The position numbers were made by a program, and so were the translations under genes. The notes beneath the pieces are model-generated. The model saw only the letters and a list, made by a program, of their open reading frames with translations. It ran no database searches and had not been told where the DNA came from. Shown here piece after piece: positions 1 through 64,000 of a DNA stretch of 64,000 nucleotides (the first letter of the stretch is position 1; each line of letters starts with the position of its first letter). Origin of the DNA: Halobacteriales archaeon YIM A00010. GTDB taxonomy: Archaea; Halobacteriota; Halobacteria; Halobacteriales; Haloarculaceae. The stretch lies in the NCBI GenBank assembly GCA_025041175.1, contig JAKCFJ010000003.1:310001-374000 (forward strand), written 5' to 3'.

Positions 1-232
1 GAACACGTCCCCCGTAGTCGAGAAATACGAGACCAAGCGTGTACGTGGAATTATTCTTTCGAACCAACTCGAGGCTTGTCAGCGTTTCCAGATAGCTGTG
101 CGTCGTGCTCTTTGCCAGCTCTATTTCTTCGGCTATCTGCGCGAGATTTGCCTCTCCCTCCTCGTGGAGGATGTCGAGTATTCTGGCCACCTTTTCGGCT
201 GTTTTTATCCGTCGTTTGGGTGTATCACTCAT
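1..232 (-). CDS. IclR-family transcriptional regulator, N-terminal part (cut by window edge)
   Basis: Reading the minus strand from the ATG at 230-232 gives an open frame to the window edge (77 codons). It encodes the winged helix-turn-helix of an IclR regulator: KTAEKVARILDIL, then AQIAEEIELAKSTTHSYLETL, then a wing ending LGLVFLDYGG. This matches the N-terminal DNA-binding domain of haloarchaeal IclR proteins. The ligand-binding domain lies outside the window. The gene is close to the sulfatase and glycosidase genes, so control of that locus is a reasonable inference. The call of family is firm; the target is unknown. Confidence 0.88.
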   Translation of the reverse strand, partial: MSDTPKRRIKTAEKVARILDILHEEGEANLAQIAEEIELAKSTTHSYLETLTSLELVRKNNSTYTLGLVFLDYGGRV

Positions 233-986
233 GCACAGGAATATCGAACAGACAAGTATAATATTTATGGATGAAAACACGCAATCGTCGCTCACCGTTC
301 TCGCGGTGTGTCGGTCCGTCTGGGGTACGACAGCTCGTGTCTGGAACCCAGTGGATCTAGGCATCGGTGGTGCGTAACGGTGGATACGCGTATGGCTGAT
401 ACGTGCTGTAAGGTAGGCCGGGGTATCCGATCGCGGGATTCGGTACGAGACTCGACGGCGAACGACGTCAACGAGGACGAATATCTGAGAATATCGAATA
501 GTAACGGTGAGGGGTTTCACGGTAGCCTTCTTTCGCCGTGCGGTAGTTCAACATCGGTCGAAAAAAGATCGAATGTGGATGGACTGAGCACAACTGTTCG
601 TCAACGGCTGACGCTGGGTGACAGCTCCGCGTCCAGTACGCCCGAGCAGAGGATACATCGGCTCGTGATACCCTCCGGCTCCGCATTCTACAATATCGAA
701 TACGAACAAGAATCGCGATACTGGACAAGGGATTGTCCATTTAGCAAGGGACTGACGACGGCCGCTGTGAACAGCCGGGAACTCAGTGTAACAGTTCGTA
801 CGAAAGCAGCGAAGGTTTTCCTTGGGTGTCCGATCGACGACGCACCCTTCCTACTGCATTGCTCATATCGTATGCCGAGAGATCCGCATTACTGCTGTCC
901 ACACGAGCAATATCTGACATCTAACAAGAATGTATTCGGTAATTTCGAATAGATGTATACGTTCTCCGTTCGTAGGCGGGCTAGGG
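233..986. other. Intergenic stretch without a convincing gene
   Basis: Open frames here (for example 308-952 on the plus strand) have a Ser/Arg/Cys-rich composition unlike the acidic proteins of this genome, and no recognisable domain. I see no RNA gene and no clear repeat. The part just upstream of the regulator at 232 is A/T-rich (for example 254-270) and may hold its promoter. Confidence 0.5.
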
Positions 987-1253
987 TCACTCGGTCAGGT
1001 AACCCGCATCGTCAAGGGACGTTCGCAGCGGCCCGCGAGCTATCCGTGCCGCGGCATCGATCGGTCGAAGTACCCCCCATTCCGGGGAGGGCTCGCCGCA
1101 GGCCGGGCAACAGCGGACGACTCTGTCGCGGTCCTCTTGAACGTCCCAGTCCTCGATCTCGTCGTCGTGGCCGTCCCATCCACACCTGCACTGAAGGTGG
1201 ATGTTCGGCTCGCTGAAACTCCTTTCTACGCTAGGATCCTCCATGTCTCGCAC
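987..1253 (-). CDS. Small zinc-ribbon (CPxCG-type) protein
   Basis: An 88-residue acidic protein with two cysteine pairs: CRC near residues 23-25 and the motif CCPACGE near residues 48-54. Spacing is that of a haloarchaeal single zinc ribbon of the CPxCG class. The acidic stretch between them (DDEIEDWDVQEDRD) is typical of halophile coding sequence, which supports a real gene rather than a shadow of the overlapping plus-strand frames. Function of this family is mostly unknown; roles in regulation or protein contacts are suggested for relatives. It lies just downstream of the sulfatase gene on the same strand. Confidence 0.7.
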   Translation of the reverse strand: MRDMEDPSVERSFSEPNIHLQCRCGWDGHDDEIEDWDVQEDRDRVVRCCPACGEPSPEWGVLRPIDAAARIARGPLRTSLDDAGYLTE

Positions 1254-1304
1254 TCTAACTCCTGGGTGCTTAAAATTACGCCCCGGCGTTCGCGGGAGCT
1301 GGAG

Positions 1305-2768
1305 CTATCTGAACGACTCGGCCCAGTCGCCCGCTTGGACGCCGCTCCGGATCCGCCACTCGAGTAGCGTGTCGAGCAGTTCGCGTTTCACGCTCCGTAC
1401 CCCTGGGTCGTTCCACCGGTTCTCCGTCTCGTTCGGATCCTCATTCAGATCGAACAGCTGTCCCTCGTCGTGATCGACGAAGTGGACGAGCTTCCAGTCG
1501 TCCGTCCGCACCATCGTCATGAACTCAGTCTCCTGCAGGACACCGTCGCGGGCGTGTTCGGCGAACACGACGTCGCGTCCCGACCACTCATCGTCACCGT
1601 GCAGCGCGGGGACGAGCGATTGTGCCTCCATCGAATCGTCGATGGGAGCGTCTGCGAGATCGAGGATCGTCGGACCGAGGTCGAACAGTGAGACGAGGTC
1701 GTCCACCGTGTCAGCCCTGAACCGCTCCGGGGACCACACGATCGTCGGGACGTTTGTGATAACGTCGTACATCGTCCACTTCTGGACGTGACCGTGGTCG
1801 CCGATCGCTTCGCCGTGGTCGGAGGTGAAGATCACGATGGTGTCCTCGTAGCCGTTTGCTTCCAGCGCGTCCATGATCTTTCCGACCTGCTCGTCGATCA
1901 TGGCGACGTTGGCGTAGTAGTAGGCCCGCTGACGGTGGAGCTGTTCGTCTGTCGGGTTGAGGTCGTGAGTAACTGAGTCGTGGTCGATCGTCGCGTTATG
2001 CTCCCGTAATGCCTGTAGCGGTGCGGGCTGGTTCTCGATATCCTCGGTGGAGACGATCGGCATCGGAAGGTCCCGGCCGAGGTACTCCTCGGCGTACTCC
2101 GGCGTCGGATCAAACGGCGGATGCGGTCCGGGAAAGCCTATTTCCATGAAAAGTGGCTGGTCGAGTTTCGGCATGTGGTCGAGCCACCGCACCGCGAAGT
2201 TACCGACGAACACGTCCGGGTGTGCATCCTCCGGAAGCGTCCACTCGAAGGCACCGAGACGATCCTCGTAGTCGTCCCACTGCCGGTAGAACTCGCGCTG
2301 CTGTTTGAGGAGTCCCCGGGCCTGGAGTGCCTTGTCCCACTCGTCAAGATAGAACAGCTCGCCTGGAAGAGGCGGTTCGCCGGCCGGAATCTTGCCGAGA
2401 TAGCGATCCTTGTTCTCGACCTCGTAACGCTCGTCGAAGCCCATCGGCGTCTCGTACGGAGCTGTATGCATCTTGCCGACGTTGACAGTGTAATACTCGC
2501 TATCTGACATATCCTCCACCCATGAATGTGTCCATCGATCGCCGTTCCTATAGATGCCGGTCGTGTGGGGGTAATGACCAGTAAACAGGCTCGCTCGCGA
2601 CGGAGCGCAGGAGGGAGCAGTGATGTGACAGTCCGTGAAGCTCACCCCCTCGTTCGCAAGCCTGTCCAGGTTTGGCGTGTTCATGTGGTCGCCCCCGAGG
2701 GCGTTGATCGTGTCGAACCGCTGCTGATCAGTGTTGATGAAGAGTATGTTCGGCCGATCGTCCGGCAT
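1305..2768 (-). CDS. Sulfatase (type I, formylglycine-dependent)
   Basis: A 487-residue alkaline-phosphatase-fold sulfatase. It starts RPNILFINTDQQRFDT, whose Asp is an expected metal ligand, and has the formylglycine signature CAPSR with Cys54, followed by SLFTGHYPHTTG. A later TSDHGE block supplies further metal ligands. The ATG at 2766-2768 was chosen because the protein alignment begins there; the longer frame to 2993 runs through a mobile inverted-repeat element and does not look coding. No signal peptide is seen, so it probably acts in the cytoplasm on imported sulfated sugars. An SDR gene is divergent upstream. The exact sulfate ester substrate cannot be read from sequence. Confidence 0.93.
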   Translation of the reverse strand: MPDDRPNILFINTDQQRFDTINALGGDHMNTPNLDRLANEGVSFTDCHITAPSCAPSRASLFTGHYPHTTGIYRNGDRWTHSWVEDMSDSEYYTVNVGKMHTAPYETPMGFDERYEVENKDRYLGKIPAGEPPLPGELFYLDEWDKALQARGLLKQQREFYRQWDDYEDRLGAFEWTLPEDAHPDVFVGNFAVRWLDHMPKLDQPLFMEIGFPGPHPPFDPTPEYAEEYLGRDLPMPIVSTEDIENQPAPLQALREHNATIDHDSVTHDLNPTDEQLHRQRAYYYANVAMIDEQVGKIMDALEANGYEDTIVIFTSDHGEAIGDHGHVQKWTMYDVITNVPTIVWSPERFRADTVDDLVSLFDLGPTILDLADAPIDDSMEAQSLVPALHGDDEWSGRDVVFAEHARDGVLQETEFMTMVRTDDWKLVHFVDHDEGQLFDLNEDPNETENRWNDPGVRSVKRELLDTLLEWRIRSGVQAGDWAESFR

Positions 2769-2924
2769 ACCTATCTCGTTTTTCCGTGGAATGATAACTG
2801 TTGTCATCAACGGGTCGGAGCGGCGTTGGTCGGCCTGGCTGATCCCTCCTGTGTGACTGCCCGGATCGAGTGCTGTCTGCGACTGGTCCACCTCTCGGTC
2901 CATCGCCATCGTCACGACGGCCTT

Positions 2925-3032
2925 TACACCCGGACACGAATAGGTCAACACGCAGGTGACCGCATCCATGACACCAGGATGGGTCCCGGCCAATCAGGCG
3001 ACGTATCGTTACATGAATCGTGTCCGGGTGTA
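2925..3032. mobile_element. MITE copy 1 (104 bp with 13-bp inverted ends, flanked by TA)
   Basis: The sequence CACCCGGACACGA at 2927-2939 is repeated in inverted form at 3018-3030, and a TA dinucleotide borders each end. Two further copies of the same length lie at 22466-22573 (inverted) and 45737-45844. Copies 1 and 3 differ at five of 104 positions. The element has no gene, so it would be moved by a transposase elsewhere. TA borders fit IS630/Tc1-mariner-type target duplication, which is an inference. This copy sits between the divergent sulfatase and SDR genes. Confidence 0.85.
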
Positions 3033-3140
3033 TTGGACTGTTGCTCTCGCTTCCCAAGACGTTTCGCTCGGACTGGAACCAGAGTACCGACACCCAATGA
3101 TCTATCATAAAATAGATTAAATACAATATACTAACACAAC

Positions 3141-3148
3141 ACATAAAT
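3141..3148 (+). promoter_or_regulatory. Probable TATA box of the SDR gene
   Basis: ACATAAAT is centred about 27 bases before the ATG at 3172, within a very A/T-rich stretch (3107-3148). This spacing is the usual one for leaderless haloarchaeal transcripts. Confidence 0.45.
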
Positions 3149-3171
3149 CGGCGGCGTCTAACGGTACGGGC

Positions 3172-3948
3172 ATGCAGTTCGACCTTAGTGGCCAAACCGC
3201 AGTTGTGACCGGCAGCGGTCGGGGCAATGGACGCGAAACGGCAAAACTCCTGGCGGAGAATGGCGCGAACGTCGTCGTCAACGACTTGGACGCCGAACCG
3301 GCCGAAACCGTTGCCGCCTCGATCAGAGACGCGGATGGGAATGCGGTGGCGGTGGACGCCGACGTCTCCGATCGGGAGTCCGTCGATGCGATGTTCGACG
3401 TTGCGAGCGACGAGTTCGGAACCGTGGCGATCCTGGTGAACAACGCAGGGATCGGTCAAGGCGACCGGTTCCTGAACGAACCCGACGGCGACGATTTCAG
3501 AACGAACCTGGAGGTGCACCTTTTCGGCGCTATCAACTGCACCCGCGCCGCGTGCGGCGGGATGGTCGAGCAGGGCTACGGGAAGATCGTGAATCTCACG
3601 TCGATTCACACGAAAAACGGGGTCGGGATGTCGCCCCAATACGATGTCGCGAAGTTTAGCCTGCTCGGCCTGACCAAGTCGCTGGCACTCGAACTCGGAG
3701 GTGAGGGCATCCGCGTCAACGCCGTGGCACCAGGGTGGGTGAACACGCGGCTTACCGAGGGATTCGAACCGCAGACGCGAGAACAGATCATCGATCAGAA
3801 CCCGCTCGGGCGGTTTGGCGACCCCGAGGAGATCGCTGAGACCATCGCCTTCCTCTGTGCGCCGGCAAGCGACTACGTCAACGGACACGAACTCCGCGTC
3901 GACGGTGGACAGGCGCCGATCGACACCTGGAAGCACCGCTACGACTGA
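3172..3948 (+). CDS. Short-chain dehydrogenase/reductase (SDR)
   Basis: A 258-residue classical SDR that would oxidise or reduce a sugar or other hydroxy compound with NAD(P). It has the cofactor motif TGSGRGNG (residues 13-20), NNAG (90-93), Ser144 and the catalytic pair Tyr157-x3-Lys161, and it ends with the family's typical NGHELRVDGG block. It is followed 53 bases later by a sulfatase gene on the same strand, so the two are probably co-transcribed. A role on a desulfated sugar is inferred from context; specificity cannot be read. Confidence 0.9.
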   Translation: MQFDLSGQTAVVTGSGRGNGRETAKLLAENGANVVVNDLDAEPAETVAASIRDADGNAVAVDADVSDRESVDAMFDVASDEFGTVAILVNNAGIGQGDRFLNEPDGDDFRTNLEVHLFGAINCTRAACGGMVEQGYGKIVNLTSIHTKNGVGMSPQYDVAKFSLLGLTKSLALELGGEGIRVNAVAPGWVNTRLTEGFEPQTREQIIDQNPLGRFGDPEEIAETIAFLCAPASDYVNGHELRVDGGQAPIDTWKHRYD

Positions 3949-4001
3949 TTCTGCGAGTCTAGACACAGAAACTATACCATTGGACGACACACTCACGGTG
4001 A

Positions 4002-5441
4002 ATGCCAGACAGACCAAACATCCTCTGGATCTGTACTGATCAGCAACGCTTCGACACGCTAGGTTGCTACGGCAACGAATTCGTGGAGACGCCGAACGTG
4101 GACCGGCTCGCCGAGTCGGGGGTCCGATTCGAGCGCGCGTACGCCCAGAGCCCGGTCTGCACTCCGAGCCGGGCGAGTTTTCTTACGGGGCGATACCCCA
4201 GAACGACTGGTGTCCGCGGTAACGGTTGTCCGATCCCCGACGACGAGACGCTCGTCACCCGTCGGCTCGCCGATGAGGGGTACATCTGTGGGCTCTCCGG
4301 GAAGCTTCACATCAGGCCCTGTCACCCCTCAACGGAGGACCTCCCTACAGCGGAGAGCCGCATCGACGATGGGTACGCGGACTTTCAGTGGTCGCACGAC
4401 ACGACCCATCCCTCGCCGGCGAACGAATATCTGGAGTGGCTCGCCGAGCGCGGCGTCGAATACGAGGAGCGACCGATTGATGGCTGCGAATACGCCACCT
4501 ACGGTATGCCCGCGGAGTACCACCAGACGACGTGGTGCGCGGAGAAAGCCGAATCGTTCATCGAGACTGCTACTGACGGGGACCGGCCGTGGCTCTACTC
4601 GGTCAACCCGTTCGACCCCCACCACGCGTTCGTTGCCCCCGAAGACTACCTACAGAGGTACCTCGACAGGCTCGATGAGATCCCGCTACCGGACTACGAG
4701 CCCGGCGAACTGGACGATAAGCCGCCATGGTACGGCGAGTGCCACGAGGGCGCGTACGCCAGTCCCGATCTCTTCTCCTACGAGGAGATGGACGAGCGCG
4801 ACCACCGCGTCATCAGGGCGGTTTACTGGGCTATGTGCGATCTCATCGATGACGCCGTGGGTCAGCTCCTCGATGCGCTGGAACGCACCGGACAGCGCGA
4901 GGACACGATCGTCGTGTTCACCTCGGATCACGGCGAGTTACTCGGAGACCACGGTATCTACCTCAAGGGTAGTTTCTTCTACGAGGAATCACTCCGGATC
5001 CCACTGGTTATCTCTGGTCCGGAAATCCAGGCCGGGATCGAGACGGACGAACTCGTCGAATTGGTCGACCTTGCACCGACGTTCGTGGAGGCGGCAGGAT
5101 CTGATGCCCCCCAAGCCATGCAGGGACGCTCGCTTTGGCCACTGCTGACGGGAACGGTGGAGAGTCACCGCGACTCGGTGTACGCGGAGGCGTACGACGC
5201 GGTGCACTGGCAGGAACCGACGGGCTACTCGACGATGATCCGAACGGACGAGTACAAACTCGTCCGTCACCACGGCGTCGGAATGGGTGAACTGTACGAC
5301 CTTGATGAGAACCCCGACACGGTATCCAACCACTGGAACGACCTAGCGTACGCGCAAGTGAAAACCGACTTGCTAACCGAACTCTCGGACCGCATGGCCG
5401 GCACAGTCGACCCACTCCCCGAGCGAGAAGCGCCCTGGTGA
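4002..5441 (+). CDS. Sulfatase (type I, formylglycine-dependent)
   Basis: A 479-residue sulfatase beginning MPDRPNILWICTDQQRFDT, with formylglycine motif CTPSR (Cys53) followed by ASFLTGRYPRTTG, and a downstream TSDHGELLGDHG metal-binding block. Length is normal for cytoplasmic haloarchaeal sulfatases and there is no signal peptide. It is paralogous to the sulfatases at 1305-2768 and 19265-20791 (shared N-terminal and active-site blocks). It follows the SDR gene on the same strand. Hydrolysis of sulfate from an imported oligosaccharide is the likely job; the substrate is unknown. A haloarchaeal formylglycine-generating enzyme would be needed and is not in the window. Confidence 0.94.
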   Translation: MPDRPNILWICTDQQRFDTLGCYGNEFVETPNVDRLAESGVRFERAYAQSPVCTPSRASFLTGRYPRTTGVRGNGCPIPDDETLVTRRLADEGYICGLSGKLHIRPCHPSTEDLPTAESRIDDGYADFQWSHDTTHPSPANEYLEWLAERGVEYEERPIDGCEYATYGMPAEYHQTTWCAEKAESFIETATDGDRPWLYSVNPFDPHHAFVAPEDYLQRYLDRLDEIPLPDYEPGELDDKPPWYGECHEGAYASPDLFSYEEMDERDHRVIRAVYWAMCDLIDDAVGQLLDALERTGQREDTIVVFTSDHGELLGDHGIYLKGSFFYEESLRIPLVISGPEIQAGIETDELVELVDLAPTFVEAAGSDAPQAMQGRSLWPLLTGTVESHRDSVYAEAYDAVHWQEPTGYSTMIRTDEYKLVRHHGVGMGELYDLDENPDTVSNHWNDLAYAQVKTDLLTELSDRMAGTVDPLPEREAPW

Positions 5442-5592
5442 ACGGGCAGGTCCCCCGCGTAAACCATACTGTGCTGGATCAGACCCGGACGGTCGGCAGT
5501 GACGGATCCATTCGAGACATTCAACTTACATTCTTCGAAACACTTTTCATTTTGTAGCTAGGTTTATCACAATTATCGTTGAAGTACTCACT

Positions 5593-5607
5593 GGATGGTC
5601 ACCATCC
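5593..5607. promoter_or_regulatory. Palindrome upstream of the GH2 gene, possible operator
   Basis: GGATGGTCACCATCC is an inverted repeat with 7-base arms around one central base. It lies about 60 bases before the GH2 start in the non-coding gap 5442-5665, which also holds an A/T-rich block at 5518-5580. Binding by one of the IclR regulators is only a guess. Confidence 0.35.
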
Positions 5608-5665
5608 GGTCAGAGCGTAGCGAACGGATCGGACGGGGACGGCATCCCAGAGGCGGTAGATCGCT

Positions 5666-8600
5666 ATGAGCGAACACTTGACTGACGATACGGAAGACGA
5701 ACCGAACGAGAAACGCACTGACGAGACGGAACGGGACGACGGGGGAGTCGGGTTGCTGGAGAGACGCAACTTCCTGAGGGGCGTCGCCGCCTCCGGTGTC
5801 CTCGGCGCGGCCGGTACCGCCGAGCTCGTCGATTCCGTCGCCGGGGAGTCACCACCCTCCGCCGGATCGGGGTGGGAGATGAAGGAACCACAGATCGAGA
5901 CGCCGTGGACCCGGGCGGTCGGACCGGACAACGCCCATCCCGAGTATCCTCGTCCGCAGATGGTCCGTGAGGCGTGGCAAAACCTCAACGGCGTCTGGCA
6001 GTTCTCCGGTGGCTCCGAGGGCGAATCACCGCCGATCGGTGGTGACCTCGACGAGCGAATCCTCGTGCCGTACCCCGTCGAATCCGGACTTTCCGGCATC
6101 AAGCGCCACGAAACGTGGATGTGGTACCGCCGGCAGTTCGAGGTCCCTAACGAGTGGCTCGTTCCGACAGCACACTCGGGCACCGGCGTCGAGGAGAATC
6201 CGAACACCCAACGGCTCCTACTCCACTTCGAGCGGGTCGACTGGGAGGCGGCAGTGTACGTTAACGGCGAAGAAGTCATTCAGCATACGGGCGGGTACGA
6301 CCACTTCGTGGCGGACATCACCGACGCGCTCGCGGATGACGGGCCGCAGGAGCTGGTCGTTGGCGTTTTCGACCCGACCGGCGCGAACTACGAGCCGATC
6401 GGCACCCAACCCAAGGGCCGCCAGGGCGTCGACCGCGGCATCGACAGGGGCCTCTGGAAGATGTCCACGTCAGGTATCTGGGACACCGTCTGGATGGAAC
6501 CGGTTCCCGAAACGCACGTCGAACGCCTCGAGATGACGCCCGATCTCGACGCGGAGGCACTCCGGCTCACCGTCGAGGCGGCGAACGATGCGACCGTGGT
6601 CGCGACCGCCTACGACGGCGACGAGAAAATCAGCCGGGGCGTGGGGCCGGCGAACGAAGAGATGGAACTTCCGGTGCCCGACCCCCGCCTCTGGAGCCCT
6701 GACGATCCGTTCCGCTACGACCTACTGGTGGAACTCCGGCGGGCGGACGGTGCCGAACAGGTCACGGAGGCGGACGGGGGAAAGCTGCTCGACTCCGTCG
6801 AGAGCTACTTCGGTATGCGATCGCTGGGTACACAGGAGATCGCCGGCACGGCGCGACCGACGCTCAACGGCGAGATGATCTACTACCTCGGATCGCTAGA
6901 GAGCGGGATGTGGCCTGACGGTCTCTATACGGCCCCGACCGACGAAGCGCTCGTTCACAACCTCGAGCTCCAGAAGGAGTTGGGGTACAACACGGTCCGC
7001 AAGCACTCTAAGATCGAGACGCGCCGGTGGTTCTACCACGCCGACCGACTCGGACTACTCGTCTGGCAGGATATGCCCAATATGGAGGAGTTCTTCGATA
7101 CCCCGCCCCGAGACGAGACCGAACTGGAGCAGTTCGAGGCGGAGTTTCGCGACGTGATCGCTGAGCTCGATACACACCCGTCACTGGCGATCTGGACGCC
7201 GTTCAACGAGGGATGGGGAATCAACAACGATAATCTCGAGTTCGTTCGGAAGATGACCGAGATGGTTTCACAGCTAGATCCAGACCGCCTCGTCGACGCC
7301 AACAGCGGCTACGACATCGGGACCAACAGCGACTCCGGCACCGGGGACATCAAAGACGTTCACCAGTACGGAAGCCCGCGGGTCGACAGCCCCGATCCGG
7401 AATCCGACCGAATCTCCGCGCTCGGGGAGTACACGTCCCAGCCCGTCGAGATCGAGGACCATTCCGTCGGGGAATGGGAACCGGACAGCACTCCCGAAAC
7501 GTTTGTCAGCGAGTACGTCGAGACGATCGACCAGCTCAGAGACCTCGTGGTCGGTCGGCGCCTGAGTGCGTCGGTGTACACGGCGACGACGGACCTCTAC
7601 GGCGTCTGGAACGGTCACATCACCTACGACCGGAAAGTGCTCAAGCCGGAACTCGCCGAAAACGGTCTCGAACGCGTCCAGAACGCCCATAAGACCATCC
7701 TCGAGCAGGCAACGCGCGTCATGGGCAACGTGAAGATCGATGTGGAGGCACCCGAGTCGTACGTATCGGGACAGTTCTCCGGGGAGGCACAACCGTTCGG
7801 AGTGGACGTCACGTTGGCCAATCCCGAGAGTTCGGCGTCGGTGGCGGCTACCGTCGAGAACGTCGCTTTCGACCTGTCTGGCGTTCCCGACGAATGGACG
7901 GTCGAACGCCGTAGCGAATCGTCGTTCGACGCGATCGTTGATGGTGAATCGACGACCGCCAGCTGGGAGATCACCCCCGACACGACATCCGATGGCGAAG
8001 TCACGCTCGGCGTCGGCATCGAATACGCGATCGAGGGCGAGCGCTACGCGTACGCCGACGAAGTACCGCTGCACCCCACCTTGCTCGCCTCCTATCGGTT
8101 CGAGGGAGATCTCCACGACAGCTCGGGCAACGATAATGCCGCCGTGGCGGGGAACGACGCCGGCTTCGACGGGGTTGCGATCGAGGGCGAATCGTCACTG
8201 GCCCTCGACGGGACGGACGACTACGCGCTGCTCTCGGGATTCGACGAGGACTTCCTGTCTGACGCCTTCACCGAGCGTACCGTATCGACGTGGATCCGTC
8301 CGGACTCGACGGACGACGTTCAGTGCATCTGGAACGAGGGGGGGCACGTCAACGGCATGGGATTCCGGATCAACGGCGGCACGCTGGAGGCGTGCGCTGC
8401 GAACAACGGCACCACCGTCACCGTTACCGCCTCGTTCGAGTGGACCGAGTGGACCCACGTCGCAGCCGTCTTCGACCGCGGCGCGTTGCGGATCTACGCG
8501 CACGGCGAGGAGATCGCGGCGAACGAAGACATCGGGTTCGACACGGTCCCGGAACACGTCGCTGGCGCCGATATCGGTGGGTCGACGACGACCACGCCGT

Positions 8601-8713
8601 GGGCCGCCGGCGAGGAGAACTTCTTCGGCGGGCACATCGACGCGACGGACATCCTCTCTAGGGCTCTTTCAACCGGTGAGATCGAAACGATGGCGCAGCC
8701 TGAACGCCTATAA
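5666..8713 (+). CDS. Secreted glycoside hydrolase family 2 protein with C-terminal LamG-like domain
   Basis: A 1015-residue multidomain enzyme. A twin-arginine signal (ERRNFLRG, residues 32-39, then a hydrophobic Ala/Gly stretch) sends it out of the cell. Residues about 85-330 form the GH2 sugar-binding jelly roll. The TIM barrel follows, with TPFNEGWG carrying the acid/base Asn514-Glu515; the glutamate in the later GEYTS segment (about residue 591) is the likely nucleophile. From about residue 807 (SYRFEGDLHDSSGN) to the end is a LamG/concanavalin-like jelly roll that would bind glycan. GH2 members cleave beta-galactosides, mannosides, glucuronides or alpha-arabinosides; which one is open. 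A Shine-Dalgarno-like GAGG precedes the ATG. Confidence 0.92.
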   Translation: MSEHLTDDTEDEPNEKRTDETERDDGGVGLLERRNFLRGVAASGVLGAAGTAELVDSVAGESPPSAGSGWEMKEPQIETPWTRAVGPDNAHPEYPRPQMVREAWQNLNGVWQFSGGSEGESPPIGGDLDERILVPYPVESGLSGIKRHETWMWYRRQFEVPNEWLVPTAHSGTGVEENPNTQRLLLHFERVDWEAAVYVNGEEVIQHTGGYDHFVADITDALADDGPQELVVGVFDPTGANYEPIGTQPKGRQGVDRGIDRGLWKMSTSGIWDTVWMEPVPETHVERLEMTPDLDAEALRLTVEAANDATVVATAYDGDEKISRGVGPANEEMELPVPDPRLWSPDDPFRYDLLVELRRADGAEQVTEADGGKLLDSVESYFGMRSLGTQEIAGTARPTLNGEMIYYLGSLESGMWPDGLYTAPTDEALVHNLELQKELGYNTVRKHSKIETRRWFYHADRLGLLVWQDMPNMEEFFDTPPRDETELEQFEAEFRDVIAELDTHPSLAIWTPFNEGWGINNDNLEFVRKMTEMVSQLDPDRLVDANSGYDIGTNSDSGTGDIKDVHQYGSPRVDSPDPESDRISALGEYTSQPVEIEDHSVGEWEPDSTPETFVSEYVETIDQLRDLVVGRRLSASVYTATTDLYGVWNGHITYDRKVLKPELAENGLERVQNAHKTILEQATRVMGNVKIDVEAPESYVSGQFSGEAQPFGVDVTLANPESSASVAATVENVAFDLSGVPDEWTVERRSESSFDAIVDGESTTASWEITPDTTSDGEVTLGVGIEYAIEGERYAYADEVPLHPTLLASYRFEGDLHDSSGNDNAAVAGNDAGFDGVAIEGESSLALDGTDDYALLSGFDEDFLSDAFTERTVSTWIRPDSTDDVQCIWNEGGHVNGMGFRINGGTLEACAANNGTTVTVTASFEWTEWTHVAAVFDRGALRIYAHGEEIAANEDIGFDTVPEHVAGADIGGSTTTTPWAAGEENFFGGHIDATDILSRALSTGEIETMAQPERL

Positions 8714-8847
8714 CGAACTATCGGGTCGTCGGATCTCCAACAGCCGTTCCCTTTCACGCTACGGCTTCGGAGCTGACCGCGTCGGCGAGACGTCCGCTCG
8801 TCGCTCCGGAGTTCGCCGCGACGGCCGGCGAACCCGTGCTCCCGGTC

Positions 8848-11010
8848 TCAGTCCGACTCGAAGGTGACGAGCGCCATCGCGTACTCGTCGAGTTCGACGG
8901 TCGCTGTACCGTCCTCGACAGTAGTCGTCGATTCCGTCGGTGTCACGCGCTCGGGTTCGGACCGGCTGTTCTGTTCGTGCATACTCTCTCCCGCGAGCGT
9001 CTCGACGCCCGCTTCGTCCGCGGCGTCGAACTCGCCGGTGTCGACGGTCACTGTCGTTGACTCCCCAGATCCGCTGGCGCGGTTGACGAGCATCACGTCG
9101 AGACGGTCCACGTCGTCGTGGTGGACGGCCATCACGTCAACGGCGGGCACGTCCTCGACAGGAGCGATTTCTCGGAAGGTGGTGTCCGTCGAGATCACGT
9201 CGGACTCGAGGTCGACGCGCACTGGCGTGGCGCCGATGAGGGACGCGTCCATCGTCCGTCCGTAGTGACAGGGGTTCGCCCAAACGCGTTCGTCCTGCTT
9301 CCAGAGTCCCCCACCGTGGTTGACGGACGCCGAATGAGTCAGCATCTCGACGTACTCGCCCATCCGGATACACTCGTGGCGGATCGTCGCGTCGTACAGC
9401 GCCTCGCTGATCGTTACGGGGGTCGGCATCGTTTCGGGAGTGAGTCCCGCTGCCTCGGTCCCGCTGGCACCGCCGGCGTCGGCTTCGCGGCCCATCCCCT
9501 CGGCGTCCCCCTGGAAGCTCGCGAACAACTGAAGCTCGGTGATGTCGAGTCGGGGCGCTTCGATCCCCGCGTCGTGCATCCGCCGCTCCAGATCGCGAAA
9601 CTGCTCGCCGAGCTGCTCGGAGTAGCCCATGAACGCCTCGTAGAGTTCGTCCGGATCCGTCTCGGGACCGACTTGACCTCCGCCGAGGATGTGTTCGGAG
9701 ACCGCCCGGACGTCGCTGCCAGCCTCCTCGAGGAGCGTCTCGTTCCACGATTCGTCCGCGTTCGTCCACTGCCCGGTGGCGGTCACCTTGATGTCCGGAT
9801 CGGCCGCCAGCATCGCCTCGCGGAAGCGCTCGTAACGGTCCGCGTTCCCCTCCGGCGTCGTCCAGTGGACCTGCCACGAGCCGTAGAGTTCGTTACCGAT
9901 CTCCCAGTACGTGATGTCGAACGGCTCCGGATGGCCGTGTTCGGCGCGCAATGCGCCGAATTCCGTCGTTTCGGGATCGCCGTTGCAGTACTCCACCCAC
10001 GCCGCTGCCTCCTCGGGCGTTCCGTCGCCGGCGTTGACGCAGATCGTCGGCTCACAGCCCACGTGTTCGCAGAACTGGACGAACTCCTGCGTGCCGAAGA
10101 GGTTGGGTTCGAGTCCGTGCCACGCGGGATTGGGACGCTCGGGACGCTCGTCGATGGGACCGATTCCGTCGCGCCAGTCGTATCCCGAGACGAAGTTGCC
10201 ACCCGGCCAACGGAGCAGCGGCAAGTCCGACTCGCGGAGGAACTCGACGACATCCGGATCAGCGTGATCGAGGTGGTCGTCGGGGTACAGGAGGAATCGC
10301 TCGACGACGACGTCTCCGGGATCCTCGAGAACGAGCGCAACGCGGTAAACCGCGTCAGTGTCCGAATCACCGGGTAGTTCGAGCGCGCCCTCGAAAACGT
10401 TCCACTCGGGACCGACAGGGACGGATTCCTCGGTGAGAACCTCCTCGTCGTCAGTCCGGACCGCGATCCGTACGGACGTTTCCTCGACGCTACGGATCTT
10501 ACAGCGGTACTCGTAGCCCGAAGTCCGGTGGAGCGGGAGGTGCGTTCGCTGATAGACGCCTTCGTCGGAGCTCTCGGTTTCGATCCGTTGTGCTCGGTTT
10601 CCAGCCGGTCCGGTGTCGGGACTGAATCGAACACCGTCGCCGGTCGGAAGCCACCCGAACGCCAGCGCGTCGTGGTAGGCCGCGAGCAGCGCGTCGGTGT
10701 CAGTCGATTCGGGGTACGCCAGCGGTCGGCCGTGTTCCTCGACGATCTCGCGGATCGCCTCGTGGTCGTTTTCGCTGACGAATCCACCGTTTGACCGGCG
10801 CTCGGTGGCGCGAAAATGCCATTCGCCGAACGTTGGGTTGAACAAGATCTCGGCCTCCATTCCCTGGTAGATGTTGTTCCCCAAGTGTTCGCAGAATTTT
10901 CCGAAGACGGCCGGATTCACCGGCGTGTCCGCTCGTTCGGTCACGTCGACGTGAACAGTAGCTTGCCCGTCGTCTCTCCGGGTGTGGTCGAGTAGGTCGT
11001 CTGCTGACAT
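8848..11010 (-). CDS. Alpha-L-arabinofuranosidase (GH51-type)
   Basis: A 720-residue protein. The start FGKFCEHLGNNIYQGMEAE, the block LLRWPGGNFVSGYDWRDGIGP (about residues 266-285), the acid/base WEIGNELYG (Glu374) and the putative nucleophile LDITELQLF (Glu492) are those of GH51-type alpha-L-arabinofuranosidases, followed by the C-terminal beta-sandwich. No signal peptide is visible, so it probably trims arabinofuranosyl units from imported oligosaccharides. It is convergent with the GH2 gene and divergent from the ABC transporter operon, with which it shares an A/T-rich promoter region. Family is clear; exact linkage is inferred. Confidence 0.92.
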   Translation of the reverse strand: MSADDLLDHTRRDDGQATVHVDVTERADTPVNPAVFGKFCEHLGNNIYQGMEAEILFNPTFGEWHFRATERRSNGGFVSENDHEAIREIVEEHGRPLAYPESTDTDALLAAYHDALAFGWLPTGDGVRFSPDTGPAGNRAQRIETESSDEGVYQRTHLPLHRTSGYEYRCKIRSVEETSVRIAVRTDDEEVLTEESVPVGPEWNVFEGALELPGDSDTDAVYRVALVLEDPGDVVVERFLLYPDDHLDHADPDVVEFLRESDLPLLRWPGGNFVSGYDWRDGIGPIDERPERPNPAWHGLEPNLFGTQEFVQFCEHVGCEPTICVNAGDGTPEEAAAWVEYCNGDPETTEFGALRAEHGHPEPFDITYWEIGNELYGSWQVHWTTPEGNADRYERFREAMLAADPDIKVTATGQWTNADESWNETLLEEAGSDVRAVSEHILGGGQVGPETDPDELYEAFMGYSEQLGEQFRDLERRMHDAGIEAPRLDITELQLFASFQGDAEGMGREADAGGASGTEAAGLTPETMPTPVTISEALYDATIRHECIRMGEYVEMLTHSASVNHGGGLWKQDERVWANPCHYGRTMDASLIGATPVRVDLESDVISTDTTFREIAPVEDVPAVDVMAVHHDDVDRLDVMLVNRASGSGESTTVTVDTGEFDAADEAGVETLAGESMHEQNSRSEPERVTPTESTTTVEDGTATVELDEYAMALVTFESD

Positions 11011-11035
11011 GCGGTCTTTGATGACTTCACTGTCG

Positions 11036-11047
11036 ATCTATATTAAT
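11036..11047 (-). promoter_or_regulatory. Probable TATA box for the GH51 gene
   Basis: The stretch TATATTAATATT (plus-strand reading, 11038-11049) is centred about 30 bases before the GH51 ATG at 11010 on the minus strand. This fits a leaderless haloarchaeal promoter. Confidence 0.5.
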
Positions 11048-11140
11048 ATTCTCCATGTCAGCTCTTTGGGTGCTAATGCGGCCGAAGAGTCAACAAGAAA
11101 TGCCCACACCAATATATCAACAATATTAATATAATAAAAA

Positions 11141-11151
11141 GTTATAAATAG
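11141..11151 (+). promoter_or_regulatory. TATA box of the ABC transporter operon
   Basis: GTTATAAATAG lies about 27-30 bases before the ATG at 11176 inside an A/T-rich block (11105-11150). The position leaves essentially no leader, as is common in haloarchaea, and helps to place the start at 11173/11176. Confidence 0.6.
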
Positions 11152-11175
11152 TGAGGAATAGGGTAACCAAACGTG

Positions 11176-12936
11176 ATGGATCGAGATAGCCCATCAGTAA
11201 GTGCAGACAGTAGCGTTTCACGGCGGAAACTACTGCAGGCGGGCGGGGGAGCGCTTGCGATCGTCCTTGCGGGGTGTTCCGGTGGTGGCGGTGACAGCGG
11301 TTCCGGATCGACGTTTTCCACTCCGCAGGCCAACGTCATCGACGAATCGCACTACAATCCGTACAATCCCGGCCAGTTCGCCGAACTGGGGATAACTGTA
11401 GATCCCCTCTTCCAATACAACTGGTTCACCGGCGAGTACCACGGAAGGATCGGGGAAGATCTCACGATCGACGGAACGACGGCTACGCTGACCCTCAATC
11501 CGGACATGTCCTGGGCGGACGGGGATCCGGTCGTGGCCGAGGATCTCGTCACCCAGTTCCAGCTCGAAGCTGTGATTGGGAAACCGATCGGCAATTACTT
11601 TGAGAGCGTCGAAGCGCTCGACGAGACGACGATCGAGATGGAACTCACCCAGGAATTCAATCCGGAGGTCTTCATCGACATTCTGAACCCCGACAGCGGG
11701 GTCGTGGTAAAGCGTGACGGCGCGTTCGCGGACTGGCTCGAGCGCTTCCAGGAGGAGGACGAGGACGCCGTCATGGAGGAGTGGGCCGGATTCCAGTACC
11801 AGGCAGGGGAGCACGACCCGGACACGAACGGCCCGTACACGATCGCTAGCGCCGAGACCAACCGCTGGGTGCTGGAACGCAACGAGAACTATCCGATCGA
11901 AACGAACATCGACCAGCGCGAAGCGCTGATCGTGAGCGGAGACCAGGAGATCGGCCAGTTAATGTCCTCGGAGCGCATCGACGGCCGCGTACTGCAAGCC
12001 GTCGAAGAATCAGTCGCAGAGACGCTCCCCGATTGGCTCAATCGGATCGACATCCCCATCGCGGAGGGACTCGCACCGATGTGGAATATGCACGATCCTG
12101 TGTTCGCCAAGAGGGAGTTCCGGCAGGCGATGGCGTATCTCATCAGTCGCGAGGAGATCGATCGGAACATCAATCCGAGGCACACTCCCACCGAAAACGT
12201 CACTGGTCTCACCGACAGTATGGCCGACACCTGGCTCGACGACAGCTTTGTCGACTCCCTCAACGACTACGGTATGCAGTCGAAGCCGGACGTGGCGGAG
12301 CAGAAGATGCAGGAGGCCGGGTTCGCCAAGGAAACCGGCCAATGGATGGACGAGAACGGAGATCCGATCACGGTCGAGTGGAGTAGTCCGCCGTGGCCCG
12401 GCGGAATCGGAGTCGGAGAAACGCTCAAAGCGACGCTCTCGGAGTTCGGAATCGAGTACTCGTCGACGACGCTCGAGCCGCCGCAGTTCTTCTCGGCACG
12501 GACAGAACTGGACTACGACTTCGGATTCAACTCGCTTCAGGGCGGCCCACATCCGTTCTTCTTCGCGGAGGACGTTCTCGAGGCCCCGACGACGGAAGAG
12601 GCCGGGATCGAAACTGAACAGGTCGACCTGCCGCCCAAGGGGAACGCCGACGGCGAACTGCAATCGTTCGACCTGCAGGAGATGATCACGAGGCTTGCCG
12701 TCGAAACCGACGAGGAGACCCTCGGAGACGCTGTCGAGGACTACGTGTGGTACTTCAATCAGGAGCTACCGTACTTCCAGCTCACGAGCGCGGTCGCTCC
12801 TTCGTTCATCGCCAGCCACGAGTGGGAAATTCCCGACACCGAAGCTGATGTCATGGGTCTACTCGGTCCCGCGAATGAACTGTTCCGCGAGTCCGAAGAG
12901 GGCAGCGACCAGGCCCTGATACAGGCGAAAGACTGA
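11176..12936 (+). CDS. ABC transporter substrate-binding lipoprotein (family 5, oligopeptide/oligosaccharide type)
   Basis: A 586-residue protein with a Tat lipoprotein signal: SRRKLL (Arg16-Arg17), a hydrophobic segment and lipobox LAGC with Cys34, then a Gly/Ser-rich linker. It would be anchored outside the membrane. The mature part has the family-5 binding protein layout (NPDMSWADGDPVVAEDL, then SREEIDRNINPRHTPT, then a C-terminal lobe). It heads an operon with two permeases and a double ATPase. Family 5 includes peptide, nickel and plant-glycan oligosaccharide binders; with GH51, GH2, GH172 and sulfatases around it, an oligosaccharide cargo is likely. A GTG three bases upstream is an alternative start. 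Confidence 0.93.
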   Translation: MDRDSPSVSADSSVSRRKLLQAGGGALAIVLAGCSGGGGDSGSGSTFSTPQANVIDESHYNPYNPGQFAELGITVDPLFQYNWFTGEYHGRIGEDLTIDGTTATLTLNPDMSWADGDPVVAEDLVTQFQLEAVIGKPIGNYFESVEALDETTIEMELTQEFNPEVFIDILNPDSGVVVKRDGAFADWLERFQEEDEDAVMEEWAGFQYQAGEHDPDTNGPYTIASAETNRWVLERNENYPIETNIDQREALIVSGDQEIGQLMSSERIDGRVLQAVEESVAETLPDWLNRIDIPIAEGLAPMWNMHDPVFAKREFRQAMAYLISREEIDRNINPRHTPTENVTGLTDSMADTWLDDSFVDSLNDYGMQSKPDVAEQKMQEAGFAKETGQWMDENGDPITVEWSSPPWPGGIGVGETLKATLSEFGIEYSSTTLEPPQFFSARTELDYDFGFNSLQGGPHPFFFAEDVLEAPTTEEAGIETEQVDLPPKGNADGELQSFDLQEMITRLAVETDEETLGDAVEDYVWYFNQELPYFQLTSAVAPSFIASHEWEIPDTEADVMGLLGPANELFRESEEGSDQALIQAKD

Positions 12937-13048
12937 TAGGAACTGTTGTGAGTATTTTCGGCACGGTCGTTGCCTGATGACTGCTCTGGGGTTTCACGAA
13001 CCGTTCTGTTTCGCCACAGCGGGACGGAATCACAACAGTCCCTATGAC

Positions 13049-13309
13049 TCACTCTCCGTCCGATCCCCGTTCCAAAAATCCGTCCTTTTTCCGTTCGAAC
13101 CGTCTGCACTCGTATTTGAGCCCGCCCCATACGAGTAGCGTCCCCCCGATGATCCCGATGCTCAAAAGCGCGACGTAGTAGGTCGCCGAGCCTCGTTCGA
13201 TGAACGGAAACACGACGAGTAGTAGCGCGAGCAGCGTGAGGTCGATGACGAATAGCGGCGTCGCCATCCATTGAAACTCGCATACCGATTCGAAAACTTC
13301 CTCGCGCAT
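13049..13309 (-). CDS. Small two-helix membrane protein
   Basis: An 86-residue frame from the ATG at 13307-13309 (a longer start at 13324 is possible). It shows two hydrophobic spans, about residues 16-36 (TPLFVIDLTLLALLLVVFPF) and 43-62 (YYVALLSIGIIGGTLLVWGG), then a charged tail. The pattern is that of a small integral membrane protein. It lies on the opposite strand inside the ABC importer operon, between the binding protein and the first permease. I do not recognise the family and assign no function. Confidence 0.55.
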   Translation of the reverse strand: MREEVFESVCEFQWMATPLFVIDLTLLALLLVVFPFIERGSATYYVALLSIGIIGGTLLVWGGLKYECRRFERKKDGFLERGSDGE

Positions 13310-13526
13310 AGTACCACAAAACATCCGAGTTGCTAAAAAATCTCCTCATGGAAGATCTCACGGTTTCCGAACGTCCGGTGCGTTCTAGCGGATCGTGTCG
13401 TGAGTCTACGATCCACCGGAACAGGAACCGCCAAGGTTAATATGTTCGAGTAAGATATCAAGTTTAGGCAGTGTCAACATCCATCATGATCGAGGGGAGC
13501 GAGCTCACGTTAACAGAGGTAGATAC

Positions 13527-14546
13527 ATGAACTGGTACATAAGGCGAACACTTCAAGCCCTCCTGACGGTGTACGGCGTCATCACGTTTACGTTCGTGTT
13601 GATTCGAATAATGCCCGGGGGACCGATGGAATCGATGCGTGCACAGCTCATTCAACAGCATCAGGGCTCCCTAACGACCGAAGATATGGAGCGAATCAAT
13701 CGGATCGTAGAGACTCGAGTAAACATCGATCCGGACCAACCCCTTTACACGCAGTACGTCGACTACGTCTCCTCGGTGCTAACAGGCGATCTCGGACAGT
13801 CGACGTGGCACCAAGCACCGGTGATGGATCTACTGATCGAACGGCTCCCCTGGACGATTTTTCTCATGGGATCGTCCATCACTCTCTCCTTTGCCCTCGG
13901 TATTACGTTGGGAGCGATAATGGCGTACAAGGAAGGAACGATTCTCGACGTGGGTCTGAGTTCGTACTCGACGTTCATGACGTCGGTACCCTACTACGTC
14001 GTTGCCGTGCTCCTCGTGTACTTCCTCGGCTATCAGTGGGATTATTTCCCGATTCAGGGACGAATGGCGCCGCAAACGACGCCCGGACTAAACTATCCGT
14101 TCCTGGCGGGTGTAGCGTACCACTTGGTCCTCCCGGTCATCTCGGTCGTCATTACCGGAATGGGTGGTAGAGCGCTCGCGATGCGTGGAAACAGCGTGAG
14201 AGTGATGGGAGACGACTTCATTCGGGTTGCGCGGCTCCGGGGGCTCAAACCCCGGACGATTGCCATCCAGTACGTCGGTAGAAACGCCCTTCTCCCGATG
14301 TACACCAACCTGATGCTTGCTGTCGGATTTATGTTCGGCGGTGCGATCATTCTCGAGGAGATATTCGGGTATCGCGGCCTCGGGCAGTTGATGTACAGTT
14401 CGATCGGCAACCGGGACTTGCCCTTGATGATGGGCTGTTTCCTGCTCATCACTATGACGGTCGTCATCGCGCTGTTCATCGCGGACCTCACGTACGGAAA
14501 ACTCGATCCGCGGGTACAATCGGGTGAGCGCCATGAGTCATTCTGA
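13527..14546 (+). CDS. ABC transporter permease (DppB-like)
   Basis: A 339-residue permease: MNWYIRRTLQALLTVYGVITFTFVLIRIMPGGP is the family-5 permease start, followed by several membrane spans. The EAA-like cytoplasmic loop that contacts the ATPase is at DFIRVARLRGLKPRTIAIQYVGRNALLP (about residues 230-257). It forms the import channel together with the next gene, which it overlaps by a few bases. A gap of about 590 bases separates it from the binding protein and contains a reverse-strand small gene, so it may have its own promoter near 13430-13460. Confidence 0.93.
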   Translation: MNWYIRRTLQALLTVYGVITFTFVLIRIMPGGPMESMRAQLIQQHQGSLTTEDMERINRIVETRVNIDPDQPLYTQYVDYVSSVLTGDLGQSTWHQAPVMDLLIERLPWTIFLMGSSITLSFALGITLGAIMAYKEGTILDVGLSSYSTFMTSVPYYVVAVLLVYFLGYQWDYFPIQGRMAPQTTPGLNYPFLAGVAYHLVLPVISVVITGMGGRALAMRGNSVRVMGDDFIRVARLRGLKPRTIAIQYVGRNALLPMYTNLMLAVGFMFGGAIILEEIFGYRGLGQLMYSSIGNRDLPLMMGCFLLITMTVVIALFIADLTYGKLDPRVQSGERHESF

Positions 14547-15525
14547 TGGGGAACCGACCCCGTTTGAACGGGTGGCCGAACGGGAGACGTCACGGACCGA
14601 CTATTACAGGGAAATCCTCGATAGAAACGTCGTCGCCCCGCTTCGCATCCTCATCAGCGATACGCGAGGGCTCTTCGGAATCGGTTCGATCCTCTTTTTC
14701 GTATTCCTCGGAACCGTGGGCGTCTGGCTCACGAACCAACCGGAATCCACCCAGTACATCCTGCTTCCCCCGTTCCAGGACGCGGCACATCCGCTCGGCA
14801 CCGGGCGGTACGGCAACGACGTGCTGTTACAACTCATCCACTCCACGCCGTTCATGCTGCAGATGATCGCCGGCGGCGCCGTCTACAACATTACGATGGC
14901 GGTGATCGTCGGAACGTTCGCTGGATACAAGGGAGGACGGATCGACGAATTCCTGATGACCATCGTGGACATGATCATCGCGGTGCCAGCGCTTCCGCTC
15001 GTTATCGTCCTCGCCGTGATCTTCGAGCCGACGAACCCGATCGTCGTCGGGATCGTGATTACGCTCCCCAGTTGGGCGGGTCTCTCCCGTGCGCTGCGCT
15101 CCGAAGTGTTGAGCGTCCGCACACACTCCTACATCGAGGCATCGCGAACGATGGGGCTGCCCACCGCGTCGATCCTCCGACACGAGATCATTCCAAATCT
15201 CATGCCGTACATCATGATCAACTTCGTCAACGCGGCCCGACGGGTCATCTTCGCGTCCGTGGGGCTGTACTTCCTCGGCGTGTTGCCGACGTCGGGGATC
15301 ATGAACTGGGGCGTGATCATGAACACGGCGTACGAAACGGGATCGCTGTACACACTGGACACGGCCCATTGGATCATCCTTCCGATGATAATGGTCGTCT
15401 GGCTGTCGTACGGCCTCATCATGTTCGGCCAGGCCGCGGATAAGGTGTACAACCCCCGGCTCAGAGCTCGACACGCAACGACGATGACGCAGGAAACCGC
15501 GCGGACGGAGGAGGCCGAATCGTGA
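14533..15525 (+). CDS. ABC transporter permease (DppC-like)
   Basis: A 330-residue partner permease. The long cytoplasmic N-terminus (to about residue 45) and the first span GIGSILFFVFLGTVGVWL are typical of DppC proteins. The block HPLGTGRYGNDVL is the conserved DppC signature, and the EAA loop is SYIEASRTMGLPTASILRHEIIPNL. ATG at 14533 was taken; GTG at 14524 also fits. It overlaps the end of the upstream permease gene, which implies translational coupling in one operon. Confidence 0.92.
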   Translation: MSHSDGEPTPFERVAERETSRTDYYREILDRNVVAPLRILISDTRGLFGIGSILFFVFLGTVGVWLTNQPESTQYILLPPFQDAAHPLGTGRYGNDVLLQLIHSTPFMLQMIAGGAVYNITMAVIVGTFAGYKGGRIDEFLMTIVDMIIAVPALPLVIVLAVIFEPTNPIVVGIVITLPSWAGLSRALRSEVLSVRTHSYIEASRTMGLPTASILRHEIIPNLMPYIMINFVNAARRVIFASVGLYFLGVLPTSGIMNWGVIMNTAYETGSLYTLDTAHWIILPMIMVVWLSYGLIMFGQAADKVYNPRLRARHATTMTQETARTEEAES

Positions 15526-15622
15526 GGAACGCGTTGTCCACTTCCGTAGAACCCTCCGCCGTTCGGGAGCCACAGCGCAATGAGACCGATCGATCGTCGA
15601 CCAGACCGTACACTATCCAGCC

Positions 15623-17803
15623 ATGAAAGAACGACTCCACGACAAGTCGAATGCACAACAGACACAGGATCCGATCTACCAGGTCCGTAACGTCTCCGTC
15701 GCGTTCGACATGGACCGAGGGACGTCGAGAGTGCTCGACGACATCGACCTCGACATCGAACGCGGCGAAATACTCGGCGTCGTTGGCGAGAGCGGGAGCG
15801 GAAAATCGATGTTTGCCGACTCCCTGCTCAACGCGGTCGTTTCACCCGGCCAGCTCGGAGGAGAAGTCATCTACAACACGGAGGACGGGCAGTCCGTCGA
15901 CGTGACCGAACTGACCGACGAGGAGTTACGAAAATTCCGCTGGCAGGAGGCGTCGATGGTGTTTCAAGGGGCCCAGGACTCGTTTAATCCGACGAGAAAG
16001 ATCCGAACGCATTTCGTCGAGACGCTGGATGCCCACGACGCGGACATTGAGGACGGGATGGATCGCGCTCGCGAACTGCTCTCAGATCTGTATCTGGAGC
16101 CGGACCAGGTGCTGAATTCGTATCCGCACGAACTCAGCGGGGGCATGAAACAGCGAACGCTCATCGCGCTGAGTATGCTTCTCGATCCCGAGGTAATAGT
16201 GATGGACGAGCCGACGGCGGCACTAGATTTGCTCATGCAGCAGTCTATCGTCCGCCTGATCCGGGAGATCAAGGGGAAGTACGACGTCACTATCATCTTC
16301 ATCACGCACGACCTGCCGCTCCTCGCTGAACTCGCCGACCGACTCGCGGTGATGTACGCGTTTGAATTCGTCGAGATCGGTCTCACCGACGGGATCCTCG
16401 AGGAGCCGTCGCATCCGTACACGCGGGCGCTACTGAACTCGACGCCGAACATCTTCGCGCCCGTCGAGGATATGACGGCGATCGAGGGATCCGCACCGGA
16501 TCCGGTAAACGTTCCGACGGGGTGCTCGTACCATCCGCGTTGTCCGATGGCGACTGACGCGTGCGTCGAGAGCGATCCGGGGTACTACGAGACCAATGCG
16601 AACCACGGCGTGAAATGCCACTACTGGGAGGATGTGGACAACGCGATCCCTCTGCAGGTGACCGCCGACGAGACGAGACAGGTCGATGTCCCAGCGTATG
16701 GGCCAGTCGCGATGGGCACCGACCGGACGCCGGTCCTGACGCTCGACGACGCGGAGGTCCACTTCGAATCCTCGCAGGGGCTGTTCGCAGAACCTGACGC
16801 CGTCCGCGCGGTGGATGGGATTTCGCTGGACATCTACGAGAACGAAGTTATCGCGTTGATCGGCGAGTCGGGCTGCGGCAAGACGACGCTGGGGAAAACG
16901 GCGATCGGACTCCAGCGACCGACCGGCGGTTCCGTCTCGTTCCGTGGCCAGGACATCTGGGACGCAAAGGACGGACACGGTGACGTGGAAATCCCTCACG
17001 AGGCAATTCGCCAGTCCCTCCAGATCATCCACCAGGATCCCGGGAGTGCAATCAACCCGAACCGGACGGTCAGACATACCCTGGAACTCCCCCTGAAACA
17101 TTACAACGACGAGTTGGACATGGGTGACCGCCAGGCACGCATTCTCGGGATGCTCGAAACGGTCGGGATGACGCCGCCGGAGGATTACGCCGACCGGTAT
17201 CCCCACCAGCTCAGCGGCGGCGAAAAACAGCGGGTCACACTCATCCGCGCGCTTCTCATGGAGCCGGATCTGATCCTCGCTGACGAGGCGATCAGCGCCC
17301 TCGACGTGTCGCTTCGCGTCGAGATGATGGACCTCATGCTGGATTTGCAGGAGATCTTCGACACCGCCTTCCTGTTTATCTCCCACGACTTCTCGAACGC
17401 CCGGTACATCACGGAGAAGTCCGGCGGTCGAATCGGCGTCATGTACCTCGGGGAAATAGTCGAGATAGGGACCGTCGACGAAATAATAAACAATCCGAAG
17501 CACCCCTACACGAAGAGTCTCGTCTGGGCGACACCCGACCTGGACGAGACCGGCGAAAACGAGGACGTTCCGCTCCGCAAGATCGACATTCCGGACGCCC
17601 GAAATCCACCGTCGGGATGTCGGTTCCATACACGCTGTCCGGAGGCGCGTGAGACGTGCGCCCGGAAGAAGCCAGTCCTCGTCGGTGACGGGGGGAACAC
17701 GCACGAGGTGTCGTGCTTCCGGGATGTACCGAATCACGAATATTGGGACAGTCCGGAACTGATGAACGATGAACCCTCTGACGAAACACCGACCGAGAAG
17801 TGA
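15623..17803 (+). CDS. ABC transporter ATP-binding protein with two fused ATPase domains (DppD-DppF type)
   Basis: A 726-residue fusion of the two ATPases of a family-5 importer. Domain 1 has Walker A GESGSGKS (residues 55-62), signature LSGGMKQR and Walker B VIVMDEPTAALD, then the oligopeptide-type C-terminal cysteine block (CSYHPRCPMATDAC). Domain 2 has Walker A GESGCGKT, signature LSGGEKQR and Walker B LILADEAISALD, and again a cysteine block (CRFHTRCPEARETC). The cysteine blocks may bind an Fe-S cluster as in relatives. Many systems keep these as two genes. It powers the importer encoded just upstream and is separated from the permease by about 100 bases. Confidence 0.93.
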   Translation: MKERLHDKSNAQQTQDPIYQVRNVSVAFDMDRGTSRVLDDIDLDIERGEILGVVGESGSGKSMFADSLLNAVVSPGQLGGEVIYNTEDGQSVDVTELTDEELRKFRWQEASMVFQGAQDSFNPTRKIRTHFVETLDAHDADIEDGMDRARELLSDLYLEPDQVLNSYPHELSGGMKQRTLIALSMLLDPEVIVMDEPTAALDLLMQQSIVRLIREIKGKYDVTIIFITHDLPLLAELADRLAVMYAFEFVEIGLTDGILEEPSHPYTRALLNSTPNIFAPVEDMTAIEGSAPDPVNVPTGCSYHPRCPMATDACVESDPGYYETNANHGVKCHYWEDVDNAIPLQVTADETRQVDVPAYGPVAMGTDRTPVLTLDDAEVHFESSQGLFAEPDAVRAVDGISLDIYENEVIALIGESGCGKTTLGKTAIGLQRPTGGSVSFRGQDIWDAKDGHGDVEIPHEAIRQSLQIIHQDPGSAINPNRTVRHTLELPLKHYNDELDMGDRQARILGMLETVGMTPPEDYADRYPHQLSGGEKQRVTLIRALLMEPDLILADEAISALDVSLRVEMMDLMLDLQEIFDTAFLFISHDFSNARYITEKSGGRIGVMYLGEIVEIGTVDEIINNPKHPYTKSLVWATPDLDETGENEDVPLRKIDIPDARNPPSGCRFHTRCPEARETCARKKPVLVGDGGNTHEVSCFRDVPNHEYWDSPELMNDEPSDETPTEK

Positions 17804-18014
17804 CCGCCACCGCTAATACGGAATCCGAAGAGTCGACGACAGCGGACGCGTGGATGGGTGCGTTAGCGACAGATACGCTCGAACGCAAGCGTCCGCGTCC
17901 GACCCGCCGTACCCGACCGGACCGATGGGTATCCGGATCACATCACTTCCCATCTATAACGATATCGTACCATTCGATAGGTTTAGGTTGCATCGTTAGA
18001 CCACCATAAGGTGT

Positions 18015-19064
18015 ATGGATCTGTACACAGGCCTTGGCGGTCTGCTAGAGCTTCGGAACGAACGCAGTAGAGCACTCACAGCAGAGAATCCGAATGGGGC
18101 GGTCGGTGCGGGAGGACAGGCTGCGAGTCGTCTCGGACCCGGGCGAAAGGGCAGTCCGAACGTTCCACTAGACAGCAGGGAGATGCAGACGATTGCGGAC
18201 ATCGACGGTCCCGGTGTCATCAGACACGTCTGGATCACCGTTCCGAACCACACGAACGGACGCGATCACGTCATCAGAGACCTCGTTTTGCGGATGTACT
18301 GGGACGGCGAGGACGAGCCCTCGGTCGAGGTCCCGCTGGGTGATTTCTTCTGTTGCGGCCACGGGCAGTATTCCAATGTGAACTCCCAACCTGTGACGGT
18401 GGGTTCGAACGGTGGGATGAATACGTACTTCCAGATGCCGTTCCGGGAGCACGCCGAGATCACGATCGAAAACGACGGTCCCGCCGATATTGACGGCCCG
18501 TACTTCTTTTATCAGATAGACTACTCCCTCGTCGACGGCATCGACGCGGAGACACCGTACTTCCACGCGCAGTGGCGCCGGTCGAACCCGGTCTCGCCCG
18601 GTACCGACCACGTCATCGTCGACGGCATCGAGGGCGAGGGGCACTACGTCGGCTCACAATTCAGCTGGGCGGTCCTCGAGCAGAACTGGTGGGGTGAAGG
18701 CGAAGTGAAGTGCTACATCGATGGCGACGAGGAGTACCCGACTATCTGTGGAACTGGTGTCGAGGATTACGTTGGCGGCGCCTGGTGTTTCGGCGATAAC
18801 GAAACGTTCAGCACGCCGTATCTCGGCTATCACCAGTACGAGGACGGAGAGGATCAAGTACCGCTCCACGGGATGTACCGGTGGCACGTCCCTGACCCGA
18901 TCCGCTTTCGAGAGGACCTCCGTATGACTGTCCAGGACATTGGCCACCGCGGTGAACTCTTCGAGCGCTCCGACGACATCGCCACAACCGCCTACTGGTA
19001 CCAGCGCGAACCACACAACGAGTTCCCAAACCTGGCTGACACAGAAGCACGCCGTCCGAGGTAG
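18015..19064 (+). CDS. GH172 (DUF2961) family glycosidase
   Basis: A 349-residue DUF2961 protein. Recognisable blocks are the start GLGGLLELRNERSRALTAENPNGAVG, the IDGPGVIRHVWITVP segment, VPLGDFFCCGHGQY, and WWGEGEVKCYIDGDEEYPTICGTGVEDYVGGAW. The family, now GH172, includes difructose dianhydride synthase/hydrolase and D-arabinofuranosidases that act on furanose sugars. There is no signal peptide, so it would be cytoplasmic. It follows the ABC importer operon, and with the GH51 enzyme it points to furanosyl-rich oligosaccharides as cargo. A TATA-like TTTAGG lies about 27 bases before the start. Confidence 0.88.
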   Translation: MDLYTGLGGLLELRNERSRALTAENPNGAVGAGGQAASRLGPGRKGSPNVPLDSREMQTIADIDGPGVIRHVWITVPNHTNGRDHVIRDLVLRMYWDGEDEPSVEVPLGDFFCCGHGQYSNVNSQPVTVGSNGGMNTYFQMPFREHAEITIENDGPADIDGPYFFYQIDYSLVDGIDAETPYFHAQWRRSNPVSPGTDHVIVDGIEGEGHYVGSQFSWAVLEQNWWGEGEVKCYIDGDEEYPTICGTGVEDYVGGAWCFGDNETFSTPYLGYHQYEDGEDQVPLHGMYRWHVPDPIRFREDLRMTVQDIGHRGELFERSDDIATTAYWYQREPHNEFPNLADTEARRPR

Positions 19065-19264
19065 CGTTTATCTTGATAGCGGCCGAGCGTGATCGTTGAA
19101 ATCACGCTCGACGGGTACGACGCGTCGGTCCAAGCAGGAACTCCCCGCCTGGAATTTCACCAGCCGATCGGTGTTCCCGAGGCTCCTCATTGGGTCGAGA
19201 TGAAGGAGATCAGAACGGCGAGCGATCCGACAGCAAAGCTGGAAACCCCCGTCGGATACGGGGG

Positions 19265-20791
19265 CTATCGATACGTCTCTCTGTTGGCGTCGACGAACCC
19301 ACGGGTCTCTTCGAGTCGGTCGGCGTGGTCGTCTCGTCCCGTTTCTCGGAGTCGTTCCACGTACCCCTCTAGGCGCGTTGGGTCCACGTGGGTGGAACGG
19401 ACCTCCTTCACTGAGCACTTGCCACAGCGGGTCGCTCGCGCTCGCCGGTGAATCGGGGTTGCCACCGTCTCGGTCAGTGATCGTTTCGAACAGGCGATCG
19501 TCACGCCACGTCGAAAGGAGCGCGAGCTCCCTTGCGACGATATCAGGCCTCTCCGGAGCGAGGTCCGTCGTCTCGTATGGGTCCGCGTCGAGATCGAACA
19601 ACATAATCCCGGGAAAGTCCATGTAGGCGTCGTGGAACGTCCGAATCAGGAGCCAGTTATCCCAGCGAACGGATCTCTGGGCCGTCCACGCAGCGTTACC
19701 GAACACGAGGTAGTCCCGTCCACAGGACTGTCCGTCGGTGATCGAAGGCGCGAACGAGCAACCATCCCATCCGGGCGAAGCATCGATGTCGACGCAGTCC
19801 ACGAGCGTCGGACCGAGATCAAGCTGGTAGTGAAAATCGTCGTCGATCCCGGATTCGACCCCAGGACCACTGATGATGAGCGGAAGCCGACAGGTCTTGT
19901 CGTCGGCCGTCACGTGGTCGCCGTAGACGTTGAGTTCGCCGAGGTTCTCGCCGTGGTCAGCGGTGAATACGATCAGCGTCTCCTCACGAACGCCCTTCTC
20001 CTCGAGAAGGGAGAGCAGACGATCGAGGTGGTCGTCCATGTAACGGACGCCGGTGTCGTACCCATCAACGAACTGACCAAAATCCCCCCGGGACGCGATC
20101 GATTTGGGCATCCGCTCGTCCGCTTCGGGGGGATGTCGCCCTTTGGGCCGTAGAAGTACAGGTCCCGGGCGCTGAATGGGCCGGGGCGTTCGCGCTGTTC
20201 GGAGATGATTGTCTCGGTGAGCCAGCCGGGAGTCGGGGCAGCAGCGAACGGATTGCCGTATTCGATGGGCGTCCTGTATACAGTGTGTGGATCCCAGAAG
20301 TTGACGTGGAGGTACCAATCGTCCTCAGTAGCGTGCTCCTCGAGCCACTGCTCAGCGTAGCGCGCGACGACATCGGTGGTCTCGCCCCCGTTTTCGCCGG
20401 TATCGCGCCACTCCTCGAAGCCGTCAAGGACGTGCCACGCCGCGTGGCGACTCGGAAACGGGCTAACGAGTGCAGTCCGGTAGCCTGCTTCACTCAGCGC
20501 CATCGTCCACGTCTCGAACTCATCTCGGGAGTGGAACAGCCGTCGTTCGCCACGTGGTCGCGCATCGGCGTTTAAACCGCCATGGTTGACGATGCCTGTG
20601 TGGATGCCGAAACGGGACGTGAACAGCCCGGTTCGTGACGGCAGACACGGTACGTCGGCGGCGTAATAGTTCGTGAACACTCGCCCGTCGTCAGCAAGAC
20701 GGTCGACGGTCGGTGACGTGTCTCGTTCGTAGCCGTAACAACCGAGGTGGTCCGGTCTGAGTGAATCAACGTCGCCGTACAGGATTCTCAT
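19265..20791 (-). pseudogene. Sulfatase broken by two frameshifts
   Basis: A sulfatase reading starts at 20791 (MRILYGDVDSLRPDHLGCYGYERDTSPTVDRL) with formylglycine motif CLPSR (Cys49). It runs to ARDLYFYGPKGDIPPK, then must change frame at the G6 run 20127-20132 to continue EADERMPKSIASRGDFGQ and the metal block FTADHGENLGE. A second change near 19380-19395 is needed to go from DPLWQVLSEGGPFHPRG to the usual sulfatase tail ERLRETGRDDHADRLEE, ending at 19265. Every block of a normal enzyme of about 500 residues is present, so decay is recent, or the homopolymer change is a read error. Either way it is not translatable as a single frame here. Confidence 0.85.
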
Positions 20792-20881
20792 AGCTGTCAG
20801 TCAGATGTTTCTGCCCAGCGGGTTATAGGTTCCGGCTGTCTCGAGCGCCCCACTGGACAGCCAAAGCCCCGGCCACCCGTC

Positions 20882-21110
20882 GGCACACCACTGCACGGCC
20901 GCCTCGCCTCGGACAGCACGCTCTTCACTAGCGCCTACGCCAACTGTCCGCTCTGTGCACCTAACCGGACGTTGCTGTTGACTGGCTGCTATCCGCACGG
21001 CACCAGGTCGGACAACGGGGACCGGCTTGCCGAGGACGCGACGACGACCGGTGAAGCGTTCTCCGTCGCGGGCCACCGTACCGGCTACGTCAGCAAGCAC
21101 CTATCGGGCG
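20882..21110 (+). pseudogene. Sulfatase N-terminal remnant
   Basis: The plus strand in one frame reads GRLASDSTLFTSAYANCP, LCAPNRTLLLTGCYPHG and TTGEAFSVAGHRTGYVSKHLSG. This is the active-site part of a sulfatase (C-A-P-N-R, then LLTG), but neither the start of the protein nor anything past the SKWHLG-like block is present. It is a fourth sulfatase in the locus, now a fragment of about 75 codons between the frameshifted sulfatase and the MFS gene. Confidence 0.72.
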
Positions 21111-21194
21111 AGTCCGAGAACTACAGGCCGATTGACGCCGATTCCATAACGCCCATTATTCCATCTACGGTAGGAACGAGTAGGTTATGTATCC

Positions 21195-22406
21195 GTGACA
21201 ACGGCCATAAAACGCGTGCTCGAAGGTATCCGACACCCACCAGCGGACCTATGGCGAGACGGACGCGGATGGATCCTCCTATCGATTAGCGTCGGCTGGT
21301 TTCTCTCCATCGGCGTTCGACTCGTTTACCCCGCACTCGCCCCGTTCTTTCGCGCCGACTTCAACATCGGTTTCGGGACGACTGGACTGTTGTTCACGCT
21401 CCTGTGGATGGCGTACGCCGTTGGGCACATCCCCGGTGGGATTCTGGGTGATCGCATCGGTGAGGGACGCATCCTCGTCATCAGCACGGTGCTCGCGGGG
21501 CTGACCGTACTCACCGTGGCGCTCTCGGTGAACCTGTGGATGCTTTTTCTCGCGACGATCACGTTCGGCTTTGCGACAGCGTTGTTCGGCCCGACGCGCT
21601 TCACCGTCTTTACCGACATCTACGAGGAACACGCCGGCTCAGCGATCGGCATCACGATGGCCGCCGGCAGCGCCGGTAATGCTGTTTTGCCTGTCGTGGC
21701 AACGATCATCGCCTCTGCGATCGTGTGGCGGTACAGCTTCGGGGTACTCGTTCCCCTGTTCTTTGTCGTCGCTGCTACCCTCTGGGTTTCGGTTCCGACT
21801 CGGACATCGACGGCGAGCGCTGTCGAAGAGCTTTCCTGGCAGACCTTCGGACGGATCCGGTCGGAAGTTTCGAGCGGAACGATACCGATCGTCGTCGCCG
21901 TTCAGGTGAGCTTCTCGTTCGTGTTCCAGGGGTTCTCCGGTTTCTATCCGCTCTATCTCGTCGAGATGAAGGGACTGTCGCCGGATATCGCGTCGACGCT
22001 GTTCGGACTGTTCTTCGCCGCGTCGTTCGTCGTACAGCCACTCGCCGGAACCGGCATGGATCGCTTTGGGACCCGACCGTCACTGATCGCTATGCTCGGC
22101 GTGGGTGTACTAGCCCTCTGGGTGCTGCCGTTCGTCGAGGGTCTCGTCGCTATCGTGGTTTTGACCCTCGTCCTCAGCGTGCTAAGCGGCTGTGCAGTCA
22201 TCACGCAGACGCACATCACCAAAGCACTGCCCGATGATACGAAAGGCACCGGGCTGGGAACGCTGAAAGCCGGCTGGATGACTCTCGGCGCGACGAGCAC
22301 GGTTATTATCGGTGGACTCGGGGATTTGGGCCACCTCACCGGGGGGTTCCTGCTGCTCGCGGTGGTCGGTACTGTCGGTCTAGCGCTGGCCGTACTCGAA
22401 CTGTGA
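21195..22406 (+). CDS. MFS transporter
   Basis: A 403-residue major facilitator with about 12 hydrophobic spans. The loop 2-3 signature appears as GGILGDRIGEGR (about residues 82-93), and the repeat in the second half is AGTGMDRFGTRPS. The GTG at 21195 is the only start that gives the full first span (WILLSISVGWFLSIGVRLVYPALAPFF). It lies after a sulfatase remnant and before an IclR gene, so sugar, uronate or sulfate-product movement is possible. Substrate unknown. Confidence 0.88.
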   Translation: MTTAIKRVLEGIRHPPADLWRDGRGWILLSISVGWFLSIGVRLVYPALAPFFRADFNIGFGTTGLLFTLLWMAYAVGHIPGGILGDRIGEGRILVISTVLAGLTVLTVALSVNLWMLFLATITFGFATALFGPTRFTVFTDIYEEHAGSAIGITMAAGSAGNAVLPVVATIIASAIVWRYSFGVLVPLFFVVAATLWVSVPTRTSTASAVEELSWQTFGRIRSEVSSGTIPIVVAVQVSFSFVFQGFSGFYPLYLVEMKGLSPDIASTLFGLFFAASFVVQPLAGTGMDRFGTRPSLIAMLGVGVLALWVLPFVEGLVAIVVLTLVLSVLSGCAVITQTHITKALPDDTKGTGLGTLKAGWMTLGATSTVIIGGLGDLGHLTGGFLLLAVVGTVGLALAVLEL

Positions 22407-22465
22407 AGCGATCGACGCAGAATCACCGGGAGTGCTGAGAGTGGACCGGAGACCTCTGGTAGCTT

Positions 22466-22573
22466 TACACCCGGACACGATTCATGTAACGATACGTCGT
22501 CTGATTGGCCGGGATCAATCCTGGTGTCATGGATGCGGTCACCTGCATGTTGATCTATTCGTGTCCGGGTGTA
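22466..22573. mobile_element. MITE copy 2 (inverted relative to copy 1)
   Basis: The 104-bp element with ends CACCCGGACACGA, bordered by TA, between the 3' ends of the MFS and IclR genes. Its reverse complement differs from copy 3 at two positions. The copy lies in a convergent gap where it disrupts no gene. Confidence 0.85.
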
Positions 22574-22611
22574 TTGGTGTACAGACGCATCCATTCGAAA
22601 GACGCGAACGG

Positions 22612-23376
22612 TTAGGCGTGGCTGAGATTGATCTCGATCTCGTTGGTCGCTCCGAGGAGCAAGTCCGGTAGCGTGTCGGTGAATCGTTCGTCTTTGACGC
22701 GGTGAGCGGGACCGGAGACACTAATGGCCCCGACGGCCCGCCCGTCAGGGTTCGTGATCGGTACTCCAACCGAGTTGAGTCGGGGTACTGATTCCTCCCG
22801 GTTGAACGCGTAGCCCCGCTCTGTTATCCGTTCGAGATTATCGAATAGCTCGTCGGGATCGGTGATCGTGTTCTCAGTGCGTTTCGGAAGGCCGTGGCTC
22901 GCTACGATCTCGTCAATTTGCGCTCGGGGCAGCGTCGAAAGGATCGCCTTTCCGGCAGCGAGCTGGTGAAGGTAGCCCCGTTGTCCCTTCCGGGCGTGTG
23001 TCTGCACGGAGTGCTCGCCGGATGCCCCATACAGATGGACACTTCGTCCGTGCTCCTCTGTGATGCACCACACCTTTTCGCCCGTCTTATCGGCCAATTC
23101 GTCGACTTTCGGCATCGCGACGTGATACAATTGGCGTTCATTTTGAGCGTGAAGACCGAGATCAAGCAACCGGAGACCGATCCGGTACGCATCCCCGTCT
23201 CGTACGACCAGATTGAGGTTTTCGAGCGTCTCTAGATGCCGGTGAACCGTGCTCTTTGCGAGTCCGAGTTCGGTGGCGAGTTCGGGGAGCGTGAGTCGAC
23301 CCTCGGCTTTGATCGCGGCTAGCATCGCAGACGCCGTTTCAACCGTTTTCACGGGACGGTTCGGTGTGGTAGCCAT
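22612..23376 (-). CDS. IclR-family transcriptional regulator
   Basis: A 254-residue regulator with a winged HTH (residues about 8-65, LPELATELGLAKSTVHRHLETLENLNLV) and an IclR effector-binding domain containing QLAAGKAILSTLP, VASHGLPKRTENTITDPDEL and GAISVSGPAHR. A TATA-like CTTATAGAA lies about 25 bases upstream of the start on the minus strand, so the mRNA is probably leaderless. As the complete IclR gene closest to the sulfatase, glycosidase and ABC genes, it is the best candidate for their control; this is an inference. Confidence 0.93.
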   Translation of the reverse strand: MATTPNRPVKTVETASAMLAAIKAEGRLTLPELATELGLAKSTVHRHLETLENLNLVVRDGDAYRIGLRLLDLGLHAQNERQLYHVAMPKVDELADKTGEKVWCITEEHGRSVHLYGASGEHSVQTHARKGQRGYLHQLAAGKAILSTLPRAQIDEIVASHGLPKRTENTITDPDELFDNLERITERGYAFNREESVPRLNSVGVPITNPDGRAVGAISVSGPAHRVKDERFTDTLPDLLLGATNEIEINLSHA

Positions 23377-23692
23377 ATTCGTCTATGTGTGTCGATTCTA
23401 TAAGTTCGTTCGAAATATGCGAATATTTCCTCCCGATTGCGATGCTCCGTGCAATCAAAACGAGTCGCTCAATGCCAGTCTGAAGCGGAAGCACGGCGCG
23501 TCCGGTCACGACACTGGTGAAAACCGTTCCGTGAACTCACACTCGCCTGCCTCGCCCACCATATCGACCATACCCTCTAACGATCAAAATAACACGACGG
23601 CAAGAAGCTCTTGCAGAACTATCTCAGATCTGAGCTTGTAGTATTGTATTGCCCTAATCAGGTTTTTGCCGTAGCACAGAGAATCCACATCC
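23377..23692. other. Divergent promoter region, no gene seen
   Basis: 316 bases between the start of the IclR gene and that of the MaoC gene. It holds A/T-rich blocks at 23396-23430 and 23580-23670 and a short palindrome CTCAGATCTGAG near 23622-23633. I see no coding sequence. Confidence 0.5.
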
Positions 23693-24112
23693 ATGACGAT
23701 AGATGGAGCGGACGAGCAAGCAGACGTTCCCGCTGAGGGCGACGTTATCACCCACGAACGAACCTTTACAGCCGAAGAAGTAGGCGAGTTCAGCAAGATC
23801 ACTGGCGATCAGCAGTCGATTCACACCGAACCCGACGAAGAAGGACGGCTGGTCGTTCATGGATTGCTCACCGGATCGCTCATGACGAAGATCGGCGGCG
23901 ACCTGAGCTACATCGCCCGGACGATGGAGTACGAGTTCCGGAAACCAGTCTACACTGGCGAATCAATCACCTGCGAATGGACAGTCGAATCAAAAACGGA
24001 ACAGGAAGACCGCTACCTCCTGGAAAACGATGTCGTCTACCGGAACGAAAGCGGCGATGTTGTCGTTGACGCGAGGACGACTGGTCTGATCTGGAAGACG
24101 GAAGGACAGTAA
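23693..24112 (+). CDS. MaoC-like hotdog-fold dehydratase
   Basis: A 139-residue single hotdog-domain protein. The hydratase-2 signature is present as FSKITGDQQSIHTEP followed by VVHGLLTGSLMTKIGG (Asp and His of the (R)-enoyl-CoA hydratase motif at roughly residues 42 and 47). MaoC proteins hydrate enoyl-CoA thioesters in fatty-acid, polyhydroxyalkanoate or other CoA pathways. No other CoA gene is next to it, so its pathway is unknown. Confidence 0.87.
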   Translation: MTIDGADEQADVPAEGDVITHERTFTAEEVGEFSKITGDQQSIHTEPDEEGRLVVHGLLTGSLMTKIGGDLSYIARTMEYEFRKPVYTGESITCEWTVESKTEQEDRYLLENDVVYRNESGDVVVDARTTGLIWKTEGQ

Positions 24113-24543
24113 AACGGAGGGCTAAGGAAACTATAGAACTCCCGCCCGTTCGATTCGCGGCCGTAACCCTCAGTAGTTTCATCCCATCGGAATAAGCGGA
24201 ATTGAACAGGATCGAAGAGTACCTACTCCACCTTTCCTTCCATCGGTGTATTCGAAGTACTCGTGCCCAACAATCCGTCGGAGCGTTGTACTGATGACGG
24301 CAAGCCTCTCTCGAGGACGACTGGGACGATCCACTCGGTGAGCCACGACGCCTAGCGACAGCTGACATCGAACGTCTGTGAACGGTTGTCGGCACCTGCG
24401 AGACCGGCTTCCACGCTATCGCGGAGAATTCGACCGGGTAAGAGAAATGTACAGCACATGATTTATACTATGGCACCGCGATATCAACCACGAACGCATG
24501 TACGAACATCATTTCCTCGCCCTAGAAAACAGTCCGCCATTTA
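24113..24543. other. Intergenic stretch, no gene seen
   Basis: About 430 bases between the MaoC and HD genes. Frames are short and interrupted. The stretch 24320-24440 has an acidic, gene-like composition broken by stops and may be decayed coding sequence, but I cannot name it. Confidence 0.4.
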
Positions 24544-25167
24544 TTGCAGATAGTAATATTAAGAAACATATGTGATGAACAGACAGCCTACGAGACGCAG
24601 ATCCGAGAGGCATACGCGGAGATCGACAGAATCCGCGATAAGGACCTTCGAAAAAGCGTCGTTCGGGCGTGGCGTCTCGGCTTGGAACGCGGTGGATGGC
24701 GGGACATCAAGGACATTCCGTACGCGTGGAACATTCAGGAGGTGACGAACGTCGAACACGTCCGTGGCGTCACTCGGATCGCTGCCGATGCGGCCGAGCG
24801 ACAGCGGGATTTCCACGGTGCGGATCCGGATCTGGACGTCGTTCGTGCTGCGTGCCTCCTCCACGACGTGGGAAAGTGCTACGAGTACATCGATCACGTG
24901 GACAGCGAACTGCTCGATGACCCGGACACCACGTACGCTACTGCGGAGATTCCCCACTCTATCTCCGGGTACGCGCTGGCCCACGAGGTCGGCTGTCCGC
25001 TGGCAGTCCAGCGCGCTATCCCGCATTTCATCGGTGAGGTGCCGACGCGGACGCTCGAGGCGGAACTCGTCAAGAGCGCGAATTCTGCGTCCTCGAACGC
25101 GATCACGCAGGCAGCGATGGGAATCAGCCTCCAAGAGTGGATCGAGCAGTATTCGCAGACGCAGTGA
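24544..25167 (+). CDS. HD-domain metal-dependent phosphohydrolase
   Basis: About 200 residues with an HD domain: VEHVRGVTRIAADAAERQ supplies the first His, and CLLHDVGKCYEYIDH supplies the HD pair. HD enzymes cleave phosphate esters, often of nucleotides. The start is uncertain. Homologue-like sequence begins at about DEQTAYETQI (24574), but the nearest ATG (24570-24572) is out of frame and meets a stop at once. The only in-frame early start is TTG at 24544. Either TTG is used or the start has been damaged by a small deletion. It is convergent with the ThDP enzyme gene. Confidence 0.78.
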   Translation: MQIVILRNICDEQTAYETQIREAYAEIDRIRDKDLRKSVVRAWRLGLERGGWRDIKDIPYAWNIQEVTNVEHVRGVTRIAADAAERQRDFHGADPDLDVVRAACLLHDVGKCYEYIDHVDSELLDDPDTTYATAEIPHSISGYALAHEVGCPLAVQRAIPHFIGEVPTRTLEAELVKSANSASSNAITQAAMGISLQEWIEQYSQTQ

Positions 25168-25251
25168 GACCGCATCGATGCCGAACCGATTTCAGCCGGT
25201 GTGGTCCGGTGACCCTTCCGGTACTATCGGTGACAGCTGTGGCTCGTTCTC

Positions 25252-26946
25252 TTACTCGTGGAGTCCGCCGACTGAGGCGTAGAACGACGACTGGAGCGTC
25301 TCGGCCATGTCCTGCTCCCGGTCGATCCGAACGTCGAGGACGGTCGGCGTCGTGGCTGACTTCGCCTCGCGCAAGGCATCACCGAGTTCGTCCGGGGACG
25401 TCGCGCGAACGCCGTCCGCGCCGAACGCGCGCGCCGCGGCGACGAAGTCCGTGTCGTGGAACCCGACGCCAGCGATGTCGCCGCTCTCGTCTTGCATCTG
25501 TCGAACCATCCCGAGGCTCGTGTCGTTGAGAACGACGAACGTGGGTGCAACGCCCTGTTCGACAGCTGTTTCGACACTGGTCATCGTCATCGTGAACCCA
25601 CCGTCACCGGCAACCGCGATCACGTCCTTGTCGGTGGCGAGGGCCGCCGAGACCGCGGCGGGGGTCGCCCACCCCATGCCGCCGACGCCGCCGCTTCCGA
25701 AGTACGTCCGGACAGCCGGGGTCTGGAAGTAGTTCAGCAACCAGAACCGGTTGTTGCCGGAGTCGGCAGTGACGATGGTGTCTCCATCGACGACGCTCTC
25801 TATCTCCGTTATCGCCCGCTGAGGGAGGATCGGCGACGCGTCGGAGTCACACTCTGGCGCGCTGAAGCTGGTTCGGGCATCCTCGGCCCGGTCGACCGCC
25901 CACTCGTTCGCGGCGCTTCCCGCCTTCGTGAGCGCAGAGAGGCTTTCGGCGGCGTCACCGATGAGTCCGACGTCCGCGGGGTAGACCCAGCCAGCGTTGC
26001 GCGTGTCGATGTCCGCGTGGATGATGGTCTGTTCGTCGGGACGGATGAACGCAGGCGCTTGCCAGTTGGTGTCCATGGGGTTGAGTCGGCAGCCGACGAC
26101 GAGGAGAACGTCAGCCTCGCTGACCACCTGGTTCGCTCCCTCGTGGCCGAACGATCCGATGACACCCGTCGCAAGCGGGTGCGTCTCGGGGATGGTGGAC
26201 TTTCCGAGGTACGACGTGGCGACGGCCGCATCGTAGTTCTCCACGACCTCGCGTAGCTCGTCGTACGCCTGGGCCGCGTGGACGCCGTTCCCCGCAATGA
26301 TCACGGGGCGCTCGGCGGCTTCTAGCGCTTCAGCAGCGGCGGCGACGCCGCGTGTGGTTGGCCGAGACTGCCACGTCCGGGTCTGCTTTCGGTCGTCCCA
26401 AACGGGCGGCAGAACGTCGTCGGAGACCTCCTCGGTGATCGCGTCACCGTCCAGTACCACTGCCGTCGGTCCTGGCCGCCCCCCAACAGCGTGTTTGAAC
26501 GCCAACTGGAGGCTCCGGACGGTCTCCGTCGGGGAGCGGGGAAACCAGTGTTCCTTGGTGATGGCATCGAGTATCTTCGGGAGGTCGAGACCACCGTAGT
26601 CGCCGCGGGATTGCTGATACGGCGCGACCGTCGAATAATTCCCTCGCTCTGACGCTTCGGTGATGGTGACCATTGGCGAAGACGCGAGCCGCGCCTCCAT
26701 CTGGCCGATGGCACCGAGGCTCCCGATCCACGGGCCCTGCCCGGCGAGAATCCCAGGATCGCCGGTCAATCGACCGTGCATCTCCGCCATCACGCTCGCT
26801 TCTCGTTCGTCGCGCGGTCGAACGAGATCGATGTCCGACTCCGGAAGATGATCGAACAGTTCGATGACACGGCCGCCAGGGTACCCGAAGATACGCTCCA
26901 CGCCGAGCGATTCTAAGGATTCTATGAGCCGTTTGCTCGTTTCCAT
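25252..26946 (-). CDS. Thiamine-diphosphate-dependent enzyme (acetolactate-synthase-like)
   Basis: A 564-residue enzyme of the ThDP family. It has the N-terminal pyrimidine-binding domain (FGYPGGRVIELFD, with a glutamate at DEREASVMAEMHGRLTG to activate ThDP), a central domain (ERPVIIAGNGVHAAQAYDEL) and a C-terminal PP domain with GDGG (about residue 447) and a downstream Asn for the metal. Start ATG at 26944-26946 gives the standard N-terminus; the frame extends further upstream without support. Family members decarboxylate or ligate 2-oxo acids (acetolactate, benzoylformate, glyoxylate, sulfopyruvate types). Key residues for a specific reaction are not clear to me and the context does not decide. 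Confidence 0.88.
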   Translation of the reverse strand: METSKRLIESLESLGVERIFGYPGGRVIELFDHLPESDIDLVRPRDEREASVMAEMHGRLTGDPGILAGQGPWIGSLGAIGQMEARLASSPMVTITEASERGNYSTVAPYQQSRGDYGGLDLPKILDAITKEHWFPRSPTETVRSLQLAFKHAVGGRPGPTAVVLDGDAITEEVSDDVLPPVWDDRKQTRTWQSRPTTRGVAAAAEALEAAERPVIIAGNGVHAAQAYDELREVVENYDAAVATSYLGKSTIPETHPLATGVIGSFGHEGANQVVSEADVLLVVGCRLNPMDTNWQAPAFIRPDEQTIIHADIDTRNAGWVYPADVGLIGDAAESLSALTKAGSAANEWAVDRAEDARTSFSAPECDSDASPILPQRAITEIESVVDGDTIVTADSGNNRFWLLNYFQTPAVRTYFGSGGVGGMGWATPAAVSAALATDKDVIAVAGDGGFTMTMTSVETAVEQGVAPTFVVLNDTSLGMVRQMQDESGDIAGVGFHDTDFVAAARAFGADGVRATSPDELGDALREAKSATTPTVLDVRIDREQDMAETLQSSFYASVGGLHE

Positions 26947-27604
26947 CGGTGTTCTCCTACGGGCTCCCCGCGGCTTCGTTCCCAACGTGTGCTCTTACGT
27001 ACTCGCTGCTCCGAGTTCTCCAGAACGGATCTACCGTTTCACGCATAGTGTACGTGGTATATTACTCCACCTACTTTGCTTTTGTCCCTCTCGACAAATC
27101 GGGGCTACTGCTGCAGCCGAACGGGAGATTCGAAAGATTCGAACAGAGTGTGCAGGGTAGCTAGCACTTCCATCGTGAAATCGAAGGTAGCGACGCTCCG
27201 CTCTGCGATTCAGCATCAATTTCATAGATGAGTAGACGTAACAGATCCAAAAACAGCCACTTCAGCGCGCATTACAAAAGTAATATCGTAACGGAGTAGA
27301 TTGTTGATTCGAAGTTTTCGAACGTGATACGCGATTATCCTCAATCGCACCCGATCGGTCAGTAGATCACTCTCGGGCAGAGCGTGATTGGGAAGTCTCC
27401 CACTGCAACGTGAAGCGAGGATATTGTCATTGGATCGCCCGTCGAACGCTCCAAAGAGGTTCCGTTCGAGTTAATCGAAGCACACTCTTGTGGCGTAGAT
27501 TGTTGGTGAATCATAGCGCAGTTTCGAGGATGGTTGTGAGCGCATCTTCCCTGGTTTTCGGTAGACTCAACGGCGAAGTTGGAAAGCACGGAGATACAGT
27601 GTGA
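26947..27604. other. Intergenic stretch, no intact gene
   Basis: A relatively A/T-rich region upstream of the ThDP enzyme. Frames are short and not halophile-like. It leads into a tRNA-synthetase remnant and an IS6-type element, so it is probably the debris of insertions and deletions. Confidence 0.45.
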
Positions 27605-27766
27605 GTTTGTCCCCTGTTGGCGGCGATACCGCGCGTACACGTCTGGGACAGTGTACGTCCGGGCGTGGCCGAGATGCATTCCACCACTAGAATACGCGAC
27701 GGAGACAAATGTGGTCTCTCCCTCTGGATACTGTTCCATATTCCCTTCATATCGATCCGATTGGTA
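27605..27766 (-). pseudogene. leuS: Leucyl-tRNA synthetase N-terminal fragment
   Basis: In one minus-strand frame the sequence reads [20 protein letters not shown] followed by [16 protein letters not shown]. This is the class I synthetase HIGH region (here HLGH) of archaeal-type LeuRS. Similarity stops on both sides, upstream at the IS6-type element end (27767) and downstream after RRQQGTN. The fragment is about 54 codons, cannot function, and is presumably a duplicated or recombined piece of the chromosomal gene. Confidence 0.72.
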
Positions 27767-27770
27767 GTGT

Positions 27771-28483
27771 TCAGATACGCCGATTCCGTGTGACGGCGAA
27801 TGGTCGAAACAACTCGTTAGCAGTTTCTGCGTCGGCATTGCTGAAACAGTTTAAGAACGAAGAAGTACGTCGTTTCACCTCTCGAAAGACACGTTTGACA
27901 CTGTTTCGATATCCGTGCCGTTCATATATGAAATCGAGACCATGATGGCGACAGGCGTCTTTCAATGGTGTCGCACCATCGACGAGAAATACGGCGTCAG
28001 CGTGTTTCTCACGCAATTCACGGACAAATGCGTGAGCGATAGCGTTCGTTCTTGTTGGTTCAAGCGTTGTATGGGGTAATTCGTTCGTCTCAGGATCGAC
28101 AGCAGTCACGAGAGCTGTGCTCTCGTGAGTCAACCAGACGTCAAAGACGTCTGGTGAGCAGCCAGATTCCGATGGAATCTGGCGACAGCATACAGCCAGT
28201 ACTGCTCATCGTTCAGTCGAATCACAGTCTCATCAACCGCAATGTGATCCGAAGTTCGTCCATCCTCGGGCTGTAGATCGGCCTTGTGCACCCAATTGTG
28301 AACCGTCGAACGAGCCCGTTTGACACCGAATATCTCAAAAATAGTAATGGTATTCGAAAGCGATAATTCAGTAAGATGGAGCTGAATACCGAGCGTTATC
28401 AACAGTCGCAGTGTTGCTTCTCGCTCCACAACATCCACGTCGATGTCGTCCAAACATCCGTTGAGGCGGACGTTTTCTGGCAT
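27771..28483 (-). pseudogene. IS6-family transposase split by a hairpin insertion
   Basis: The N-terminal part (start 28483) has an HTH-like segment RARSTVHNWVHKADLQP and the first catalytic Asp in VDETVIRLNDEQYWLYAV. The C-terminal part has the second Asp in FLVDGATPLKDACRHHG and the Glu in NSVKRVFREVKRRTSSF. Together these are the D-D-E transposase of IS6. Between YAV and DPETNE lie 86 extra bases (78-base insert plus an 8-base duplication) that change the frame and add stops. Removing exactly these 86 bases restores one frame of about 208 codons. Confidence 0.85.
28106..28183. repeat. 78-base insert of three perfect hairpins with 8-base flanking repeats
   Basis: Three hairpins stand in a row: 28107-28129 (10-bp stem, loop TGT), 28135-28155 (9-bp stem, loop AAA) and 28163-28183 (9-bp stem, loop GAT), with 5- and 7-base spacers. 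CGACAGCA occurs directly before the insert (28098-28105) and directly after it (28184-28191), as a target duplication would. The insert interrupts the IS6 transposase. Confidence 0.85.
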
Positions 28484-28533
28484 GAATTACGAGAAAATCG
28501 TTCCGCCTCATCCTTCATCCGTATCTGAACACC

Positions 28534-28746
28534 GCCGCTCTGTTGGGATACGAAGTAATTGAAGAGGATGTCAACTGTACGAAGAGTTCTAGCACTGAGT
28601 GATGAGTATATGCGATAGACTGTAACGTGATCAAGAGGTGAAATACTATTCGGTACAATCCTGATACTAGTTCACCAGGAACATACAGTACTATATGAAT
28701 GATCTTCCATCCCAGTCTTTTTCTAATCCGGGCGTAATACTCTGGT
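28534..28746. other. Intergenic gap upstream of the IMPase-like gene
   Basis: A/T-rich sequence with no gene. It probably contains the promoter for the gene at 28747. Confidence 0.4.
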
Positions 28747-29544
28747 ATGGTAACCCGAACGCAAGTCGCGATAGATGCTGCTAAAGTTGGTGCAGACTAC
28801 GCACACGATCACTTCAGAACCGATCTCGCAATCGAAGAAAAGAGCAGTAACATCGATCTTGTCACCCAGATTGATAGAGAAACGCAGCGAAAGATCATCT
28901 CACGGATCAGAGAACAGTTTCCAGATGATGAAGTTGTCGGTGAAGAAGAAAACGAACGAAAAACGGTCCCCGAATCCGGATATGCATGGATTATTGACCC
29001 CATTGATGGCACACAAAATTACATACGGGGGATGAAAGAGTGGGTAACGAGTGTTGCGGTCGTCAAAGATATGACGCCGGTTGCTGCAATCAATATCTCT
29101 CCAGGAATCGGTGAAACCCATATAGCGACGAGAGGCGGGGTAGAGCGGTGTGGACACCCAATTTCGGTGAGCGAGACAGTTGTGCCGGAATCATTCCTAA
29201 TCGCCTCGACACTTCGATTACAGACAGATGATAGCGCTGCCATCGGCTCCTTAACTCAAAAAATAATTGATCAGTTCGGGGAACTCCGTCGTATCGGTTC
29301 AGCACAATTAACCCTTTCGTTGGTTGCCGATGGTTCCCTTGACGCAACGATAGGTCTCGATGAGAGCCCAAATCCGTGGGATACAGTAGCGGGAGTCCAT
29401 CAAATTCGACAGGCTGGTGGGACAGTAACTGATATCCATGGTCGTGACTGGAAACCGGATTATCCAGGGCTCATCGCATCGAATGGACGGTCACACGACA
29501 ACGTGCTTGCAGCAGTACAACGATCGATTGAGGAGATCAGCTAA
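28747..29544 (+). CDS. Inositol monophosphatase-family phosphatase
   Basis: A 265-residue Mg-dependent, Li-sensitive-type phosphatase. Metal-binding motifs are GEEE (residues 65-68), DPIDGT (84-89) and WD (211-212, in NPWDTVAG). Archaeal members hydrolyse inositol-1-phosphate and often fructose-1,6-bisphosphate. Base composition is more A/T-rich than the neighbours, which suggests a separate origin. It lies next to the FGGY kinase/membrane protein pair on the opposite strand, so action on a sugar phosphate of that pathway is possible but unproven. Confidence 0.9.
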   Translation: MVTRTQVAIDAAKVGADYAHDHFRTDLAIEEKSSNIDLVTQIDRETQRKIISRIREQFPDDEVVGEEENERKTVPESGYAWIIDPIDGTQNYIRGMKEWVTSVAVVKDMTPVAAINISPGIGETHIATRGGVERCGHPISVSETVVPESFLIASTLRLQTDDSAAIGSLTQKIIDQFGELRRIGSAQLTLSLVADGSLDATIGLDESPNPWDTVAGVHQIRQAGGTVTDIHGRDWKPDYPGLIASNGRSHDNVLAAVQRSIEEIS

Positions 29545-29589
29545 CAAAGTAACCACCCTTCTTGTGGCTATCTCAAGCGATGTTAGTGT

Positions 29590-30663
29590 TCACCACAGTG
29601 GGGGAACCCATGAACTCTGCGGGAATACTCCAATCGCAGATAGTAGTGCGACGAGGAACGTCCCGAAAACGATGGCGGCTGCGGGTGGGTCGAAGTGTGT
29701 ATCGCCGTGCGCGTAAAATACACGCTGGAACAGTTCACCGAACAGCGCACACGCTATACCGATGGCTGCACCGACGAGTACCACTCGTGCGAGCGGTACC
29801 GATCCGATCGGCGTTCCCTGCGGAACCATGGCGAACACGGCCGTACTCGAAGGCAGCGTGATGTGGTGTGTCACCGGGAAATTCTCGATACCAATACTCA
29901 GAAAAATAAGCGAAGCAGCGCTGATTCCGAATCCAAGATAGACACTGCCGGTTGCGTATCCGATGTACGCGCCCAGAACACCGACAATGAGGCCGAGAAA
30001 ACCAACATTTGTCCACCGATACTGTTGTGGGAGCCACGGTTCGACGATCAACCGATTCAACGGCCCACTCTGTCGTTGACCACCGTCGGTCACACCCTGT
30101 GCAGTGTTGCGGAATCGGTCTTCTTCGAATGGTTGCATATTCAACCACCCTTCAGCGGGTTGTCCGACGACATCGTAGCCGAACGCTACTCGGTGCAGCG
30201 CAGCCGAAAGGACAACCGCCATCGCCACAGGATCCCACGGCGCGGCGAAGGCGGTCATCGTCTGTGCCATCAGATACCCCGCGACACCGAACAGCCCCCC
30301 GACCGCGAGCACGTCCGGCTTCGTTCCGAACGCGTAGTTGATGTCCTTCGCTTCGTGGTAGTCGAAATCCGTGTCCATATAGCCCTTTTTCGAAGCGTAC
30401 GCCGATGCGGCGGCACCCGCGGCGAAACTGATGTGTGGTCCGAACACGGGTCCGAAAGCAATCGAATTTGTGAGTCCGAGCGCAGTAAGCTGTGACGGAT
30501 CCACGCTCACCACACTTGCAACTGCCTTGGTTGCCAAGGTTCCAGTCTCACCGGCGATAACGAGGATGCCTGTAAAGATGAATGCGGGAAGTCCACCAAT
30601 TGCAGCACCGAACGCACCGCCAGCGAACGCTGCAATAACCATCCCAGCGGATAGATCAATCAT
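29590..30663 (-). CDS. Polytopic membrane protein, candidate sugar or polyol transporter
   Basis: A 357-residue protein with about eight to ten hydrophobic spans rich in Gly and Ala (for example MVIAAFAGGAFGAAIGGLPAFIFTGILVIAG at the start and AIVFGTFLVALLSAIGVF at the end). It has a soluble central loop of about residues 165-215. I do not recognise a characterised transporter family. Its start codon (30661-30663) directly abuts the stop codon of the FGGY kinase gene upstream on the same strand, which strongly suggests translational coupling. The neighbourhood therefore argues for uptake of the kinase substrate, as inference only. Confidence 0.8.
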   Translation of the reverse strand: MIDLSAGMVIAAFAGGAFGAAIGGLPAFIFTGILVIAGETGTLATKAVASVVSVDPSQLTALGLTNSIAFGPVFGPHISFAAGAAASAYASKKGYMDTDFDYHEAKDINYAFGTKPDVLAVGGLFGVAGYLMAQTMTAFAAPWDPVAMAVVLSAALHRVAFGYDVVGQPAEGWLNMQPFEEDRFRNTAQGVTDGGQRQSGPLNRLIVEPWLPQQYRWTNVGFLGLIVGVLGAYIGYATGSVYLGFGISAASLIFLSIGIENFPVTHHITLPSSTAVFAMVPQGTPIGSVPLARVVLVGAAIGIACALFGELFQRVFYAHGDTHFDPPAAAIVFGTFLVALLSAIGVFPQSSWVPPLW

Positions 30664-32244
30664 TTAGTTCCCTCCAACCGTGTCCTTTCCAGTCACCGTC
30701 TTCTTCGACGGTCGAGAGGAGTCGGAAGACATGTATCGGAGATCTTCGAGAGCCTTGACTCGCTCATCCCACACCTCGAACGTCGCCTCGTAGGCATCGG
30801 TGTACACATCGTACCAGCGCCGGAACTGTCGAACCTTCTCTGGATCCGGCTCGAACGACTGTTCGACGGACGACGTGGCTTCGACCGCGCTTTCGAGATC
30901 GGTGTACTCACCAGTGCCAACACCAGCAAGCAGTGCTGCGCCCTTCGCGCCGAATTCGGATCCTTTTGGAACGACAACGATCGCGTTCAAACAATTAGCG
31001 AACATCTGACACCAAAAGTCAGAGTTCGCTCCGCCGCCGCTGAGGTACACCTCGTCGGCGTTCTGTGGAAGGTGCTTGTAACAATCTAGCATTGCGAGCG
31101 AGATACCTTCATACACCGCTCGAACGAGGTGTGCCTGCGTGTGTTCTTGGTTCAGTCCCATGAACTGCGCCCGAGCATTCGGGTTCACAAACGGGGCCCG
31201 TTCGCCTGCCGAACTGAGATATGGATGGTAAATGAGACCTTCTGATCCAATCGGTATCGACTCGACTTCCTCTTCGACGAGGTTGAAGCTACTCTTGTCC
31301 ATCACCTCCTCGATGGCCCAATCGAGGTTCGGTGTTCCGGTCATCGAAGACATGAATTTCGTCCATACCCCATCCTCAACCCCGAGTGTCAGCAGAATTC
31401 CAGCCTGTTCGTCGTCGTTCGGCGGTTCCGCGAGGATTGTCTGATTCACTGCTGTCGTTCCAACGATGGACGACCCTTCGCCGGGATTGGCTGCTCCACT
31501 CCCGAATGCGGAGGCTGCAATATCGATGAAGCCGGAAATGACTGGCGTTCCCTGTGGCAGACCGGTCTCGACGGCTGCGTTCTGCGTGAGTTGCCCGACG
31601 ACATTCGTCCCCGGAATGAGATCCGGACGCATCTCTCTGACATCAGGCATATTGACAACCTCCAGCACTTCGTCGGAGTACTCGGCGGTTTCGGCGTCGA
31701 TATACGGTAAGGACGCATCACTCGGATCCGTCGTCAGCTCGCCGGTGAGTTTGTACTTGAGCCAGTCCTTGCAGTAAAAGACAGTATCCGCCGCCTCGTA
31801 CTGTTCAGGTTCGTTCTCTTTGAGCCACTGAAGTATGACGAGACTGCTTCCCGGAAACTGGGTTCCGCCACAGATGTCGTACACCGTGTCGGTGATCCCC
31901 TCCTCCTGCCACTGTTGAACGTACGAATTCGCACGCCCGTCGGACCAGAGAATCGCCGGTCGAACCGGATCACCGTCATCGTCGACAAGCCAGCAGCCAT
32001 CGCCCTGTCCGGTGACGCCGAGTGCGACGACATCATCTTCATCGTCGAGTGCATCGGCGACTTCGCTGAGTGTCTGTGCGGTCTTCTTCCACGTCGTCAC
32101 CATCGACTGCTCGGCCCATCCGGACTCGGGCCGATGCACTGCATTCTCAACGCTACTCTGATAGATCTCCTCACCGTCGAGCGTAAAGGCGACGGACTTG
32201 ATGACTGTCGTGCCGGCATCTATGCCGATGAGCACCTTCACCAT
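30664..32244 (-). CDS. FGGY-family carbohydrate kinase
   Basis: A 526-residue sugar kinase. The N-terminal phosphate motif is GIDAGTTVIKSVAFTLDG, and the ALGVTGQGDGCWLVDDDG segment and the C-terminal YLSGGGANSDFWCQMFANCL adenosine-binding block are typical of FGGY kinases (xylulose, L-xylulose, ribulose, erythritol types). ATG at 32242-32244 is chosen over a TTG six bases upstream. It uses ATP to phosphorylate a ketose or polyol in the cytoplasm. It is divergent from a 2-hydroxyacid dehydrogenase-aldolase operon and joined to a membrane protein gene. The exact sugar is unknown. Confidence 0.9.
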   Translation of the reverse strand: MVKVLIGIDAGTTVIKSVAFTLDGEEIYQSSVENAVHRPESGWAEQSMVTTWKKTAQTLSEVADALDDEDDVVALGVTGQGDGCWLVDDDGDPVRPAILWSDGRANSYVQQWQEEGITDTVYDICGGTQFPGSSLVILQWLKENEPEQYEAADTVFYCKDWLKYKLTGELTTDPSDASLPYIDAETAEYSDEVLEVVNMPDVREMRPDLIPGTNVVGQLTQNAAVETGLPQGTPVISGFIDIAASAFGSGAANPGEGSSIVGTTAVNQTILAEPPNDDEQAGILLTLGVEDGVWTKFMSSMTGTPNLDWAIEEVMDKSSFNLVEEEVESIPIGSEGLIYHPYLSSAGERAPFVNPNARAQFMGLNQEHTQAHLVRAVYEGISLAMLDCYKHLPQNADEVYLSGGGANSDFWCQMFANCLNAIVVVPKGSEFGAKGAALLAGVGTGEYTDLESAVEATSSVEQSFEPDPEKVRQFRRWYDVYTDAYEATFEVWDERVKALEDLRYMSSDSSRPSKKTVTGKDTVGGN

Positions 32245-32482
32245 AATCAATATTCATTGATCATTCCATATGTATAGTTACCCGTTCTTGCAATATTATC
32301 CGCTTTTGTCACCGATAGATATATATACAACCTTGACGGAACGTTCATCACGGTGTCTAAACGCTCGTCACTGGCATCAGCCCAGTAGACAGCCCCACTT
32401 CGGGGAACGGGCGTTATATAGGCGATCTAGCCGACGCAGCAAAACCGATACACCGACCAAAACAAATCGAAATACACGAACG

Positions 32483-33532
32483 ATGAAAGCACTGGTAACA
32501 GCGAACTTCGATCAGGGAGCGCTCTCCCGACTTCGAGATGAACTAGATATGGAAGTTGAATACGCCCCGATCGCCGAGCGGGATGGACGACTCGCCGAAG
32601 ACGAGTTCCACGAACTCGTTCAGGATGTCGATGTCCTCGTCGTCGGCTATGAGGGTGTCTCCGCGAGCATCATTGACGATGCGGAGCATCTCACGCTCAT
32701 CGCCTGCGCACGGGGCGGTCCCGACGCGAACATCGATATCGATGCCGCCACCGAACGGGATATTCCGGTGCTCTACGCGCCGGGACGCAACGCGGTCAGC
32801 GTCGCAGACTTCACGTGGGGGGAGATCTTGAGCGCGATGCGGAATATCGTCCATGCTCACCACCTCCTCCACACTGGCACTTACACCGGAAGCCCGCGCG
32901 CAGACGCCGCGTCTGGCGGGAATCGTGAGGATGTGACGTGGGGTATGGGACAGGACTCGCCGTATGTGCGGCTGAAAGGGCCGGAACTCGCGGGCAAAAC
33001 TGTTGGCATCGTCGGAATGGGTGCTGTTGGACGGGAGGTTGCAAAGCGCGCCCAGGGGTTCGGTGTCGATCTACTCGGCTTCGATCCCTACATTGATGCG
33101 GAGTCGATGGCCGAGTACGACACCGAAAAGGTCGAACTCGACGATCTCCTCGGACGTAGCGACGTCGTGACCGTCCATGTCCCCGTCACCGACAGCACTC
33201 GCGGACTGCTCGGTCATGAGGAATTCGAGCTGATGAGCGAAAGCGCGTACTTCATCAACAACGCCCGAGGCGCTATCATCGACCAAGACGCCCTTCTCGA
33301 ACAGTTACAGTCCGGTGGTATCCGGGGGGCGGCGCTCGACGTGTACGACATGGAGCCGATCCCCGATGACCACCCGCTTCTCGACCTCGACAACGTCGTC
33401 ACAACACCACACCTCGCCGGTGCGGCCGAGGAGGTCATCGAACGCCACTCGACGATGCTCGTCGATGATATCGAGGCGCTCCTCGCCGGAGACCGCCCGA
33501 CGCACGTTGCCAACGAAGAGACGCTCTCGTAA
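32483..33532 (+). CDS. D-2-hydroxyacid dehydrogenase (NAD(P)-dependent)
   Basis: A 349-residue enzyme of the D-isomer-specific 2-hydroxyacid dehydrogenase family. The Rossmann motif is GIVGMGAVG (about 175-183). Catalytic residues are Arg262 (NNARGAIID), Glu291 and His310 (TTPHLAGA). The GRNAVSVADF block is typical of this family. ATG at 32483 begins the recognisable fold; upstream frame sequence is not halophile-like. It would interconvert a 2-oxo acid such as glyoxylate or hydroxypyruvate with the D-hydroxy acid. The class II aldolase gene follows 50 bases later, so the two form an operon that may handle an aldol cleavage product. Confidence 0.9.
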   Translation: MKALVTANFDQGALSRLRDELDMEVEYAPIAERDGRLAEDEFHELVQDVDVLVVGYEGVSASIIDDAEHLTLIACARGGPDANIDIDAATERDIPVLYAPGRNAVSVADFTWGEILSAMRNIVHAHHLLHTGTYTGSPRADAASGGNREDVTWGMGQDSPYVRLKGPELAGKTVGIVGMGAVGREVAKRAQGFGVDLLGFDPYIDAESMAEYDTEKVELDDLLGRSDVVTVHVPVTDSTRGLLGHEEFELMSESAYFINNARGAIIDQDALLEQLQSGGIRGAALDVYDMEPIPDDHPLLDLDNVVTTPHLAGAAEEVIERHSTMLVDDIEALLAGDRPTHVANEETLS

Positions 33533-33582
33533 TCGCAACCGTAACAACGAATCGACACACGATCACACGACCCACAACGACA

Positions 33583-34254
33583 ATGAGCAACACGAACCAG
33601 AACCTCAGTCAAACAGCACAGGACGAACGTAACGCGATCGCGGAGCATGGACGCAAGATGCTTCATCAAGGTCTCACAAAGGGTACCGGTGGCAATATCA
33701 GTGCACTCATCGATGGTGAGTACATGGCCATCAGTCCCTCTGGAATGGCGTACGAGGAGATCGAAGCGGACGACGTGCCAGTCCTCGATTTCTCGCACGA
33801 GCAGCTCCTCGCCGAGAAACAACCCTCTTCGGAGCACTCGATGCACATGCAGGTGTACCGTCAGCGTGACGATGTCGGTGGTGTGGTTCACAACCATTCC
33901 CCCTACGCGACGACGTTTGCGACCCTGAACGAACCCATCCCAGCCTCGCACTACCTCATCGCGTTCGCTGGCGCAGAGGTTCCCGTCGCCTCCTACGAAA
34001 CGTATGGGACGGAGGCACTCGGAAACATCGCCGTCGAGACGCTCGGCGAGGAATACAACGCTTGCCTACTCCAGAACCACGGCGTGCTCGCTGTCGGGGA
34101 CGACGTTGCTTCGGCGTTCGAGACGGCGCTGATGGTCGAGTACTGCGCGCAGATCCAGTACCAGGCGATGGCGGTCGGTGAACCAACCATCATCCCAGAT
34201 GGTGAGGTCGAACGCCTACAGTCGAAGTTCGAAGGCTACGGGCAGAACGGGTAG
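33583..34254 (+). CDS. Class II aldolase/adducin-family protein (sugar phosphate aldolase or epimerase)
   Basis: A 223-residue zinc enzyme. GTGGNIS (residues 35-41) and SPSGM bind phosphate; Glu84, His103, His105 (SSEHS, VHNHSPYAT) and His166 (QNHGVLAVG) are the expected catalytic and zinc residues. The family includes L-fuculose- and L-rhamnulose-phosphate aldolases and L-ribulose-5-phosphate 4-epimerase. Next to an FGGY kinase and a dehydrogenase it would most simply cleave a ketose-1-phosphate to dihydroxyacetone phosphate and an aldehyde. Which member it is cannot be told from sequence by eye. Confidence 0.9.
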   Translation: MSNTNQNLSQTAQDERNAIAEHGRKMLHQGLTKGTGGNISALIDGEYMAISPSGMAYEEIEADDVPVLDFSHEQLLAEKQPSSEHSMHMQVYRQRDDVGGVVHNHSPYATTFATLNEPIPASHYLIAFAGAEVPVASYETYGTEALGNIAVETLGEEYNACLLQNHGVLAVGDDVASAFETALMVEYCAQIQYQAMAVGEPTIIPDGEVERLQSKFEGYGQNG

Positions 34255-34272
34255 TCGAGCGGTCTTTTCTTT

Positions 34273-35742
34273 TTAGTGCTCCAGGGCCTCGTACAGTTCG
34301 TTCACGCGCTTCCAGTCACGAGCGAACTCATCTTTGAGCGGTGTGTACTTCTCTCGAAGGTCGCTGTCGTGTGGGACACGCCCGTTTATCCGGAGAAGCC
34401 GATCACTAGCTTCGTCAACATCGGAATACACTGACGCCGTCAGGGCAGCCGGGATAAGCGGGCCGACGGTTGCTCGTGGTTCCATCTTCAGCACCTCCCG
34501 GTCCCATATCGACGCGCGGAGGGTATTCCACCAACTGAAGGGATCATCGCTCCCCGCTTCCCCGCCACTCACCAAGTGTATCCGATCTATCTCGCGTCCG
34601 AAGTGGTCCTCCAAAAGGGGGAAATACGTGTACTCCGACAGTGGGATCCCCGAGACGATACCACGGATGAGTCGTCCACGCGTCTCCTCGACCGACCGGT
34701 CCTCGTCCGGCCAGAGGTCAACCATCGTCGTCCCCATTTGTGCGTCGAAGAATGGGCTTCGGTTGCCTTGGAGGTACACCCGGGGTTCCTCCCCAGCCTC
34801 AACCTGCCGTGCCAATTCCAACCCGCGTTCGCGGTCGATGTCGAGTACCTGCTCACAGAACCACCGAAGAACAACACCCGAGTCGAACGCCGCGCCGGGA
34901 AGGTACCCCTCGATCGGATGCCGGTGATAGTACAGCGCTTCGTGGGGTTTGATGCGCTCTGAGACGTACTTTATAACACTCGTCGAACCACTGACGATGC
35001 TGCAGTCGCCGGGATAGAGACAGCCAGAGGCGAGCACCGACGCGTTACCATCCGTGAGTCCGTGGTAGAGTTCCGCGTCTGCCAACCCCACCTCCTCTGC
35101 GAGCGTGCTCTCGGCGTGGCCGACAGAGACCCCAGGCGCTCGAATCGTTGGGAACAGATCCAATGGCACGTTGACAGCATCAAACAGCGGCTCAAACCAC
35201 TCTGGTGTCGGCGTCGTAATGTCGGCACCGAACTTGAGCGCGTTCGTCCAGTCTGTCTCAAGATTGGTCCACCGGTTTCCATCGGGGATACTGAGGCGGT
35301 AGAGCAGCCACGTCGCCGGGCTGAGTATCCACTCGACATCCTTGAAGCGATCGGGAGCGCGCTCGCGCAATTCGAGTATCTTTGCGAGCGGACTAGCCGC
35401 CGAAAGTGACAACCCCCGAGCGGAGAGTTCGTCTGTCAGCTCGTGGTTGACGAGTCGCTCTAGCTGCTCGGGTGCGGTCTCGTAGTACCATTTCGGCTCG
35501 AATACGGCGTTCCCTCGCTCGTCAACCGCTACGACCGTCCCCGACGTGCCGACCGTTGAGACAATAGTCCGACTCTGTGGAAGGTACACCGCTGCCTCGC
35601 GGAGCGCCTTCGCCCACCCCGCTACCGACGGTTCGGTGATCTCTGCACGGCCACTCAGCGCGACATCACCCCTCCTATCGTATGCAGTGACACGGACGCT
35701 CGACAATGCGAGATCTATACCGACGAGGAACGTCTCATTCAT
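34273..35742 (-). CDS. FGGY-family carbohydrate kinase (divergent)
   Basis: A 489-residue second FGGY kinase, convergent with the aldolase gene. The N-terminus GIDLALSSVRVTAYDRRG is a variant of the usual D-x-G-T-T-S/T phosphate loop, with ALSS in place of GTTS. The central GLTDGNASVLASGCLYPGDCSIVSGSTSVIKY block matches the family's D-G-x-A catalytic region (Asp about 242), and the C-terminal HLVSGGEAGSDDPFSWW adenosine block is also present. The unusual first motif makes its activity or substrate less certain. It may phosphorylate a second sugar of the same pathway. Confidence 0.85.
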   Translation of the reverse strand: MNETFLVGIDLALSSVRVTAYDRRGDVALSGRAEITEPSVAGWAKALREAAVYLPQSRTIVSTVGTSGTVVAVDERGNAVFEPKWYYETAPEQLERLVNHELTDELSARGLSLSAASPLAKILELRERAPDRFKDVEWILSPATWLLYRLSIPDGNRWTNLETDWTNALKFGADITTPTPEWFEPLFDAVNVPLDLFPTIRAPGVSVGHAESTLAEEVGLADAELYHGLTDGNASVLASGCLYPGDCSIVSGSTSVIKYVSERIKPHEALYYHRHPIEGYLPGAAFDSGVVLRWFCEQVLDIDRERGLELARQVEAGEEPRVYLQGNRSPFFDAQMGTTMVDLWPDEDRSVEETRGRLIRGIVSGIPLSEYTYFPLLEDHFGREIDRIHLVSGGEAGSDDPFSWWNTLRASIWDREVLKMEPRATVGPLIPAALTASVYSDVDEASDRLLRINGRVPHDSDLREKYTPLKDEFARDWKRVNELYEALEH

Positions 35743-36049
35743 CGCTATTCATACGCCTTGACGCGCGATCCTCGCTTCTCATGTCCCCGGATCGATCCCA
35801 GGTATCGCTCAGCGTGACACCGCTTGCGACGGTTACAGCCTGTTTATACATACTCGTGCAAACGGGGCAACTCCCATCAACGCTTCGTCGGACTCCCGAT
35901 AGCGTAGTTGAGTTCTGACAGACAGAACTAAGATTCGCTCAGCATATCTCGAACGATACCGCTTAGGGCAGTTATTCACAAACAGATCAAGCAAAGAACA
36001 ACAGCTGTGATCCTGCTCGCGGCTATAATGGATGTTTTGATAGGCAGAA

Positions 36050-36063
36050 CGTTTTTATAATAG
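36050..36063 (+). promoter_or_regulatory. TATA box of the IclR gene at 36082
   Basis: CGTTTTTATAATAG is centred about 26 bases before the ATG, consistent with a leaderless haloarchaeal promoter. Confidence 0.55.
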
Positions 36064-36081
36064 ACGGACTTCGGTACTGCC

Positions 36082-36792
36082 ATGGAACGCTCCCCAAACG
36101 TGCCGGTGCGGTCCGTTGAGACAACCCTCAGTCTTCTTGGGCAACTCCAAGAGCGGGATGGTGCGGGTGTCTCGGAGTTGGCATCAGAGCTTAACATAGC
36201 GAAAAGTACCGTTCACAACCACCTCCGGACGCTCGAACGACACGAATACGTCGTTCGAGAGGACGATGAGTTCCGTCTCAGTTTTCGGTTTCTTGATCTC
36301 GGTAATCATGTTCGCGTACGCGAGCAGGAATTCGACCTTGTCCAGCCGAAGGTCCGCGAGATAGCCAACGAAACGGGAGAAACATGCCAATTTTTCGTTC
36401 GAGAGTTTGATCGCGCCGTGATCGTGTTTATGGAACACGGCGAACAGGCGGTCAAGACCAAAACTCGCGTTGGTACTCGGATTCAACTTGACCAACTAGC
36501 TGCTGGGCGAGTGCTTGCAGCAATGGAGGAGGGGGAAAACGACAAAGGAGACGACTCTGACAGCGCAACGCTCGCTACAGACGGATACCTCGTAACAGAT
36601 GAGGCGTACATCAAGGGTCTCCACGCCATCGCAGTACCGATAACGAAAACTGATGACGAAGTCGTGGGTGCGCTAAGCGTCGCCGGACCCGCCCATCGTC
36701 TCCGCAATGAAGAGTACGAACACAATATTGCTGACCTCCTACTGAATGTATCCAACGAATTGGAATTGAATGTAAGCTATTCTCGCTATTGA
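36082..36792 (+). CDS. IclR-family transcriptional regulator (shortened effector domain)
   Basis: A 236-residue regulator. Winged HTH at about residues 10-65 (SELASELNIAKSTVHNHLRTLERHEYV), then the effector domain with QLAAGRVLAAME and VVGALSVAGPAHRLRNEE. The usual segment between these (a HGLP...T.N.IT..DEL stretch seen in the other IclR proteins here) is replaced by a shorter acidic linker (EGENDKGDDSDSATLATDG), so the effector pocket may differ. It lies beside the FGGY kinase-aldolase cluster and is its likely regulator. Confidence 0.9.
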   Translation: MERSPNVPVRSVETTLSLLGQLQERDGAGVSELASELNIAKSTVHNHLRTLERHEYVVREDDEFRLSFRFLDLGNHVRVREQEFDLVQPKVREIANETGETCQFFVREFDRAVIVFMEHGEQAVKTKTRVGTRIQLDQLAAGRVLAAMEEGENDKGDDSDSATLATDGYLVTDEAYIKGLHAIAVPITKTDDEVVGALSVAGPAHRLRNEEYEHNIADLLLNVSNELELNVSYSRY

Positions 36793-38298
36793 TGTATAAT
36801 AAAATATTTTTATTTATACTTTATTGTTCTGTTGATCAGAACACGATGGTGTGCAGTGGTCTCTGGATTTAAGACATTATCGGGCAATAATCGGTACACA
36901 TCAGTGGTATACTGATCTGTTCCGAATTCAGCCGTTCACCATTCCAATAGTACTGTTGTAATGCCCAGCCTGTGCTTATTGAGAATCGCTATAGGGAATA
37001 CTACTGAAATCCATACGCATGAAGGATGCAACCATGCGAAGGAACTGGTGAATTGGAATGTCTGGGAGAAACAACTCTACGACACTTATGATAACGATCA
37101 CAGACCGAAACCGTGGTCGGTATCTGCAAGGATCTCAGTCTCGAGACTCCCCGTATCCGAGACTAAGACGGACCAAAACTCACGTCTTCGTTGCTCTGTC
37201 TTCAATTAGCTATCGTACTTGCCAACCATGACTAGGGAGATGACATTGCTAGCCCAGTCGTCACACTATGAGAATAATTTCACACACCCACCAGAGATAG
37301 TCAGCCATGTACTTGGAGGCACACCCGACAGCAGTGCTGCTTCACGCGCAGGCCGAATATGTGTTGGATAATTGTTGGGATGATCTGATTGACCGTCTGT
37401 TCAGTGCCCACCATCCAAATGTGGTTGAGAGTAGCGTACTCAAGCAGGTCGAAGACTTATTCCATGTGATCGTTGAACTGGTTAGCCGTCCGCACTCTGT
37501 CCTGTTACAAACGTACTGTCGTAATAGATAGATCAACTGGCCGCTCACAGTCGCGGTCGTCGGGAGTATGGCGGCGATAACACTGGAGTAGGCATGACAG
37601 TCCTAGCAGCGAGGACTCCACCGCCAATACCACTCCGTGAGCGACAGCTGATCGGCTGACACTGACAAACAATAATATCCGTACATTTCATAGTATACTC
37701 TGATATCGCTATTGTATAATCATAATAGATATATTTCCTATATTTTGTAGAAATAATACATTATTAAATAAAATATCCAATATATTATTCCAGAATTTGT
37801 GCTTGCTCCAATAGGCGTGCTTTCTCCGGATCGATCTCGTCGATGTATAATTGTCCAGACGGTTCACGGGTCATCTTACGTCTTGTCCCGACTATATCCG
37901 CGCTGTAGTCGCAGATGGTATCCAATCAGTGTTCGATGTGCAAACGACTCGAAGCGTGGATGCCCACCTGAACATCAACAATCATCAAATGTATATCTAA
38001 CTTTTTCTGTATTCTGAACATAGCGAGTACACATTTGATGAAGGAATGTTTTACAACTAACTGAGGTCGGCTAGGTAATCACTAAATGCACATGTAACTA
38101 TTTGCTGCAGCTATCTCCTATACGTATTAAAGAGGCTGTGGGTGGAATGAGTTGCCATCTCGTAATCTGATTTTCAAGATGTGAAATAAACGAGAGTGCG
38201 GTAGCGCTACCACTCACCAACCAGCGGTCGCAGGAGGTTCGGGCCTCAATCAGGTAGATCGAGTCCATAGCACTGCTTTGCAATCGTCAGGAATCGTT
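36793..38298. other. 1.5-kb gene-poor, A/T-rich region
   Basis: No intact gene is convincing. Short frames at 36961-37209 and 37307-37531 lack a halophile composition. A minus-strand frame near 37790-37880 ends YIDEIDPEKARLLEQAQILE and may be the tail of a lost gene. 37680-37800 is strongly A/T-rich. The motif TTACAAACGTACTGT at 37505-37519 recurs at 44451-44465, and part of the same sequence occurs at 36950-36964. The region looks like an insertion/deletion scar. Confidence 0.5.
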
Positions 38299-39081
38299 TT
38301 AATCACTATCAGTCAGTCGTCTGCTCCGAGACGCCACGATGTCCAGCCCAGGACTGTAGTAGTACACCGGCTCGGCATCCGGCCGGACGAAGCCGTCGGC
38401 ACGCAGCAGGGTATCGGTCTCGACGGTCGCTGTAGCGGGATACAGCGTCCAGGGGTCGTGGCGCACGTCGGTGTAGCGAAGCGATCCATTGGGAGCCTCA
38501 GTGTAGAAGCGGTAGCGCTCGACGAGGAACTCCGCGAACGGATCCGAGGTGGCGTCGAACGGTTCGCCGGTCGGCCAGTAGGTGGCCTCGTACCGACCGG
38601 GACGGGCACCAGGGTGGTGTCGCCGGCTGTCGAATCGTACGCGACCGTCGGCTACAGAGAGCGAGATGCGGGCGTAGTAGTACGGGAGGTGGTGGAACAG
38701 GCGCGCGCCGGTGACAGTGGCGAGCCCCTGAGCGTCCAGGCTGAAGAAGTAGACGCTGGGGACGCCGTCGTGGGTGACGTACGTTCGGACGTTGATTTCC
38801 GGGAGGCGAACGCCGAGTCTGCGGGGGAGCCCCTTCGGCCGGACGGCGACATTAGTGAAAGGGACGACCGAGAGCCACGCACTCCCGTCATGGCGGTCTG
38901 CAGCGAGCGATTCGGGGAGATGGGAGTCCATCAGTGTCGGGTCGATGGGCCAGTTCTCGAACAGCAACTGCCGCCAGCCCATCGCAAGAGAGATCACCAT
39001 GTGTTCAGCTTCGGGGCGACAGAAAAGAGTCTCCCGTTCTCCATCTGTCCAGTGGTGCTGTCCGTGTTCGGTGACACCCAT
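38299..39081 (-). CDS. DUF2071 family protein
   Basis: About 260 residues. The body is a clear DUF2071 (YqjF-like) protein: ISLAMGWRQLLFENWPID, PESLAADRHDGSAWLSVVPF, GVRLPEINVRTYVTHDGVPSVYFFSLDA and WTLYPATATVETDTLLRADG. The start is taken at the ATG of MGVTEHGQHHWTDGE; a start nearer LAMGW is possible. The longer upstream frame to 39507 is not similar to the family. Function of DUF2071 is unknown; the fold resembles acetoacetate decarboxylase-like proteins. Confidence 0.8.
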   Translation of the reverse strand: MGVTEHGQHHWTDGERETLFCRPEAEHMVISLAMGWRQLLFENWPIDPTLMDSHLPESLAADRHDGSAWLSVVPFTNVAVRPKGLPRRLGVRLPEINVRTYVTHDGVPSVYFFSLDAQGLATVTGARLFHHLPYYYARISLSVADGRVRFDSRRHHPGARPGRYEATYWPTGEPFDATSDPFAEFLVERYRFYTEAPNGSLRYTDVRHDPWTLYPATATVETDTLLRADGFVRPDAEPVYYYSPGLDIVASRSRRLTDSD

Positions 39082-39740
39082 TCGAGCAGACCATCGACGG
39101 GTTCGCCTACTGCCGCGTGGCTCGTACGTGCTCGTATCCTCACCTGAAAAGCACCGAGCGGCTCGATGATCAGACTGGCGAGCAAACCCCTGAACACGAA
39201 CGTGATGGCGGTGATGAACAGAAAGCGTTCGCCGCCCGTGACATGACAGACAATCACCCCGTGGTACCCCGGTCGAGTATCCAGGAGCCACGTCCGTGGG
39301 ATTATGCGCGAGCTCGCTCTCGACAGTACGTATCGCGCACAGGTCGAGCACTTCTGCGCGGTCACCCGGTACACTCTCTACGCCGAGGAGAATGACTGTG
39401 AGAAAGACGAGGACCTTCGGCTCCAGACTGTTGCGTGGGCAGATGTGGCCGACTGGGAGGTGTCCGCCGAGGATCTCCCGAGGAATGACGCAATTGCCAT
39501 TAACCAACGATCCACCGCTAAACGTTGATTAACGATTTTGTCGCATTGCATCGCAGTCGAGGGATTTTACAACTTGATACCGGCGTGATTGCTTCGTGTC
39601 TCATTCGGCACACGGTGTGTACTCGCCGTCGATGGCAAGTTTCACTGACGTTCACAATATTGATTTGGTTATGGAATCGCGAACGTACTGGATTTCTATG
39701 GATATAATTGTAACGATGAAAGCACAAATCACGGCACTGT
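39082..39740. other. Region with fragments only
   Basis: A minus-strand frame near 39000-39300 reads YHGVIVCHVTGGERFLFITA and onward as one hydrophobic span, like a piece of a membrane protein. A plus-strand frame at 39304-39528 (74 codons, acidic, RAQVEHFCAVTRYTLYAEEND) could be a small gene or a tail. Neither can be named, and the two overlap on opposite strands, so at most one is real. Confidence 0.4.
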
Positions 39741-40207
39741 CTAGTTCTGCAGTTTCTCATCAACTGCAATCCGCGACCCGCCCGCCGTGATTGCCCTGTA
39801 CCAGCCCATGATGGACTCATAACGGTTCCCAGAGTAGTAGTCCGAGATTAGTATCGGAATGATTATTATTAGCATGGCCACCGCGATCCCGCCGAAGACC
39901 CGTATCAGGAGGATTAAGTAGATCGAATCCAGGAAGAACGCGATGCTCGTCCCGAACCCGTAGATCAGTATCGACGCGATCAGCACCGGCTTTCGCTTGT
40001 ATCGGTCGAGAAGATACCCGACGATCGGCGCCGACATCGTGCTGACCATCGGCGCGAGCGTTTCCGAGTTCGGCAGGTGAGAGAACGTGCTCTGAATCGC
40101 CGGGATGGTCGGATTGATCAGCGCCCCGAGAACGATGCCATCACCGGGATGAGCAGGAGCGTCACGAGCATCGGCCAGTGGAATGATCGTGTATCTTCTG
40201 TTGCCAT
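39741..40207 (-). pseudogene. Truncated and frameshifted MFS transporter
   Basis: From the ATG at 40205-40207 the frame reads MATEDTRSFHWPMLVTLLLIPVMA. A one-base shift near 40130 is then needed to continue VLGALINPTIPAIQSTF. The MFS loop GYLLDRYKRKPVLIAS and two or three more spans (LILLIRVFGGIAVAMLIIIIPILISDYYSG) follow. The gene ends at 39741 after about one third of a normal MFS protein. It is a relic, possibly of the transporter that once served the neighbouring uronate genes. Confidence 0.75.
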
Positions 40208-40553
40208 TCTCACTCACCAGTGATTGCACTCGCATTCGAGTCGTGGGGATCCGCGAGGGCGTTCGGTACGTTCCCTCGATCACTCATTCCGTTATACCTC
40301 GGCAACGATCGAAATGCTGTTGTCCGGTCTACGGACCACCTGCATATTACATCGTTCACGTGTCTCACTGATCATAGCGCAGCCAACTGTTCACGTTTTA
40401 TTATATTAATAATCTTCGATTCGTATCAATCCCGGAGTGATCGCTAGAGGGAATGCGAGACGATATTATCGCGTCACAGCGTCCAAAATTATTGGGGATC
40501 GGTGATGGCACGGAGAGAACGTTATTAATGATCCGGCGTGGAAAGATATTCAC
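40208..40553. other. Promoter region between MFS relic and IclR gene
   Basis: No gene. TTATTAAT at 40522-40529 is placed about 28 bases before the IclR ATG at 40554 and is a good TATA box candidate. An A/T-rich block lies at 40395-40425. Confidence 0.5.
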
Positions 40554-41336
40554 ATGGGCCATGAGGAAGACGACTCCGGATCGAGCAATCGAATCAAGTC
40601 CGTTGAGAATGCGTTCAACATCGTTGAAACGATTCAGACGCTCGAACGCTGCGGTGTCTCTGCGCTCGCGGACCACCACGATATCCCGAAAAGCACAGCT
40701 CATATCTACCTCAAAACGCTTCAAGAACTCGGATACGTGATCAAAGAGGACGGCGAATATCGGCTCAGTTTTCGGTTTCTCGAACTTGGTGGAACGGTTC
40801 GTCACAGCCGAAGCATCTATCAGGTAGCGAGGTCGGAGATCGATAGCGTGGCCGGATCCACCGGTGAGGTGGGCACTATCGGATACGAAGAAGACGGGAT
40901 GCGAGTGCTCGTGTACCGGTCCGAACCGGTCGAAGGCGTCTCGGACAACGCGCCCACGGGGGAGTTCACCCGAATGCACTGGACTGCAGTCGGGAAGGTC
41001 CTCTTATCACATCACTCGAACACTGAGATCCGGAACATCGTCGATCGACATGGACTTCCCGCAGCGACGGAGAACACGATTACGGACGTCGATGAACTCG
41101 TTGCGGAGGTCGATACGATCCGTTCGCAGGGCTATTCGATCGAAGACGAAGAACGGGTTACCGGCGTCAAATCCGTCGGTGTCCCGGTCGCGGACGACGA
41201 AAACAAGGCGGGCAACTCCGCCATCTCCATCGCGGGACCGAAACACCGATTCAGCGACGAACGAATTGAGGACGAACTGCTGCCCGAACTACGGAATGCG
41301 GCAAACGTGATCGAACTCCAATACAAGCACTATTAG
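40554..41336 (+). CDS. IclR-family transcriptional regulator
   Basis: A 260-residue regulator with an HTH at about residues 14-70 (SALADHHDIPKSTAHIYLKTLQELGYV) and a full effector domain (MHWTAVGKVLLSHHS, VDRHGLPAATENTITDVDEL, SAISIAGPKHRFSDER). It lies 265 bases upstream of uxaC in the same direction and is the probable regulator of the glucuronate genes; this is inferred from position. A leaderless promoter (TTATTAAT) precedes it. Confidence 0.92.
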   Translation: MGHEEDDSGSSNRIKSVENAFNIVETIQTLERCGVSALADHHDIPKSTAHIYLKTLQELGYVIKEDGEYRLSFRFLELGGTVRHSRSIYQVARSEIDSVAGSTGEVGTIGYEEDGMRVLVYRSEPVEGVSDNAPTGEFTRMHWTAVGKVLLSHHSNTEIRNIVDRHGLPAATENTITDVDELVAEVDTIRSQGYSIEDEERVTGVKSVGVPVADDENKAGNSAISIAGPKHRFSDERIEDELLPELRNAANVIELQYKHY

Positions 41337-41463
41337 GCCCCGATACACAGTCGTCTGCCGTGCTTCGATAGCGTAGCCAACGCATCCGTATCAGTGCGTG
41401 TCTTGTGACTGCGTTGGTTTTTTCGCGGATTCGGTTGCCGTGATTTTGCGTTCGACCACATGG

Positions 41464-41576
41464 TTATACTGTCGGTCATAGATCTGCGAACACTCAGTCG
41501 CCAGTTCAGCCAGCAGTGCGCTCCATGATCCCGAAGCGTCCACTGCCGGTTTACGTAATTATGACCGATAGTATAA
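41464..41576. repeat. MITE-like inverted-repeat element upstream of uxaC
   Basis: TTATACTGTCGGTCATA (41464-41480) is repeated in inverted form at 41560-41576 with one mismatch in 17. The 79 bases between carry no gene, although one minus-strand frame through the left arm stays open (ALLAELATECSQIYDRQYN). A second pair with the same core (ATACTGTCGGTCA) lies at 45533-45633. The right arm contains AGTATAAT, placed to act as the uxaC TATA box. Confidence 0.6.
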
Positions 41577-41578
41577 TG
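41569..41578 (+). promoter_or_regulatory. TATA box of uxaC, inside the inverted repeat arm
   Basis: TAGTATAATG is centred about 28 bases before the uxaC ATG at 41602. The first six bases belong to the right arm of the inverted-repeat element. Confidence 0.5.
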
Positions 41579-41601
41579 TTGGTTCCGTACAACCGTCCTG
41601 T

Positions 41602-42966
41602 ATGAGCTTCCTTGATGAGGAATATCTCCTCGGCTCGGAGCCAGCACGACAGCTATACGATGAGATTCGGGAGCTCCCGATTCTCGATCCCCACAGTCAC
41701 CTCGACGTGCAGGCGGTCGCACGAAACGAGGGCTGGGACGACATCTGGGAAGTGGAAGGTGCGACCGACCACTACGTCTGGCAGTTGATGCGAAAACGCG
41801 GTGTTCCCGAGCGAAAAATCACTGGTTCGGCATCCAATCGGGAGAAGTGGATGGCCCTCGCAGAAGTCTTCCCCCAGTTCGCGGGCAATCCCACCTACGA
41901 GTGGATCCACCTCGATCTCAAACGACGGTTCGGTATCGAGAAACTCATCTCTGGTGACACGGCTGAGGAGATATGGACGGAAACGAAAGATATGCTCGAA
42001 TCGCCCGAGATGCGACAGCAGGCCCTGCTCGAGGAGATGAACGTCGAAGTCGTCTCCAGCACCGACGATCCCGTTTCGGACCTCGAACACCACCGACGAC
42101 TCGAGGATGATCTCGAGGAGGTCACCGTCCGGCCGACGTGGCGACCCGACACCGCGATGAAGATCGACGAGGCAGGATGGCGCGAGTACGTTGATGATCT
42201 CGCGGGGGCGACCGATACCGACACCTCGGACCTCGACGGCTTTCTCACGGCCCTCGAGGTCAGCCACGAGTACTTCGAAAACCACGGCTGTCGGGCGAGC
42301 GACCACGGCCTGCGCGAGGTCGTTTCGAAACCCGTGAGCGACCGCAGAGCGGCCGACATCTATCAGAGAGCCTACGCCGGCGAGACGATCGCTTCCGACG
42401 ACGTGACCGATTTCCAGGCGTACGTCCTCGAACGGATCGGTGAACTGAACCGCGACACTGGCTGGGTGACACAGTTCCACATCGGTCCCGTTCGAGACTA
42501 CCGCGACTCGCTGTACGACGAACTCGGCCCGGACGCCGGCGGTGACGTCTCCACACAGCACATCGAGCTCGCGGAGAACCTCGAGTATTTCCTCAATCGC
42601 TTCGACGAGGAACTCCAGATCGTCCTCTACACAGTCGATCCGACGCACTACCCGACCGTCGCAACGATCTCTCGCGCGTTCCCCAACGTCAGCGTCGGCG
42701 CAGCGTGGTGGTTCAACGATAGCCCCACCGGTATGCGCAGACAACTGGAGTACGTCAGTACCGTCGATCTGTTAGCGAACCACGGCGGGATGGTCAGTGA
42801 TTCCCGCAAACTACTCTCGTTCGACTCTCGATTCGAGATGTTCCGGCGGTCGCTCGCTGACACTGTCGGATCGATGGTCGAGCAAGGACAGATCCCGCAC
42901 GGCGTCGCGGAGGATTTGGTGCGAGAAGTTGCGTACGACCGACCTACAGCCCTCTGGCGGTTCTAA
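41602..42966 (+). CDS. uxaC: Glucuronate (uronate) isomerase
   Basis: A 454-residue amidohydrolase-superfamily enzyme of the UxaC family. It converts D-glucuronate to D-fructuronate (and galacturonate to tagaturonate) in the cytoplasm. Seen are the metal-binding ILDPHSHLD (His31, His33), the conserved CRASDHGL, TQFHIGPVRDYRD, and a late SDSRKLLSFDSRFEMFRR block. Length is normal. It is paired, convergently, with a UxuB-type SDR that would act next, and an IclR regulator gene lies upstream. The sequence gives a clear family call; the natural uronate is inferred. Confidence 0.93.
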   Translation: MSFLDEEYLLGSEPARQLYDEIRELPILDPHSHLDVQAVARNEGWDDIWEVEGATDHYVWQLMRKRGVPERKITGSASNREKWMALAEVFPQFAGNPTYEWIHLDLKRRFGIEKLISGDTAEEIWTETKDMLESPEMRQQALLEEMNVEVVSSTDDPVSDLEHHRRLEDDLEEVTVRPTWRPDTAMKIDEAGWREYVDDLAGATDTDTSDLDGFLTALEVSHEYFENHGCRASDHGLREVVSKPVSDRRAADIYQRAYAGETIASDDVTDFQAYVLERIGELNRDTGWVTQFHIGPVRDYRDSLYDELGPDAGGDVSTQHIELAENLEYFLNRFDEELQIVLYTVDPTHYPTVATISRAFPNVSVGAAWWFNDSPTGMRRQLEYVSTVDLLANHGGMVSDSRKLLSFDSRFEMFRRSLADTVGSMVEQGQIPHGVAEDLVREVAYDRPTALWRF

Positions 42967-42992
42967 GACCGCCCGAATCGAATTATTCCGTT

Positions 42993-43817
42993 TCAGACGC
43001 CACTGAACGCGGAGAACCCGCCGTCGACTGGGATCACGGCTCCGTGAACGAACTCGGACCCCGGTGAGAGCAACCACAGGACGGTCGTCGAGAGGTTCTC
43101 CGGATCACCGAACCGTTCTTGTGGCGTGTGATCGATGATCGTCTGGCCGCGGTCGGTGTACTCGCCCGTCTCCTCGTCGATCAACAGATACCGGTTCTGT
43201 TCCGTGAGGAAGAATCCGGGTGCGATCGCGTTGACGCGGATGTCCGGCGAGTAATTGTGGGCCATATGGACCGCCAGCCACTCGGTGAAATTCGACACGG
43301 CGGCCTTCGCGCCCGAGTACGCCGGAATCTTGGTCAACGGCGTGAGCGCGTTCATCGACGAAATGTTCAGAATGACACCTTCGCCCCGCTCGACCATGTA
43401 CTGCCCGAACACTTGGGATGCGAGCACTGTCCCCACGAAATTGACGTTCAGTACCGTCTCAAAGCCGTCTTTCGGAAGATCGAAGAAGGACGTTTCGGGG
43501 CCTGTCGTCGCTTCCGGGCTGTTCCCGCCGGCCGCGTTGATGAGAACATCGATCTGACCGTATTCGTCGATGACCGTCTCGGCCGCCGCCTCTAGCTCCG
43601 ACCGATCGAGGACTGATGCCGGAACCGTGAGGTGATCGATATCCAACTCCGCGAGTTCGTCACTGGTCTCCTGTAGTCCGTCCCGGCCCCGAGCGAGGAT
43701 GACGACCGTACCGCCGTTCTTCCCGATCGCTTTCGCCATTTCCGAGCCGAGAACGCCCGATCCGCCCGTTATTACGCACACTTTTCCGTCTATATCGAAT
43801 TCGTTAGGCACGTTCAT
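42993..43817 (-). CDS. uxuB: SDR oxidoreductase, UxuB-type D-mannonate dehydrogenase (fructuronate reductase)
   Basis: A 274-residue SDR with cofactor motif TGGSGVLG (about 16-23), NAAGGNSPEATT, the catalytic block ISSMNALTPLTKIPAYSGAK (Tyr-x3-Lys) and the tail GAVIPVDGGFSAFSGV. The NSPEATT/SFFDL insert and the SMNAxTPLTKIPAYSGAKAA block are those of the SDR-type UxuB found in uronate operons, which reduces D-fructuronate to D-mannonate with NAD(P)H. ATG at 43815-43817 begins the family N-terminus. With uxaC it forms the first two steps of the Ashwell route. A mannonate dehydratase is not in the window. Confidence 0.85.
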   Translation of the reverse strand: MNVPNEFDIDGKVCVITGGSGVLGSEMAKAIGKNGGTVVILARGRDGLQETSDELAELDIDHLTVPASVLDRSELEAAAETVIDEYGQIDVLINAAGGNSPEATTGPETSFFDLPKDGFETVLNVNFVGTVLASQVFGQYMVERGEGVILNISSMNALTPLTKIPAYSGAKAAVSNFTEWLAVHMAHNYSPDIRVNAIAPGFFLTEQNRYLLIDEETGEYTDRGQTIIDHTPQERFGDPENLSTTVLWLLSPGSEFVHGAVIPVDGGFSAFSGV

Positions 43818-44127
43818 CGTCGACGCCGTGTTGAGTCTGTTTTGTACACGGGAGTATGAAGCTTTGTGATTTCGGGGATGCACGCGGCGGGACCGGCGCT
43901 ATCGAACGACCTGATCGTTCAATACTGTTGGACGCTAGTCCGGATCGACGAAAGCAACGGTACGGAGACAGGGCCGATAGAACGATGGTATGAGGCTGTA
44001 TTGACGGGATCCGTGCGTCCACTATCGTTGGATCTCGGGTACGTTCGGACGCTGGGAAAAACTCGGTGCGCTGGGATCGTCACGCCCGATCATCGTCTGT
44101 GGGACAAACGTCAGTGCGAATCGCGCC
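43818..44127. other. Upstream region of the uxuB-type gene, no gene seen
   Basis: 310 bases. Frames are short. I see no repeat. It probably holds the promoter of the SDR gene close to 43840-43860. Confidence 0.4.
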
Positions 44128-44391
44128 GTAATCGAACTGTTGGATGAGCTCGATCGGATCGAAGAACAGGGGTTCGCGCTCAACGACGAAGAGATGATAA
44201 AAGGGAACCGAGCGGTCGGCGCTGTGATCACACGGGATGACGGGATGGTGGAAGGCGCGATCAGCATTTCGGGTCGGCCAATCACTGGAAAGAACAGCTC
44301 CTTCACGAGGAACTCCCCCGTTCCGTACTCCGAAGCGCAAACAACATCGAAATCGACCTGTATTCGAACATGGTACTTTGATGTGTGGTTT
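44128..44391 (+). pseudogene. IclR regulator C-terminal remnant
   Basis: One frame reads AVIELLDELDRIEEQGFALN, then AVGAVITRDDGMVEGAISIS, the end of an IclR effector domain. A frameshift near 44290-44300 is needed to continue ELLHEELPRSVLRSANNIEI up to the natural end, as in intact IclR proteins. No HTH part is found upstream. A fifth IclR gene therefore once stood here, next to the uronate genes. Confidence 0.75.
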
Positions 44392-45532
44392 GTGTATATC
44401 AATAGCTGTACCCGCTCTCGTGCTCTGTGAGTACGAGGAACGTTGGGAAATTACAAACGTACTGTTGTAATGCATGCCATCGGGACCTCCGTGGTTCTAT
44501 CACTCACAGGAGGACCGAGTCGTTCGTCACACCGGAAATGCAGTTCCGCACCACAGACCGAGTATCTCGCGGGCTTCGTCCGGCGTCGCGGACTCGTGAC
44601 CGAGTTCGTGGATGATTCTGACGACATGCTCCTGTTGTCAACTCTGTTGTTCTACTTTCTAGGCGTGTTTCTCTGAAGAACCACCAAGATCATTAGAAAT
44701 AATCACTCGGATCTGTACGGAGATTCAACCAAGTGTATCGTCGATTGCTGTGGTGTTTTTCGGAAAGGGTGAAGTGACGGCTGTCGGCTTGACTTTCAGC
44801 TACCGCTACAACTTCGACAGAGATCCGTTCGGACTCCTGTCACTCTCACGAGAGGGGTTGCGACGGGCCGCCACCCGAACAGTGACAGCGATCGGTGCAG
44901 CTGTCAAGTCGGAACAAGCCCATCGACTAGTCGCGCCTGATGGTCTACAGCGGTCTATTAACGGCTGTGTACCAGCCGATATACGGGATCAGGGGTAACC
45001 TATAGGAGACATCCAATGTTTCCTGGTGGGACGCAGTATGGAACACGGTTGTCCAGAGCGGTAGATGCCAGCGCTATCCTGCGTAAACAGGTCTATTTCG
45101 TGTTGGCAACGACAATCACCACTCGGACGCAGGCACACAGACTACCGTAGAGCTGGGTTATCATGATCGTCCATATTCAGTGTAGACACAGCCCTCGTGA
45201 TCGACACGGCAGCTGCTTCTGCTGGTGTATACATCGTTCACTTCTCAATAGACACGTCGTTTCGTGGTATCGATGTGGACGTGACGATTGCTCCGGGTGT
45301 GGGTGTCAGATCCGGCGCAGTATCGAGACGATAGTTGGCTATCATTGCCCACGATTACGCTCCTTCGGACATCAGTGTGCACTATCTATATGAGTAGCTA
45401 TTTCTACCGTTATCATGAATATCAGTAAAAATATAAATATATCGATAAAATAGTGTACAATAGCCGTGGATTGTTCCATCTACTACCGTCTAGAACACGG
45501 CTCATGCACAGATTCTGAGTTTTACAACGCTG

Positions 45533-45633
45533 ATACTGTCGGTCAGAAAGCCGTTGCTCATTGATTCGATCTATCCGGTCGTAGTCTATGAGTTTGCGAT
45601 GGCAGTTATTGAAATACGTCTGACAGACAGTAT
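45533..45633. repeat. Second element with ATACTGTCGGTCA-type inverted ends
   Basis: ATACTGTCGGTCAGA at 45533-45547 is repeated inverted at 45619-45633 with one mismatch in 15. The first 13 bases are also part of the ends of the element at 41464-41576. The interior is unlike that of the other copy and holds no gene. It could be a diverged MITE, but two copies are few. Confidence 0.45.
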
Positions 45634-45736
45634 AAATAGCCATCGTTCGTCAGAAAATCTGTTATTCGTATCACGCAGGCGCTCTGCCCACCCGCAGTGC
45701 CGAATCCAGCAATCTCGATCCAACGACAGATGTCTA

Positions 45737-45844
45737 TACACCCGGACACGAATAGATCAACATGCAGGTGACCGCATCCATGCCACCAGGATTGGTCCCG
45801 GCCAATCAGACGACGTATCGTTACATGAATCGTGTCCGGGTGTA
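45737..45844. mobile_element. MITE copy 3
   Basis: 104-bp element with CACCCGGACACGA ends bordered by TA, in the same orientation as copy 1 and about 165 bases upstream of the membrane protein gene at 46010. It differs from copy 2 at two positions, so these two are the closest pair. Confidence 0.85.
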
Positions 45845-46009
45845 TAACTGTTGCAGGAACCACTCGGTAACTGAATGATAGGACACGCTGTCCTCGTTTC
45901 CAGAACACGACCAACTGTCTCGAACGAGTTCCAGTGCGAAGCACAGCAAACCGGAAGAATTCCGAGACCTAGAGCAAGCTTTTCCGGTTCAATGGCGTAG
46001 AGGCAGATT

Positions 46010-46690
46010 ATGAGCACCTTCGAGACCCCACAGGAGACCGGCTTCTCGAGCCGTGAAGCACGTATTATCGGCGGCGCGAGCGCCCTGATGGCGATCAACG
46101 TCCTGTTGATGTACGTCTTCGTCGTGACACCGCTTGCGGCCATCAACAACTACCTATTTGCGGTTCCGATTATCGGCGTTCTGGTGTACGGCGCAGCGAT
46201 CATGGGAGGCGAGATGATCGCAGAGCGGGGTGTCAAAGGCGACAACGTGGGCATCGCCGTCGTCGGACTGCTGATCCTACAACTCGCCTTCGGAATCTTC
46301 GGGTCGGGGATACTCTCGATTGCACCACGAGAGAGCCAGCTGATGATCCTGGGCGTGACCGCGATCGTCGTTGCGGCACTCACCGCCGTGATTTCGGGTT
46401 ACGTCTACGCCCGGTCGAAGACGTTCGAAAGCTGGGGAACCGGCGCTAACTACTCGTTTATCGGTGGCGTTGTGGCAATCGCGATCGGAACGGTCTTCCA
46501 GCCCGTCCTGCTCATCGGATTCCTCCTGATCTTCCTCGGCTTCCTGCTCCGGCTCGGTTGGGAGGTCTGGCGGGTGCGCGACGAGCGAAGCGCCTCCGTT
46601 GCCCTACAGACGATCGGCGTTTACATCGCAGTCGCCGGCGTGTTCGTTCACGTTCTCCAGTTGGTTCTGCGAGTAGTGGCTCGGCGATAA
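46010..46690 (+). CDS. Six-span membrane protein of unknown function
   Basis: A 226-residue protein with about six or seven hydrophobic spans (ALMAINVLLMYVFVVTPLAA, NYLFAVPIIGVLVYGAAIMG, VGIAVVGLLILQLAFGIFG, ILGVTAIVVAALTAVISGYV and further ones) and short charged loops. The N-terminus (MSTFETPQETGFSSREARI) is cytoplasmic-like. I do not recognise a characterised family. It has no close operon partner, and a MITE lies upstream. Confidence 0.8.
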   Translation: MSTFETPQETGFSSREARIIGGASALMAINVLLMYVFVVTPLAAINNYLFAVPIIGVLVYGAAIMGGEMIAERGVKGDNVGIAVVGLLILQLAFGIFGSGILSIAPRESQLMILGVTAIVVAALTAVISGYVYARSKTFESWGTGANYSFIGGVVAIAIGTVFQPVLLIGFLLIFLGFLLRLGWEVWRVRDERSASVALQTIGVYIAVAGVFVHVLQLVLRVVARR

Positions 46691-47094
46691 GCTTCCGAGT
46701 GAGACAAAACGGTGCTGTACTCCACCTCCGGCCAGTAACCGCTGACGATCCGTCTGTCTAGTATGCAAATTGTCGAACGTTACCAACTCCCCTCGCCGAA
46801 GACTTCTCAAAACCGTTTGTCCCTCTTTTTTCCGCGCTTCGTCTTTGGTGAGCGTGCCATGCACTGCGATCCGCATCACGAGATCCGTGGTGTCGTCACT
46901 ATCGTCTGGAGAGCGAGTACTTCGTCGGTGTCGAGCACGGTATCGACAGAGGGTGTTTTTGTCGGTTGCACGGTACTGTACAAACATGCAATACAAATCA
47001 ACGTCTCAAATTCTTCCCAGGCAGCAGGGACTACCTACAGGTCAGGTAATCGTCTGCTCCGAATCTATTTGTCTCACAAAACCGTAAAACATTC
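46691..47094. other. Intergenic stretch, no gene seen
   Basis: About 400 bases between the membrane protein and the cupin genes. Frames on both strands are short or basic and overlap one another. No repeat found. Confidence 0.45.
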
Positions 47095-47460
47095 GTGGAG
47101 AAAGTCAATCTCGCAGAAGCGTTCGCCTCATTCGACGAACAGTGGGCACCGCGGCTCGCGGGTGAACTCAATGGACAGGCGGTCAAACTCGCCAAAGTCG
47201 AAGGAGAGTTCGACTGGCATCACCACGAAGATGCTGATGAACTGTTCTTCGTGACAACAGGCGAAATTCGGATCGAACTCCGGGAGGAGCCGGATGTGAC
47301 ACTACAGGAGGGAGAGTTCATTATCGTGCCGCGAGGGGTTGAGCACCGTCCGACTGCCGACAGGGAGGCGGAAATCCTGCTGTTCGAACCGACAGAAACC
47401 CGCAACACAGGGAACGTCGAAACCGAGCGAACACAGACAGACCTCGAACAGATCGATTGA
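47095..47460 (+). CDS. Single-domain cupin protein
   Basis: A 121-residue protein from a GTG start. The cupin motifs are FDWHHHEDADELFFVTTGEI (His, His, Glu metal ligands) and GEFIIVPRGVEHRP (third His). Small cupins bind a metal and may be isomerases, dioxygenases or sugar-binding proteins; no specific role can be given. The acidic tail with repeated Thr/Glu is typical for a halophile. It stands alone, followed by a VOC-family gene. Confidence 0.86.
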   Translation: MEKVNLAEAFASFDEQWAPRLAGELNGQAVKLAKVEGEFDWHHHEDADELFFVTTGEIRIELREEPDVTLQEGEFIIVPRGVEHRPTADREAEILLFEPTETRNTGNVETERTQTDLEQID

Positions 47461-47688
47461 TTCTCCCCGACGGATACACCCGAATCGGCATGTTTGATTC
47501 CCTCTGACACCCACTACCTGCACCCCCACTGCGGCGCTGACAGCATAAGCATGCCCCTTCAAGCCTTACTTGGCGATTGCGCCGAACATCTGACTAAACC
47601 AGGCACGAACGTCCTTTTATCTTCTTTTCGGAGAAATAAAGTCGCCCATGGTTTTTTATTCTTTGGCTACTTGATCGATGACAACTCA

Positions 47689-48636
47689 ATGGGAGAGATC
47701 AACGGTCTACACCACATAACCGCGTTCGCGAGCGACCCCCAGGAGAATCTCGACTTCTTCCGGAACGTCCTCGGCATGCGGTTCATCAAGCGAACCGTCC
47801 GGTTCGACGTTCCGGAAGAAATCTATCACCTCTACTACGGGGACGAGGCCGGGACTGCCGGTTCGATTGTCACGTTCTTCCCCATCGAAGATATGCCCAC
47901 GGGGGAAGTCGGCAAGGGTCAGATCAGCGGGTGTGGCCTCGTCATTGCTGAAGACTCCGTTGGCTACTGGGAAGATCGATTCGAAGAGTACGGCGTCGAG
48001 TACGTAACCACCGAACGGTTCGATGAGACGGCTATCGAGTTCACCGATCCTGACGGGACGCCGTTTGAACTCGTGACCGGCAAGTCGGAGATCGAACCGT
48101 GGGATGGCGGCGACGTGCCCGCCGAACACGGCGTGCGCGGCCTTCATAGCGCAACCATCCATTCGAACGATCCCGCCGGGACCTTCCGCGCGCTGGAGAC
48201 GATGGGGTGGGATCGAGTCGGGCGACAGGACTACCCGCAGGCGGGTGATCGCGTCCGATTCGAGGCGCCCGGCGCCCGGACGGGAGCTAACTTCATCGAT
48301 GTCCTGATCAGGCCGAACGCTGCACAGGGCGTCATGGGGACCGGGACGTTCCTCCACATCGCGTTCGACGCGGGCGAGAAGTGGGAACAGAAGGAGTGGA
48401 GCGACCGGTTTAGGGACGCCGACCTGATCACGACCTCCCGGAAGGACCGTGACTACTTTTGGTCGATGTACTTCACAGAGCCCGGCGGGGCGGTCTTCGA
48501 GTTCGCGACCACTGGGCCAGGGGTAACACTCGATGAGGACGTCGATGAACTCGGCGAACACCTTCGTGTCCCAGACTGGCTCGACGTGGACGTCGATTAC
48601 ATCGATGAACAGCTCCCGGACATCACGCTCAACTAG
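47689..48636 (+). CDS. Two-domain VOC (glyoxalase/ring-cleaving dioxygenase-like) protein
   Basis: A 315-residue protein with two vicinal-oxygen-chelate modules. The first starts INGLHHITAFASDPQENLDFFRNVLGMRFIKRTVRFD, and the second VRGLHSATIHSNDPAGTFRALETMGWDRVG. His and Glu metal ligands are in place (HHIT; TDPDGTPFELV; TFLHIAFD; EPGGAVFEFAT). The layout matches the MhqO-type putative ring-cleaving dioxygenases, which act on hydroquinones. ATG at 47689 begins the domain; the frame continues upstream without similarity. Substrate unknown. Confidence 0.88.
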   Translation: MGEINGLHHITAFASDPQENLDFFRNVLGMRFIKRTVRFDVPEEIYHLYYGDEAGTAGSIVTFFPIEDMPTGEVGKGQISGCGLVIAEDSVGYWEDRFEEYGVEYVTTERFDETAIEFTDPDGTPFELVTGKSEIEPWDGGDVPAEHGVRGLHSATIHSNDPAGTFRALETMGWDRVGRQDYPQAGDRVRFEAPGARTGANFIDVLIRPNAAQGVMGTGTFLHIAFDAGEKWEQKEWSDRFRDADLITTSRKDRDYFWSMYFTEPGGAVFEFATTGPGVTLDEDVDELGEHLRVPDWLDVDVDYIDEQLPDITLN

Positions 48637-48770
48637 CCGGCTCGGTCGCGGATCGCCCCTCCGTTCGTGGGCGGTCCTCGACGAGTCAGTTCAGCCGATC
48701 CGAGCAACCCTGCTTTCGGTCGAACCGAATGGGTGATTGAATAGCTCGGAGGAATAAGACCCAAGCCACT

Positions 48771-49766
48771 ATGGATCCCCAGTATCCGACGAACCGATCG
48801 ATCGACGCCGAGCAGCTAGATAACACAGCAGGGTTTCCGGCAGAGCTGACGAACATCCCGTGGATCGACATCCACAACCACGCGCATACTCTCTCGTGGA
48901 ACGACCGCGAGAAGTTTGCACTGAGCGGCTGTGAATCGATGGTGATGATGGCGGCCGCCTACTACTGGACCCCCTACAAGCCGGTCGAGCCGCAGGATGT
49001 CCAGTACCTCTGGGACGACGCGCTCAACCGTCTCGACCAGATCAGGCAGGCGCACATCTTCGACGCAAAACTCGGGATCGGAATCCACACCGGAGCGCGC
49101 GTCGACGACTACGAGGCGCTGTTGGAGCGAATGCCGGCCTACTGCGCGCTCGACGAGGTCGCCGCCGTCGGTGAGATCGGGATCACTCCTACACAGCACG
49201 TCGCGCGCTGGGAACTCGAAGACCAGAAAGAGGTGACGCGGCGACAGATGGAAATCGCTGCTGATACCGGCATTCCTGCCGTCGCTCATACGCCGCCGGA
49301 TCTCAGCGACGTTGACATCCCCTTCCGCGAGCGCGGGATGATTCCGGGGTACGAACTCGACATGGGGATGCAACAGGAGCCCGTCATCGACGCGGAAAAC
49401 GAGCGCCGGGCCGCGATCGAACTCGATATCGAATGCAAGGACGAGGCGGGCCTTCCCGACGATCAACTGGTCCTCTCCCACGCCGACCGGGCGGCTTCGT
49501 ACGTGATGGAGAACACGGATTGTTACCTGAGCTACACGGTGAGCTATCCGTGGTTGCTCGGGGTGACGCCGCGGGATGTCGCCGCGGTCATCGAGGAGTA
49601 CGGACCGGATCGCGTCCTGGTAGAGACCGACAGTGCGGGAATCCTCCGGAGCGACGTGTTCGCGTTCAAGCGGACCATCTTCGAACTCTACCGGCTGGGG
49701 CTTGATCTCGACACGATCAGGCAGGTCGTCTACGAGAATCCACGAAACGTCTTGAACGCCGAGTGA
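48771..49766 (+). CDS. TatD-related metal-dependent hydrolase
   Basis: A 331-residue TIM-barrel hydrolase. The N-terminal metal motif is WIDIHNHAHT (His35, His37). A glutamate follows at AAVGEIGITP, then histidines at AVAHTPPD and VLSHADRAA, and the final Asp in LVETDSAGIL. That is the TatD/amidohydrolase metal site in the usual order. TatD proteins can be DNases, but relatives of this length in archaea are uncharacterised, so no substrate is assigned. It is a single gene between the VOC protein and a convergent S9 peptidase. Confidence 0.86.
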   Translation: MDPQYPTNRSIDAEQLDNTAGFPAELTNIPWIDIHNHAHTLSWNDREKFALSGCESMVMMAAAYYWTPYKPVEPQDVQYLWDDALNRLDQIRQAHIFDAKLGIGIHTGARVDDYEALLERMPAYCALDEVAAVGEIGITPTQHVARWELEDQKEVTRRQMEIAADTGIPAVAHTPPDLSDVDIPFRERGMIPGYELDMGMQQEPVIDAENERRAAIELDIECKDEAGLPDDQLVLSHADRAASYVMENTDCYLSYTVSYPWLLGVTPRDVAAVIEEYGPDRVLVETDSAGILRSDVFAFKRTIFELYRLGLDLDTIRQVVYENPRNVLNAE

Positions 49767-49931
49767 ATCGCCTCGGGGGATTCGCCTTGTCCTCTGATAA
49801 ACAGCCGCTCCACCACCGACAGAGCACCCCGGTCGTCGGTTGGGTTGCGCGGTTGTGGACCTTCGCGCAACACAGCTACTCGTCGCCCGTTTCACACTGG
49901 AACGAGAGGAGCGGCTATCTGAGCTCGTGAT

Positions 49932-51821
49932 TCAATCGTTGACAGCAGCCTCATCCGTCTGCTCCGTCTCGATCCGTCGGTCTAGGAAGTCATCGAGGAG
50001 ACGGAGTTCCCGTCGTTTCTGGTCGATATCCGTTGAGCCGTGTCCTTCTTCACCGAGTTCTTCGTATTCGTAGTCGTCTCCGTCTTCGAAGCCAGCATCG
50101 TCCAACGCGTCCCGGAGGAGCCGTGCCTGTGAGACTGGGACCCGAGGATCGTTCACACCGTGACCAATCAGGAGTGGCGCACTCAGATTCGAGGCGTGTG
50201 TAACTGGCGATCGCTCCTCGTAGATCGTAGGATTCTCCGTCGGCTCGCCGAGGTTCTTTTCCATCAGTTCCGAGCGGAAATGCGGCATCGTGTTCTCATA
50301 CATATCAGTGAGATCACTCAGCCCCACCCACGTAATCCCTGCCGCGTATAACTCGGGGTACTGGACCATCTGCCAGTTCGCCGAATAGCCACCGTACGAG
50401 CCGCCGTATACGATTACTTGCTCCTCGTTGAGCCAGTCGTGCTCTTGAAGAACGTATTCGACACCGGAGGCGATATCACCCTGTTCGGCACCGCCCCAGT
50501 CGTCGTAGAGTTCCTCGGCGAACTCTCGACCACGGCCGGTAGAGCCGCGATAGTTCACCTGAAGCACTGAAAACCCGTGCATGAGCAGATACTGGATTCG
50601 ATAGCTGAACTCCTTATAATTTTGGAACCGCGGACCACCGTGCGGATTGACGATCAGCGGCGACGGCCGCTGGCCGGAGTCATAGAGCAATCCACCGATT
50701 TCCAACCCATCGTACGGATTGTGTTCGACCGCGTGGGCAGTCGTTTCGGGAATCCCGTCCGAGTTGAACGTGAAATATGCAGCTTCCATGAAGTCGTCCG
50801 GTGAGAACGGACCGTATTCGGCTTCTAACACCGTTTCGTATTCGTCGGTCTCTGTGTCGTAAGCCAGCAACTCACGCCGGTGCGTCGGGGTTTCGTGGCC
50901 CACGAGAACCCGGCCATCTGATAACACACGGTCAGTCGGGGTTGTAGTGAACCCCTCGGAAAGCTCGAATTCGTGTGCCTGCTCGGTCTCCACGTTGTAT
51001 ACTACCTGAATATGCTCTGCCTCGTGGACACGGGAGGCGATGAACCGCTTCCCATCTGGAAGGAAAAAGGAACCAGTTTCCTCGTACTCCTGATTACCGA
51101 ACCACGTCACCTCATCCGTGGCGAAATCGTACACCCCACACCGTCCGAGATCGGGCGTATTGTCGTTTACCAGGAGTTTGTCACCGTTCGGATGCCAGTC
51201 TACAGGGCTCGCTTCCGCGCCCGTGTGACCGATCTCGAGATTTCGAGGGGTCGATCCGTCAGCATTGGCGACGTACACGTCTCGGTTGTCGTAGTCGTCG
51301 GACTCGTTCGTGGCGTAGGCGATTTGATCTCCGTCGGGCGAAAGGTGTGCCATCCATACTGCACGGTCGTAGTCAGTGAGCTTCGTCGTTTCCCCACTTC
51401 TCAAATCGTGACCATATACGTTCATCTGACCGTCTCGGTTCGATCCTAGGACGAGCATCTCCCCGTTCTCACCGACATCGTGCAGTAGAATCTGGCCGTC
51501 CATCTCAACGATCGGCTCGACCGAACCACTGCGATCAATGGCATAGATGTCGTTCTGCTCGTTGCCGTCATCGTCAAGGTGGAAGAATACGCGGTCGCCG
51601 TCCGCGTCCCAATCGATGCCATGAGTGGCGTCACGCGGGACCTCTCCATCACTCCACTGCGTCAGTTCAGCTGTATTCGGATCAACTACGTAGAGTTCGT
51701 TGCGGCCACCGATATCGTGGTATAGCGCGATATCCGTCCCATCCGGCGAGACGGATGGGTGCGCCACCGTGGGAAGTTCCGCGAGTTCTGCGAGGATGTC
51801 TTTGTCGGAGGAATCACTCAT
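49932..51821 (-). CDS. S9 family prolyl oligopeptidase-like serine peptidase
   Basis: A 629-residue peptidase. The N-terminal 370 residues are a WD/TolB-like beta-propeller with repeated SPDGxxIAY units. The C-terminal alpha/beta hydrolase holds the triad Ser475 (YGGSYGGYS), Asp558 (HGVNDPRVP) and His594 (EEGHGS). It most resembles the acylaminoacyl-peptidase/DPP branch of S9. There is no signal peptide, so it probably degrades peptides in the cytoplasm. It is a monocistronic gene divergent from the AlaX gene. Confidence 0.93.
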   Translation of the reverse strand: MSDSSDKDILAELAELPTVAHPSVSPDGTDIALYHDIGGRNELYVVDPNTAELTQWSDGEVPRDATHGIDWDADGDRVFFHLDDDGNEQNDIYAIDRSGSVEPIVEMDGQILLHDVGENGEMLVLGSNRDGQMNVYGHDLRSGETTKLTDYDRAVWMAHLSPDGDQIAYATNESDDYDNRDVYVANADGSTPRNLEIGHTGAEASPVDWHPNGDKLLVNDNTPDLGRCGVYDFATDEVTWFGNQEYEETGSFFLPDGKRFIASRVHEAEHIQVVYNVETEQAHEFELSEGFTTTPTDRVLSDGRVLVGHETPTHRRELLAYDTETDEYETVLEAEYGPFSPDDFMEAAYFTFNSDGIPETTAHAVEHNPYDGLEIGGLLYDSGQRPSPLIVNPHGGPRFQNYKEFSYRIQYLLMHGFSVLQVNYRGSTGRGREFAEELYDDWGGAEQGDIASGVEYVLQEHDWLNEEQVIVYGGSYGGYSANWQMVQYPELYAAGITWVGLSDLTDMYENTMPHFRSELMEKNLGEPTENPTIYEERSPVTHASNLSAPLLIGHGVNDPRVPVSQARLLRDALDDAGFEDGDDYEYEELGEEGHGSTDIDQKRRELRLLDDFLDRRIETEQTDEAAVND

Positions 51822-52067
51822 GCTACCTTGTTCCTTGGTGGCACTCTGGTTAAATCTTGGTGCTGTGATCTATCCGTTCATCTCCCTGCGAAGTTTCACT
51901 AGCGTATAGCGCTCGGTTTCCGCCGGGCCACCGTTCGGGTTACGCCAGTTCCAGCAGTTCGTCTCGAACGGCAACGACGGTCTCGCGGTCGTCGTCGAGG
52001 ATTCAGCGTCGCCCACGTCAGCCTGAGAGCCTGAGCCTTTTGTTCGTCGAGGGCTAGCTGTCGGTCG
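51822..52067. other. Divergent gap with possible decayed tail of a small gene
   Basis: On the minus strand, the frame ending at 51946 reads ILDDDRETVVAVRDELLELA, which looks like a haloarchaeal protein end. It is joined to upstream sequence only by a frameshift and no start can be placed. I cannot name it. Confidence 0.3.
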
Positions 52068-53330
52068 ATGTCGACACCAGCAGCAACCGATCCGGAGACG
52101 ACCCGCTTTGAGGCAACCGTCGAGCGATACGACGGCACGGATCTCGTTCTCGATCGTAGTTATTTCTATCCGGAGGGTGGTGGGCAACCCGCCGACAGGG
52201 GCACGATTGCAGGTGTTCCCGTCACCAACGTTCAAAAACGCGACGGTAACATCGTCCACACGGTGGACGCGGAGACCAAGAGCACGCCGATCGAACCGGG
52301 AGCGAGCGTCGAATGCGCCATCGACGAGCGGTTCCGAACCTACTGCCAGCGAGCCCACACCGCTAGCCACGTGCTTTATGGCGCTGGGCGCCGTTTGCTT
52401 TCGGATCTCGGGTACGGTGGCTTCGGTATCACCGACGAGAAGGTGCGCGTTGACTTCTCGACGACAACCGACATCGACGACGAACTCCTCTGCGAGATGG
52501 AACGACTCGTCAACGAGGTCGTCTGGGACTCCCAGCCCGTGCGCTGGGAAGAACGCCCGCGAGAGGAGGCGCTCGCCCACGACACCATCGCGTTCAACAC
52601 GAAAACGGAGGAAGGCATCACGGGAACGGACCGGATCCGCGTCGTGACCATCGAGGGCGTGGAGCACGCTTCCCCCGAGCCGTGGGACATCGCCGCCTGC
52701 GGTGGGACCCACGTCCGGAATACGCGCGAAATCGGCCCGGTAACGGTCCTCGAGCGGTCGAATCCCGGCGAGGGACTCACCCGCGTCGAGTTTGCGGTGG
52801 GAACGGCCGGTATCGACCGCCGGCTGACCGAAAAGCGCGCCGCGCTCGATGCGGCACGAACGCTCGAGACGAACGTCTTCGACGCGCCGGACGCCATCGA
52901 ACGGCTACAGGCACAGCAAGAGGAGCTCGCGAACGAGCTGGCTGCTCTCCGAGAACGGCTCGTTGATGCTCGCCTTGCCGAACTCCGCGAGCGCGTGATC
53001 GAACGTGACGGACAAACGTGGCTCGTCGGCACCATCGAGGGACTCGACGCGAACGGACTTGCAGAGCGGGCACAGGAACTCGCTGGCGAGACCGCGGACG
53101 TCGTCGCGCTCGTTAACGGTACCCAGCTCGCGGTCGGTACTGGAGAGACCGACGCGGACGCGGACGCGATCATCGCCAGCGTCACGGATGCGTTCGGCGG
53201 CGGGGGTGGAGGAAGCCCGACCGTCGCGCAGGGTGGCGGACTCGGAGGAACTCCGGCCGACGTGGTCGCGTACCTCCGGGAGGGCCGAGCGACCACGGGC
53301 GATACCGAACGCAAACACAAGAGCGGGTGA
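52068..53330 (+). CDS. alaX: Alanyl-tRNA editing protein AlaX (long form with DHHA1 domain)
   Basis: A 420-residue protein that would hydrolyse mischarged Ser-tRNA(Ala). The zinc-binding editing site is HTASH (His97, His101) and CGGTH (Cys211, His215), after the AlaRS second-additional-domain pattern YFYPEGGGQPADRG. A coiled region (about 275-330, ERLQAQQEELANELAALRERLVDARLAELRER) leads to a C-terminal DHHA1 domain ending in a Gly-rich GGGGGGSPTVAQGGG stretch. This is AlaX-L, the archaeal long form. Confidence 0.92.
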   Translation: MSTPAATDPETTRFEATVERYDGTDLVLDRSYFYPEGGGQPADRGTIAGVPVTNVQKRDGNIVHTVDAETKSTPIEPGASVECAIDERFRTYCQRAHTASHVLYGAGRRLLSDLGYGGFGITDEKVRVDFSTTTDIDDELLCEMERLVNEVVWDSQPVRWEERPREEALAHDTIAFNTKTEEGITGTDRIRVVTIEGVEHASPEPWDIAACGGTHVRNTREIGPVTVLERSNPGEGLTRVEFAVGTAGIDRRLTEKRAALDAARTLETNVFDAPDAIERLQAQQEELANELAALRERLVDARLAELRERVIERDGQTWLVGTIEGLDANGLAERAQELAGETADVVALVNGTQLAVGTGETDADADAIIASVTDAFGGGGGGSPTVAQGGGLGGTPADVVAYLREGRATTGDTERKHKSG

Positions 53331-53417
53331 GTTTTGCGCCAGCGCATCGACGGGCACGTAGGGCTTGCGTCCGATTCTGGGTCGCGCGATGCGCACACTC
53401 TTTTGGCTCTGTGACCA

Positions 53418-55292
53418 ATGGAGGGCATGACTCGCCGAGAATTTCGCGACCTCGCGTCCCCCGAGGAGGCGCGGGCGGCCATCGCATCGCTAGACATCAC
53501 TCCCGGCGATACCGCTGTCCCCCTCGACGAGGCCGTCGGACGGACGCTGGCGCGACGCGTCGACGCACCTATCGACGTACCGGGCTTCGACCGAGCGGCG
53601 ATGGACGGCTACGCCGTGCGGGCGAGCGACACGTTCGGTGCATCGGAAGGAAACCCGATCGCGTTTCCGGTCACCGGAGCCGTCCAGGCGGGGGAGAAAC
53701 CCACCGCGTCGGCCGACGCGGGTGCGGCGGTGCAGGTCGCGACCGGCGCTGTTCTTCCGCCCGGAACCAACGCGGTCGTCCCGGTCGAACGGACTGTCGA
53801 ACGCGAGGAAGGGGTCGCCGTAACGACCGCCGTCGCTCCGGGCGACAGCGTGATGCCCCGCGGGACGGACGTCGCCGCTGGCGACCGTTCCCTCGGTCCC
53901 AGTACCCGACTCGGGCCGAGACACGTCGGTCTGCTCGCCGCTCTCGGCCGGGAGACGGTCCCCGTCAAGCGGCGGCCTCGCGTCGCAGTCGTCTCGACCG
54001 GCGAAGAACTCGTCCAGCCCGGCGAGTCACTCCGTTCCGAAGCCGGCCAGATCTTCGACGTGAACGGGTACTCGATCGCCGCGGCCGTCGAGGTCGCGGG
54101 CGGAGCGCCGGTCCGGTACGCGTCCGGCTCAGACGATCTGGCCGATGTCGAGGCGGTGCTCGAACGCGCCGCCGAGAACAGCGAGTTGCTTCTCACCTCG
54201 GGGTCGACCAGTGCCGGCGAAGTCGATGTGCTTCCCGACCTCCTCGAAGAACACGGCGAGATACTCGTCCACGGCGTCGCGTTGAAACCCGGCAGACCGC
54301 TGCTGGTCGGTCGTGTCTATGACACACCGTACGTTGGCCTCCCGGGGTACCCAGTCTCCGCGCTGACCGTCTTCCGGACGCTCGTCGCCACCCATCTCCG
54401 GTCGGCCGCTGGGCTGCGGGAACCGGATGGCGCGACGGTCACCGCGGCTCTCGCGACGCGAGTGCGCTACGACGGTGGCCGCCTCAGGCTCGTTCCGGTC
54501 GGCGTTACGGGCGACGGGACCGGGTCGCTCGTCGCTTACACGCTGTCTCGCGGGAGCGGTGCCACCACGAGCCTGGTCGAGGCCGACGGCGTCGTTACGA
54601 TGCCGGCGGAGACGAACCTGCTGCCCGCCGGCGAGGAGGTGACGGTCGAGCAGTTCGATGCCGACGACCCGCTGCCTTCGCTGCTCACCGTCGGGGAGCC
54701 TGACCCGGTGGTCTCCGTACTGCTGGACGAACTCGACGCACCACGACACCTCGCGCTGGCGCCTCGGGACGCGATCCGGTGGCTCAGCGACGGGATTCCG
54801 GACGTCGTGGTCACCGCACTCGACGCCGCGTCATCCGACGTGCCAGATCCGCTAGTCACGTTCGAGCGCGAGTGGGGACTGGCCGTCCGATCGGGCGATC
54901 CCAACGATATCACCGGCGTGCACGACATCCGAGAACGGGACGTGCGCTTTGTGAACCTCGATGCGGATCTCGCCGTTCGTCACGCATTCGACGCGCTGCT
55001 ACCGACGAACGGGGAGAGCGATCCCGCCGACGACATCGACGGCTACGAGCACGACCTCCCGGGGTTGGAATCGGCAGCCCGGAGCGTCGCCGATGGCCAC
55101 GTTGACTGCGGTCTCGCCCTCCGGACGACCGCCGAAACGCTCGGTCTCGGATTCGTCTCGCTGGGCCGCCAGCGGCTCGGACTCGTCCCGAACCCCGAGC
55201 GGCGGAGAAAGTCAGGATACAAGCGGTTCGCGGCGGTACTCGACGAGCGACTCGACGACCTGCTCGAAGCGACGTACGGCTACGAGCCGTAG
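53418..55292 (+). CDS. moeA: Molybdopterin molybdenumtransferase MoeA fused to a substrate-binding-like domain
   Basis: A 624-residue fusion. Residues 1-405 are MoeA: FDRAAMDGYAVRA near 54-66, VATGAVLPPGTNAVVPVE, the MogA-like core STGEELVQPG and LTSGSTSAGEVD, and GLPGYPVSA. The remaining about 210 residues (LDELDAPRHLALAPRDAIRWL through HVDCGLALRTTAETLGLGFVSL) resemble the periplasmic-binding/LysR-effector-like domain found fused to some archaeal MoeA proteins, which may sense molybdate or a Moco intermediate. MoeA inserts Mo into adenylated molybdopterin. A second moeA and mobA follow on the same strand. Confidence 0.93.
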   Translation: MEGMTRREFRDLASPEEARAAIASLDITPGDTAVPLDEAVGRTLARRVDAPIDVPGFDRAAMDGYAVRASDTFGASEGNPIAFPVTGAVQAGEKPTASADAGAAVQVATGAVLPPGTNAVVPVERTVEREEGVAVTTAVAPGDSVMPRGTDVAAGDRSLGPSTRLGPRHVGLLAALGRETVPVKRRPRVAVVSTGEELVQPGESLRSEAGQIFDVNGYSIAAAVEVAGGAPVRYASGSDDLADVEAVLERAAENSELLLTSGSTSAGEVDVLPDLLEEHGEILVHGVALKPGRPLLVGRVYDTPYVGLPGYPVSALTVFRTLVATHLRSAAGLREPDGATVTAALATRVRYDGGRLRLVPVGVTGDGTGSLVAYTLSRGSGATTSLVEADGVVTMPAETNLLPAGEEVTVEQFDADDPLPSLLTVGEPDPVVSVLLDELDAPRHLALAPRDAIRWLSDGIPDVVVTALDAASSDVPDPLVTFEREWGLAVRSGDPNDITGVHDIRERDVRFVNLDADLAVRHAFDALLPTNGESDPADDIDGYEHDLPGLESAARSVADGHVDCGLALRTTAETLGLGFVSLGRQRLGLVPNPERRRKSGYKRFAAVLDERLDDLLEATYGYEP

Positions 55293-55492
55293 TATCGAGC
55301 AGTGGTCGAGACGATCCGACGTGCCGTGGGTGAGACACACTCGCTGGCAGTTGGCGCGCGGGTTCTCGACTGAATCGACCATCCCGAGCACACGGTCGTG
55401 GGCCTCGATGTCGCACTGACGAGGACGGTAGACGGATGTCTGGATCCGCTGTCACTCGGGGGACTTTAGTCCGTCTGACCCCATGCGGAGGC

Positions 55493-56731
55493 ATGGACGA
55501 ACCCGAATCGGGGTTCAGGCGAGTGACGCCGTTTGCCGAGGCGCGGGAGCGGCTCCGTGATATCTGTCTGCCCCACGGGCGGACCGTCCGGTGTTCCGTC
55601 GATCGAGCCGCCGGACGCGTGCTCGGAAACACTGTTCACGCAGTGCGGAACGTACCGCACTACGACCGGGCTGCGATGGACGGCTACGCCGTTCGAGCCG
55701 AAGACACCTTCGGCGCCAGCGAAGGCTCGCCGGTCCTCCTGGCGTCGACTGAGGAGGCCGTCGAATCCGGAGCCGCCCGGCAGGTCCACACCGGCAGCGC
55801 GATGCCAGTGGAAGCGGACGCCGTCGTCATGGTCGAGCACGTAGACGCGTCCGCCAGGGGTCTATCCGTCTACGACGCCGTCGCCGTCGGAGAGAACGTC
55901 GCGACCGCGGGTGAAGATGTCACCGACGGCGATCATCTGTTCGACGCCGGTCATCCGTTGCGACCGTCGGACCTGGCGCTGCTCCGTGCTGCCGGTGTGC
56001 ACGAGGTAGCGGTTGCCGAGCCGGCACAGGTCGGCGTCATCCCGACCGGCGAGGAACTGGTCGATCCGGAGACAGAGCCCGCACCCGGCGAGGTGGTCGA
56101 GACGAACGGGTTACTCGTCTCGACGCTCGTCGAGCGGTGGGGTGGCGATCCGGCGTACCACGAGGTCGTCCCCGACGACGAAGGTTCACTCCGTGCGGCG
56201 ATCGAGCGGGACGCGTCGCGCGACCTCGTCGTGACGACCGGTGGTTCGTCTGTCGGTGAGCGGGATCTGCTCCCAGATGTCGTGGGCAACCTAGGGGAGA
56301 TGGTGGTCCACGGCATCGACATCAAACCGGGCCATCCCGTCGGCTTCGGCGTTGTCGACGGAACGCCCGTCCTCGTCCTGCCGGGCTATCCTGTCTCCTG
56401 TCTCGTCACGGCCGTCCAGTTCCTTCGACCCGCTATTGCCTGGCTGAACGGCGCCGACCCTCCCCGATTACCAACTGTCCGCGCCCGGCTGAACGGAAAG
56501 CTCCGGAGCGCACCCGGCGAACGGACCTTCGCTCGCGTCCGGCTGGTTGACGAGTCGGAGGACGGAGACGGTTCGACCGATCTGCCGGCCGCCGAACCAG
56601 TCCGCGTTGGCGGTGCGGGCGTCATGTCAAGCGTTGCGTTCGCCGACGGCTGGGTGGTGATCCCCGAATCGAGCGAGGGACTTCCCGCCGGGGAGATCGT
56701 TGACGTACAAGAGTGGGAACGGCCATGTTGA
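55493..56731 (+). CDS. moeA: Molybdopterin molybdenumtransferase MoeA (stand-alone paralogue)
   Basis: A 412-residue MoeA with the same blocks as the preceding gene but no C-terminal extension: YDRAAMDGYAVRAEDTF, HTGSAMPVEADAVVMVEH, PTGEELVDPETEPAPGEVVETNG, TTGGSSVGERDLLPD and VLPGYPVSCL. ATG at 55493 follows a GGAGG-like ribosome site (GCGGAGGC). Haloarchaea often carry two MoeA proteins, perhaps for Mo and W or for different steps. Its stop lies about 60 bases before mobA, so moeA-mobA are probably one operon. Confidence 0.92.
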   Translation: MDEPESGFRRVTPFAEARERLRDICLPHGRTVRCSVDRAAGRVLGNTVHAVRNVPHYDRAAMDGYAVRAEDTFGASEGSPVLLASTEEAVESGAARQVHTGSAMPVEADAVVMVEHVDASARGLSVYDAVAVGENVATAGEDVTDGDHLFDAGHPLRPSDLALLRAAGVHEVAVAEPAQVGVIPTGEELVDPETEPAPGEVVETNGLLVSTLVERWGGDPAYHEVVPDDEGSLRAAIERDASRDLVVTTGGSSVGERDLLPDVVGNLGEMVVHGIDIKPGHPVGFGVVDGTPVLVLPGYPVSCLVTAVQFLRPAIAWLNGADPPRLPTVRARLNGKLRSAPGERTFARVRLVDESEDGDGSTDLPAAEPVRVGGAGVMSSVAFADGWVVIPESSEGLPAGEIVDVQEWERPC

Positions 56732-56792
56732 CCAACGCCGTCGTTCGCAGACGTCCAACGCGTGGCTTCGGATCGAGGAGCACGCCCCTACG

Positions 56793-57455
56793 ATGCACAG
56801 TGTGAACGGCCCAGATCCGACAGTCGACTCGCAGGGTACCGGTGTCGTCCTCGCTGGCGGCTACTCGGAGCGGTTCGGCACGCGTGACAAGGCACTCGCC
56901 CCGGTGTGTGGCGAACCGATGCTGGTCCGGGTCGTCGAACGCGTGGGAGCGGCCGTCGAGCGGGTGGTCGTCAACTGCCGACGAAACCAGCACAATGCCT
57001 TCGACGACGTACTCGTGGCCGCCGCTCTCGACGACCACGTTCGGTTCGCTGTCGACCCGGAACCCGACTGCGGACCGCTAGCCGGGTTCCGGAGTGCGCT
57101 CGAACGCGTCGATACCGACTACGCCGCGCTCGTGGCCTGCGACATGCCCGGCGTCGACCCCCGATTTCTCGACTTCCTCTTCGAGTGTGCCGACGGCCAC
57201 GACGCTGCCGTGCCGGAGCTACCCAACGGAACGGTCCAGCCGGCCCAGGCTGTCTACCGCACCGAGGCGGTCCGGACGGCTGCGGAGCGGCTACTCTCGG
57301 CCGACCGCCACAGCCTCCGCGGAACGTTCGAGCACCTCGATGCCGTCTTCGTCCCCCCGAGCCGCGTCGAAGAACAAACGGACTGGGTGAGTCTCAAGGA
57401 TATAAATACGCGAGACGCGCTCGAATCGTTCGAGAGAGCCTGTGAAACGTACTGA
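56793..57455 (+). CDS. mobA: Molybdenum cofactor guanylyltransferase MobA
   Basis: A 220-residue nucleotidyltransferase. The GTP-binding signature is VVLAGGYSERFGTRDKAL (about 18-35, with Lys33), followed by DPEPDCGPLAGFRSAL and the metal-binding ACDMPGVDP. It joins GMP to Mo-molybdopterin to make the bis-MGD cofactor of enzymes such as the formate dehydrogenase encoded 3.5 kb downstream. ATG at 56793 gives the standard N-terminus; the frame is open further upstream but overlaps moeA. Confidence 0.92.
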   Translation: MHSVNGPDPTVDSQGTGVVLAGGYSERFGTRDKALAPVCGEPMLVRVVERVGAAVERVVVNCRRNQHNAFDDVLVAAALDDHVRFAVDPEPDCGPLAGFRSALERVDTDYAALVACDMPGVDPRFLDFLFECADGHDAAVPELPNGTVQPAQAVYRTEAVRTAAERLLSADRHSLRGTFEHLDAVFVPPSRVEEQTDWVSLKDINTRDALESFERACETY

Positions 57456-57604
57456 TATATTTTTCGTGCTGCTGTCTTGTATGAATGGCGATGGTTGGTT
57501 CGTCGCATTGTGCCGGGTGTCGAAGGCGTGGCGGCACGACTCTGGGATCTGATTTAGAATATTTGAAATGATTTTAGAACAAATATGTGTATGCTTTCGG
57601 CTAT

Positions 57605-57985
57605 TAAGATTCATGTTCGACAGCGTTCCGATGTCTTCGTTTTCCGTCCCAAAAACGGCGCCTCCCGGCGACGGAGACCGTCGGAAGAAGGTCCATTCCA
57701 CTACTGAGAACCACGCCGGTTTCGACATCGGGTGGTTCGGTCACCGCTCGCAGCAACCGTTCAGTAAGGGCGATCGTCGTCGTCGACAACAGCCGTTTAT
57801 GCGGCAATCTGTCCGTTGCAGGATCGACAGTAGCCGACAGTCACCCCGGTTGCTCGTCACTCCAAACCACACGGCGGGCCACCGTGCCTCGATCGAATGC
57901 TCGCAGGCGGCTGTAGATCGCACTCGTGTCCCCGTCGCGGATCGCCGCTCGTGATCGTTCGATACCGTATCTCACATATTCTCTA
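57605..57985 (-). pseudogene. Decayed IS6-family transposase (second lineage)
   Basis: In shifted minus-strand frames the sequence reads YGIERSRAAI, then VVWSDEQPG, TVDPATDRLPHKRLLSTTTIAL, VETGVVLSSGMD and HRNAVEHES. These correspond in order to the HTH, first Asp, middle, second Asp and Glu blocks of IS6-type transposases (compare the copy at 27767-28533), but with stops and lost catalytic residues. It differs from the 27.7-kb element in sequence, so it comes from another IS6-type element. Confidence 0.65.
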
Positions 57986-58181
57986 ACAGTATCCAAAAGC
58001 GAGAAATAATCGAAACATCGTCGAATTTAGTGTTCGAGTAACTGACGTCGTGGTCATCCCCGCTCTGAGACTCGTGATGAAAGGAGCAGACGAGGAGCGG
58101 ATTCGGGTAGTTCGTCTACAGATCGTTACTGGGCCACCTCGAGCAGGTCTGCGCCCTTCTTCTTCCTCGGAGTTGTCGGCG

Positions 58182-58376
58182 GTGTTCAGATACGGATGAA
58201 GAGTGAGACGGTTCGTTTTTTGAGTGTTACATGCCCGGAAACGCCGACCACAACCACGGTCCTCGTTCATTCATTTATTACTGAACTTGCCGAGAAGTTT
58301 CAGCAATGCCCACGCAGAAACTGCAAACCAGTGGCTCCGATCGTTCGCTTTCGCATGGAATCAGCGTATCTGAACA
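58182..58376 (+). mobile_element. Internally deleted IS6-family element (195 bp)
   Basis: Left end GTGTTCAGATACGGATGAAG plus the first codons of the transposase (ATG at 58230) match the 5' end of the element at 27767-28533. The right part codes FSNAHAETANQWLRSFAFAWNQRI and a stop, the intact transposase C-terminus, and ends with CGTATCTGAACA. About 500 bp between are gone. Both termini are kept, so it could still be moved by a full-length relative. Confidence 0.8.
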
Positions 58377-58598
58377 GTACGCAAACTACTGTTATACGTT
58401 GTGAGTAACGTCGTGTTTCCCGATCCACAAACACATTCACATAATATATTATGTACCGTACGGAGTCGGTGCCATGCCGGGGTTGGAAAGCATACTTATC
58501 GAACAATTCGAGGATGCATTTCGTGAACTGTGATCCACGCGAGGCCGCCTGTGCCCATGATTTATTGCTTTCCGCATGGTCCATTGGGGAAACGACAA
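58377..58598. other. Leader region of the formate dehydrogenase operon
   Basis: No gene. It contains the palindrome listed separately, and the frame open upstream of 58599 shows no similarity to the first subunit. Confidence 0.45.
58439..58454. promoter_or_regulatory. Perfect 16-base A/T palindrome, probable promoter/operator of the fdh operon
   Basis: ACATAATATATTATGT reads the same on both strands and contains a TATA-like core. It lies 145 bases upstream of the first fdh gene start, so the operon would have a leader. A dimeric regulator binding at the TATA box is an inference. Confidence 0.45.
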
Positions 58599-60074
58599 AT
58601 GCCACCGAACAACATTACGGACCACAGGGTCGTTGTGCGCGTCCCGTCCGATAGCGACGACGTTCGAACGGCCGCGAGCGAGGGCGACGCGAACGTCGTC
58701 GCGGTCGGACGGACGGGAATACCCGATCTCGAACCGCTGGTCACGGTCACTATCGAGGGTCGGACGGCGCTGTACCCCAACTGTCCACCCGACCAGGCAG
58801 CCGATATCGCCACCGACATCACCGACGGTACTCTCGACGAGGGAGCAGCCGTCATCGAGCACGACCCGGACGCGGCGTCGTTCCCTGCAGCGGCGGTTCG
58901 AGGCCTCGATCTTGGAACGAGGCGAGTGCTCGGCGGGTGTGGCTGGCGTCGGCCGGCGAGCGCCGCCGACCACGAGGCCGAGGGGGGGTTCGTTGACGTT
59001 AGCCCGAACGACGTTCTCGACGCCGCCGAAACGCTTCGCGGCCGCGGATGGGGCGACTGGCGCCACGACGATCGGGTGGCCGACGACTGGCGACGGCTTC
59101 GGGACGACGAACACACCGCGGCAGTCGTGGTCAACGCCCACGCTGCCGTCGACGGACTGCTTCTCGAAAGCGCCCCTCTCGAGGTCCTTGAGGGCGCGCA
59201 ACTGGCCGCGCAGGTCGTCGGCGCCGAAAAGGTCGTCGTGTATGTATCCGAGGACGACGAGCGCGCCGTCACACGGACCCGAAAGGCAGCCGACGCGTAC
59301 CCAGATCCGGTCGCTCCAGTCGACGTCGTTACTGGCCCGTCGGCCTACCGGGCCGCGGAGCCGACGATGGTGCTAGAGGCCATCGAGGGCAACCACCGGC
59401 TGGAAGCGCGCCTCCGGCCGCCTGGGAGCAGCGCGCCGACGCTCCACGAGACGCCAGCGCTGGTCCACACCGCACGCACGCTCGCACAGCTCGCCGTGGC
59501 CGTGCGGACGGGAACGCCGCCGACGCGGCTCGTGACCGTCTCGGGCGATGTCGAGTCTCCGGCGACAGTAGAGCTCCCCGAGAGCGACCGGCTCGCTGAC
59601 GCGCTTGCAGCGGTCACGCTCGTAGACGGGTTCAAGGCCGCCTGCGTGGGCGGACGCTTCGGCGGCCTGACGCCGTCGCTCGACGTCGCGGCCGATCCCG
59701 ACGCGCTCGCTGACGCGGATCTCGGAACGGAAGGCACTGTCGAGGTGCTGGGCGAGACCCGCTGTGTGCTCGAGTTCGTCGGCAAGCGCACCCAGTTCGC
59801 AGCAGAGACGAACTGTGGCCGCTGCGTCCCCTGTCGCGAGGGATCGACGCAGCTGACCGAACTGCTGCGCGACGTCTACGACGGCGACTACGACGCCGAG
59901 GGTATCGAAGAACTAACCCGCGTTATGGACGCGTCGAGCGTCTGTGAGTTCGGCGTCGTCGCCGGTCGTCCGGCGCGAACGACGCTGGACGCGTTCGACG
60001 CGGAGGTCGCCGCTCACGCTGACGGGCGGTGTCCGACTGGAACGTGTTTCGACGCGCCGGAGGTGACCCACTGA
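58599..60074 (+). CDS. NuoF-like (51-kDa-type) iron-sulfur subunit of formate dehydrogenase
   Basis: A 491-residue protein related to NuoF/HoxF. The C-terminal part is conserved, with the [4Fe-4S] ligands CGRCVPCREG (Cys406, Cys409, Cys412) and Cys449 (SSVCEFG), and the SLBB-like region before it. The N-terminal half, where NuoF binds FMN and NADH, is altered. The usual GRGGAGFP is GRGWGDWRHDD (about 148-158), and the NADEGEPG block is VNAHAAVDG (about 178-186). It is first in the operon, and its stop is one base before the next ATG. It may pass electrons to a carrier other than NAD. Confidence 0.87.
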   Translation: MPPNNITDHRVVVRVPSDSDDVRTAASEGDANVVAVGRTGIPDLEPLVTVTIEGRTALYPNCPPDQAADIATDITDGTLDEGAAVIEHDPDAASFPAAAVRGLDLGTRRVLGGCGWRRPASAADHEAEGGFVDVSPNDVLDAAETLRGRGWGDWRHDDRVADDWRRLRDDEHTAAVVVNAHAAVDGLLLESAPLEVLEGAQLAAQVVGAEKVVVYVSEDDERAVTRTRKAADAYPDPVAPVDVVTGPSAYRAAEPTMVLEAIEGNHRLEARLRPPGSSAPTLHETPALVHTARTLAQLAVAVRTGTPPTRLVTVSGDVESPATVELPESDRLADALAAVTLVDGFKAACVGGRFGGLTPSLDVAADPDALADADLGTEGTVEVLGETRCVLEFVGKRTQFAAETNCGRCVPCREGSTQLTELLRDVYDGDYDAEGIEELTRVMDASSVCEFGVVAGRPARTTLDAFDAEVAAHADGRCPTGTCFDAPEVTH

Positions 60075-60075
60075 C

Positions 60076-61005
60076 ATGAGTTCTCAACACACACAGGACG
60101 TGCCGCCACTGACAGAGACGATCGCCCCGGGGACGGCGACGGATCCCGATGTCACGAGCACGGAGACCGAGACCATCACCGTCGACGGCACCGAGGTGAC
60201 TGTCGCCGCCGGCAGTACGTTGCTCGACGCCGTCGAGGCTGTCGACACCGACGACCAGGTGGCCGCGCTCTGCCACTACGGCCGGGAGGACATCGGACCG
60301 CGCAGCACGTGCCGGACGTGCATGGTCGATACTGATGCCCACGGTCTGGTGCCAGCGTGCAGTACACCTGCCGAGGACGGTCTCGTCGTCGACACGGACA
60401 CCGAAACGGCTACCGAGGCCCGCGACGTGAACCTCGATCTGGTTCTCTCGAACCACAACTTGCGATGCACCACCTGCGGGAAGAACGGCCGGTGTGAACT
60501 CCAGGACGCGGCCATAGACAACGGTGTCGAGGAACCGCGCTACGGCGTCTTCGACGACCGCGGCGCCTACGAGCCGATCGACGACTCGTCGTCGTTCATC
60601 CAGATCGACCGCAACAAGTGCATCCTCTGTAACCGCTGCGTCGAGGCCTGTAACGACGTTCAGGTCGAGGGCGTCCTCCGGGTGGAGGGAACCGGTGCTG
60701 ACACTCGCATCGGCTTCCAGAGCGGGGTCGAGACGATGGAGGAATCGACCTGCGTCTCCTGTGGTCACTGTGCCACCGTTTGTCCGACGGGATCGCTCGT
60801 CGAAACGGACATCGCGGACGCAGCGACGATACAGCTCCCCGGATTCACCCAGAAGAACAGCATCGGGAAAACGTACGAGAGTAGCACCACGTCGAAGGGA
60901 CCGATGACACCCAAGAAAGGCGAGGAACGAACGGAGCGCGAGCAGTCGACCGAGACCGAGCGGGCGCGCGAAAGCACTGTCGACGAACGGGAGGGGTGGC
61001 CATGA
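60076..61005 (+). CDS. NuoG-N-like iron-sulfur subunit ([2Fe-2S] plus three [4Fe-4S])
   Basis: A 309-residue electron-transfer protein. It has a ferredoxin-like [2Fe-2S] site (Cys66, Cys79, Cys82, Cys95), then a His-Cys3-type [4Fe-4S] site (SNHNLRCTTCGKNGRC, Cys131, Cys134, Cys140), and two classical [4Fe-4S] motifs CILCNRCVEAC (Cys182-192) and CVSCGHCATVC (Cys226-236). In many NAD-linked formate dehydrogenases this module is fused to the N-terminus of FdhA; here it is a separate gene. Its stop overlaps the FdhA start (ATGA). Confidence 0.93.
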   Translation: MSSQHTQDVPPLTETIAPGTATDPDVTSTETETITVDGTEVTVAAGSTLLDAVEAVDTDDQVAALCHYGREDIGPRSTCRTCMVDTDAHGLVPACSTPAEDGLVVDTDTETATEARDVNLDLVLSNHNLRCTTCGKNGRCELQDAAIDNGVEEPRYGVFDDRGAYEPIDDSSSFIQIDRNKCILCNRCVEACNDVQVEGVLRVEGTGADTRIGFQSGVETMEESTCVSCGHCATVCPTGSLVETDIADAATIQLPGFTQKNSIGKTYESSTTSKGPMTPKKGEERTEREQSTETERARESTVDEREGWP

Positions 61006-63287
61006 GCGACGAGACCGAGAAAGCGGGCGTCGCAGGCTACATGCAGCGGGCCAAACAGCAGGCCCTAGCGAACGTCGAACAGGTCACAGAGGGGACGGCC
61101 GCTCGCACCCTGCCGGAGGGAAAACTGTTCGAGATCGCTCAGTCCATCGGCGACCGGCAACTCGAAGAGTTGAACGTCGCCGACACCACCTGCGGCTACT
61201 GCGCTGTCGGCTGTCGGTTCGACCTCTATTCGGACGGCGAGGAAATCCTCGCAGCGCGGCCCACCACAGAAGAGAACGCGCCGGTCAACGGTATCTCGAC
61301 CTGTGTGAAGGGGAAATTCGGCTACGACTTCATCAACTCCGACGACCGACTCACGTCGCCGCTCGTCCGCGAGAACGGGGAGTTCCGGACCGCGACCTGG
61401 GACGAGGCACTCGATCGGGTCGCGGAAGGGCTCGATGAGATCAGATCGGAACACGGCGGCGAGGCGCTATCGGTGATCGCCTCCTCAAAGGCGACCAACG
61501 AGGAGAACTACCTGATGGGCAAGTTCGCCCAGCAGGTCCTTGGAACCAACAGCGTCGACAACTGCAATCGCCTCTGTCACTCCTCGACGGTCACTGGCCT
61601 GGCGCGGACGTACGGTTACGGTGCCGCGTCGGTGAGCATAGAGGATCTCGAATCCACGGACTGTTACCTCCTAACGGGGTCAAACACGACCGAGGCCCAC
61701 CCGGTGATCGGCACGCGCATCAAGCAGAACGTCCGTGATGGGGCCGACCTCGTCGTGTTCGACCCACGCGAGGTTCAGATCGCCGAGTACGCCACGCAGT
61801 ACAGCCGCGTGACCCCCGGCTACGACGCGGTTTGGATCAACGGGATCACGCGCCACATCGTGAACGAGGGTCTCTACGACGAGGCGTTCGTGGACGAACG
61901 GACGACCGGCTTCGAGGACGTGAAGGAGTCGGTCCAGGCGTTCACACCTGAACGCGTCGAGGAGACGACTGGCGTTCCGCCGGAAGAGATCGAATCTGCG
62001 GCTGAGACCATCGCTGAAGCCGATACCTGCGTCTTCGGGTGGACGCTCGGACTGACTGAGCACTCCCACGGGACGGAGAACGTCATGGCGATGGCGAACC
62101 TCGCCGCGGTCACCGGCAATCTTGGCAAGCCAGGGGCGGGCGTCTCGCCGTTCCGCGGTCAGAACAACGTTCAAGGTGGCGGTGGAGACATGGGACCGCT
62201 GCCGGACAATTTCCCGGGCTACCAGGACATCGCTGATGACCAAATCCGTGCGAAGTTCGAAGATTCGTGGGACTGTGACATCTCGCCGGAGTACGGCTAC
62301 TACACCACGCAGATGTTCCTCGAAGCCGACAAGGGGAACGTTCGTGGGATGTACATCATCGGTGAGAACTCGGCGCTCTCCGAGCCGGGCGTGAACCACG
62401 CAGAGAAGATCCTTTCGGAACTGGACTTCCTCGTCGTCCAGGACCTGTTCGTTACCGAGACGGCGAAGTTCGCGGACATCGTCCTTCCCGCGTGTTCGTT
62501 CGTCGAGAAGACAGGAACGTTCACGAACACCGACCGCACCGTCCAGATGGTGAAACAGGTGATGGAGCCCAAAGGCGATTCGCGCCCCGACTGGCAGATC
62601 CTCCAGGACCTCGCGAATCGGATGGGTTACGAGTGGGACTACGACTCCACCGCAGAGATCATGGAGGAGGTTAATTCTCTGACGCCGTTGTACGGCGGTA
62701 TCACGCACGAGCGCGTCGATTCCGAAGGCGGTCTCCAGTGGCCCTGCTGGGACGAGGACCACCCGGGGACCAAACGGCTGTACACCGAGGAGTTCAACAC
62801 CGACGACGGCAACGCCCACCTGCAGTCGGTCGGCTTCAGCGAACCCGCCGAGACGCCAGACGAGGAGTATCCGTTCACGCTCACGACGGGCCGGGTGCTC
62901 TACCAGTATCACACGGGGACGATGACCCACCGCGAGGAGGGAATCATGCAGTACACGCCGAGCGATTTCGTCGAAATACATCCCCAGACGGCGGCAAGCC
63001 ACGGCATCGAGACCGGCGACCAGGTCCGCATCGAGTCGCGGCGGGGTGAGATCACTGTCCCCGCGCAAGTGACCGACCGCGTCGGTCACGACGCCGTCTT
63101 CGCACCCATCCACTTCGCCGAGAGCGCGGTCAACAGACTGACTGACGAGGAGCATCTCGATCCATCGGCCGCGACACCGGAGTTCAAGGTGTCGGCAGTG
63201 CGCATCTCGCCGACCGAAGGCGAATCGACGCCGGTGACGACCGACGAGCAGCGGCCGGAGGAAGCCGGCACGATGGGGGGTGACTGA
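61002..63287 (+). CDS. fdhA: Formate dehydrogenase catalytic subunit (molybdopterin oxidoreductase)
   Basis: A 761-residue bis-MGD enzyme that would oxidise formate to CO2. The N-terminal [4Fe-4S] ligands are Cys64, Cys67, Cys71 and Cys101. The metal-ligand cysteine is Cys192 in NRLCHSSTVTGL, followed by the essential His193; it is a cysteine (no in-frame TGA), so not a selenoenzyme. GSNTTEAHPVIGTRIK and GKPGAGVSPFRGQNNVQG bind the cofactor, and the C-terminal domain (LTTGRVLYQYHTGTMTHR) closes it. There is no Tat signal, so it is cytoplasmic. ATG at 61002 overlaps the upstream stop; GTG at 60996 is an alternative. Confidence 0.94.
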   Translation: MSDETEKAGVAGYMQRAKQQALANVEQVTEGTAARTLPEGKLFEIAQSIGDRQLEELNVADTTCGYCAVGCRFDLYSDGEEILAARPTTEENAPVNGISTCVKGKFGYDFINSDDRLTSPLVRENGEFRTATWDEALDRVAEGLDEIRSEHGGEALSVIASSKATNEENYLMGKFAQQVLGTNSVDNCNRLCHSSTVTGLARTYGYGAASVSIEDLESTDCYLLTGSNTTEAHPVIGTRIKQNVRDGADLVVFDPREVQIAEYATQYSRVTPGYDAVWINGITRHIVNEGLYDEAFVDERTTGFEDVKESVQAFTPERVEETTGVPPEEIESAAETIAEADTCVFGWTLGLTEHSHGTENVMAMANLAAVTGNLGKPGAGVSPFRGQNNVQGGGGDMGPLPDNFPGYQDIADDQIRAKFEDSWDCDISPEYGYYTTQMFLEADKGNVRGMYIIGENSALSEPGVNHAEKILSELDFLVVQDLFVTETAKFADIVLPACSFVEKTGTFTNTDRTVQMVKQVMEPKGDSRPDWQILQDLANRMGYEWDYDSTAEIMEEVNSLTPLYGGITHERVDSEGGLQWPCWDEDHPGTKRLYTEEFNTDDGNAHLQSVGFSEPAETPDEEYPFTLTTGRVLYQYHTGTMTHREEGIMQYTPSDFVEIHPQTAASHGIETGDQVRIESRRGEITVPAQVTDRVGHDAVFAPIHFAESAVNRLTDEEHLDPSAATPEFKVSAVRISPTEGESTPVTTDEQRPEEAGTMGGD

Positions 63288-63288
63288 G

Positions 63289-64000
63289 ATGGCCGAACCC
63301 ACCGACGCTTACCCGGCGGAAGCCACCAACGGCGCACGGCCGCGAGAGGGTGGTGAGGGGGAAGCAGCACTCCGGGAGGTGCTCGACGAACACGGTGAGG
63401 AGCTCGCTGTGGCCCTCGAACGGACCGACGAAGCAGTTGATCTGCTCGAAACGACGATCCTGATGCTCGCGACGGCGGACGAAGAGGAGATCGAGCATCT
63501 CACCGACTCTTCGAGCAATCTGATCGCGGCGGCCGAGGGGGTATCGACGGCCGAGGCAGCCGAGCTCGCCGCGGACGTGGGCGAGAACGCCGACGATCTC
63601 GGTGACGCGCTCACGACGGTCCTCGCGCTTCAGCGCGACGGCCACCTCGACGATTTCGTCACTATCGCGACGGCGTTTTCGGAGTCGCTCTCGCCCGACG
63701 ACATCGACCGACTGGCGGACACCCTCGAAACGGACGGGAACGAGATGATCGAGGCGCTCGATGTCGTCCTCGAACTGCAGCGCGACGGCCACCTCGAGGA
63801 CCTCGTCGAACTGGCGAGCACGCTGTCGACGCTGGAGATAGACGCGGAGACGGTACAGGGTCTGAACGCCCTCCTCGGTGCCGTGGGTGAGGCTAGCCGC
63901 ACGTCGAAACCGGTCGGTGTCGTTGGCACGCTTCGCACGCTCCGGTCACCCGATGTCCGCGCAGGTCTGGGATACCTCCTCGAGGTGTTGAAAGCCCTGG
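63289..64000 (+). CDS. DUF1641 protein linked to formate dehydrogenase (cut by window edge)
   Basis: At least 237 residues; the frame is open at the right edge. The N-terminus is disordered and acidic, followed by helical repeats rich in leucine (RTDEAVDLLETTILMLATADEEEIEHL; LDVVLELQRDGHLEDLVELASTLSTLE, nearly repeated twice). The end, LNALLGAVGEASRTSKPVGVVGTLRTLRSPDVRAGLGYLLEVLKAL, is the DUF1641 signature. DUF1641 genes neighbour fdhA in several bacteria and archaea (YrhD type). It starts two bases after the fdhA stop, so it is in the same operon. Function is unknown. Confidence 0.87.
   Translation, partial: MAEPTDAYPAEATNGARPREGGEGEAALREVLDEHGEELAVALERTDEAVDLLETTILMLATADEEEIEHLTDSSSNLIAAAEGVSTAEAAELAADVGENADDLGDALTTVLALQRDGHLDDFVTIATAFSESLSPDDIDRLADTLETDGNEMIEALDVVLELQRDGHLEDLVELASTLSTLEIDAETVQGLNALLGAVGEASRTSKPVGVVGTLRTLRSPDVRAGLGYLLEVLKAL

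Follow-up and report, generated by a model that had tools for sequence, protein, structure and literature searches.

Candidate non-autonomous mobile DNA hairpin units of Halobacteria, including an array inserted in an IS6-family transposase gene

CGTC-REP and the Rickettsia elements RPE-4 and RPE-6 are short hairpins with an unpaired tag, mostly arranged as inverted pairs, also clustered, present in frame in genes, and with no known transposase (PMC3733652, PMC10969869). The haloarchaeal hairpin units described here resemble them in these respects, and TGTC or CGTC also lies beside haloarchaeal hairpins. In-gene insertion, often in frame, was found for a GH3 glycosidase, an AMP-binding enzyme, a LacZ/ricin-type lectin protein, TnpA, TnpB, and IS6. 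CGTC-REP/RPE have stems of 8-9 bp, loops of 4-5 bases, and a CCA tail, whereas the haloarchaeal units have stems of 7-11 bp, 3-base C(GNA)G loops, other stem sequences, and the tails TAGCA/TGGCA rather than CCA. They also differ in belonging to Halobacteria, in having empty sites with a 2-3 bp duplication, and in forming nested arrays of up to 11 hairpins. The CGTC-REP/RPE combination of stem, loop, tail, and a CGTC, TGTC, or CCTC tag was not found as a whole; the tag was found in part (TGTC, CGTC). REP/BIME/REPIN sequences with RAYT (TnpA-REP) also form mosaic hairpin arrays with fixed short spacers and a likely single-strand substrate; unlike them, the haloarchaeal units carry no GTAG (or GTGG) tag, have feet such as TC, TAGCA, GACA, TGAC and similar, and are commonly intragenic. 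In a survey, the Y1 transposases of archaea all fell into the IS200-type subclass (PMC6006769). The Haloquadratum repeats SMR-A (~110 bp) and SMR-B (80 bp) are, like the hairpin units, very small mobile haloarchaeal repeats of unknown mobilisation, and SMR-A mostly attacks IS605-type elements and PATEs (PMC3119063). The ~110 bp of SMR-A is near the 107 bp of a four-hairpin unit in genome G374. The SMRs are described by inverted ends, with no target duplication and not as hairpin arrays; set side by side by description alone, they may be relatives of the hairpin units. PATEs and IS200/IS605 ends share with the units ~22-bp palindromes and 52-bp minimal forms, but have no target duplication, a single palindrome in the minimal forms, and another end geometry (PMC3119063). 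Among open-licence papers we found these related kinds (REP/BIME/RAYT, CGTC-REP/RPE, PATE, SMR), not this hairpin family, which may have been described elsewhere.

The window, that is, the whole 64-kb stretch of DNA analysed, is C3:310001-374000 of a 5.97-Mb genome (G000). At 28106-28183 it holds three consecutive perfect hairpins, each with a 10-bp stem and a 3-base loop. The earlier note had seen the three perfect back-to-back hairpins with 3-base loops correctly, but had given the stems as 10, 9, and 9 bp. The features are listed below.

27767..28532, minus strand: interrupted IS with inverted ends GTGTTCAGATACG / CGTATCTGAACAC, from an inverted-repeat search; ends common to paralogues
27792..28483, minus strand: host gene, IS6-family transposase split by the array; an uninterrupted relative matches NF033587
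28103..28105, unstranded: left copy of the target duplication, CAG, from comparison with uninterrupted IS6 copies of the same genome
28106..28185, unstranded: inserted hairpin array, 80 bp, starting with TC and ending with GA, from empty-site comparison
28106..28128, unstranded: hairpin 1, TCACGAGAGC-TGT-GCTCTCGTGA, 10-bp stem and 3-base loop, from the sequence
28129..28132, unstranded: spacer GTCA (TGAC on the other strand), matching the spacer beside the identical stem in other arrays
28133..28155, unstranded: hairpin 2, ACCAGACGTC-AAA-GACGTCTGGT, from the sequence
28156..28160, unstranded: spacer GAGCA, a variant of the usual TAGCA, which is commonest in two-hairpin units
28161..28183, unstranded: hairpin 3, GCCAGATTCC-GAT-GGAATCTGGC, from the sequence
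28186..28188, unstranded: right copy of the target duplication, CAG, from empty-site comparison

The stem of hairpin 1 is identical or near-identical in L002, L003, L004, and L006, and that of hairpin 3 recurs in L002, L003, and L005. As single-strand DNA, the array folds at -32.7 kcal/mol, compared with -12.9 +/- 2.4 for shuffled sequences (z -8.2). No second hairpin pair or array was found within the 64-kb window, and five 64-kb first-order Markov sequences, used as a control, contained none. An Rfam search returned nothing at gathering thresholds; a known RNA family was thus rejected.

An uninterrupted relative of the host transposase matched NF033587 (3e-57), and the two window halves gave no Pfam match. 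Genome G000 contains eight near full-length copies of the transposase that are unbroken at the window site. When aligned, the uninterrupted copies read TGGCTGTAYGCNGCNGTYGATCC at the site (Y-A-A-V-D-P; family motif YWLYAAVDP). The window fits these copies as TATG-CTG^TC...GA^CTG-CTGTCGATCC (^ marks an insertion border), that is, as an 80-bp insert plus a 3-bp CTG (CAG) duplication, a net 83 bp. Excision of 83 bp yields QYWLYAAVDPETNE and restores the motif, whereas excision of 86 bp, by which the earlier note had rejoined the transposase, leaves the motif one codon short. CGACAGCA does flank the array on both sides (28097-28104 and 28183-28190), as had been reported, but its right copy includes the final base of hairpin 3, and an 8-bp target duplication is ruled out by the uninterrupted IS6 copies in G000. 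These copies bear out the clean insertion of hairpin-only DNA into a transposase that had been proposed; not all relatives of the IS carry the insert. Judged from the reading frame, the +83 bp insert is a frameshift and this transposase copy is dead. The IS6 element at 27767-28532 is one of many broken and intact copies (82 protein matches in G000), the genome being rich in decaying IS6.

Two further copies carry arrays at the same IS6 site, one of four hairpins (L004) and one of eleven (L012). The last four hairpins of L012 correspond to those of L004, and seven more lie on one side. The common end suggests that both arrays grew out of a single ancestral insertion; loss is the alternative. 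A single IS6 copy (L012 1272-1918; G000:C2 near 163.6-164.2 kb) has arrays at two sites, of 11 and at least 7 hairpins.

The array is not an isolated case. A 94-base query found 12 places in the same genome at E <= 0.001, including the window itself, and the 17-base core TCTGGYTGCTARCCAGA with up to two mismatches found 51, compared with 12 for a reversed-pattern control. On 854 kb of contig C3 (positions 1-854000), 21 arrays of at least two hairpins were counted, against one in a Markov control; G000 contains dozens of such arrays, of 2-11 hairpins each, with stems mostly of 7-11 bp. Allowing one mismatch, 87 of 391 genomes across Halobacteria contain the core, and these hits involve 34 of the 87 genera of the order. 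The exact two-hairpin pattern occurred on 35 contigs of the genome collection, all 35 from Halobacteria; the name Actinarchaeum halophilum refers to Halocatena halophila. The plasmid collection, searched with the 94-base query, gave no matches, and plasmid spread was rejected. Viral contigs gave one match, and the stretch around it contained no two-hairpin array passing the filter. The other copies anticipated by the earlier note do occur, at other sites and with other short duplications. Its single 78-bp element, in turn, gives way to a mosaic: the units come from a large modular family, in which two hairpins usually make up a unit. Very probably, the window array belongs, as one copy, to a halobacterial family of mobile DNA hairpin units that are non-autonomous; this reading includes the account of unit, target, folding, and trans-acting enzyme given below.

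The usual unit has two hairpins, a length of ~45-57 bp, a spacer of 3-7 bases, and the bounds TC...GA, and is flanked by a 2-3 bp direct repeat that is usually CA/TG. In the TAGCA reading, the commonest unit is CA^TC(H1)TAGCA(H2)GA^CA. Of 134 arrays, 91 have TC...GA termini. The spacer GACATC (GATGTC) of long arrays reads as GA^CA^TC, in which one unit ends with GA, the next begins with TC, and CA is the dinucleotide common to both. Direct repeats were scored on 52 distinct sets of flanks around TC...GA ends: 25 have one for k=2 (shuffled mean 8.0, maximum 16, 1000 shuffles) and five for k=3 (0.49 shuffled). Repeats other than CA/TG also match (CGG/CGG, CAG/CAG, CGT/CGT). Empty sites were available for IS6, TnpB, the AMP-binding enzyme, and the TCATCA spacer of another hairpin pair. 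Those of TnpB are CCGG^CTTC (CGG duplicated) and, at the TnpB 3' end, CCCCA^CCC (CA). A second insertion site in the IS6 gene, of 57 bp and in frame, also has an empty-site comparison. An identical two-hairpin unit occurs at the 3' ends of TnpB-type elements in Halorubrum, Halogranum, and Halorientalis (L113, L120, L138, L139, L142, L144-L146), where it appears to travel along with the IS.

Nesting of units was also read from comparison. The pair GTT(..)TCATCA(..)AAC is empty in L089, L117, L136, and L022. In eight copies in G374, and also in L116, L107, and L243, its spacer contains a type-A unit: TCA^TC(..)TAGCA(..)GA^CATCA. At the sequence level, this nested GTT/AAC pair is the cleanest proof of unit insertion. 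Insertion and the short duplication are deduced by sequence comparison, and most of the empty sites are paralogues with about 70-90% identity. Some hairpin pairs, such as L009 1189 and C3 667248, have a duplication of 0-1 bp when compared with their best empty site. In the CA/TG majority, any single locus could instead have a fixed element end and no duplication. In G374, a homogeneous 107-bp four-hairpin composite is present in at least eight copies with similar flanks (L227-L234).

The hairpins are conserved as paired DNA. When hairpins were picked by the spacer and 5' arm alone, the 3' arm was perfect in 56 of 75, compared with 7.5 after the 3' sides were swapped. Across 27 distinct 23-mers, 96.7% of cells pair, with 36 double-change cells against 9.8 shuffled. 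The triloops in arrays are closed by C-G in 318 of 325 cases, and GNA or its complement TNC makes up 69% of these 325 triloops versus 15% in background hairpins, which stand alone on the same contig (p = 2e-27). GNA-loop DNA mini-hairpins closed by G-C pairs are extraordinarily stable (PMC4686876). The loops also differ by inversion between copies: L231 and L232 differ within their 107-bp element in one loop only, TTT versus AAA, and in L139 versus L142 both loops differ in this way. Taken together, the covariation, C(GNA)G loops, and loop flipping suggest a folded single-strand or cruciform stage. The earlier note had considered a substrate for a single-strand recombinase; covariation and the C(GNA)G loops favour the single-strand part.

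Some of these features would also be expected if replication switched templates between CA/TG microhomologies and copied parts of existing arrays, with no dedicated enzyme involved. Such switching predicts flanking microhomology, perfect stems, and loop inversion within palindromes, and multi-hairpin blocks do recur whole. We consider it unlikely, though, as the origin of the units: the discrete TC...GA bounds are found again with many stem types, and also where the target is not CA/TG.

Several units lie inside genes that are read through. In the GH3 glycosidase (L021 1370-1579; G000:C1 near 2583932), eight hairpins are in frame between two Pfam domains in a stop-free frame of 785 aa. The insert in the AMP-binding enzyme (L035) is 57 bp, or 19 codons, and is read through; the gene occurs without it in L253 and L254. 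An array is likewise read without stops in a beta-galactosidase with a ricin-type lectin (L101). In an IS200 TnpA (L250 1828-1868, minus strand), a two-hairpin unit of 45 bp, or 15 codons, is in frame as TG^TC...GA^TG. Further stop-free arrays are in TnpB (L207, L215) and IS6 (L178), and the remaining arrays are intergenic (e.g. L129) or in broken genes. We take the in-frame share to reflect selection and claim no insertion bias. Programmed ribosomal bypassing, with hairpins between matching triplets, was rejected: several inserts are plainly in frame, and others are in dead genes or intergenic.

We propose the following course of events for the hairpin units. A non-autonomous unit would insert at a short, mostly CA/TG target and leave a 2-3 bp direct repeat, as the empty sites show. 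Insertion would create new target dinucleotides at the borders and in the spacer, so that later units could land beside or inside earlier ones. Tandem nested arrays in one orientation would arise because each insertion adds target dinucleotides; nesting is shown by comparison, and the order of growth is inferred. The unit would pass through a folded stage, either as a single strand or as a cruciform, for instance on the lagging strand, and a presumed enzyme acting in trans would cut and join units. Units of frame-keeping length would survive inside genes, like Rickettsia palindromic elements, and others would mark dead genes, such as the window copy.

A conventional DDE transposase moving a MITE-like element with the inverted ends TCRCCAGA...TCTGGYGA through a 2-3 bp staggered cut would explain the 2-3 bp direct repeats and the inverted TC/GA ends. 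This is a rather improbable source of the units. The 854 kb of C3 contained no longer, autonomous element with matching TCRCCAGAA ends, and different stem families have only TC...GA in common. The listed type-A units all face the same way with respect to the CA target, which is unusual for DDE insertion, and the perfect internal hairpins, GNA loops, and loop flipping would be left unexplained.

Degenerate IS200/IS605 ends, or terminal-only PATEs, are also quite unlikely. In such elements, moved by TnpA, the hairpins would be the left and right subterminal palindromes around a deleted core. Hairpin size and single-strand stability are compatible with this, and G000 has four Y1 TnpA genes. In IS605 elements the junction is far out from the hairpin foot, with the cleavage tetranucleotide at a distance, whereas the listed type-A units have only 2 nt between foot and junction. 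None of the four TnpA genes is flanked by a matching hairpin pair as its ends; one carries a unit in its own frame (L250), and the TnpB adjoining another carries two (L249). In Haloquadratum, the palindromes of PATEs are ~22 bp long and near-terminal, and terminal-only forms measure 52 bp (PMC3119063), but a terminal-only PATE formed by inter-repeat deletion retains one palindrome, not two. IS605 and PATE insertions are also without target duplication (PMC3119063), whereas the flanks of hairpin units repeat, including CGG/CGG, CAG/CAG, and CGT/CGT. The IS605/PATE model fails because of the duplication and the end geometry: neither the absence of target duplication nor a junction far from the hairpin foot was found in the units.

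We suggest, tentatively, that the units may form a distinct class of transposable DNA made of GNA-triloop hairpins only, which would move as folded single strands via an archaeal enzyme, leave a 2-3 bp duplication, build arrays by self-insertion, and add in-frame peptides to working archaeal proteins. If true, palindromic DNA that invades genes, a feature of Rickettsia and some other bacteria, would also be present in Halobacteria, where clean empty sites mark out the unit, target, and duplication. Loop flipping, together with C(GNA)G loops, would be unusually direct sequence evidence that small hairpins function in cells as folded DNA. Because genetic work is feasible in haloarchaea such as Haloferax, the unsolved movement of REP- and SMR-like repeats would become testable, and the in-frame peptides in enzymes would represent natural protein-insertion experiments.
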